Positions 1-32,834 of a DNA stretch of 32,834 nt are shown here, one piece after another (within the stretch, counting starts at the first letter, position 1; each line of letters starts with the position of its first letter). Made by a program: the position numbers and the translations under genes. Source of the DNA: a bacterium (GTDB lineage Bacteria > Zixibacteria > MSB-5A5 > WJJR01); assembly GCA_021813505.1 (NCBI GenBank), contig JAKAKI010000037.1, forward strand, positions 1 to 32,834, read 5' to 3'. Under the pieces are notes generated by a model, which searched no databases, had not been told where the DNA came from, and saw only the letters and a program-made list of their open reading frames with translations.

Positions 1-92
1 ACGTGGCCTGCATGCGCAAATTGCTCGTTATCTTGAATGCGATGGTCCGGGACGGCGTCCATTGGCAACACACCCGGGCCATGGCGGCCTGA
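1..92 (+). CDS. IS110-family transposase, C-terminal fragment (cut by window edge)
   Basis: From base 3 an open frame runs off the left edge and reads VACMRKLLVILNAMVRDG, then HWQHTRAMAA and a TGA at 90-92. The stretch ACMRKLLVILNAM is characteristic of the extreme C-terminus of IS110/IS116/IS902 transposases (DEDD catalytic family, which move without terminal inverted repeats). Only about 29 residues are visible, so whether the upstream gene is intact cannot be judged. The dispersed palindromes just downstream are compatible with an insertion hotspot. Recognition rests on the motif alone, but the motif is distinctive. Confidence 0.8.
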   Translation, partial: VACMRKLLVILNAMVRDGVHWQHTRAMAA

Positions 93-107
93 TCGGAAAC
101 ACAGTTG

Positions 108-206
108 CTCTCCCAGAGGGAGAGGGGAGTTGCCTCCCGTGTGTACAATCCGATCACCTCACGGCAGCCCGCTCGCTCTCCCTCAGGGAGAGGGCTGGGG
201 TGAGGG
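108..206. repeat. Two copies of a CTCTCCC..GGGAGAG palindromic repeat
   Basis: Two hairpin-forming units lie 50 bases apart: CTCTCCC-AGA-GGGAGAG at 108-124 and CTCTCCCT-C-AGGGAGAG at 176-192. The second is followed by GGCTGGGGTGAGGG, ending at 206. This 'CTCTCCCT..AGGGAGAGGGCTGGGGTGAGGG' signature is a dispersed intergenic palindrome seen in many GC-rich bacteria. No gene is visible between the transposase end and the FTP protein (93-313). Confidence 0.7.
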
Positions 207-282
207 CACTTCGGCGCCGTAATATTCCGGTGCACCACCCGCAGGGGTGGGAGTTTCACGCAGGGTCTGCTGTGGTTCTGTG

Positions 283-346
283 GGAGCGACGACGATCTGA
301 GGACGACCTCTGATCATCCGGGTTGTGAATTCGAACGTGAGCAGGC
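283..346 (+). repeat. ~60-base direct repeat, copy A
   Basis: This stretch matches 1560-1623 in the same orientation. Both contain GACGATCYGAGGA, then a CTGATMRTCCGGGYTGTG segment, then the identical block GAATTCGAACGTGAGCAGGC (327-346 here). The stop codon and last ~11 codons of the minus-strand FTP protein lie inside this copy, and the second copy lies beyond the other end of that gene, so the two bracket it. Confidence 0.75.
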
Positions 347-1201
347 ATTATGGTGATGAGAGCTGTCAAGTGAGTCCAATGGCGGTATGCCTCTCGGAAT
401 GCGCATTTCTCGGGGGATGGGCGGACCCGGCTCGATGACCTGCGTCTTGGGGAATACCCCTTCTGGTTGCCGGGAAAGGACATTTCCTGAGAGAGCATCG
501 ATCAGATACCCGCCTCCGGGCATGGCCACTATGTGCCAGGCGAGGTAGCACGTTCCCCCCAATGGGTACACAATCAGCCGGCACCGTGAGAGGTCCAGCG
601 TGTCGGGAGAGGCCACGTCCTGCGTGACGATCCGCTTCGCCTCCGCCTCGCTTATCGTGGGTGTCGAGGGGAGGTTTATGTTGGGGTAGATACCCGCGCT
701 GATGTCGTCAAAAACACCTTCGCGATTGAAGTGGGCGCCGATTCCGGCCGCAAACACCTCCAGACCCTTGTACATCTGTTGGAAGTAAGGGTGGCGCGTC
801 CCGGTTTTTTTGTCGAGCGCGTCTCCTCGATCTATCCGCAATTCAGAGCGAGGGTCGGAAAGCCCGAACAGCTCCTTATTGCGGTCCATGAAGCCGTAGA
901 ACACGTCAAGGGGTGAACCCGGAGGCAGGCCCCTGCCGAGATCGCCGCTGATGGAAGACGGTATACCCTTTTCGTCGAATCGAATCCTGACTCGTGGGTA
1001 CTCCGCGCGAAACGAGGCCAACCGTTTCGCTGAGACGATGGCCGCTGCATCGGCCCCGGTGCAGACGTGGGTGGGTACGAGAGACATGACAACCGCAAGC
1101 AGGAAGATGCTGCCGCTCAACTGGCGGCATCTCCGTCGCAACGAGCCATCGCAAGACAATGTTCCGCTTTGACGTGGAGCGAACATCCTATCTGATTTCA
1201 T
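314..1201 (-). CDS. Secreted FTP/PepSY-domain protein lacking a protease domain (likely truncated)
   Basis: About 295 residues. The start at 1201 is chosen because AAGGAGAACCTCA precedes this ATG; the frame stays open upstream but over repeat DNA. An N-terminal Arg-rich stretch and hydrophobic core (SIFLLAVVMSLVPTHVC) form a long signal peptide. An FTP-like domain follows (about residues 60-130, with QQMYKGLEVFAAGIGAHFN), then a PepSY-like segment (about 150-215, YLAWHIVAMPGGGYLIDALSG). These are the parts that precede the catalytic domain in thermolysin/fungalysin zymogens (M4/M36), but no HExxH zinc motif is present. After a Pro-rich linker, the frame ends in HHHNACSRSNSQPG, which is repeat sequence. 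It could be an inhibitor-like stand-alone FTP protein, or a protease gene that lost its catalytic half by recombination at the repeat. Confidence 0.7.
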   Translation of the reverse strand: MKSDRMFAPRQSGTLSCDGSLRRRCRQLSGSIFLLAVVMSLVPTHVCTGADAAAIVSAKRLASFRAEYPRVRIRFDEKGIPSSISGDLGRGLPPGSPLDVFYGFMDRNKELFGLSDPRSELRIDRGDALDKKTGTRHPYFQQMYKGLEVFAAGIGAHFNREGVFDDISAGIYPNINLPSTPTISEAEAKRIVTQDVASPDTLDLSRCRLIVYPLGGTCYLAWHIVAMPGGGYLIDALSGNVLSRQPEGVFPKTQVIEPGPPIPREMRIPRGIPPLDSLDSSHHHNACSRSNSQPG

Positions 1202-1342
1202 TGAGGTTCTCCTTTCTTCACGACACCTCAATCCAACACAACGAGACATCAGACGCCGGGTTTGTTCACGATCGTTGGTTCTCGCCCATCGGTTCCTCCC
1301 TTCGGTTAAGTATTCAGTTGTCGGCGCACTGCCTCTACACCC

Positions 1343-1374
1343 AGTCATACCCACGAAGGCGGCAGATATTCCAG
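1343..1374. repeat. Degenerate 'GTCATtCCCgCGAAGGCGG' dispersed repeat
   Basis: AGTCATACCCACGAAGGCGG followed by CAGATATTCCAG resembles the very common intergenic repeat GTCATTCCCGCGAAGGCGGGAATCCAG with several substitutions. It lies upstream of the FTP gene and argues against using the upstream start codons of that frame. Confidence 0.5.
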
Positions 1375-1559
1375 ATGTCAAGAAGAAATCGGGGGCTTAA
1401 AGTATTACGTTAGTTAGCAGGATTGAGTGAGGATTCCGAACGATGCGGGATGCTCGAGCGGACTACACCGGCCTCCGGCCTTCCGCAATCAGAGATTGCG
1501 GCTACGCGCTACCGACGCCCGTTCGGGTGGAGGTTTGTAGGATCGACTTTGATGATGTA

Positions 1560-1623
1560 TGAACGAGGACGATCCGAGGAGTTCCGCTGATAGTCCGGGC
1601 TGTGAATTCGAACGTGAGCAGGC
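1560..1623 (+). repeat. ~60-base direct repeat, copy B
   Basis: Partner of the copy at 283-346, same orientation, about 1.28 kb apart, identical over GAATTCGAACGTGAGCAGGC and imperfect before it. The two copies flank the FTP gene. Confidence 0.75.
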
Positions 1624-1697
1624 TTTGCGGTTGACCCACCCTAACGGGCGTGTGGACAAACCCCGAGCAATCGAGGCGCTGTCGCAGCAGTGAGGCG

Positions 1698-1811
1698 GAG
1701 ATTGCTTCGCTCCGCTCGCAATGACCTCACGAGTATCCCGGAGCGAATTGTGCCACATGTCACTGCGAGGAGCGTCTCCGCCGAAGGCGGAGGGAGCGAC
1801 GAAGCAATCTC
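1698..1811. repeat. Inverted pair of GATTGCTTCG..TCGCAATGAC intergenic repeats
   Basis: Left arm 1698-1725 reads GAGATTGCTTCGCTCCGCTC then GCAATGAC. Right arm 1759-1811 is its inverse (GTCACTGCGAGGAGCG ... GAGCGACGAAGCAATCTC) with an inner CTCCGCC-GAA-GGCGGAG stem. This 'GTCATTGCGAGGAGCGAAGCGACGAAGCAATCTC' element is a well-known dispersed repeat in many bacterial genomes. Confidence 0.75.
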
Positions 1812-1940
1812 TAACGTTCCCTTTTCTAGAATGCGCTTAGGAGGTTTTTTCAACACACTCTGGCGGGTGGGGCACCGGGCTCCTGTCGCCAATCCAACCG
1901 ATCAAACATCTTTTCCTTTCCTATGACAATGCGCAAAAAG

Positions 1941-1970
1941 AAACGCCCCGTCGGGGGAGACGGGGCGTTT
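1941..1970 (-). terminator. Rho-independent terminator of the small Arg-rich gene
   Basis: Perfect 12-bp stem AAACGCCCCGTC / GACGGGGCGTTT with a six-base loop. Read on the minus strand it is followed by CTTTTTG, a proper U-run, so it ends transcripts coming from the gene at 2015-2275. On the plus strand the following bases (GTTGCGCC) are a poor U-run. Confidence 0.8.
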
Positions 1971-2014
1971 GTTGCGCCAGTTTGTGTGTTGCCGTCCGAG
2001 GCACCGGGAGCCGT

Positions 2015-2275
2015 CTACACGATCTCCAGTTCCTGAATGGAATCACGGAACTCCGCGTCCACACGCATTTCCTGGCGTGTGGGGCGGCGTGTCACACTGT
2101 GGCGCAGTTCCGGTTCGACTGTCGCCGGTCGAACCGGCGGTCTCAGAACCGCCGTCGAAGCCGCGCGTAAACGCGCCGTCTGCCGATGGAGGAAAGCCAA
2201 GTGACGGCGGCGCTTTGAGGCGAGGCGCGCCTTGAGGCGGCGAAGAGAGTGTCGGACTTTTTCGGGTGTCATCAT
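2015..2275 (-). CDS. Small Arg-rich protein of unknown function
   Basis: 86 residues, 18 of them Arg, with a very basic first two thirds (KVRHSLRRLKARLASKRRRH) and an acidic tail (EFRDSIQELEIV). No recognised domain. Three things support it as a gene: a ribosome site GGAAGGAC five bases before the ATG at 2275, a perfect intrinsic terminator 45 bases past the stop on the same strand, and compact placement. A second ATG follows the first directly, so either could be used. The basic helix-like N-terminus would suit nucleic-acid or ribosome binding, but that is only a composition argument. The overlapping plus-strand frame has no such signals. Confidence 0.5.
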   Translation of the reverse strand: MMTPEKVRHSLRRLKARLASKRRRHLAFLHRQTARLRAASTAVLRPPVRPATVEPELRHSVTRRPTRQEMRVDAEFRDSIQELEIV

Positions 2276-2481
2276 GAGTTGTCCTTCCGTTTGAACGTCT
2301 ACGGGTACCCTTGTTGTCCCATATCTAATACCCTTTCCGGGCGCTGGAGGTTCTGCCCGGAGGGCGAATCATGACAACTTTTTTCAAGATTAGACCCGAA
2401 CAGCAACAGCGAGCACAATCCGTTGGGGCCCTTTTCCCATGCCATTACATTATACTGTGAGAAACGGGGAGGATTTGGGCT

Positions 2482-2892
2482 TTGGCCGACACGATCCTGG
2501 CCATCCATTTTGTTTGGGCTCTCTGGATGATTGCCGGAGTGCTGCTCGCGATTGCGGGGTTTCGCTGGCCACGGTTCTGGACTTGGCGGGTATTTCGCAT
2601 TGCACATTTGCTGGCGCTTTTGGGGACGGCAACGGTTCCGATCTGGTCGGCGGGTGTATGCCCGCTGACAACCTGGGAGTGGAAACTGCGGTCGTCGCCG
2701 GGAGAAGGACTGTCGGGCTCATCGGAACCGTTTCTGCGCCATTGGTTGCGTGACATCCTCTTCCTCGATGTCTCACCGGAATTGCTGTCCATCATTGCAG
2801 GGCTCGGGGCTGTTGTGACATTGAGCGTGTTCATCTGGCATCCGCCTCGGAGGATGCCGGCGCAAAAGAATCACGCCCATCGGGACAACTGA
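2482..2892 (+). CDS. DUF2784-family small membrane protein
   Basis: 136 residues. The start is TTG at 2482, preceded by GGGGAGGA at 2467-2474. Hydrophobic segments at about residues 5-26 (ILAIHFVWALWMIAGVLLAI), 38-58 and 100-118 predict three to four membrane helices. The order 'HFvw.lw....G.ll....RWPRF...H', then 'CPLTTWEWKLR', then a C-terminal helix is that of DUF2784, an uncharacterised integral membrane family typically 110-140 residues long. The stop codon sits in the stem-loop that terminates the convergent transketolase gene, so the two genes share a termination region. Confidence 0.75.
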   Translation: MADTILAIHFVWALWMIAGVLLAIAGFRWPRFWTWRVFRIAHLLALLGTATVPIWSAGVCPLTTWEWKLRSSPGEGLSGSSEPFLRHWLRDILFLDVSPELLSIIAGLGAVVTLSVFIWHPPRRMPAQKNHAHRDN

Positions 2893-2902
2893 TGGGCGTG
2901 AT
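2870..2902 (-). terminator. Intrinsic terminator between convergent genes
   Basis: Perfect 12-bp stem ATCACGCCCATC / GATGGGCGTGAT with a nine-base loop. On the minus strand it is followed by TCTTTTG, suiting the transketolase gene whose stop is 38 bases before it. It overlaps the last codons and stop of the DUF2784 gene on the plus strand and may act in both directions. Confidence 0.75.
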
Positions 2903-2940
2903 GTGTGCTGCTTACACTCGACGCGGAGTTGGTAATGTGG

Positions 2941-5331
2941 TCAGGCCGTCTCTTCGCGCGATTCGGCGAAGGCTTTCACTGCTGCCCATTGGCCTTCGGC
3001 GTGAATGCCGGCTTCTTCGAGAACTTTGGCGGCTTGGCCGCTGCCAAGGTAATGTCCGTGGACGAATGAATGGAGGGTGCGGCGCAAACCGTCATTGCTG
3101 CGTACCCACCGATACATGGTCGGCAGTGTGAAATCTGTGATTCCCATCGACTCGTACGTCAGCCGTTCCGGCAGTATCTGCTCGCGCCGGCTCTCATCGA
3201 GAAGATTGAAGAGCTCCACCGAGGAGATGTAGTAGACATTCAGATTGAATCCGGCTTTGTCGAGGCGCGGCAACACGTCGCTGACGAAGATCGAGGCGAC
3301 GCCATTCCCCTGAAGAATCACGGTGCCATTCTGCTGACGCGCTTTCGGATCGGCGTGCCGCAGAGCATAGACGCCATTGACGGTATCGGTGAGCGGCGCC
3401 AGGTGCAGCGCATCCCAATCAACGAGTTTGTCCTCGGGGCGGGTCACAAACGGCGCGAGCACAGCGGGCCGGTGGCGCAGTGAGGTGATCATGAGTGGCC
3501 AGATCTCGCGCGCGTCCCATGGTGTCAGTGTGATCATCACTTTGCCGGGGAAACACTCCTGCAACAACTGGAGCGCTTGCGGATCGGCGTGCGTGGGACC
3601 GTCTTCGCCGGTTTTGACGCCGGCGTGGGCGTTGACGATGATCCACGTGTCGTACGGTTGTCCGGTGGCGAGTTCACGGGCCTGCTGGCCGATGCCGTGG
3701 AGCCGGGCGGGTATATGTTCGAGCGCGGCGATGAAGGCGCCGTACGATGACGAGACGCCGATGTGTTCGCCGAAACTGGCGAGTCCCGACATGAACGCGC
3801 CCATGCTGTCCTCGCAGATACCGCCGAGGGCGATCAACCGGGAATCCGGATTGTGGCGCGCATGATAGAATCCCTGGGGGAATCCCTCGCCGATCGCACT
3901 GACGCTGGTCGAGCCGAGAAGATCGGCAGCGGCGGCGTAGATCGCGCCTCCGGTCCGTTGATTGAGATCACCAAGCGCCAGACCGAGCGCACCGCGCAGA
4001 GTGATCGCGTCACCCGGTTTGAAACAGAGTTTCTCAGGCGGATTGTCCGGCCGGATGTTGAGGTCGGTGTGAATGGTCTGCAGTTTCGGTGCGGTGGCGC
4101 GGCGCGTACGTTTGCGTGTGTTGAGTGTCTCGCCGGATTTGGTGATGCCGGCAGCGGCAAATTCCGCGAGGTCGCGGTTCTTCTCGATTACGCTGCGCAC
4201 AAGCATCAGGGTATCGAAGTAGCATTGCTCGATTGACGCCGGGGATTTGTCCCCCGTGTAGCGCGGTGCGGTCACGCCGAATTCGGTTTCGAAGGGGGCC
4301 AGCGACTGGTAGTATCCATCGGAGCCGAATTTGTGACCGGCGCCATGGGATGCCTTTCCTTCGATTCCGTATTTCCAGCCCTTGACGGTGTGATACACGA
4401 CGGCGGTTGGCTGGCCGTTGTCGGAGGCGAGCGCCGCGCGCTGGGCAGCGATGATCTGGCGGAAATCCATGCCGTCGGAGACTTCGATCGTGTTCCAATC
4501 GTGGAAATGCGTCAGCTCGGCGGGATTCCATTGAACGTAGTCGCCCGGTCCTTTGTCGTCGCGGCAGACATGATTCGAATCGATGGAGGCCTGATTGAAA
4601 TCGACGTGCAGGATGATGTTGTGGAGTCCGTTGGTCGCGGCAAATGCGAGGGCTTCGTGCACACGGCCCGGGGTCATTCCACCTTCGCCTTCGAGGACAT
4701 GAACGCGCGGCGGATCATCGCGGTAGATGTCGAGAGCCGCGGCGGCCAAGCCGAAGGCGGTGGGGACACCGACACCGCTGGCGCCTGTAGCATGCTTCAC
4801 AAATGGGACAAAGCACGTCGGGTGGCCGTCGAGTGGCATGGCGTTCAGTTTTCGAAACAGCGGAGTTTCATTGGTAGGATTGCGCCGGAAACCGAGAAGA
4901 TCCTCAAGCCGCAACTGGCGTTTTTCGGACGCGAGCAACCCAGGCCGTCCCACTCGGACCAGTTCGTTGCGCAAAGCCCAGTTGGCGTAGAGGCCCATCG
5001 CTTTGTGGCCGGCAGCGTAGGAGAGGATGTCGTTGTCAGGGCGGTCCGGCGCGGTGAAGTCGTAGACCATGTTCTGGTAGATCAATGCTTGCACGATGCG
5101 GCCGGACGAGATGCTGCCCCCGGGATGGCCGGAGGTGGGCACATAGTTGTACAGAATGCCGCACAACGACCGGTAGATCAGATCGATCCGTTCCCAGGAG
5201 CTTAGCGCGCGTGTGTCACACGCGGTTGCGACTCCCGGCGTATCGGCTGAGATCGTATGGAATCGGCCGCGGCGGGGCAGGGTGACGGGCTTGGCGGATG
5301 CGTATGTGGCAGGTGGAATTGCCTGTGTCAT
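2941..5331 (-). CDS. Transketolase-family thiamine-diphosphate enzyme, long form
   Basis: 796 residues, against about 620-680 for common transketolases. The start at 5331 has GGAAGGAG eight bases before the ATG. The ThDP-binding half has TSGHPGG (66-72), GHKAMGLYA, and the GEGG...N motif (215-246, ending DFNQASIDSN). The pyrimidine half has GICEDSMGAFMSGLASFG, whose Glu507 is the expected cofactor-activating acid, and TGEDGPTHADPQAL (574-587) as in transketolase. It would transfer two-carbon ketol units between sugar phosphates in the cytoplasmic pentose-phosphate pathway. The interdomain region (380-440) and the spacing around GEGG differ from standard Tkt, so substrate range may differ. Related alternatives are dihydroxyacetone synthase-type or E1-like enzymes. 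It is a single gene with its own terminator. Confidence 0.8.
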   Translation of the reverse strand: MTQAIPPATYASAKPVTLPRRGRFHTISADTPGVATACDTRALSSWERIDLIYRSLCGILYNYVPTSGHPGGSISSGRIVQALIYQNMVYDFTAPDRPDNDILSYAAGHKAMGLYANWALRNELVRVGRPGLLASEKRQLRLEDLLGFRRNPTNETPLFRKLNAMPLDGHPTCFVPFVKHATGASGVGVPTAFGLAAAALDIYRDDPPRVHVLEGEGGMTPGRVHEALAFAATNGLHNIILHVDFNQASIDSNHVCRDDKGPGDYVQWNPAELTHFHDWNTIEVSDGMDFRQIIAAQRAALASDNGQPTAVVYHTVKGWKYGIEGKASHGAGHKFGSDGYYQSLAPFETEFGVTAPRYTGDKSPASIEQCYFDTLMLVRSVIEKNRDLAEFAAAGITKSGETLNTRKRTRRATAPKLQTIHTDLNIRPDNPPEKLCFKPGDAITLRGALGLALGDLNQRTGGAIYAAAADLLGSTSVSAIGEGFPQGFYHARHNPDSRLIALGGICEDSMGAFMSGLASFGEHIGVSSSYGAFIAALEHIPARLHGIGQQARELATGQPYDTWIIVNAHAGVKTGEDGPTHADPQALQLLQECFPGKVMITLTPWDAREIWPLMITSLRHRPAVLAPFVTRPEDKLVDWDALHLAPLTDTVNGVYALRHADPKARQQNGTVILQGNGVASIFVSDVLPRLDKAGFNLNVYYISSVELFNLLDESRREQILPERLTYESMGITDFTLPTMYRWVRSNDGLRRTLHSFVHGHYLGSGQAAKVLEEAGIHAEGQWAAVKAFAESREETA

Positions 5332-5441
5332 TGTGGATCTCCTTCCGAAACTGCGAAATCAGACAAAGCTGAATACCTCCCTCGAGCAGACTGAAATGTA
5401 CGATGAAGAATGCCGCAGATGTATGACGTGGTGGCAGCCAA

Positions 5442-5459
5442 TTGACAGTGTCCTGTCAA
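5442..5459. promoter_or_regulatory. Perfect 7-bp palindrome, candidate operator upstream of the transketolase
   Basis: TTGACAG-TGTC-CTGTCAA lies 111 bases upstream of the transketolase start. Each half carries a TTGACA/TGTCAA consensus -35-like hexamer, but no convincing -10 sits 16-18 bases from either. A dyad of this quality in a divergent intergenic region is typical of a regulator site; the regulator is unknown. Confidence 0.35.
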
Positions 5460-5526
5460 AATCCTGAGGGATTCCGTTGGACTCCTCCGACACGGCCAGC
5501 CGATTCGCTGGTGTGCGTTTTGCAGC

Positions 5527-5555
5527 TTGCCTGCGTTAATTCGCCAATATATCCT
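5527..5555 (+). promoter_or_regulatory. Possible sigma-70-type promoter for the OmpA-family gene
   Basis: TTGCCT, 17 bases, TATCCT; an alternative -10 TATATC overlaps at 5548. It would give a leader of about 110 bases before the ATG at 5669. Only moderate matches to consensus. Confidence 0.3.
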
Positions 5556-5572
5556 GTCCATGTTTCGCATTT

Positions 5573-5607
5573 CCCCAGTCGGACCCGCCTTGGCGGGAGC
5601 TCTGGGG
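5573..5607. repeat. Interrupted inverted repeat CCCCAG..CCCGCC-TT-GGCGGG..CTGGGG
   Basis: An inner 6-bp stem CCCGCC/GGCGGG (5584-5597) is nested in an outer 6-bp stem CCCCAG/CTGGGG. No U-run follows, so it is more likely a dispersed palindrome than a terminator. It lies in the leader of the OmpA-family gene and could affect its expression. Confidence 0.5.
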
Positions 5608-5668
5608 AAGGCAGGTCAACTCACTGAAACTCAGGAATCTGTGCGGCGACACACAGGGGAGGAATGCG

Positions 5669-6907
5669 ATGAAGCGTTTGCAGTGGTGGCTGGTTGGCGG
5701 AATCGCGATGCTATTGATTGCGGTTTTGGCGTTTCCCGCCGATGCGCAACTGGGCGGATTGAAGCGGCGCGTCAAACAGAAAGTTGAGGACAAGGCCGCG
5801 GAGAAGGCCGAGAAGGCGATTGACAACGCCACCGAGGGAGAGTCGGAGGAAGCAGAGAAGGAAGACGCCGAAAACACAGAAGCCAAGGAGAGCAGTGGAA
5901 CGAAGGAAGACGCCGGGACAGCGTCGGGAGATGCCTCCGGGCAGAAGCTCGGAGAGGGAGTCTGGCTAAAGTATGATTTCGTCCCAGGCGATCGGGTGCT
6001 CTTCCTGGATGATCTGACCCGCGACGAAGTTGGGAATTTCCCGCAGCGGCTGGAATTGGCCAAGGGCAATATGGAAGTTGCCGAATGGAAGGGATCGCGC
6101 TGGCTGCGTACCCCGACTTACGCGGATTTTTCGATCGCACTGCCTGAGGTTCTTCCGGACAGATTCACCATCGAATTCGATTTCTACTGCCCCGAACACT
6201 GGCCTGAGGTCGCGGTACGGTGCGAAGTAGCGGACAAACCACAGGATGCCAACTTTGACGAGGTGTTCTTTACCACGTGGGGGCAGTCTGCCGGCATCCG
6301 GCGCGAAAGCAGCAAGGCGGAAGTTTCGATGACCAGGCTTGCCGAGGGCGTCATCGATGCCGTGATGCACTGCCGGGTGATGGCGGACGGGAAGTACATG
6401 AAGGTCTATGTGAACGATACCAGAGTTGCCAACTTCCCGAATACGAATTATCCGCGATCCAACAAGCTCGTTTTCGAAGTCGCCGCCCAGGATGAGCGGC
6501 CCGCGATGTTTGCCAATTTCCGGATCGCGGCCAGCGACAAGAAGATGTACGACGCGCTCATGGCCAAAGGCCGGGTCGCCACTCAGGGTATCTTCTTCGA
6601 TTCCGGATCGGACCGGGTCCGGCCGGAATCGACGCCGACGCTCAAGCTGATCAGCCAGATGCTCAAGGATCACGCCGATTTGCGGCTGTTGATCGAAGGA
6701 CACACTGACAACACCGGTGACAAGGCAGGGAACCAGACGCTCAGCGAGAAGCGTGCCGCGGCCGTCCTCGCAGCCCTGACCGGCCAATTCGGCATCGATG
6801 GCTCCCGATTGGAATCGAAGGGATTCGGCGACACCAAGCCGGCCAGTTCGAACGACACGCCGGAAGGCCGTCAGAATAACCGGCGGGTGGAGTTGGTGAA
6901 GTTGTAG
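5669..6907 (+). CDS. OmpA-family cell-envelope protein with internal beta-sandwich-like domain
   Basis: 412 residues; ATG preceded by GGGGAGGA. Residues 1-27 are a signal peptide (WWLVGGIAMLLIAVLAFPADAQ). Residues 30-95 are a Lys/Glu/Ala-rich charged segment, probably an extended helix. Residues about 100-295 have the strand pattern of a LamG/concanavalin-like domain (RFTIEFDFYCPEHW, KYMKVYVNDTRVANFPNT, NKLVFEVAA). Residues 301-412 are an OmpA C-terminal domain (GIFFDSGSDRVRPES, then IEGHTDNTGDKAGNQTLSEKRA, then SKGFGDTKPASSNDTPEGRQNNRRVEL), which in this family binds diaminopimelate in peptidoglycan. There is no N-terminal beta-barrel, so it is a soluble or peripheral periplasmic protein tethered to the wall. 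It is monocistronic, with a strong terminator 40 bases after the stop. Confidence 0.85.
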   Translation: MKRLQWWLVGGIAMLLIAVLAFPADAQLGGLKRRVKQKVEDKAAEKAEKAIDNATEGESEEAEKEDAENTEAKESSGTKEDAGTASGDASGQKLGEGVWLKYDFVPGDRVLFLDDLTRDEVGNFPQRLELAKGNMEVAEWKGSRWLRTPTYADFSIALPEVLPDRFTIEFDFYCPEHWPEVAVRCEVADKPQDANFDEVFFTTWGQSAGIRRESSKAEVSMTRLAEGVIDAVMHCRVMADGKYMKVYVNDTRVANFPNTNYPRSNKLVFEVAAQDERPAMFANFRIAASDKKMYDALMAKGRVATQGIFFDSGSDRVRPESTPTLKLISQMLKDHADLRLLIEGHTDNTGDKAGNQTLSEKRAAAVLAALTGQFGIDGSRLESKGFGDTKPASSNDTPEGRQNNRRVELVKL

Positions 6908-6944
6908 GCCATGAGGTGAATCATTCCCACAGTATTGATTGGAG

Positions 6945-6971
6945 GGGCAGGCACGGGTGCCTGCCCTTTTT
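6945..6971 (+). terminator. Rho-independent terminator after the OmpA-family gene
   Basis: Perfect 9-bp stem GGGCAGGCA / TGCCTGCCC with a CGGG loop, followed by TTTTT. A textbook intrinsic terminator. Confidence 0.9.
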
Positions 6972-7913
6972 CCTGCCTTTGAGCCACAACATTTCGCCAA
7001 TCGCCTCTGCGGAGACCTTGCGGCCTGCAACAAGTCGGACGCATTGCTGCGGTCTCTAATTCAGACGATTGTCCAGCATGATGAGACGAACCGGGTCGAT
7101 ATGCGGTTCCCCCTCGGTGGAAACCCAAGGCGCGAGGTACTGGCAAGATCCTGAATCAACACTGAGCTATGCCAGATATCGCCATTCTTAGCATCGCCCA
7201 ATTCCAACACTTCCCTCGAGGCCGATGTCAAGGACGTGCTGTCTGAACGATGAGCACCAGAGTTCCTAATGCGGCCTCGGTGCGGATTAACAAGGTCCAC
7301 ATTCGAAGGGCTATGGCACTCAACGGGTTGGCTCTAAACCCGAGCAGCACGCAGCGGTTCAACTCAGATCCAGTTGTCGAAGTGTCACTCAGGGACAAAC
7401 TATCGAAGCACAGTCGGTCACATAGGTTCACCATCCGGCCCTGACCTGGTCACGACTTCATAAGTGGCAATATTTCACTTGACATCGGCTAGTCGTGTCT
7501 GCAATGCTCATCAGCAGTGAGAGCTACGTCCGGCGTCGATCACGGAAATGGCCCAAATCGCCGGAGCAGTAGAAATAGGAATTCGCAGCAGTTGGCCTAA
7601 GACCGCGTCACGGTGCCGGCGTGTGGATGGTATCGTGAAAGTGTCTCGGTGCCGAAGCGCGGTTGTGTCAACCGCGAGTTGAGTACGTCTTGTCCGGGTG
7701 GTGTGGGGGCATGAGAGCCTCGATTCTCAAACGCCCAGACGGGGGGAAGGCCTATGCTGAGGATGTTCGAATGCCTCGTCGGCAGTATCGCGGAAGCGGC
7801 CATACAAAACATCTAACATTGTTTGCGTAGTCAGGGGCCATTTTAATAGGCGGTATTCAGTCAGTCGATTCCTATCGATCTCCTCAGCAAAGGCGAACCG
7901 ATTCGCATGATTG
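6972..7913. other. ~940-base region without a supported gene
   Basis: Frames here are short, overlap on both strands and lack ribosome sites or recognisable domains. A TTGACA at 7479 has no good -10. From about 7635 to 7824 one plus-strand frame stays open (ending in ...MRASILKRPDGGKAYAEDVR, then HTKHLTLFA and a stop at 7828-7830) but has no credible start. This could be decayed coding DNA or a long leader of the secretion operon. Near the end, TTTTAATAGG at 7841-7850 is a possible -10 element for the operon. Confidence 0.5.
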
Positions 7914-9320
7914 ATGGCGAGCAGTACGTCCAGCGGATATGAATACGTGATGCCGGGAGCCGAGAAAAGTCCTGCCCAGGCGCTACTCCGTGAGAGAGCC
8001 CTGAAGCGCTTAAATCACCTTGCGGATACAATGCTGATTACGGGCCGGATTCCAGATGGGCAGGAGACCCTGGCGATTCTCGAAGACAACACGGAATCGG
8101 CAGAGGACGTCAAGACTCGGGCAAATTCAATTGCACGGAATACGCACGTAGGGGAACCAGCATCGAGCGGGGGTCTGAAGTTCGGTGTGCAAGAGTCCGC
8201 GCCCGTGGTGTTGGATCGATTGCTCACTAAAGCGGTCGAAACAGCCGCTTCGGACATTCATCTCGAGCCGCACAACAGATCGTGTCGGGTGCGCTTTCGA
8301 ATCGACGGAATCTTGCAAGGAGTCGCTTTGATTCCAGAGGAACTGGCGCCGGCGCTTCTGTCCCGCGTCAAGGTGCTATGTGATATGGACATCGCTGAGA
8401 AGCGGCGGCCGCAGGACGGGAATTTCCGGTTCCCATTCCAGAATCGGACGGTTGATGTACGTGTCTCCTCGGTGCCCGCCGGAGGCGGCGAGAAGATCGT
8501 TCTCAGGCTGCTTGACCAGGAGGCCTTGAGTCTCGAACTGGAGGAATTGGGGACCTCACCCCGCGAGCTTGAGACTATTGTTTCCGCCATCACACAACCT
8601 CAAGGCATGATTCTGGTCACAGGACCCACTGGTTCGGGCAAGACAACCACTCTGTACGCGGCGCTCAAACGAATCCGCAATCCCGGCACCAACATCGTCA
8701 CGATCGAAGACCCGATAGAGTACCATTTGGACGGGATCAATCAATCGCAGGTCAAGCCGGAGATCGGCTACACGTTTGCCAACGCCCTGCGGGCCTTTCT
8801 TCGTCAGGATCCTGACGTCATCATGGTCGGCGAGATCCGCGACGCCGAGACAGCGCAGATCGCGTTGCGAGCGGCCATGACCGGACATCTGGTCCTGTCC
8901 ACGGTGCACACGAACGACGCGGCCACCACCATCACCCGCCTGTTGGACTTGGAGGCAGAACCCTACCTCGTCGCTTCATCCTTGTCATTGATCGTGGCAC
9001 AACGTCTCGTGCGCCGATTGTGTCCGGACTGCCGGGTACCGGATTCGCGCGCTGAACCTGGAACGTTTGTCGCCGCTGGTTGCCCCCGGTGCTTTGGGAC
9101 CGGATACCGAGGCAGAGTGGGGGTCTTTGAAGTGATGACGGTGGAGGATGGCATCAGGAACTTGGTTCATGAGAGCGCGCCTGCGGAGCGGATTCGCCAG
9201 GCCGCTTCCGCGGGAGGGATGCGATTGTTGATCGACGACGCCATGGTGAAATGGAGGGCGGGTTTGACAGCGCTGAAGGAGATTGAGATTGAGATTGGAC
9301 ATCCAAATGACAAGGAGTGA
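7914..9320 (+). CDS. gspE: Type II secretion / type IV pilus assembly ATPase (GspE/PilB family)
   Basis: 468 residues from ATG 7914; TTG at 7911 is an alternative, and neither has a strong ribosome site. It powers pseudopilin assembly at the cytoplasmic face. All family boxes are present: SDIHLEP (114-120), RRPQDGNF, Walker A GPTGSGKTTT (237-246), Asp box TIEDPIEYHLDG, Walker B DPDVIMVGEIRD and His box TGHLVLSTVHTND. The four zinc-ligand cysteines (CPDC..., CPRC, about 370-393) are those of GspE/PilB rather than of the retraction ATPase PilT. The N-terminal ~90 residues are short and do not resemble the usual MshEN/GspE_N pair, so the contact to the GspL-like partner may differ. First gene of a polar operon; its end overlaps the secretin gene by 14 bases. 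Confidence 0.9.
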   Translation: MASSTSSGYEYVMPGAEKSPAQALLRERALKRLNHLADTMLITGRIPDGQETLAILEDNTESAEDVKTRANSIARNTHVGEPASSGGLKFGVQESAPVVLDRLLTKAVETAASDIHLEPHNRSCRVRFRIDGILQGVALIPEELAPALLSRVKVLCDMDIAEKRRPQDGNFRFPFQNRTVDVRVSSVPAGGGEKIVLRLLDQEALSLELEELGTSPRELETIVSAITQPQGMILVTGPTGSGKTTTLYAALKRIRNPGTNIVTIEDPIEYHLDGINQSQVKPEIGYTFANALRAFLRQDPDVIMVGEIRDAETAQIALRAAMTGHLVLSTVHTNDAATTITRLLDLEAEPYLVASSLSLIVAQRLVRRLCPDCRVPDSRAEPGTFVAAGCPRCFGTGYRGRVGVFEVMTVEDGIRNLVHESAPAERIRQAASAGGMRLLIDDAMVKWRAGLTALKEIEIEIGHPNDKE

Positions 9321-11361
9321 GCCGTCGCTCATCGGGTGGCACGCAGAGGTTACCGGAATCGGGCTCCTTATTCACGGGAAAGCCCCGAACGCGGATAGTG
9401 ATATAAACAGGCGCACCGGCTCATCCCAGACTTGTCGGCGATTCAGGTTCACGCGAGTCACACTGGCTTTGGTGGCCATGTTTGCAGCCACTGGTCTTAG
9501 GATCTCGGACGCGTGTTCGGCGGAGTTTCTCGCCGACAGTCTGGGTTACGACTCTCTGCGATCATCCGGGTTGCAGGCCGGTCCGACCGTGCTCGTCGAT
9601 ACGGCGATTGTGTTGCCGGGTGTTGATTTCCGCGACACTCCCATTCGGGAAGCACTGGAAGCCCTGGCTCGTCCTCATGGGATTGACGTGTGGATTGACC
9701 CCGAAGTCAGCGGCACGATCACGATTCGTCTGACTCGGGTGACCCTCAACGATGCATTGCTCTTCATTCTGCACAACTACAACCTCGAATACGCGGTCGA
9801 CCAGAGCATTATTCGAATCTTCCCTCGCCCCCATGAAGCCCCGCCGGCACCGGTGATTCAGTATTCGGAGGGCCGATTGTCGATCGATGCCGATCAGATT
9901 CCGATTACGGATCTGGCGACACTGGTCACACAAACAACCGGCCAAAATGTGGTTGTTGAATCTGGCGTATCTGGAACACTCACCGTTCATCTGAAGGACG
10001 TGGAACTGGAGAAGGGCTTGCGAGCGGTCCTGGAAGGGAACGGTTTCGCACTGCAGAAGTGGGAGGGAATCTACCGCATACTCCGCCCTGCTGGTGATCA
10101 GTCGACGCCGGGGCGCCGCACCCAGGTCTCAGCCGAATGCAAAGAAGGGAAGATGTCGATCTCAGTGGCCAACGCCGACCTGTATGCGCTGATTCAGCAG
10201 ATCGCCTCGGCCTGTGGCCTGCAGATGTTCGTCTACGGAACGATTGAAGGACGGGTGTCGGCGGTTTGCAGCAACCTCGAGCCCGAAGCCGTATTCAGCT
10301 ATATTCTCAACGGCACCTCCTATACTTATAAGCGAGAGGATGGGGTCTTCTTCATCGGAGACAAGAAGATTGACGAGATCAACTCCTCGGAGTTTGTGCC
10401 CTTTCATCATGTCGTGGCGAAAGATCTGATCGATTTAATCCCCCAGAACTTGAGCAAGCTGGTGACGATCAAGCCGGCGACCGAACAAAACGGCCTGATG
10501 GTGAGCGGACCCTACGGGGCTGTGCATGAGGTGACCAGGTACCTGCGCCCACTGGATGTTCCGCCGGCTCAGATTCTGATCGAAGCGATGGTGGTGGATT
10601 ACGCCACGACGGAGTCCAATGAGTTCAGCCTAACAGCTCTGCAAAGGGGACCGGGAGACACGACGCACATCAGCGACCGGTACTTCCCTGATCTGGCATT
10701 CGAGCGAACCGGACCGGAGTTGCAGCGTGGCGTTCAGGAGTGGGCCAGCCACTTGGGTATCGGAAACATCGGACGGCTGTCGGATGACTTCTATATCCGT
10801 CTCCGGGCATTGGAGCAGGAAGGAGTGGCAAACGTTCGCTCCCGTCCACAAATCGCAGCCTTGAATGGCCACAAGGCATCGATTCATGTCGGGACAACGC
10901 AATACTACCTGCTCAAGACGGAAACAGTCTATGCCTCCGGTCAGCCGACGGTGTCCACTCAGGTATCCCAGAGATTCGAGACGATCAATGCCGACATTTC
11001 CTTCGAGGTAACACCCTGGGTGACGGCCACGGGGGAAATCATCGTCGATATCCGGCCGGAGTTCACGACACCACAGGGGGTGTTCGATCCCAACGTTCCG
11101 CCAACGATCAACCGTCGCGTCCTGGAGAGCACCGTGCGCCTGAAGGACGGGGAGACGATCGTACTTGGAGGGTTGATTCAGACGGGGAAGACTCAGACAA
11201 TCGGAAAGTTCCCACTGCTGGGAGATATCCCGATCCTGGGGCGGGTCTTCCAGAATCGGCGGTCAGTGGAAACGAAATCAGAACTGGTGATCTATCTCAC
11301 ACCGCACGTGTACTATGGCTCCGAAGGAGCCGTTGACCCAGCCTCGATCAAGAAGCCATGA
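9307..11361 (+). CDS. gspD: Outer-membrane secretin (GspD/PilQ family) with three STN modules
   Basis: 684 residues from ATG 9307 inside the end of gspE. A long N-terminal tail precedes a signal peptide core (VTLALVAMFAATGL) and probable cleavage after ACSA. Three successive STN/N0-like modules follow at about 104-174 (DFRDTPIREALEALARPHGI), 191-262 (IPITDLATLVTQTTGQNVVV) and 282-353 (ANADLYALIQQIASACGLQM), then an N1/N3-like unit (362-420). The secretin core spans roughly 500-670, with VRSRPQIAALNGHKASIHVG, then VRLKDGETIVLGGLIQ and PLLGDIPILGRVFQ. The family forms the multimeric outer-membrane channel. The ATPase before it and the inner-membrane genes after it place it in one secretion machine. 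Confidence 0.9.
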   Translation: MTRSEPSLIGWHAEVTGIGLLIHGKAPNADSDINRRTGSSQTCRRFRFTRVTLALVAMFAATGLRISDACSAEFLADSLGYDSLRSSGLQAGPTVLVDTAIVLPGVDFRDTPIREALEALARPHGIDVWIDPEVSGTITIRLTRVTLNDALLFILHNYNLEYAVDQSIIRIFPRPHEAPPAPVIQYSEGRLSIDADQIPITDLATLVTQTTGQNVVVESGVSGTLTVHLKDVELEKGLRAVLEGNGFALQKWEGIYRILRPAGDQSTPGRRTQVSAECKEGKMSISVANADLYALIQQIASACGLQMFVYGTIEGRVSAVCSNLEPEAVFSYILNGTSYTYKREDGVFFIGDKKIDEINSSEFVPFHHVVAKDLIDLIPQNLSKLVTIKPATEQNGLMVSGPYGAVHEVTRYLRPLDVPPAQILIEAMVVDYATTESNEFSLTALQRGPGDTTHISDRYFPDLAFERTGPELQRGVQEWASHLGIGNIGRLSDDFYIRLRALEQEGVANVRSRPQIAALNGHKASIHVGTTQYYLLKTETVYASGQPTVSTQVSQRFETINADISFEVTPWVTATGEIIVDIRPEFTTPQGVFDPNVPPTINRRVLESTVRLKDGETIVLGGLIQTGKTQTIGKFPLLGDIPILGRVFQNRRSVETKSELVIYLTPHVYYGSEGAVDPASIKKP

Positions 11362-12803
11362 GGAACTGGCAGCGACTGTTTCCGACGTTTCTGAGATGGG
11401 GGAATCTCGGACGCAGTGTCTTGTCGAATTCTCGAGTTGGCAGGTCCGCGCTGGATGCCTGGCGTGGAACGGAGCGTCTGATCACAATCGAGATCGGCCG
11501 TGGTGTTCAGCGGGTCAGTCTGTGGGAAATCGGAATAGGGACTCAACGTCTCGTCGCAAAGCGAGAACGCCTCCTTGTGTCACGCGGGAACGTGCCGGAA
11601 AACCTTGCCGGGGACATAAAGGAAGCCGGTGCCATCGGTCTGCCATGCGAGTTGTTGTTGAACCCCCCTCTGGCCGTGGTCAAGACCTTTACCATCACAG
11701 CGCAGGATGCCAAAGATCCCGCTCGCTGGATCGCGGCGCATCGGGAGGAGGTCCTCCCGCAAGCAATGACCGGTGACATCCAACTCACATGGGACATCAT
11801 TCACGGACCGACATCCTCTGTATTGGCGGTTGGTCTCGCCCGACGCTCAGCGTCGGAACTTATCGCGGCTGAGTTGCTGCGGGTTGGCTGCTGGCTTGAG
11901 CGGGTGGTGGCCGGTCCACTTGATGTGCTTAGGAAAGCCACTGAGTCAGGTTGCACGGAATCTTGCTGGATCGTAGATCGCTGCGGCGACAAATCCGAAG
12001 GCCGCTGGCTTCGTCAGGGTGGAGATGTGCTGGCCTTTGTCGAGATTCGAGATTCTGATGATCAAGGTGTACAGGAATCCCTCGAGGAAAGACGAATCAG
12101 CCAACGGATCCAGAATCTCCTGGCAATCGAACCTGAGCAGGTTCCGACATGGGAAGTGCCGCCCCACCAGCCAACTCCGCCGGCAGGCCGGAGATCGCGC
12201 TGGAGGACTCCCTCAGTCGCGCCGGGGCGTAGGGTTGCCGCAACTGTTGCGGATCACACTTCGCCGCTACCGCTTGCGCTCGAGCGCTGGGCTCATTGGC
12301 TACTCCGCTGGGCGGCATCGGCCACGATCATCTTGGTATTGACGGGACTGACTGGTTATGGCTTGACGAATATGATCGCGACTCTGAGAGGCGAGTCTCT
12401 CGATGAGGTCGCTTTGCTTGATCGGCGACGGGTGCAACTTCTCGCTGAACATGCTGAATTGGCTCATCGGTTAAGCGAGAAGCCACGCAATGAAGATCAT
12501 CAGAATCCGTTGATCGGGCGATTGTGGTACGGTGTCGGCGCAGCAAAACCGAAATCGGCATGGCTCCGCGTCGTCCGGCTCGGGGATTCAGACGGGCTAT
12601 CAGGCAAAGTATCCAGTTGGAACATTGAGGGTCTCTCGCTCGATCGTGCCGCTCCTCAGGCGTACGTCACTGAATTGGCGCAGCATGGGCAATGGCAGGT
12701 GCAGTTGACGCGATTGGAAAGAGTCGACCGGTCAACATCACGCGACATCCCGGATGCACTACGGGGAGACCTGTTTCGATTTGCTGTTCAGATCAAGCGG
12801 TGA
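11358..12803 (+). CDS. PilM/GspL-like inner-membrane assembly protein with PilN-like tail
   Basis: 481 residues. ATG overlaps the secretin stop in ATGA, suggesting translational coupling. The N-terminal ~250 residues look like the actin-like PilM/GspL cytoplasmic fold (LITIEIGRGVQRVSLWEI at the phosphate-1 position). A Pro/Arg-rich linker (265-305) leads to one membrane helix at about 315-337 (LRWAASATIILVLTGLTGYGL). A short coiled coil (LDRRRVQLLAEHAELAHRLSE) and a periplasmic ferredoxin-like domain as in PilN/GspL complete it. This one-protein arrangement is that of GspL; in type IV pili PilM and PilN are separate. It would link the ATPase to the periplasmic partners. Sequence divergence makes the subfamily uncertain, but position and topology fit. 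Confidence 0.75.
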   Translation: MRNWQRLFPTFLRWGNLGRSVLSNSRVGRSALDAWRGTERLITIEIGRGVQRVSLWEIGIGTQRLVAKRERLLVSRGNVPENLAGDIKEAGAIGLPCELLLNPPLAVVKTFTITAQDAKDPARWIAAHREEVLPQAMTGDIQLTWDIIHGPTSSVLAVGLARRSASELIAAELLRVGCWLERVVAGPLDVLRKATESGCTESCWIVDRCGDKSEGRWLRQGGDVLAFVEIRDSDDQGVQESLEERRISQRIQNLLAIEPEQVPTWEVPPHQPTPPAGRRSRWRTPSVAPGRRVAATVADHTSPLPLALERWAHWLLRWAASATIILVLTGLTGYGLTNMIATLRGESLDEVALLDRRRVQLLAEHAELAHRLSEKPRNEDHQNPLIGRLWYGVGAAKPKSAWLRVVRLGDSDGLSGKVSSWNIEGLSLDRAAPQAYVTELAQHGQWQVQLTRLERVDRSTSRDIPDALRGDLFRFAVQIKR

Positions 12804-12807
12804 GTGC

Positions 12808-13347
12808 ATGGTGACCAACGCGCATTCTGAATCCCGCCTGAGTCCGTTGCCTGTCCATTGGCGCCGCCCGGTATTAGCGTTCACATGGGCAGTGATTGGA
12901 CTTGCTGCACTGTCGGGTGCACTCCTCTTCGCGACCGGTCCCGTAAGAACCGGCATTGAACTCTCATTGAGCTCGAACGATGTTGCGCGTCTTCGTTCGG
13001 AGTGCCTGCGGTTGACACAGGAGGTCGACTCGATGGTCATCGTCTCGCGCTCGCATCCGGGCAGGGGTGCATTGACTCCGATGGCGTTGGGCGATCTCAC
13101 CGAAGAAGTCGCAGCGAACGGGCTCACGCTCCTTGAGTATTCCCTGGTGCCGGGGATCGGGCGCGGATCAACAAGTCCCGGCCGCTGGCGGGTGGTGGCC
13201 GCCGGATCAGCACAGGCATGGGGACTGTTCCTCGCACGCCTCGACGAATACGGAGTGTCGCCGCGGGTGGTGTCGGGCACGTGGTCCGCGAAGGGTTGGC
13301 TCGATGCGCAAGTGCGTGGCGAGATCTTACTGACCATCCCGAAATAG
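12808..13347 (+). CDS. PilO/GspM-like inner-membrane assembly protein
   Basis: 179 residues from ATG 12808, four bases after the previous stop. The frame is open upstream but overlaps the preceding gene, so this start is preferred. A single N-terminal membrane helix (residues about 20-42, VLAFTWAVIGLAALSGALLFA) is followed by a short heptad-like stretch (VARLRSECLRLTQEVDSM) and a periplasmic alpha/beta domain (LTEEVAANGLTLLEYSLVPG, then WRVVAAGSAQAWGLFLARLDEYG). This topology and the place after the PilM/N-like gene are those of PilO/GspM, which dimerises with PilN/GspL. Identification is mostly by order and topology. Confidence 0.7.
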   Translation: MVTNAHSESRLSPLPVHWRRPVLAFTWAVIGLAALSGALLFATGPVRTGIELSLSSNDVARLRSECLRLTQEVDSMVIVSRSHPGRGALTPMALGDLTEEVAANGLTLLEYSLVPGIGRGSTSPGRWRVVAAGSAQAWGLFLARLDEYGVSPRVVSGTWSAKGWLDAQVRGEILLTIPK

Positions 13348-13361
13348 GATGCGGAAAGACT

Positions 13362-13886
13362 ATGAGCCAATCCGTTAGACCACAGAGAGCACAGAGGTGG
13401 ATTTTGCTTGTGATGTCGATCATTGCACTGGCGATTTGGGGCCGTAATCTTGTCCTCTTCTTGCCGACAGAAACCAGGGATAACGCAGATGCGCAATCCG
13501 GTGGGTTGCTGGGCACATCCATTGAGCGTCACTCGCTCACGTCCGCCTGCGTTACGGATTCATTGTGGCATGATCCGTTTGCACCTCCACTTCAAGTCAT
13601 CAAATCCCGCCGCCCAGCTGACTCTTCGATCAGGCGGTCCGGCTTCGCCACACCTCCTGCACCCACGCCTCCGCCGTGGATGCTCGCGGGTGTCGTGTGG
13701 GACCGGAAATCTCCATCAGCGATACTGACCTCGCTGGATGGCAGTCAGCGAATTGTGGTAGCCCGGGGTGATACACTCGGCCCAACACGGATCGAACGGA
13801 TTGATGAGTCGCATGTTTGGCTTCGCCACCAGGGGCGTTCATGGAAACTGGCGCTGCAACCGGAGAATAGTGCATCCGCTCACTGA
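13362..13886 (+). CDS. GspC/PilP-like periplasmic linker protein
   Basis: 174 residues; the ATG at 13362 follows GCGGAAAG and a 14-base gap. One N-terminal membrane helix (WILLVMSIIALAIWGRNLVLFL) precedes a low-complexity Pro/Ser-rich stretch (FATPPAPTPPPW) and a small C-terminal beta domain (AGVVWDRKSPSAILTSLDG, then RIVVARGDTLGPTRIERIDE, then HVWLRHQGRSWKL). The last part is the homology-region/PilP fold that contacts the secretin N0 domain in both GspC and PilP. No PDZ domain or lipobox is present. It would bridge the PilN/O-like pair and the secretin. Confidence 0.7.
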   Translation: MSQSVRPQRAQRWILLVMSIIALAIWGRNLVLFLPTETRDNADAQSGGLLGTSIERHSLTSACVTDSLWHDPFAPPLQVIKSRRPADSSIRRSGFATPPAPTPPPWMLAGVVWDRKSPSAILTSLDGSQRIVVARGDTLGPTRIERIDESHVWLRHQGRSWKLALQPENSASAH

Positions 13887-15291
13887 TCAAAACGGCTCGG
13901 CCTTTTGGGCGGTCATTGCCGTCCTGCTGGTCACGTCGCTGCTGTTCTCGACAGTGGTCTTCTACGGGGCGTGGCACCAGACCCAGAACCGCCGTCTGCT
14001 CTACGAAACGCAAGGGCAGTATCTCGCAATTGCTGCTCTCGAAACAGTTCGTGCCCGCTTGGATGGAGAAGGCGCATCTGGGGAGATTTTGGCCGGTGAA
14101 ATCCTCGCCGGCTCTCTTGCCGGACGCCGGAGCTGGCGAGCGGCAATCGCTCCCTGGGGATGCTATTGGCGGGCTGTCTGCACGGGTAAGAGTCACCAAT
14201 TCACTCACACAATCGACGCATTAATCGGCCGCCATCCCCCCGCCGATTTCAATCTTGCTTTGAAACTGTTCGGTCCCCCCTATCCTCTCGTCCTGGCCGG
14301 CGAATCGCAGATTCGCGGTGATGTCGCAACCGGCACCGCCGGCGTGATGGCCGGGCGATTCCGGGGGCGTGATCGCACGGATTCGGTCCTCGTCAACGGG
14401 CAGGTGGTGACCACCGCTCAGCCGCGAGCACCAACACTGGACTGGTCGGTCTGGAATGCGTTCCAGGATCGAATCGGACAACTCCGCGGCAGCATTCCGA
14501 TTCGAACTGACCGCACATTGATTGTCGACGACACGACGCGATTAACACCCGGAGACAGCGTAATCATTGTCAACGCCCCCGTGACGGTCAGGCGGCAGCA
14601 TGACTTGGTGACGCAGACGTCGACCGTGATCCTGATCGCCTCAGGGCCGGTCTTGATTGCCGGAAGCACCTGTATTGATGCGCGCTGTGCGATTATTTCT
14701 GACCGCAGCATCGAGGTCGCCGACAGCGCTCGTGTTTCCGGTGTCGTGCTCCATGCGCCGCGGATCGTCATTCGGGACGCCGCTCGATTTTCCGGACAAG
14801 CACTGGCAGACACGCTGTTGGAGGTGAAGGATCGCGCCGTGACCGTCTTCCCGTCCCTCTTGTGGGTGACTGGTTCACGCAAATCAGGAGCGGCCCCCGT
14901 GCTACGGCTGACGAGCAGGGAACCATGCGCCGGGATCGCAGGGATTTCTCCCGGCGCCGGTGAGATTCGAAACCGCAGCCATCAGCCCCCCGGAGAGCTA
15001 CTGGTGGATGCTCAATCACGATGGACTGGGTATCTGGAAGTGTGCGGGAAAGCGGTGATTGGGGGCGAGGTTGCCGGATCGGTGCAGGCGGAGCTACTGG
15101 GTGTTGAAGATCCGCCAACGATCTACCTGAATTGGTTGCTGGACGCTGTCATTGATCGCAAAGCGTGGGATGGATGGGCCGCCCTCCCGGCATTCGCTGC
15201 CGATGCAGGCTCCTGGACATTTGCTGAATTCGTCTCACCAAGAGCGAGTCTTGAAAAGAGGCCAGAATCGCCGGGAAACAGTACGCCTTGA
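13870..15291 (+). CDS. PilX/GspK-like protein with hydrophobic anchor and beta-helix-like body
   Basis: 473 residues if started at GTG 13870 (preceded by CGGAGA); ATG 13813 is an alternative in the same frame. The N-terminus DQNGSAFWAVIAVLLVTSLLFSTV, then an amphipathic segment (RRLLYETQGQYLAIAALETVRARL), is the class of PilX/GspK anchors. Residues about 140-330 are a run of short hydrophobic strands with small turns (SVIIVNAPVTV, TVILIASGPVLIAGS, AIISDRSIEVADSARVSGVV, RIVIRDAARFSGQAL), resembling bactofilin-like or right-handed beta-helices. Canonical GspK instead has a SAM-like helical domain. It overlaps the previous gene by 17 bases. Role inferred: tip or minor pseudopilin. Confidence 0.65.
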   Translation: MHPLTDQNGSAFWAVIAVLLVTSLLFSTVVFYGAWHQTQNRRLLYETQGQYLAIAALETVRARLDGEGASGEILAGEILAGSLAGRRSWRAAIAPWGCYWRAVCTGKSHQFTHTIDALIGRHPPADFNLALKLFGPPYPLVLAGESQIRGDVATGTAGVMAGRFRGRDRTDSVLVNGQVVTTAQPRAPTLDWSVWNAFQDRIGQLRGSIPIRTDRTLIVDDTTRLTPGDSVIIVNAPVTVRRQHDLVTQTSTVILIASGPVLIAGSTCIDARCAIISDRSIEVADSARVSGVVLHAPRIVIRDAARFSGQALADTLLEVKDRAVTVFPSLLWVTGSRKSGAAPVLRLTSREPCAGIAGISPGAGEIRNRSHQPPGELLVDAQSRWTGYLEVCGKAVIGGEVAGSVQAELLGVEDPPTIYLNWLLDAVIDRKAWDGWAALPAFAADAGSWTFAEFVSPRASLEKRPESPGNSTP

Positions 15292-15683
15292 GTAAGGTCG
15301 CCCATCAGTTCCTTCACTCGAAGATCTCCCGAGGAGCCCGGGGGGGATTCACATTGGTCGAAGTCCTGGTCGCCGCCGCCGTGTTTGCGACGGTGTTCCT
15401 AACCATTGTGACCCTCTTTGCCCGTGCCGCTACCGATTTTTCCGGCTCTCGCCTCCTGACGGCGACTACGCTTGCGCAGACCGCCATGGAAGAGGCCTTG
15501 AAGGCTGAATCGCTCCTGCCAGCTACGCGTACGGTGATTGCCAATCGCATCCGCTGGGAGGTGCAGCAGAGCGTCGAGGAGTTGCCGGGCAATGTGTGGA
15601 TGATTGAGATTGCCGTGCGGGGACAGTCGGATAAGAGAACGTATGCCACGCTATGGACTAGAGCCTACCGCCCACCTGAATAG
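15288..15683 (+). CDS. Minor pseudopilin, GspI/PilV-like
   Basis: 131 residues. The TTG start overlaps the preceding stop (TTGA at 15288-15291), implying coupled translation. Class III signal: a basic leader, then RGG cleaved before FTLVEVLVAAAVFATVFLTIVTLF, with Glu at +5 of the mature protein as the prepilin motif requires. The short C-terminal domain (WEVQQSVEELPGNVWMIEIAV) matches GspI in size and pattern. It would form the pseudopilus tip complex with the next gene product. Confidence 0.8.
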   Translation: MSKVAHQFLHSKISRGARGGFTLVEVLVAAAVFATVFLTIVTLFARAATDFSGSRLLTATTLAQTAMEEALKAESLLPATRTVIANRIRWEVQQSVEELPGNVWMIEIAVRGQSDKRTYATLWTRAYRPPE

Positions 15684-16191
15684 GCGGAACGCCGGTGCCG
15701 TCAGTATCGCCGAACTGATGATCGTCCTGGCGATCAGCTCGATTCTGCTTGTCGCTGTGATGCAAGGGCAGGCGTTCGTGACCCGTCTGGCCCAGCGTTT
15801 CATGGACGGTGCCGCCCTTGAGACGGAATCTCGCCTAGTTCTCCAGACGGTCCGCGCGGACATCTCAGAGAGCGAAAGTTTGACGGACCTTGCAGGGACG
15901 CACTGGAGGCTACAGACCTGGCCGGGAGGAACGATTCAATACCGGTTTGCTGATTCGACCGTCTGGCGCGATTCGACACGGATAGTGAAAGAGCGATTCA
16001 CGGTTCGCGAGTTCAAGCTTGAATTGGATACTAGTCTCATTTCATCCAACGGACAGAGTGAAGGAGGTGACGGGTCGAAACACGCATCAATCTGCGCGCG
16101 GATTAGAGTGAAGATCACTATGGCGCACAAGGGGCGGCGCTTGGATTTCGACAATCTCTTCCCCCTATTCAGGCGGGCACCAGGCACCTGA
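15643..16191 (+). CDS. Minor pseudopilin, GspJ/PilW-like, with non-canonical cleavage site
   Basis: 182 residues from ATG 15643, overlapping the previous gene by 41 bases. The N-terminal helix AVSIAELMIVLAISSILLVAVMQG is that of a type IV pilin-like protein, and the body (ALETESRLVLQTVRADISESE, WPGGTIQYRFAD) resembles GspJ. The expected Glu+5 follows if cleavage is between Ala32 and Val33 of the upstream-extended frame, giving Ala rather than the near-invariant Gly at -1. A Gly stands one residue earlier, which would put Glu at +6. Either way the signal departs from the rule. Confidence 0.75.
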   Translation: MPRYGLEPTAHLNRRNAGAVSIAELMIVLAISSILLVAVMQGQAFVTRLAQRFMDGAALETESRLVLQTVRADISESESLTDLAGTHWRLQTWPGGTIQYRFADSTVWRDSTRIVKERFTVREFKLELDTSLISSNGQSEGGDGSKHASICARIRVKITMAHKGRRLDFDNLFPLFRRAPGT

Positions 16192-16222
16192 TTTTCAAAC
16201 CGGAGGTCAGAAGGAGGCAGTT

Positions 16223-16672
16223 GTGAGATGGTTGAAACACACCCGTGAATGGTGGACGAATACGAGCGGATTCACTCTGGTGGAAATCCTCATCGTCATT
16301 GTCATCATCGGCATCTTGATTGGGCTGGCCACACCCAAGTTCATGCATGCCGCCACCAAGGCCAAGCAGGTGGAAGCCAAACAGATGCTCCAGCAAATCT
16401 ATTCGCTGGAGCGGTCCTATCGCATCGAGAACGACGAGTACTGGATTCCATCCGATGGGGCTGTCGCCAGCAAAGAGAAACCAGATGCCTTCGCCGAACT
16501 CGGCTTTGAGTTGACCTCGCAGACCCGCTATGAGTACTCGATCAGCGGAGATCGTGACCGATTTGTGGCGCGTGCGCTCGCGCGCAATCTCGACGATGAC
16601 GAGACCCCCGATGAGTGGACAATCGACCAGACGGGAGAATTGAAAGCGATCTCCAATGACGCGACCCGCTGA
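16223..16672 (+). CDS. gspG: Major pseudopilin / type IV pilin-like protein (GspG position)
   Basis: 149 residues from GTG 16223, with the strongest ribosome site of the operon (AAGGAGG at 16211-16217, five bases upstream). This suits the most abundant subunit. The class III signal is 15 residues ending SG, then FTLVEILIVIVIIGILIGLATPKF with Glu+5. The helix-rich start continues (AKQVEAKQMLQQIYSLERSYRIENDEYW). The C-terminal domain (SISGDRDRFVARALARNLDDDETPDEWTI) lacks a clear copy of the GspG calcium-loop pattern and could equally be a short pilin. Last gene of the operon; no clear terminator was found in the 144 bases before the convergent gene. Confidence 0.8.
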   Translation: MRWLKHTREWWTNTSGFTLVEILIVIVIIGILIGLATPKFMHAATKAKQVEAKQMLQQIYSLERSYRIENDEYWIPSDGAVASKEKPDAFAELGFELTSQTRYEYSISGDRDRFVARALARNLDDDETPDEWTIDQTGELKAISNDATR

Positions 16673-16816
16673 ACGCGCAAGAACGATGTCATGCGGTTGG
16701 GCCGCAAGCGTCACGGACAGCTGGCTTGCCCGCCAGAGTGATGATGCTCCCTCTCTGACGCGCACTGCGAGTGAGACCTGATCTCTCGCATGACCCTACT
16801 CAACGGCGGTGCCAAA

Positions 16817-18025
16817 TCAGCCACCGATCTGGCTTAAGACGTCAAACATCGGCAAGTAAAGGGCGATCAGAATGGCCGCGACGATGATCCCCATCACAAC
16901 CACCAGCGCCGGCTCAATCACGGCCGTTATCACCGTGACAGCCGCGTCTGCCTCGGCCTCATAGAGATCCGCCAGCCTGCCGAACATCCGTCCCAAGTTG
17001 GCAGACTCTTCCCCCGTTGAAAGCATCTGGCTCGCCAGCGGTGGAATCTGCCGGACTCCAGCCAACGGTTCCGAGAGCGGTTTCCCTGACTCGACCGCAT
17101 CGGCAGCGTCGAGGAACACGCATTCTATGGCAACATTTCCTGCCGTCTTCGCCGCTGTGCGAAGGCCCGGCAGCAAGGGTACACCGTTTTCCAGCAGTGT
17201 TGCCGCCGTTCGGGACACGCGCGCGACCGAGACTTTGCCCAGAATATCGCCGAGGAGAGGCAATCGCAAACCCCACTGAGCAAAGCGCAGCCGCCAGCCG
17301 GGCCGGCGCTTGGCGGCCCCATACCCGAGCGCAACCGCAGCCGCCAGAACCGGGATCACCCACCACCAGATCCTGGCTGATGAGGACAGACTGAGGAGAA
17401 TCCGGGTTGGGCGAGGCAAATCGGCGCCAAGATTGGCGAACATCTGGGCAAAGACCGGGACGACATGAGCGAGCATGATCCAGACCACGGCAACTGCGAT
17501 AATCGAGACCACCGCGGGATAAACGAGGGCGCCGCGGACCTTGCGGTTGACCGCCTCCCATTTCTCACGGAAGCCGGCAATCCGATCCAGCACTTCCGCC
17601 AGCGTGCCGCCCGATTCCGCGGCGGCAATCATCGGTATCGCAACACCGGCGAAAATTCCGCCGCTGGCGGACAGCGCCTGCGCCAGAGACGATCCTGTTC
17701 GCACCCTCTCCGCGATATCCGTCAGAGTGCGTGCCCACGCCCGCCCCTGGGCACGCTGTGCCAACCCATCGAGTGCCTTGGACAAAGGCACGCCCGCACC
17801 AACCAAAGTTGCCAGGTGCCGGAAGAAACGGGTGATCGCCATGTCGTACCCATGCCGCAAGGACAGCCGCGACCACGTGCCCCCTGTGGGAACGGGCCGT
17901 GCCTCGATTAGCAGTACACCTTCAATCCGTAGTTGCGCACAGAGTGCCTCCGAATCCAGCGCCCTGGCTATCCCCGACACGGGCTGGCCGGAGAACGTCG
18001 TACCTTCGTAGGTGAACCTTGTCAT
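16817..18025 (-). CDS. gspF: Inner-membrane platform protein GspF/PilC
   Basis: 402 residues from ATG 18025; a TTG 33 bases upstream is an alternative, and neither has a clear ribosome site. It anchors the ATPase and feeds pseudopilins into the growing fibre. Two T2SF domains are seen at about 64-187 and 267-389 (FFRHLATLVGAGVPLSKALDGL, then AAAESGGTLAEVLDRI; STGEESANLGRMFGRLAD). Three membrane helices are visible, the last being the family hallmark EPALVVVMGIIVAAILIALYLPMF. It is encoded convergent to the rest of the machine rather than next to gspE, with its own candidate promoter, so its dose is set separately. Confidence 0.9.
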   Translation of the reverse strand: MTRFTYEGTTFSGQPVSGIARALDSEALCAQLRIEGVLLIEARPVPTGGTWSRLSLRHGYDMAITRFFRHLATLVGAGVPLSKALDGLAQRAQGRAWARTLTDIAERVRTGSSLAQALSASGGIFAGVAIPMIAAAESGGTLAEVLDRIAGFREKWEAVNRKVRGALVYPAVVSIIAVAVVWIMLAHVVPVFAQMFANLGADLPRPTRILLSLSSSARIWWWVIPVLAAAVALGYGAAKRRPGWRLRFAQWGLRLPLLGDILGKVSVARVSRTAATLLENGVPLLPGLRTAAKTAGNVAIECVFLDAADAVESGKPLSEPLAGVRQIPPLASQMLSTGEESANLGRMFGRLADLYEAEADAAVTVITAVIEPALVVVMGIIVAAILIALYLPMFDVLSQIGG

Positions 18026-18150
18026 AGTCTGTGCATTAGCAGGACAAGTCGGACGCAAGTACCACCCAAGCTACTAAGTATGAGGCTAGACGGCAACCGC
18101 TTTAGAATACAGGATCCGCGACGCCAAGGCCATCCCACTGAACAGTTGAT

Positions 18151-18180
18151 AGAGTATCGATGCAAGGAGGGGGATGTCAA
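18151..18180 (-). promoter_or_regulatory. Candidate sigma-70-type promoter for gspF
   Basis: On the minus strand: TTGACA (18180-18175), 18-base spacer, TACTCT (18156-18151). It would give a leader of about 120 bases before the gspF ATG. The -35 is a perfect consensus match. Confidence 0.45.
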
Positions 18181-18785
18181 CTCAGACCGGCGACTAGATC
18201 GTCACCGATTCCCAGTCTAGCGGATGCAGTTTCGCTCCCGTGAGTCTGTAAGCGGAACACTCTGCCCCACGCCGTCACAAGAAGCCCACAAAGAACGAGG
18301 AGTTCCTCCCTCACAAAGGAACTCCTCACACCGCACCCGTCAGCGCCCCTACACCGCTTGTTAGCTGACGGCTCCGCTCCCGGAGCCGTCGTACTGTTGT
18401 ATCAAAGACTGTGCCAAAAGGTCTCTGTGCCGGAGGTTGCTCCTATTGTATTGTCAATTAACAGGTTAGAAAATCGCGTGCGGATGCGCACAGGGGCGAC
18501 TGATCGAGACCTTCGCATATCCTGCGTGGGCGAGGAATTCAAACCTCTTTTGTCGCAGATTACAACGTTGTTGCTCAATGGGTTACGCAGGGCGCAGGGG
18601 CTGCGGGCGTTCGGCGCAGTTCCCACTATCCTGCTGGCCGTCACGACACTAACGGGATAGAAGGTGTCAAGACTTGGTTCCTTCGGGGCGAAACGGCTTG
18701 ATCGGCCAAATGCAGGGCGTCTAACTTCGAAACCGGTGCCGCCCAGCGGCAGAACTGGCCAACTTCCCACCACTCAGGAGGAGCG
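18181..18785. other. ~600-base intergenic region with overlapping stem-loops
   Basis: No supported gene. 18297-18327 forms a perfect 10-bp hairpin GAGGAGTTCC / GGAACTCCTC. 18337-18371 can pair CCGTCAGC with GCTGACGG, while 18367-18390 can pair GACGGCTCCG with CGGAGCCGTC. The last two share bases 18367-18371 and so exclude each other. None is followed by a U-run. An ordinary leader with AGGAGGAG at 18776-18783 precedes the thiolase ATG. Confidence 0.5.
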
Positions 18786-19967
18786 ATGTCGAAGAACGTT
18801 GTGATTTGTGAGGGAGCAAGAACTCCATTCGGCGAATTTTGCCAATCGCTGCGGGACATTTCTGCGATCGATTTGGGCGTCATCGCCGCCAAAGCGGCCA
18901 TGAAGCGCGCCGGTGTCGCTCCGGAGAAAGTCGATCACGTGGTGATGGGAAACGCGATGCAGACGTCGGCGGATGCTCTCTACGGCGCCCGGCACGTGGG
19001 ACTGAAGTCGGGAGTGCCGATTGCCAGTCCGGCACTGACGGTCAATCGAATCTGCGGCTCGGGGCTGCAGGCGATTGTCAACGGCGCACAGTTTATCCAG
19101 CTCGGTGAGGCCGACATTGTCCTGGCGGGTGGAATGGAGAACATGTCGCAGTCGCCGCATGTCATCCGGGGCGCGCGGTGGGGGCTGCCACTCGGACAGG
19201 GAAAGATGGAAGACGCGCTTTGGGCAGCATTGACTGACCCATACTGCGAGCTCAACATGGCACTGACCGCCGAGAAGGTCGCCGAGAAGTTCAGCGTCAC
19301 CCGGCAGGACATGGACGAATTCGCGCACCGTTCGTTCGCCGCGGCGCTGAATGCCAAGAATAAGGGGTGGTTGAAAGAAGAGATCGAGCCGATCGAGTTG
19401 CCTGCCAAGAAGGGGGAAACGAAGATTCTCGACTACGATGAACACATCCGGGAAACGTCGATGGAGCAACTGGCGAAACTTCGGGCGGTGTTCAAGAAAG
19501 ACGGCGGCGTGACCGCAGGGAATGCCTCCGGTATCAACGACGGGGCGTGCGCGGTGGTGATCGCTTCTGATGAGGCCGCCTCCAAGAACGGACTCAAGGT
19601 GCTGGGGCGGCTGGTATCATATGGGATCGCTGGAGTTCCGCCTGATGTAATGGGACTGGGACCGGTCGATTCGATTAAGCAGGCGCTGGCGAAAGCCAAG
19701 CTGGAGTTGAAGGACATCGATCTGGTTGAGATCAATGAGGCGTTCGCCGGGCAATATCTGGGCTGCGAGCGGGCGCTGGGGCTGCCGCGCGAGAAAGCCA
19801 ATGTCAACGGTGGCGCGATTGCGATAGGACATCCACTGGGTGCGTCGGGTGCGCGGTTGACGCTGACCGTTTTGCACGAGATGCGCCGCCGCCAGGTTCG
19901 CTATGGTTGCGCGTCGTTATGCATCGGCGGCGGGCAGGGAATCGCGGCAATCTTCGAGCGGATCTGA
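18786..19967 (+). CDS. atoB: Acetyl-CoA acetyltransferase (thiolase)
   Basis: 393 residues, the usual size; the ATG follows AGGAGGAG. It catalyses the reversible thiolysis of acetoacetyl-CoA to two acetyl-CoA, or the reverse condensation, in the cytoplasm. Catalytic residues are all in place: Cys90 in NRICGSGLQ, His349 in GGAIAIGHPLGASGAR, Cys379 in CIGGGQGIA, plus the NEAFAGQ motif. These positions coincide closely with those of well-studied biosynthetic thiolases. The fused ADP-forming acyl-CoA synthetase two genes downstream could convert the acetyl-CoA to acetate with ATP gain. A broader 3-ketoacyl-CoA specificity cannot be excluded. Confidence 0.9.
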   Translation: MSKNVVICEGARTPFGEFCQSLRDISAIDLGVIAAKAAMKRAGVAPEKVDHVVMGNAMQTSADALYGARHVGLKSGVPIASPALTVNRICGSGLQAIVNGAQFIQLGEADIVLAGGMENMSQSPHVIRGARWGLPLGQGKMEDALWAALTDPYCELNMALTAEKVAEKFSVTRQDMDEFAHRSFAAALNAKNKGWLKEEIEPIELPAKKGETKILDYDEHIRETSMEQLAKLRAVFKKDGGVTAGNASGINDGACAVVIASDEAASKNGLKVLGRLVSYGIAGVPPDVMGLGPVDSIKQALAKAKLELKDIDLVEINEAFAGQYLGCERALGLPREKANVNGGAIAIGHPLGASGARLTLTVLHEMRRRQVRYGCASLCIGGGQGIAAIFERI

Positions 19968-19987
19968 CGAGAGAAAGGACGTAAGGC

Positions 19988-20698
19988 GTGAGCAACCTGG
20001 CGATCGCACTCGATGCACGGCTGCGTTCCATGGCTGATCCCGACGAGGCGGCAAAAGCCGCCAAGTATTACGATTCCAAAGGGCCATTCCTGGGAATCCG
20101 GCCGGACGTGCTGCAATTGGCCGCCACCGAGATCGGTGAAGAGTGGATCAGCAATGGAGACTGGGACGGTGGCACTGAAGCGGTAACAGCGCTTTGGGGA
20201 TATCACACACAAGAACATCGGCTGTTGGCAGTCTATCTGCTGGCGAGATCACCCAAACCGTTTACGGCAGCGATCTGGGATCAGGGGATTCGCTGGCTTG
20301 ACGAAACCGACAACTGGGAAATCGTGGATGCCATCGCCGTCGGGGTTTTGGGCGAAATGGTTGTCAGTGACCGGAAACGCATCGATGAACTAAAACTGTG
20401 GCTCAATTCCGACAACTTCTGGCGGCAACGGGCGGCGGTGATGGCGATGCTGCCGCTCAATACCGGCGGGCGGATTCACACCGCCGAGACATTCGACATG
20501 TGCCGTCCATTGATGCTCGCCACCGAGCCGCATGTCCGCACCGCGGTCGCGTGGGTGATTCGTGAAGCGGGCGCGGTGGCGCCCGACGAGACCGCGGAGT
20601 TCCTCATGCCGTACAAGTTCAAAGTGGTCAACAGCCTGCTGCGCGAGGCCGCGCGGAAGCTGCCACGGCATCTGGAGAGATCGATTGTCGGGGGATAG
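19988..20698 (+). CDS. AlkD-like DNA alkylation repair family protein (HEAT repeats)
   Basis: 236 residues from GTG 19988, 20 bases after the thiolase stop. The helical-repeat pattern and motifs match the DNA alkylation repair family (AlkC/AlkD, PF08713): HRLLAVYLLAR, then WLDETDNWEIVDAIAVGVLG, then WLNSDNFWRQRAAVMAMLPL, with IREAG and LLREAARKLP at the end. AlkD excises N3- and N7-alkylpurines using aromatic residues plus an Asp. Here Asp and Trp occur in the DNWEIVD segment, but without alignment I cannot say whether the catalytic set is complete. Many family members have no known glycosylase activity. Its place between two acyl-CoA genes is unexplained. Confidence 0.75.
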   Translation: MSNLAIALDARLRSMADPDEAAKAAKYYDSKGPFLGIRPDVLQLAATEIGEEWISNGDWDGGTEAVTALWGYHTQEHRLLAVYLLARSPKPFTAAIWDQGIRWLDETDNWEIVDAIAVGVLGEMVVSDRKRIDELKLWLNSDNFWRQRAAVMAMLPLNTGGRIHTAETFDMCRPLMLATEPHVRTAVAWVIREAGAVAPDETAEFLMPYKFKVVNSLLREAARKLPRHLERSIVGG

Positions 20699-20744
20699 GT
20701 CCTACAAGATAGATAGGACCAATAAAGAAATGAGTGGGGGAACA

Positions 20745-22862
20745 ATGAGACTCTCGGCAGGCCTGGACAAGATCTTTCGCCCCAAATCGATTGCGATTGT
20801 CGGGGCGACGGCGCGGAAGGGGACCATCGGGCGCGAGATCACGCACAACTTGATCTCGTATGGGTTCACCGGCAAAGTGTTTCCGGTCAACCCCGCGGCC
20901 GAGGTGATCCATTCGATCAAGTGCTACCCCTCGATTCTCGACATCCCCGATGAAATCGATCTGGCGATCATTGTGGTTCGCAAAGATCTGGTGCTCAATG
21001 TCATTGAAGAATGCGGGCAGAAGGGTGTCGGCGGCGTGGTCGTGATTACCTCCGGTTTCAAGGAGGTCGGGCCCGAGGGCTTGAAACGGGAACAGGCGCT
21101 GATGGAACGGGTGCGCCACTACGGTATGCGCATCATCGGGCCGAACTGCTTCGGGGTGATCAACACGCATCCTGATTTTGTGATGAACGCCACGTTCTCG
21201 CGTACGGCGCCGTTGGAGGGGAAGATCGGATTCATGTCGCAGTCGGGGGCGCTGGGTGAAGGGATTTTGAACCACGCGCGCAAGCTCGGCATCGGGTTTT
21301 CGATGTTCGCGTCGGTGGGCAACAAGGCCGACATCTCGGGCAATGCGCTCTTGGACTACTGGCGGGATGATCCGGCAACTCAGATCATTCTGTTGTATCT
21401 GGAAAGCTTCGGCGCACCGGAGACATTCACCAAGATTGCCCGCGATATCACGAAGATCAAACCGATCATCGCCGTAAAATCGGGCAAGACCACCGCCGGC
21501 GCGCGCGCCACCGCGTCACACACCGGTGCGCTTGCCGGATACGACATCGGAGTCGATGCCTTGTTTGATCAATGCGGCGTGCTGCGGGTCAACTCGATTG
21601 AAGAACTCTTCGACCTGGCCAAGGCGTTTGATCAGCAGCCGGTGCCGAAGGGGAATCGAGTGGCGATTCTCACCAACGCCGGCGGGCCGGGGATTCTCGC
21701 CACCGATGCCGCGGCGGGAATCGGGCTGGATGTCGTGCGGCTCGATCCGAAGACGATCGAAGTTCTGAAGGCGAATCTGCCACCGGAGGCGGCGACGGGG
21801 AATCCCGTGGATATGATTGCCTCGGCCACGCCGGACCAATTTGAGATGGCGCTGGACAGCCTGTCGGCCGATCAGAATGTCGACGCGTTGATTGTTGTTT
21901 TTGTGCCGCCGATCATGATCGATGAAATGGGCGTCGCCGACGCGATTATCAAGACTCGGGCGCGCACGGATAAGCCGTATCTGACCTGCTTCATGGGTCC
22001 CGGCGAAGGTTCGGCAGGGGCGGACCGACTCAAGGCCGCCGGTATCCCGGTGTACACCTTCCCCGAGGCCATCGCCAATACTTACAAGATGATGGTGAAG
22101 TACTCGTCCTGGCAGAAGAGTCCGGCCGGAACGTTCCCGCTCGCGGGACCGGGCGTCGCCGAAGTGCGGGAGTCGCTGGTGAAGATGTCGGAGGCAGGGA
22201 AGAACATGGTCCTGGGCGGGGAAGCGCTGGATGTGATCTCCAAATGCGGGATCCCGGTGGCGCCGCTCTGGGCGGCCAAGGATATGGAACAGGCGTTCAA
22301 TCTGGCGGAAGTGGTCGGCTACCCTGTTGTCCTGAAGCTGGAAGCGGAGGGACTGGTTCACAAGACCGAAATCGGCGGCGTGATACCGGATGTCCGCAAT
22401 GACACTGAGCTGCGCAAGCACTACAAGACACTGATGGGCCGCGCGGAGGAGAAGCAAATCGCCGGGGCGCGTGTCGTGGTGCAGGCGATGGTCAAGGGCG
22501 GCGTGGAGATGGTGCTCGGCATGGTGCGCGATCCCCAGTTTGGACCGCTCATCATGTGCGGGTTGGGTGGAGTGTTTGTCGAAGTGATGAAGGACGTGGC
22601 GTTCAAACTCCCGCCGCTGTCCGAGGAAGATGCACTGGAGATGCTTCAGCACTTAAAGGCCAAGCGGCTCTTGACCGGGTATCGCGGTTCCGCGAGCATG
22701 GATCTAAAACCGCTGACCGATGCTCTGTTGACTCTGTCCCGGCTGGTCGAGGATTTCCCGCTGATCAGCGAGTTGGACATCAATCCGTTTGTGGTTTGTG
22801 CCGATGGCGCGAAGTCGCGGGCCATCGATGCGCGAATCGTCTTGGACGGACGCGCCGTCTAG
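20745..22862 (+). CDS. ADP-forming acetyl/acyl-CoA synthetase, fused alpha-beta subunits
   Basis: 705 residues from ATG 20745, preceded by GTGGGGGA; an in-frame ATG at 20730 is possible but lacks a ribosome site. It converts acyl-CoA + ADP + Pi to acid + CoA + ATP. Order: CoA-binding Rossmann domain (IFRPKSIAIVGATARKGTIG, 10-29), two CoA-ligase domains (FMSQSGALGEG; AVKSGKTTAGARATASHTGA) with catalytic His259 in SHTGALAG, then an ATP-grasp/beta part from about 480 (CGIPVAPLWAAKDMEQAFNL, then LVHKTEIGGVI with the second conserved His). Archaeal enzymes split alpha and beta; bacterial versions are often fused like this one. With the thiolase it suggests substrate-level ATP formation from acetoacetyl-CoA breakdown. 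Confidence 0.88.
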   Translation: MRLSAGLDKIFRPKSIAIVGATARKGTIGREITHNLISYGFTGKVFPVNPAAEVIHSIKCYPSILDIPDEIDLAIIVVRKDLVLNVIEECGQKGVGGVVVITSGFKEVGPEGLKREQALMERVRHYGMRIIGPNCFGVINTHPDFVMNATFSRTAPLEGKIGFMSQSGALGEGILNHARKLGIGFSMFASVGNKADISGNALLDYWRDDPATQIILLYLESFGAPETFTKIARDITKIKPIIAVKSGKTTAGARATASHTGALAGYDIGVDALFDQCGVLRVNSIEELFDLAKAFDQQPVPKGNRVAILTNAGGPGILATDAAAGIGLDVVRLDPKTIEVLKANLPPEAATGNPVDMIASATPDQFEMALDSLSADQNVDALIVVFVPPIMIDEMGVADAIIKTRARTDKPYLTCFMGPGEGSAGADRLKAAGIPVYTFPEAIANTYKMMVKYSSWQKSPAGTFPLAGPGVAEVRESLVKMSEAGKNMVLGGEALDVISKCGIPVAPLWAAKDMEQAFNLAEVVGYPVVLKLEAEGLVHKTEIGGVIPDVRNDTELRKHYKTLMGRAEEKQIAGARVVVQAMVKGGVEMVLGMVRDPQFGPLIMCGLGGVFVEVMKDVAFKLPPLSEEDALEMLQHLKAKRLLTGYRGSASMDLKPLTDALLTLSRLVEDFPLISELDINPFVVCADGAKSRAIDARIVLDGRAV

Positions 22863-22885
22863 CCTGTGTGCGGAATCCAAAAACC

Positions 22886-22916
22886 AGAAGGCCCTCCGCT
22901 TTGCGGGGGGCCTTCT
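22886..22916 (+). terminator. Probable terminator of the thiolase-acyl-CoA synthetase operon
   Basis: A 13-bp stem AGAAGGCCCTCCG / CGGGGGGCCTTCT (one G-T pair) with loop CTTTG, 23 bases after the stop codon. The following U-run is weak (GCCATTTAG) but the stem is very stable. Confidence 0.7.
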
Positions 22917-22925
22917 GCCATTTAG

Positions 22926-23001
22926 GGGGAGAACAACCTCTGGATACTGCTAGTAGGGCATGTGTGAAGACACTACCTGGGCCATAGAGGGCTGTTCTCC
23001 C
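22926..23001. repeat. Long interrupted inverted repeat
   Basis: GGGAGAACAACCTCT (from 22927) pairs with AGAGGGCTGTTCTCCC (22986-23001) with one bulge. An inner GTAG...CTAC pair lies in the loop. No U-run follows. It overlaps a candidate 41-codon minus-strand reading frame. Confidence 0.45.
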
Positions 23002-23075
23002 GGGGGCTTATGGGCTTCGATTCGCTTAAGAATCTGGCCTCGAAAAATCTCCTGTAACTTCGGTCGCTGCTTCAT
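22950..23075 (-). CDS. Candidate 41-residue protein (uncertain)
   Basis: A minus-strand frame from ATG 23075 reads MKQRPKLQEIFRGQILKRIE, then AHKPPGEQPSMAQVVSSHMPY and a TAG. Composition is protein-like, but there is no clear ribosome site. An 8-bp hairpin GACATCTT / AAGATGTC (23076-23096) directly abuts the start codon. A TTG 15 bases upstream is also in frame. No homologue recognised; it may be chance or a remnant of a longer gene. Confidence 0.2.
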   Translation of the reverse strand: MKQRPKLQEIFRGQILKRIEAHKPPGEQPSMAQVVSSHMPY

Positions 23076-23268
23076 GACATCTTTGTTCAAGATGTCAACC
23101 TACTGTCCGTTAGATAACTTAAGGGGGGGCGGAGTGGCTGTCAACCCTTTTTCAGCACTTTGGTGTTAAAAAGTGACGTGGCCGCGTTGACGCCATACGG
23201 GCTCTCCCGATAAGGGATGAGCGCCGAAGGACGTCCGGAGCCTTGGCTGTAAGAGTAAGGATGACACC

Positions 23269-23979
23269 ATGTTAACAAAATCATTGGATAAACGCGGGGG
23301 GCATGCGCTATTGTTGACACTCATGAGACCAATCAGAATGCTCTTGACAGGTTTTTGGCAGTGCGCGGCTATGCTGATCGCCAGGCGCGTTGCGCTGCCT
23401 CGCGCACAGGTGGCAGCCGTCGCGGTGCTTGTTGGATTTACCGGGTTGGCGGTCATGTCCGGTGGAGTTCATGCTGACGATGCGTCCAACCGTGTTCCGG
23501 TGGCCAACGCAATGACAGATACCCTGACTGACTGGCGCGCGATTTATTCGGAAATCGCGTCAGGGTTCGTCAAGCTGGAGCCGATTTTCCGCAAGGGATG
23601 CTTCGACTGCCACAGCAAGCAGACTCATTACCCGTGGTACCACGCCGTCCCGGGGATCAAGCAGTTGATCGACAAGGACGTTCGGGATGCGCGCAAGCGG
23701 CTGGATATGTCTGCCGGGTTTCCGTTCGGCGCCAAGAGACCACCGGCCGATGATCTGTCGCGGATCAAAGGCGAGCTTGAGGACCACGAAATGCCGCCGT
23801 GGAATTATCGACTGATGCACTGGAATGCCAATCCCAGCGACGCTGAGCGGGACTCGATGATTGCCTGGATTGACGCCAGTCTCAAGCTGTTGGCCGCGCA
23901 CGGACAGTATCCGTTTGGGCAGACGGACGAAGATTCCGAAGGCAATGCGGGTGACGAGGAGTCCGAGTCCTCGGAGTAG
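23269..23979 (+). CDS. Secreted haem-binding protein with CxxCH motif (Haem_bd family)
   Basis: 236 residues from ATG 23269; AAGGATGACACC precedes it. A long N-terminal region (50 residues, several Met) leads to a hydrophobic export segment (VAAVAVLVGFTGLAVMSGG) with likely cleavage near VHADD. The mature part has one c-type haem site FRKGCFDCHSKQTHYPWYH, then DVRDARKRLDMS and HEMPPWNYRLMHWNA, whose Met/His are candidate axial ligands. This is the pattern of the small Haem_bd (DUF1924/PF14376-like) family found in periplasm. The tail is very acidic (DEDSEGNAGDEESESSE). Electron-transfer or sensing roles are possible. It is convergent with the GH57 gene, 15 bases apart. Confidence 0.8.
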   Translation: MLTKSLDKRGGHALLLTLMRPIRMLLTGFWQCAAMLIARRVALPRAQVAAVAVLVGFTGLAVMSGGVHADDASNRVPVANAMTDTLTDWRAIYSEIASGFVKLEPIFRKGCFDCHSKQTHYPWYHAVPGIKQLIDKDVRDARKRLDMSAGFPFGAKRPPADDLSRIKGELEDHEMPPWNYRLMHWNANPSDAERDSMIAWIDASLKLLAAHGQYPFGQTDEDSEGNAGDEESESSE

Positions 23980-23994
23980 CCGGTGCGGTGGGGA

Positions 23995-26421
23995 TCAGCC
24001 GACGCGGACGCCCAGCGAATTGCCAAGAGCGGCGAAGTGTTCCACCCAACGGGAAGCATTGGCGTCGCCCGCAATGCTGCGTTGCCGGAATTCCGGGTAC
24101 GACCACTGGCGCAGTTCCCAGAACGTATTCTGCACCTTTTGCAGATCAAGGCTGATCGGCAGTGTTCTCGCCATGGCTGCCGCGCGCGACAGTTTCTCGA
24201 GGAGTTTCAGATCCGCAGGGCTCTCGAAGAAATCTTCGATCATCTGTTCCAGTAAGCGGCGAAACGCGTAGGCCAGCCCCGGCGCATCGAGCGCGACACC
24301 GGCCGTGCGAGCTTCGCTCAATTGAACGTCGAGTTGATCGAGATCAACTTCCGGCTTGCCCAATGTCCGGCGAAGATCGGTGTGCAAGACAAACTCGGCT
24401 GCCGTCTTCAGGGCGACGGGCAGGGGGATTCCCATCTCGCGGACGAATTGCATGAGTGACCCGTGGTCACGGCACAAGTCACGATAGACGGTCTCGGCCT
24501 CAGCCAGGGTGTTTTCGAGAATGATGCTGAGAATCCGGCGCTGTTCATCGCGGAAGAGTGACCGCAACGAGTAAACGCTCTGGCCATACTCACGATCCAG
24601 CAGCCGCAACATCAGCGCGTAGTCGGCCTGCGCAAAGGCAACGGTCATTTCGCGGGAGATGGTCATGAAGACCTGGGGATCGGGATTGGTCAAGACCCCG
24701 CCGGCGATGTTGGGGCCGCCAAAATGGATCACACTGTAGCCGAGGACGGCGGACTGGCGGGTGAGATCGCAGGTCACGCGCACGCGGCCTGTCGCCAGGC
24801 GGGTTCTTCCACTCTGACGGTCGGTGGCCTCGAGCCGTTCGGTGGAATAGCAGGCGATCTTGTCGTCCGGCTGGGCGCCATCGAACAGTGAACTCACCGC
24901 GTATTGAGCGCCGACCTTCGCCAGAGTGACCACCGCCGGGTGCACCTTTCGTTCCCAAATACGCCGGCCGTTGGCCTGCTCCGGCAGATTGCTGGGGGCT
25001 TTCTCCAAGAGCGCCAGGAACTGTGATTCCAACGGCTGGCTGGATACGAACTCGGCGATTTGAATCGTGCGACCCGCGTATTGCAGAATCTGCACGGTCT
25101 CGATTCCCGAGATGTCATCGAAGAACCATCCGCAACTGGTGTACATCAACATGGCGTTGCGCTGCATCTCAAGCAGCGCCAGGGCCGCAGTGGTCTCGGC
25201 GGGATTGAGAGGATGGGCGGCATGGCGGGCGAAGAAGCGATCGATGCTGTCGTTGGAACGGTCGAGAATTACATCGATGTAATCGTTGCGCGCCTGCCAC
25301 GGACTGCGCAGCAGCTCCCCGGCGCCGTTTTCGAACAGCGGTGCGATTGTGTCGCGCAGCCAATCGAGTGCCTGCCGCAGCGGCTCACGCCAGGCCTGAT
25401 TCCATCGCGGGTGGGCGCCCGTGTTGCAGCCGCAACTGCTCCGCCAGCGTTCGACTCCGTGGGCGCAACTCCACGACGTATTCTCGATAATCTCCACCTC
25501 GTGGGCCGGCGGGTGTTTCTCCAGGAACTCACCATAGTTGGTCAGGGTGGCGAGCTTATTCGATTCGATGTGCTGAATCGCGTAGGCAAGTCCCATGTCG
25601 CCAAAACGGTGATGATGGCCGTACGTCTCGCCGTCGGTGGCGATGTGCGCGAGCTGGGCCTCGGAGCGGTTGGGGGACAACCCGGCGAGAATCCGGTCGG
25701 CGAAATACATGCCATTGTCGAGCAGACGTTCGAATGCCACCGCCCGCGATGAGGGTCCATCATAAAAGAAGATGGCGATCTCCCGCCGCGAGGGAAGGCG
25801 GAGCAGGTAGGGGCGGGTCGTATCGATGCCGCCGGAGGGGAGATTCTGCCACTCGCGCTCGCCGATCCGGCGCACTCGGCGCGCCTGATGGGGGGCGAGG
25901 ATGACGAACCGGATGCCGTACTCTGAGGCGATGTCGAGCGTTTCCAGGTCGACGGCGGTCTCCGGCAGCCAGATCCCCTCGGAGGGCCGGCGGAAGCGAT
26001 ACTGGAAGTCACGAAGCCCCCAGGCAATCTGCGTGATCTTGTCGCGGCGATTGGCCAGCGGCATGATCATGTGATTGTAGGCCTGGGCAATCGCGGAGCC
26101 GTGGCCGGAGAAAGATCTGAGACTCTCGAAGTCAGCTTCGAGCACCGCCTGGTAGGTCTCCGGTGCCTTCTCCTCCATCCAACTCAGGAGTGTCGGGCCG
26201 AAGTCGAAGCTGATCTTCTCGTAATTGCTGACGATGCGGTTGATCAGGCCGTCCTGATCGAGAATGCGGGATGCCGCGTTGGGGCTGTAGCATTCGCTGT
26301 CGATCCGTTCGTTCCAGTCATGGTAGGGGTAGGCCGAATCCTGCAGCTCGATGGCCTCCAGCCAGGGATTCTCCCTCGGCGGCTGATAGAAGTGGCCATG
26401 GATGCAGACGTGGCGGGTCAT
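23995..26421 (-). CDS. GH57 glucan-active enzyme with DUF3536 C-terminal domain
   Basis: 808 residues, 12 bases downstream of glgB in the same operon; no strong ribosome site, so translation is probably coupled to glgB. The GH57 barrel is N-terminal: HGHFYQPPRENPW (8-20), the catalytic-nucleophile region GIWLPETAVD (Glu154), and the ATDGETYGHHHRFGD motif with the acid/base Asp263. The remaining ~450 residues match the helical DUF3536 extension (LRQALDWLRDTIAPLFE, MLMYTSCGWFFDDISGIETVQILQYAGR). GH57 members include alpha-amylases, amylopullulanases, 4-alpha-glucanotransferases and branching enzymes. The exact reaction of the DUF3536 type is not settled. No signal peptide, so it acts on cytoplasmic glucan with GlgB and MalQ. 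Confidence 0.88.
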   Translation of the reverse strand: MTRHVCIHGHFYQPPRENPWLEAIELQDSAYPYHDWNERIDSECYSPNAASRILDQDGLINRIVSNYEKISFDFGPTLLSWMEEKAPETYQAVLEADFESLRSFSGHGSAIAQAYNHMIMPLANRRDKITQIAWGLRDFQYRFRRPSEGIWLPETAVDLETLDIASEYGIRFVILAPHQARRVRRIGEREWQNLPSGGIDTTRPYLLRLPSRREIAIFFYDGPSSRAVAFERLLDNGMYFADRILAGLSPNRSEAQLAHIATDGETYGHHHRFGDMGLAYAIQHIESNKLATLTNYGEFLEKHPPAHEVEIIENTSWSCAHGVERWRSSCGCNTGAHPRWNQAWREPLRQALDWLRDTIAPLFENGAGELLRSPWQARNDYIDVILDRSNDSIDRFFARHAAHPLNPAETTAALALLEMQRNAMLMYTSCGWFFDDISGIETVQILQYAGRTIQIAEFVSSQPLESQFLALLEKAPSNLPEQANGRRIWERKVHPAVVTLAKVGAQYAVSSLFDGAQPDDKIACYSTERLEATDRQSGRTRLATGRVRVTCDLTRQSAVLGYSVIHFGGPNIAGGVLTNPDPQVFMTISREMTVAFAQADYALMLRLLDREYGQSVYSLRSLFRDEQRRILSIILENTLAEAETVYRDLCRDHGSLMQFVREMGIPLPVALKTAAEFVLHTDLRRTLGKPEVDLDQLDVQLSEARTAGVALDAPGLAYAFRRLLEQMIEDFFESPADLKLLEKLSRAAAMARTLPISLDLQKVQNTFWELRQWSYPEFRQRSIAGDANASRWVEHFAALGNSLGVRVG

Positions 26422-26433
26422 GGATGGCCGATC

Positions 26434-28383
26434 TCAATCCGGGCTGCGGAACCAGACAACAGCCAGGGGAGGCAGGGTCAGTTCGAGTGAGAAGGGCCGT
26501 CCGTGGTATGGGATCGCCTGTGCCTCGACGCCCCCGGAGTTGCCCATGCCGCTGCCGCCATACTCGCCGGCATCGCTGTTCAGGATTTCACGCCAGTAGC
26601 CGGCGAAGGGAACACCGATGCGGAATCGGGTTCTGGGCACCGGTGTGAAGTTTGCGGCCACCAGGACCATCTGTCCCGTTGTCTTGCCTTTGCGCAACAG
26701 CGCCAGGGTGCTCTGCTGGTTGTCGCTGCAGTCAATCCATTCAAAACCGGACGGCTCGGAGTCGAGCTCGTGCAGCGCGGGTTCGGAGCGATAGGTCCGA
26801 TTCAGATCAGTGACCCACTTCTGAATCCCCGAGTGGGGAGCGTATTGCAGCAGATGCCAGTCGAGCGAGACCTCGTGGTACCATTCCTGCCATTGACCGA
26901 ATTCGGCGCCCATGAAGAGAAGTTTCTTGCCGGACTGGGCATACATGTAACCGTAGAGCAGCCGCAGATTGGCGAATTTCTGCCAGTCGTCGCCGGGCAT
27001 CTTCCCCAAAAGCGAACTCTTGCCGTGGACAACTTCGTCGTGCGACAGCGGCAGCGCGAAGTTTTCATAGAAGGCGTAGAGCATGCGGAAGGTCAGCTCG
27101 TTGTGGTGGAACTTGCGGTGAACCGGGTCCTTCGCCATGTACACCAGCGTGTCGTGCATCCAGCCCATGTCCCACTTCAGTCCGAAGCCGAGGCCGCCAA
27201 CGTAGGTCGGCCGCGAAACCATGGGCCAGTCGGTCGATTCCTCGGCGATGGTCTGGACGTCGGGATGGCGCCGGTAGATTTCCTCGTTGAACTGGCGCAG
27301 GAAGGAAATCGCGTCGAGGTTTTCACGACCGCCGTACTGATTGGGAATCCACTCGCCGGGCTGGCGTGAGTAGTCGAGGTAGAGCATCGACGCGACCGCG
27401 TCCACACGCAACCCATCGGCGTGGTATTTCTCCAGCCAGAAAAGCGCGCTGGAGAGCAGGAAAGAACGGACCTCGTTGCGGCCATAATTGAAGATCGAAC
27501 TGTCCCAGTCGGGGTGGAGTCCCATCCGGTCATCGGCATGTTCGAAGAGGTGGGTGCCGTCGAAGTAGCCGAGGGCGTGCTGATCCTTGGGGAAATGCGA
27601 CGGCACCCAATCGAGGATGACGCCGATCCCCTGCTGGTGCAGGTAGTCCACCAGGTACATGAAATCCTGAGGCGAGCCGAAGCGGCTGGTGGGGGCGTAG
27701 TACCCGGTGGTTTGGTATCCCCAGGAGCCGAAGAACGGATGCTCCATAACTGGGAGGAATTCCACGTGGGTGAAGCCGAGTTGGGTGAGATACGCTGCAA
27801 GTTTCGGGGCGAGCTCACGGTAGGTTAGCCAGCGGTTGTTGTCTTCGGGCACCCGCATCCAGGAGCCGAGGTGCATTTCGTAAATGGACATCGGCGCGTT
27901 CAATGAATTGCGGCTGAGGCGGGCGGCCATCCACGCCTGATCACCCCAGGTGTATTCGAGGTCCCAGACGATCGAGGCGGTCTTCGGGGGCGTTTCGTAG
28001 AGGAACGCAACGGGATCGGCTTTCTCCACGCGGTAACCGTTATACCGCGACACGATGTGATACTTATAGTTGGCACCGCGGCCGACGCCGGGGACAAAAC
28101 CCTCCCAGATGCCGGAGCTTGCGCGTGCCTGGAGGGCGTGGCTGGTGCGATTCCAGCCGTTGAAATCGCCCATGACGTAGACACGCTCGGCGTCGGGCGC
28201 CCAGACGGCGAACCGCGTTCCCTTCACGCCGGCGGCGGTATCGGGATGCGCGCCGAGTTTGTCGAAAAGATGGTAATGCGTTCCCTCGTTGAACAGGTAA
28301 ATATCGTCATTAGTGAGTCTGGTCATCTCGTGGTGTACCCCGGACCCCGGAGCCTCCATGGCTGGTGCCGTCCTGGTGGACAT
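26434..28383 (-). CDS. glgB: 1,4-alpha-glucan branching enzyme (GH13)
   Basis: 649 residues. The start at 28383 is chosen for GGGGAGA seven bases upstream; an in-frame ATG at 28326 ([15 protein letters not shown]) would give the more usual N-terminus. It creates alpha-1,6 branches in glycogen. The CBM48 module ([20 protein letters not shown], 58-77) and GH13 barrel are complete: Asp328 ([18 protein letters not shown]), Glu381 (AEES), Asp449 ([12 protein letters not shown]). The extra N-terminal N1 domain of E. coli GlgB is absent. It is first in an operon with the GH57-DUF3536 enzyme, so a branching and a remodelling activity are co-expressed. Confidence 0.93.
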
Positions 28384-29068
28384 TGATGGTCTCCCCGTCT
28401 GGTTCTGCCGGCAGCGCTCGGCGCAGGCGCCGGGAACAACCCATTCCCCTGCCCCGGCCCTACGTTCCGGCCACAAAGCTTATATCGGCAGTTTGCCACA
28501 CTCGTCCCGGCTGGGCCGGGTGGCCGCCGGGCGGGATGCGTGCGGGTCATGGCAATGAAGCACTTCATCGGTCAACGTCCCTGCAACCGGTTCCAATCAA
28601 CATCCCCCCCGCATGGTTCTCTGGTACGCTGCGGTGATCCCAATGAGCGGCACAGGAGGGTTTTACTCAAGGGCAATTGCAGTACGGAGATTCCGGCCGG
28701 GAAAGCGGTGCGTGACAAGCGAAGGTGTGTTCAGCACTGGCTGAAAATCCGCATGCACAGTATCCGGTTGGAAATCAAGCTCATCAGACGCCGGGTGTCA
28801 AAACCACGAACAGTGGGGACGTGCGCGGCGGCCGCGTGGCCATGATTGCAACCTGTTGAAAGGCAAGCGACAAGGCGTCCCGCCTATTCCAAAGCCGCGC
28901 TCATGATGCACGCCACGTTCAATCCTCCACGCAATTCGGCCGGATGAAAAAAGAAAGAGAACACCAAAATGGTGCCGACGTATAAAACATGAGGTGCAAA
29001 GGTCATGATCCGTCAGTGGCGGGAAGGGAATCCTGGCCGGAATGGGATTGAGTCCTGGGGAGGGTCAG
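28384..29068. other. ~685-base divergent intergenic region
   Basis: It separates glgB (minus) from the Panacea-type gene (plus). No supported gene. A plus-strand frame from ATG 28555 stays open for about 97 codons but has no ribosome site and is rich in Arg, Cys and Pro in no recognisable pattern. A 13-codon mini-frame (MKKEREHQNGADV, 28943-28984) sits just before the promoter-like TATAAA at 28981. Confidence 0.5.
28962..28986 (+). promoter_or_regulatory. Promoter-like -10 with adjacent dyad upstream of the Panacea fusion gene
   Basis: TATAAA at 28981-28986 is a near-consensus -10. The dyad CACCA-AAA-TGGTG (28962-28974) lies within what would be the -35 to -10 spacer, a classic position for an autorepressor. 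The -35 itself is weak. Confidence 0.3.
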
Positions 29069-29944
29069 ATGGTTGAGGTGGCGCTGTCAAAGACGGAGCG
29101 CGTGATCAAGCGCGCGACGCCGGCTCCCAAGCTGAAGGAAATTATCATCTACGTTCTCGATTTGTGCCGCCACAAACCGATCGTTGGTGAAGCGGCCCTC
29201 AACACCATCCTCTACTTTGCCGACTTCATCCATTACGCCACAAGCGGCCGCTCCATCACCGGGGTGCGCTACATCAAAGAGAGCCATGGTCCGGTTCCCG
29301 CCGAGGATGCGTTGACAGCGGCTTGGGATGAACTGGTTGCCGAAAGCCGGCTGCGCGTGCGCGAGGAGTTGAGCTTTGATTCGCCGAAGCGCGTGCCGAT
29401 TGTCATCGGGCGCGCGGACCGAGCGCTCTTTGCGAAATCCGAGCTGGAGATCGTGGATTTTGTGCTGAATCATTTCTGCAAGTACTCCACCACAGAAATC
29501 GCCGGCATCACCAGTTCGGATTTGGGCTGGCGGATGGCAGAGCTGGGTGCGGAGATTCCCTATCACACCGTCTGGATCAGACGGCGCAATATTCTGACCG
29601 CGGATGCGGTGGAACGCGCCATGATGCGTGCGCGGCTGGCGCACAAGGGTGTGAGCGACAGTTCGATGTCATGGGGGCGCGTGGCCAGTTCGCATCCCTT
29701 TGACGCCAATTGGCAGCGTCTGGAGCGCGAACACCCGCGCGGCGCCGATGTGCTAGCGGATATTGTCTACGTGCTCTCCAGGGAGCCACGGCAGTTCAAC
29801 AAAGTGGATGACGCCTCGCGGTTGTGGGCGGTCCGGACTGATGAAGGACCGTGGGAGCGGACACCGGCACTGGATGTCGTCTATCAGATCGACGAGCTGA
29901 TGGGGACAGTTACGCTATTGTCCGCCGAGACGGCCCAAGTGTAG
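29069..29944 (+). CDS. Panacea (SocA-like) antitoxin domain fused to a RelE/ParE-like domain
   Basis: 291 residues from ATG 29069, with GGGGAGGG five bases upstream. Residues about 20-170 match the Panacea/DUF4065 (SocA-like) pattern: KLKEIIIYVLDLC, then LNTILYFADFIHYATSG, then ITGVRYIKESHGPVP, where Panacea usually has 'KLLYFAD..hy...G..itg..y.a..hGPV'. Residues about 205-291 look like a RelE/ParE fold: FDANWQRLEREHP, two helices, then LWAVRTDEG and ALDVVYQIDELMGTVTLLSAE, matching the terminal strand pair 'RvvYrid...~tv.vl'. Panacea domains serve as antitoxins or chaperones beside many toxins; a single-chain fusion would be self-neutralising. The RelE part is inferred from pattern only. No separate toxin gene adjoins it. 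Confidence 0.7.
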   Translation: MVEVALSKTERVIKRATPAPKLKEIIIYVLDLCRHKPIVGEAALNTILYFADFIHYATSGRSITGVRYIKESHGPVPAEDALTAAWDELVAESRLRVREELSFDSPKRVPIVIGRADRALFAKSELEIVDFVLNHFCKYSTTEIAGITSSDLGWRMAELGAEIPYHTVWIRRRNILTADAVERAMMRARLAHKGVSDSSMSWGRVASSHPFDANWQRLEREHPRGADVLADIVYVLSREPRQFNKVDDASRLWAVRTDEGPWERTPALDVVYQIDELMGTVTLLSAETAQV

Positions 29945-29990
29945 CAGGCTGCTCAACGCCCCCGCAGATGGTGCGTCAGCCGGAATTGTC

Positions 29991-30062
29991 GTCCTGAGCG
30001 GAGCGAAGGACCTGTTTTTTCTACCCACGAAGACACAGCAGATGCTTCGCTGCGCTCAGCAT
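29991..30062. repeat. Inverted pair of CCTGAGCGnAGCGAAGGAcCTG repeats
   Basis: GTCCTGAGCGGAGCGAAGGA followed by CCTG (29991-30014) and the inverse CAGATGCTTCGCTGCGCTCA followed by GCAT (30039-30062) are separated by 24 bases. This CCTGAGCGAAGCGAAGGATCTG element is a common dispersed intergenic repeat. A small hairpin TTGACC-TTTTG-GGTCAA (30068-30084) follows. Nothing else is visible in the 188-base gap. Confidence 0.75.
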
Positions 30063-30132
30063 AACACTTGACCTTTTGGGTCAATGGCGCAGTGTATTCA
30101 ATAACCTGCCAGCAGTCTCAATAACGGAACTG

Positions 30133-31665
30133 CTAGGCGGGCTTCCGCCCGTTTGATTCGGTAAGCTGTGCGAGTCTTTGGCTGATCGCATCCTGCAGAT
30201 CGGTGTCCTCGAAGCGCCACTCCCAGTTCCCTTTGTTGGTGCCGGGACGGTTCATGCGGGCCTCGGAGCCCAATCCCATCAGATCCTGAATCGGAATCAT
30301 CGCCAGATTCGCAGGCGACTTCATCGCGAGGCCGATCAAGTCCCAATGGATTTCGTGGCCATCGGTTCCGAGATACGCAAGCGTGCGCCGGCGTTCTTCG
30401 GCTCTGGCCGAATCCGTACGGGTTGTGTCCGTGGCGGTGTCCGCGAACCAGCCAACCGTGGTATCGTTGTCGTGGGTGCCGGTGTAGATGACGGAGCGCG
30501 CCGGGTATTTCAGTGGATGATCGTCCGGATCAGTGGGATCATACCCGAAGGCGAATTGCAGGACGCGCAGTCCTGGGAAGTGGAACTCATCGCGCAACGC
30601 GGCGACTTCCGCCGTGACCAACCCGAGATCCTCGGCCACGAACGGTAGTTTACCCAAGGTCGCGTGGACTGTGCGGAAGAAATCGGCGCCGGGGCCGTTG
30701 ATCCATTCACCGGTCACCGCAGTGCGTGACTGAGGCGGGATCGCCCAGCAATGATGGAAGCCGATGAAATGGTCCAGACGCGCGGCGTCGAAACGTTCGA
30801 AGGTGACCCGCAGGCGGTCGATCCACCAGCCGTAACGCTGGTCGCGCAGGACATCCCAGCGGTAGAGGGGATTTCCCCACCGCTGGCCGGTGGCGCTGAA
30901 ATAATCGGGGGGAACTCCCGCCACTGCGGTCAGCCGCCCGCGAGCGTCCAATTGAAAGATCTCCGGATGCGCCCAGACGTCGGCGCTGTCATGCTCAACA
31001 AAGATCGGCACATCGCCCATCAGCCCGATGCCACGGTTGTGGCAATGCGTGAGCAATCGCGACCATTGTGTGTCGAATTCGAATTGAAGGAATTGATGAT
31101 ACGCGATCTCGGAGGCGAGTTCGCGGCGTACGTCGGCGATCACCTGTGGATGGCGATCGCGCAGGCCGGGAATCCAGCGGTACCAGGGGAGTCCGTTGAA
31201 TGAGTGTTTCAAGGCCGCGTAGAGCGCGTAATCGTCGAGCCAGTATCGCTGCCGCTGACAGAACTCCGCGAACCGGGACCGGGTCTGATCATCCCGTTGA
31301 GTATTGAATTCCGCGAACGCCTTCCGGAGAGCTTTCTCCCGCATAATGCGGACATGGCGATAATCGACCCGACGGGCCGGCAATTCCGAGAGAGGGGCCG
31401 TGTCCGCCGTGCTGAGCATTCCGGATTGAGCCAACAGTTCGAGGCTGATCAACAGCGGACTTCCGGCGAAGGCGGAGCTGGCGCTGTATGGTGACGGGGT
31501 GTATCCCAGCGGACTGATGGGCAGCATCTGCCACCACGATTGCCTAGCCGCGGCGAGCCAGTCGGCAAAACGAACCGCGGCCGGTCCGAGATCGCCGTTT
31601 CCGTGAGGGGCGGGCAGGGATGTCAGGTGGGCGAGAACGCCGCTGGCACGGGTACTCAAATCCAT
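30133..31665 (-). CDS. malQ: 4-alpha-glucanotransferase (GH77 amylomaltase)
   Basis: 510 residues from ATG 31665 with CCAGGACC before it; the frame is open 40 codons further upstream without a ribosome site. It transfers alpha-1,4-glucan chains, releasing glucose, in maltodextrin/glycogen turnover. GH77 signatures are complete: SGVLAHLTSLPAPHGNGDLG (8-27), PSPYSASSAFAGSPLLI, GDVPIFVEHDSADVW, the nucleophile Asp298 in RLDHFIGF, acid/base Glu345 in FVAEDLGLV, Asp399 in YTGTHDNDTT. Size is that of the short bacterial amylomaltase. It follows the CBM48 gene on the same strand after a 175-base gap and lies close to the glgB-GH57 operon, forming a glucan block. Confidence 0.93.
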   Translation of the reverse strand: MDLSTRASGVLAHLTSLPAPHGNGDLGPAAVRFADWLAAARQSWWQMLPISPLGYTPSPYSASSAFAGSPLLISLELLAQSGMLSTADTAPLSELPARRVDYRHVRIMREKALRKAFAEFNTQRDDQTRSRFAEFCQRQRYWLDDYALYAALKHSFNGLPWYRWIPGLRDRHPQVIADVRRELASEIAYHQFLQFEFDTQWSRLLTHCHNRGIGLMGDVPIFVEHDSADVWAHPEIFQLDARGRLTAVAGVPPDYFSATGQRWGNPLYRWDVLRDQRYGWWIDRLRVTFERFDAARLDHFIGFHHCWAIPPQSRTAVTGEWINGPGADFFRTVHATLGKLPFVAEDLGLVTAEVAALRDEFHFPGLRVLQFAFGYDPTDPDDHPLKYPARSVIYTGTHDNDTTVGWFADTATDTTRTDSARAEERRRTLAYLGTDGHEIHWDLIGLAMKSPANLAMIPIQDLMGLGSEARMNRPGTNKGNWEWRFEDTDLQDAISQRLAQLTESNGRKPA

Positions 31666-31840
31666 TTTGGTCCTGGGGGAATCAGTCCGGAAATGCGCGC
31701 GCTGTGTGCGATGGGTATGGGCAATCCCGGCGCGTGCGGGCACGACATGAGCAGTCTGCATGAGTCCACCGTGGCGATACTCCACCTACATTTTGTGATC
31801 GGCAGGATCGGCGATGGACGTTAAGCGGCTGCGGGCGATG

Positions 31841-32206
31841 TCACTCCGACGCTGGCGATGGAACCACGCAGATCGAGTTGAAGCCGCCGAATGGGGCAGG
31901 CACTTTCTCGGTGCGCTTGGGATCTTCCATCCACTTTGAGTCGACGATGAATTTGTATTCGTGAGATCCCGGTGGGAGGGAGACAGAGATTTTCCAGACG
32001 CCCTTGGCGTCGCGTTTCATCGGTTTCGGGGTCCAGTCGTTGAAGGAGCCGGCGATGGCGACTTCGCGGGCGACCGGAGCTTCGAGGATGAATTTCATGG
32101 ATTTCTTATTATTGCTATTGGTTCGGGATGTGCTTGAGGCCGAACGGCCGGCCGGCATGTGCAGCGTACGCGGACCATCGGTCTTGATCTTCTTTTCGGT
32201 AGCCAT
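31841..32206 (-). CDS. Small CBM48/AMPK-type glycogen-binding domain protein
   Basis: 121 residues from ATG 32206, with GGGGAGG seven bases upstream. Residues 1-35 are a flexible basic/Ser-rich tail. The rest is one CBM48 module: KFILEAPVAREVAIAGSFND, then WTPKPMKRDAKGVWKISVSL, then GSHEYKFIVDSKWMEDP. The Trp residues and the GSFNDW and YKFIVDSKW motifs are those that contact glucan in AMPK-beta-type modules. There is no catalytic domain and no signal peptide. In this neighbourhood it probably docks on glycogen or brings GlgB/MalQ to it; partner unknown. Its own promoter is visible upstream. Confidence 0.85.
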   Translation of the reverse strand: MATEKKIKTDGPRTLHMPAGRSASSTSRTNSNNKKSMKFILEAPVAREVAIAGSFNDWTPKPMKRDAKGVWKISVSLPPGSHEYKFIVDSKWMEDPKRTEKVPAPFGGFNSICVVPSPASE

Positions 32207-32275
32207 TGAAACCTCCCCTCCAGGTCGCCGCCTTCGCGGCATACCAGGCATACGGCAACTCTGAATGACTTTGGA

Positions 32276-32304
32276 AATATATTCGCGCGCAGATTAAGTC
32301 GCAA
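32276..32304 (-). promoter_or_regulatory. Sigma-70-type promoter of the CBM48 gene
   Basis: On the minus strand: TTGCGA (32304-32299), exactly 17 bases, TATATT (32281-32276). Start of transcription would be near 32269, giving a leader of about 60 bases. Confidence 0.6.
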
Positions 32305-32560
32305 GCGGAAACGGCGGCGATACGTGCGCATGTGAGGGCAAATCAATAACGATGGGATCTTTTTGAAACGGGATTCAGCAGACATTGGGCGACATCGCTT
32401 ACCTCTTGCGGTGCCGCAGGTTGGGGTGCGCAGGAGGGGAGTGGACAGATTGCCGCGGTGTACGGTGCGAAGCACACGATGCCGGTGGAAAGCGCAAGAT
32501 GTTCAGCGAGTTCCAGTAGCGGGCAACCATACAGACAGCCGCAATCGTGAAAGAATGGCA
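32305..32560. other. Intergenic stretch between divergent genes
   Basis: Apart from the two promoters at its ends (32276-32304 and 32561-32588), I see no gene, strong hairpin or repeat in the 487 bases between the CBM48 gene and the exported-protein gene. Confidence 0.5.
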
Positions 32561-32588
32561 TTGACAAGATGTTGTGTCCCTGTATTTT
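32561..32588 (+). promoter_or_regulatory. Sigma-70-type promoter of the exported-protein gene
   Basis: TTGACA (32561-32566), 16 bases, TATTTT (32583-32588), about 100 bases before the ATG at 32694. Perfect -35, good -10. Confidence 0.55.
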
Positions 32589-32693
32589 GAATAGTGTGAA
32601 TCCCCGCTGGCGACAACTCTCAGTTGGACAATGCACCGGCAGATGTTAGACAAGACATCATCCGACTGACAACCCCTATCCGGGGAGGTGGAA

Positions 32694-32834
32694 ATGGAAT
32701 CGAGAATGGGTTCCGGGGAAAACCGGGCGCGTCGGCGCTTGGCTACGTTGGCGTTGTTGTTGGGGCTCCCGTCGGTGGCGGTGCTTCACGGGGCGGAATC
32801 GCCCGAGAAAATGGCGGGGCGGAATCAGACGGAG
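32694..32834 (+). CDS. Exported protein, N-terminus only (cut by window edge)
   Basis: ATG 32694 follows GGGGAGG at 32682-32688. The visible 47 residues are an export signal: a basic start (MESRMGSGENRARRR), a hydrophobic core (LATLALLLGLPSVAVL) and a likely cleavage around HGAES. No mature-domain sequence is available, so no function can be assigned. Confidence 0.7.
   Translation, partial: MESRMGSGENRARRRLATLALLLGLPSVAVLHGAESPEKMAGRNQTE

What the first reader, a model, noticed from the sequence alone, without database searches (positions are those of the whole stretch)
29069..29944. Single-chain Panacea antitoxin - RelE/ParE-like toxin fusion
Seen: the N-terminal half carries the Panacea/SocA signature (LNTILYFADFIHYATSG, KESHGPVP) and the last ~85 residues have a RelE/ParE-like strand pattern ending LDVVYQIDELMGTVTLLSAE. 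Known: Panacea domains neutralise many unrelated toxins, normally encoded as a separate adjacent gene. Inference: a fused toxin-antitoxin could be a self-inhibited effector released by proteolysis, or a domesticated regulator. It sits alone between two glycogen operons with a dyad over its putative promoter, consistent with autoregulation.
Basis: partly seen in the sequence, partly recalled or inferred. Interest (0 to 1): 0.72.

Follow-up and report, generated by a model that had tools for sequence, protein, structure and literature searches.

The report
Fused Panacea antitoxin and RelE-fold toxin
A groundwater bacterium carries one gene that joins an antitoxin and its RelE-like toxin, normally two separate neighbouring genes, into a single protein, so the toxin probably stays switched off by its own other half until something triggers it.

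Summary
ORF 29069-29944 (+, 291 aa, Zixiibacteria MAG) has a Pfam SocA/Panacea domain and a ~90-aa C-terminal domain that matches nothing in Pfam, NCBIfam or PDB by sequence. (1) In about a dozen related Panacea loci (same phylum and viral contigs) a small separate ORF lies directly 3' of Panacea. A profile built only from eight such ORFs finds the window's C-terminal half at E=7e-10 (35.6 bits; best of 2000 shuffles 5.9). (2) AlphaFold2 gives β-α-α-β-β-β (pLDDT 86.5). (3) The first 31 PDB Foldseek hits are HigB, RelE, YoeB or other RelE-fold proteins. The fused ORF is conserved in a second species (95% aa) under purifying selection in both halves (dN/dS about 0.06 and 0.02), like its glgB and malQ neighbours. 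The fused Panacea half has lost 15 of 39 residues that separate relatives almost always keep. Canonical RelE catalytic residues are not evident, in the fusion or its split relatives. Most likely a self-inhibited single-chain toxin-antitoxin switched by a signal (CapRel-like); a domesticated regulator is the main rival. Fused RelE-family TA genes are known, but no Panacea one was found in the literature searched: a new variant of a known kind.

The parts
29069..29944 (+). Fused Panacea / RelE-fold ORF, 291 aa plus stop (alternative in-frame ATG at 29042)
   Evidence: same fused frame in a second species, L002/L004, 95% aa identity
29057..29064 (+). Shine-Dalgarno-like GGGGAGGG before ATG 29069
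   Evidence: sequence; GGAGG core conserved in L002
29201..29530 (+). SocA/Panacea domain PF13274 (residues 45-154)
   Evidence: E 9e-14 to 2e-13, above the curated cut-off
29642..29680 (+). Junction/linker (residues about 192-204), where separate relatives have the antitoxin stop and toxin start
   Evidence: alignment A8; low-pLDDT loop between helix 178-191 and strand 205-207
29669..29935 (+). RelE/HigB-fold toxin-like domain (residues about 201-289)
   Evidence: profile of stand-alone downstream ORFs hits here, E=7e-10; AF2 pLDDT 86.5; Foldseek PDB
28962..28974 (.). Short dyad CACCA-AAA-TGGTG upstream; conserved in the second species but not above chance

Best explanation
The gene encodes one polypeptide made from a former two-gene Panacea (PanA) antitoxin / RelE-fold toxin (PanT) operon, joined by loss of the antitoxin stop. 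Shown: domain identity, predicted fold of the C-terminal half, homology of that half to separate genes directly 3' of Panacea, conservation of the fused frame in two species, purifying selection on both halves. Inferred: the Panacea half holds the attached toxin half inactive at a fixed 1:1 ratio. Since a covalently joined antitoxin cannot be selectively lost, the toxin is switched on by a signal that rearranges the Panacea half (CapRel-like), not by antitoxin decay. Target (ribosome/mRNA, gyrase or other) and trigger are unknown. The fusion/fold part I hold at about 0.93; the self-inhibited, signal-switched mode at about 0.5.
For: Panacea. Split homologues, same order, overlapping or nearly abutting: L005, L006, L007 in the phylum and L061, L063, L065, L067, L068, L069 on viral contigs. 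Independent profile of eight stand-alone ORFs hits window residues 201-289 at E=7e-10 against 2000 shuffles. In L005, L061, L068 and L069 the downstream ORF is in the same frame directly after the stop, so stop loss suffices for fusion. [quoted passage not shown] PDB hits HigB2, RelE, YoeB, probability 1.00, TM to target up to 0.77. Full chain pTM 0.77, so the domain arrangement is predicted fairly confidently. Selection: NG86 dN/dS 0.031/0.50 (Panacea half), 0.0098/0.40 (toxin half), comparable to glgB 0.014/0.416 and malQ 0.029/0.442. Precedents: CapRel (PMC9712102); 195 fused BECR-fold TA genes (PMC11980606); Panacea proposed as a sensory domain (PMC10440598).
Against: The fused Panacea lacks 15 of 39 positions kept in at least 80% of split relatives (24/39 kept, while each split relative keeps 32-36 of 36-38), including K43, K46, R114, S145 and H149, invariant in all 15, so part of the antitoxin function may be lost or changed. 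RelE-type catalytic basic residues are not evident, though the mapping is weak. The gene sits among core metabolic genes, not in a mobile or defence region, and PADLOC gives no hit.
Confidence: 0.55

Rival explanations
1. Domesticated fusion: the toxin has lost toxicity and the two-domain protein now serves as a housekeeping or regulatory protein (for example a DNA- or protein-binding regulator near glycogen genes).
For: 15 of 39 near-invariant Panacea positions lost; very long branch for the fused pair; single copy at the same place between glgB and malQ in two species; constraint like core genes; no canonical RelE catalytic set.
Against: Split relatives also lack an evident catalytic set, so its absence does not show loss. 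The toxin half is under strong constraint (2 nonsynonymous to 21 synonymous codons). No regulatory link to glycogen genes was found and the upstream dyad is not above chance.
Confidence: 0.33
2. Ordinary type II addiction module that happens to be fused, acting through loss of an unstable antitoxin.
For: Relatives are classic antitoxin-first gene pairs, partly on viral contigs.
Against: A covalently joined antitoxin cannot decay separately from the toxin; no internal start with a good ribosome site was seen near M200 (sequence); the locus is chromosomal and core-like.
Confidence: 0.07
3. The C-terminal half is only a Panacea extension, or the fusion is an assembly or sequencing artefact.
For: The C-terminal half has no Pfam, NCBIfam or single-sequence PDB match.
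Against: The same fused frame is in the genome of a second species with 67 synonymous and 14 nonsynonymous codon differences; homologues are separate genes; RelE fold.
Confidence: 0.03

Closest known systems
PanAT (Panacea/SocA-DUF4065) toxin-antitoxin pairs (Kurata et al. 2022, PMC8832971)
   Same: Panacea domain; antitoxin-first order; ParE-type toxins are among the reported partners; clear split homologues of this very pair found here.
   Different: Here both halves are one chain; the fused Panacea lacks many near-invariant residues; no fused PanAT is mentioned in that paper's text ('fused' and 'fusion' 0 hits).
Fused BECR-fold toxin-antitoxin mono-gene modules (YefM-YoeB, ParD-ParE, HigB-HigA, RelE-YiaG, BrnT-BrnA; Gerdes 2025, PMC11980606)
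   Same: Single gene joining a RelE/ParE-superfamily toxin and its antitoxin; antitoxin-first order also occurs (YefM-YoeB, ParD-ParE).
   Different: Antitoxins there are YefM, RHH, HTH and similar types; Panacea/SocA is not mentioned in the main text.
CapRel fused toxSAS toxin-antitoxin (PMC9712102)
   Same: Covalent, self-inhibited antitoxin domain that can double as sensor; family has both fused and unfused forms.
   Different: Toxin is an alarmone-synthetase-like tRNA pyrophosphorylase placed N-terminally; its antitoxin domain is not Panacea; trigger known there, unknown here.
RelE / HigB2 / YoeB toxins
   Same: Fold of the C-terminal half (Foldseek probability 1.00).
   Different: About 10-21% identity in the structural alignments; canonical catalytic basic residues not evident; no Pfam-level membership.

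Membership tests
SocA/Panacea (PF13274) | Domain profile match above curated cut-off | tested here: met
   51.4 bits against 25.7
SocA/Panacea (PF13274) | Near-invariant residues of the closest Panacea clade | tested here: inconclusive
   24 of 39 kept, against 32-36 of 36-38 in every split relative
PanAT type II TA pair | Two adjacent genes, antitoxin and toxin | tested here: not met
   One ORF in two species; split pairs are in other genera
PanAT type II TA pair | Toxin inhibits growth and Panacea neutralises it | not testable with these tools
   Needs expression assays
[quoted passage not shown]
   AF2 pLDDT 86.5; Foldseek PDB top 31 hits
RelE/ParE (BECR-fold) superfamily | Sequence-profile match to a RelE/ParE Pfam or NCBIfam family | tested here: not met
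   Window half: none; one split relative touches ParE_toxin at E=0.0044
RelE-type ribosome-dependent RNases | Catalytic basic residues (E. coli RelE K52, K54, R61, R81; from my knowledge) | tested here: inconclusive
   Weak hhalign mapping puts D269 at R61, and no conserved basic residue is seen in strands 2-4 of the family
Fused toxin-antitoxin mono-gene module | Both halves homologous to the two members of a split TA-like pair | tested here: met
Fused toxin-antitoxin mono-gene module | Isolated toxin half toxic, neutralised by the antitoxin half | not testable with these tools
   Needs expression assays

The most novel reading that the evidence does not exclude
A Panacea domain has become the built-in lock and sensor of a RelE-fold toxin: a CapRel-like, signal-switched single-chain effector (for example against phages) that arose by stop loss from a phage- and bacteria-borne PanAT pair. 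It would let the proposed sensory role of Panacea be studied in cis.
Probability: 0.35. Interest if true: 0.65.

Novelty: new variant of a known kind. Interest (0 to 1): 0.5.

Why it matters
Panacea neutralises many unrelated toxins, and what it senses is an open question. A natural single-chain Panacea-toxin fixes the ratio, rules out simple antitoxin decay as the switch, and gives one protein in which neutralisation and triggering can be tested. It also adds Panacea to the known list of antitoxin types fused to RelE/ParE-superfamily toxins, and it comes with a family of split relatives for comparison.

Tried and rejected
Single-sequence searches of the C-terminal half in Pfam, NCBIfam and PDB found nothing, and a PDB search with its alignment gave only spurious helical matches, so fold comparison and neighbour genes were used. 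More fusions were sought: none in 132 genomes of the phylum besides the two species, none on plasmids, phages or viral contigs; the one whole-collection genome scan returned only the second species. The Panacea tree does not place the fused pair: it is a long branch drawn next to the outgroup. An empty-site comparison in the same-family genome G002 failed because its contigs break near glgB and malQ. Autoregulation from the dyad was rejected as evidence (not above chance). No Rfam element in the region, no PADLOC hit. The difference in dN/dS between the halves is not significant (Fisher p=0.48).

Full report
Observation. The ORF at 29069-29944 (+) is real: 291 codons, a GGGGAGGG ribosome site before ATG 29069, and the quoted motifs in place. 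The longer start at 29042 (300 aa) cannot be excluded. The genome is a Zixiibacteria MAG; a same-genus genome, G001 (public contig JACRMA010000124.1), carries the same fused ORF at 95% amino-acid identity. Pfam places SocA/Panacea at residues 45-154, well above its cut-off. The last ~90 residues match no family by sequence.

What the C-terminal half is. The closest Panacea proteins in the phylum end just where the window's C-terminal half begins, and a small ORF follows: L006 (92 aa, overlapping the antitoxin stop), L007 (99 aa, ATGA overlap) and L005 (85 aa, six bases after the stop). Viral contigs found with the Panacea profile repeat the arrangement: L061, L063, L065, L067, L068 and, by its GTG start, L069; L077 is a weaker case. 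A profile built from eight of these stand-alone ORFs, with no window sequence in it, hits the window at residues 201-289 with 35.6 bits, E=7e-10; the best of 2000 shuffles of the same residues scores 5.9 bits. In L005, L061, L068 and L069 the small ORF is in the same frame directly after the antitoxin stop, which makes stop loss a sufficient route to the fusion.

Fold. [quoted passage not shown] Foldseek against PDB returns RelE-superfamily proteins for the first 31 places: HigB2 (5ja8), M. tuberculosis RelE (9g12, 3g5o), E. coli RelE (4fxe, 2kc8), YoeB (7v5y), and in place 31 the CRISPR-associated, ribosome-bound Cami1. E-values are modest (7e-4 at best) but probability is 1.00 for the first 27 and TM-scores to the target reach 0.77. 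The full chain is predicted at pLDDT 83.2 and pTM 0.77, with an ill-defined N-terminus and a short loop at the junction.

Is it functional? Between the two species the fused gene shows 67 synonymous and 14 nonsynonymous codon differences. NG86 dN/dS is 0.031/0.50 for the Panacea half and 0.0098/0.40 for residues 201-291, in the range of glgB and malQ from the same pair; the difference between the halves is not significant (Fisher p=0.48). The C-terminal half is therefore not decaying. However, the fused Panacea has lost 15 of 39 positions that at least 80% of split relatives keep, six of them invariant in all 15 (relatives-to-window: K43A, K46T, F49Y, R114G, S145A, H149S), whereas each split relative keeps nearly all. 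Something about the antitoxin half changed after, or with, the fusion. Possible meanings, all inference: loss of contacts needed by a free antitoxin (dimer, operator, recycling), or a new trigger.

Mechanism. In a fused pair the classic scheme of antitoxin decay cannot work as usual. The best precedent is CapRel, a fused TA whose antitoxin domain doubles as a phage sensor without leaving the toxin (PMC9712102). The authors of the 2023 PanA study proposed that Panacea may be mainly sensory and cite CapRel for activation without dissociation (PMC10440598). I therefore favour a self-inhibited, signal-switched effector, at about 0.5. The toxic activity is open: by a weak mapping RelE R61 corresponds to D269, and no conserved basic residue is visible in strands 2-4, in the fusion or the split family. 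ParE toxins also lack the RNase residues (PMC11980606), so a gyrase-type or other target is as plausible as mRNA cleavage. A domesticated, non-toxic regulator remains a real rival at about 0.33.

Context. The gene stands alone on + between minus-strand GH57/DUF3536 plus GlgB and minus-strand GH77 plus CBM48 genes; the rest of the window is core-like (secretin, T2SSE, T2SSF, thiolase, CoA ligase). There is no mobile-element or defence signature. The upstream dyad is short and not above chance, and no promoter-like site was found, so the autoregulation argument carries no weight.

Known or new. PanAT pairs, ParE-type partners of Panacea and fused RelE/ParE-superfamily TA genes (195 listed) are all known (PMC8832971, PMC11980606). 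A Panacea-RelE single chain was not found in the open-access papers searched; subscription papers and supplementary tables were not searchable, so priority is not proven. I rate it a new variant of a known kind.

Noticed in passing
L009:2022-2321 (-), L013:2046-2351 (-), L011:2052-2375 (-): In three Zixiibacteria-phylum loci the RelE-like partner ORF lies 3' of Panacea on the opposite strand (tail to tail), overlapping or abutting its stop. Profile hits: L009 1.5e-5, L013 5e-4; L011 links to L013 at 7.5e-6. A convergent TA pair cannot be co-transcribed, which is unusual.
   Followed up: partly
L010 (reverse strand), L071:2107-2490, L008/L048: A second Panacea branch pairs with a longer (~125 aa) downstream protein in L010 and L071; in L010 and L008 the Panacea carries an N-terminal HTH-like region, and L071 is a Methanobacteriales phage where the pair sits next to the integrase.
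   Followed up: no
L005:2050-2061, L061:3029-3037, L068:3038-3046, L069:3023-3028: Antitoxin and toxin ORFs are in the same frame separated by a single stop codon and at most two further codons, so one base change would fuse them.
   Followed up: partly
window 29984-30069: Imperfect 39-nt inverted repeat downstream of the fusion with core GTCCTGAGCGGAGCGAAGGAC, present at 5 places in the genome (0 for the reversed control) and absent from the same place in the second species: a dispersed intergenic repeat.
   Followed up: partly
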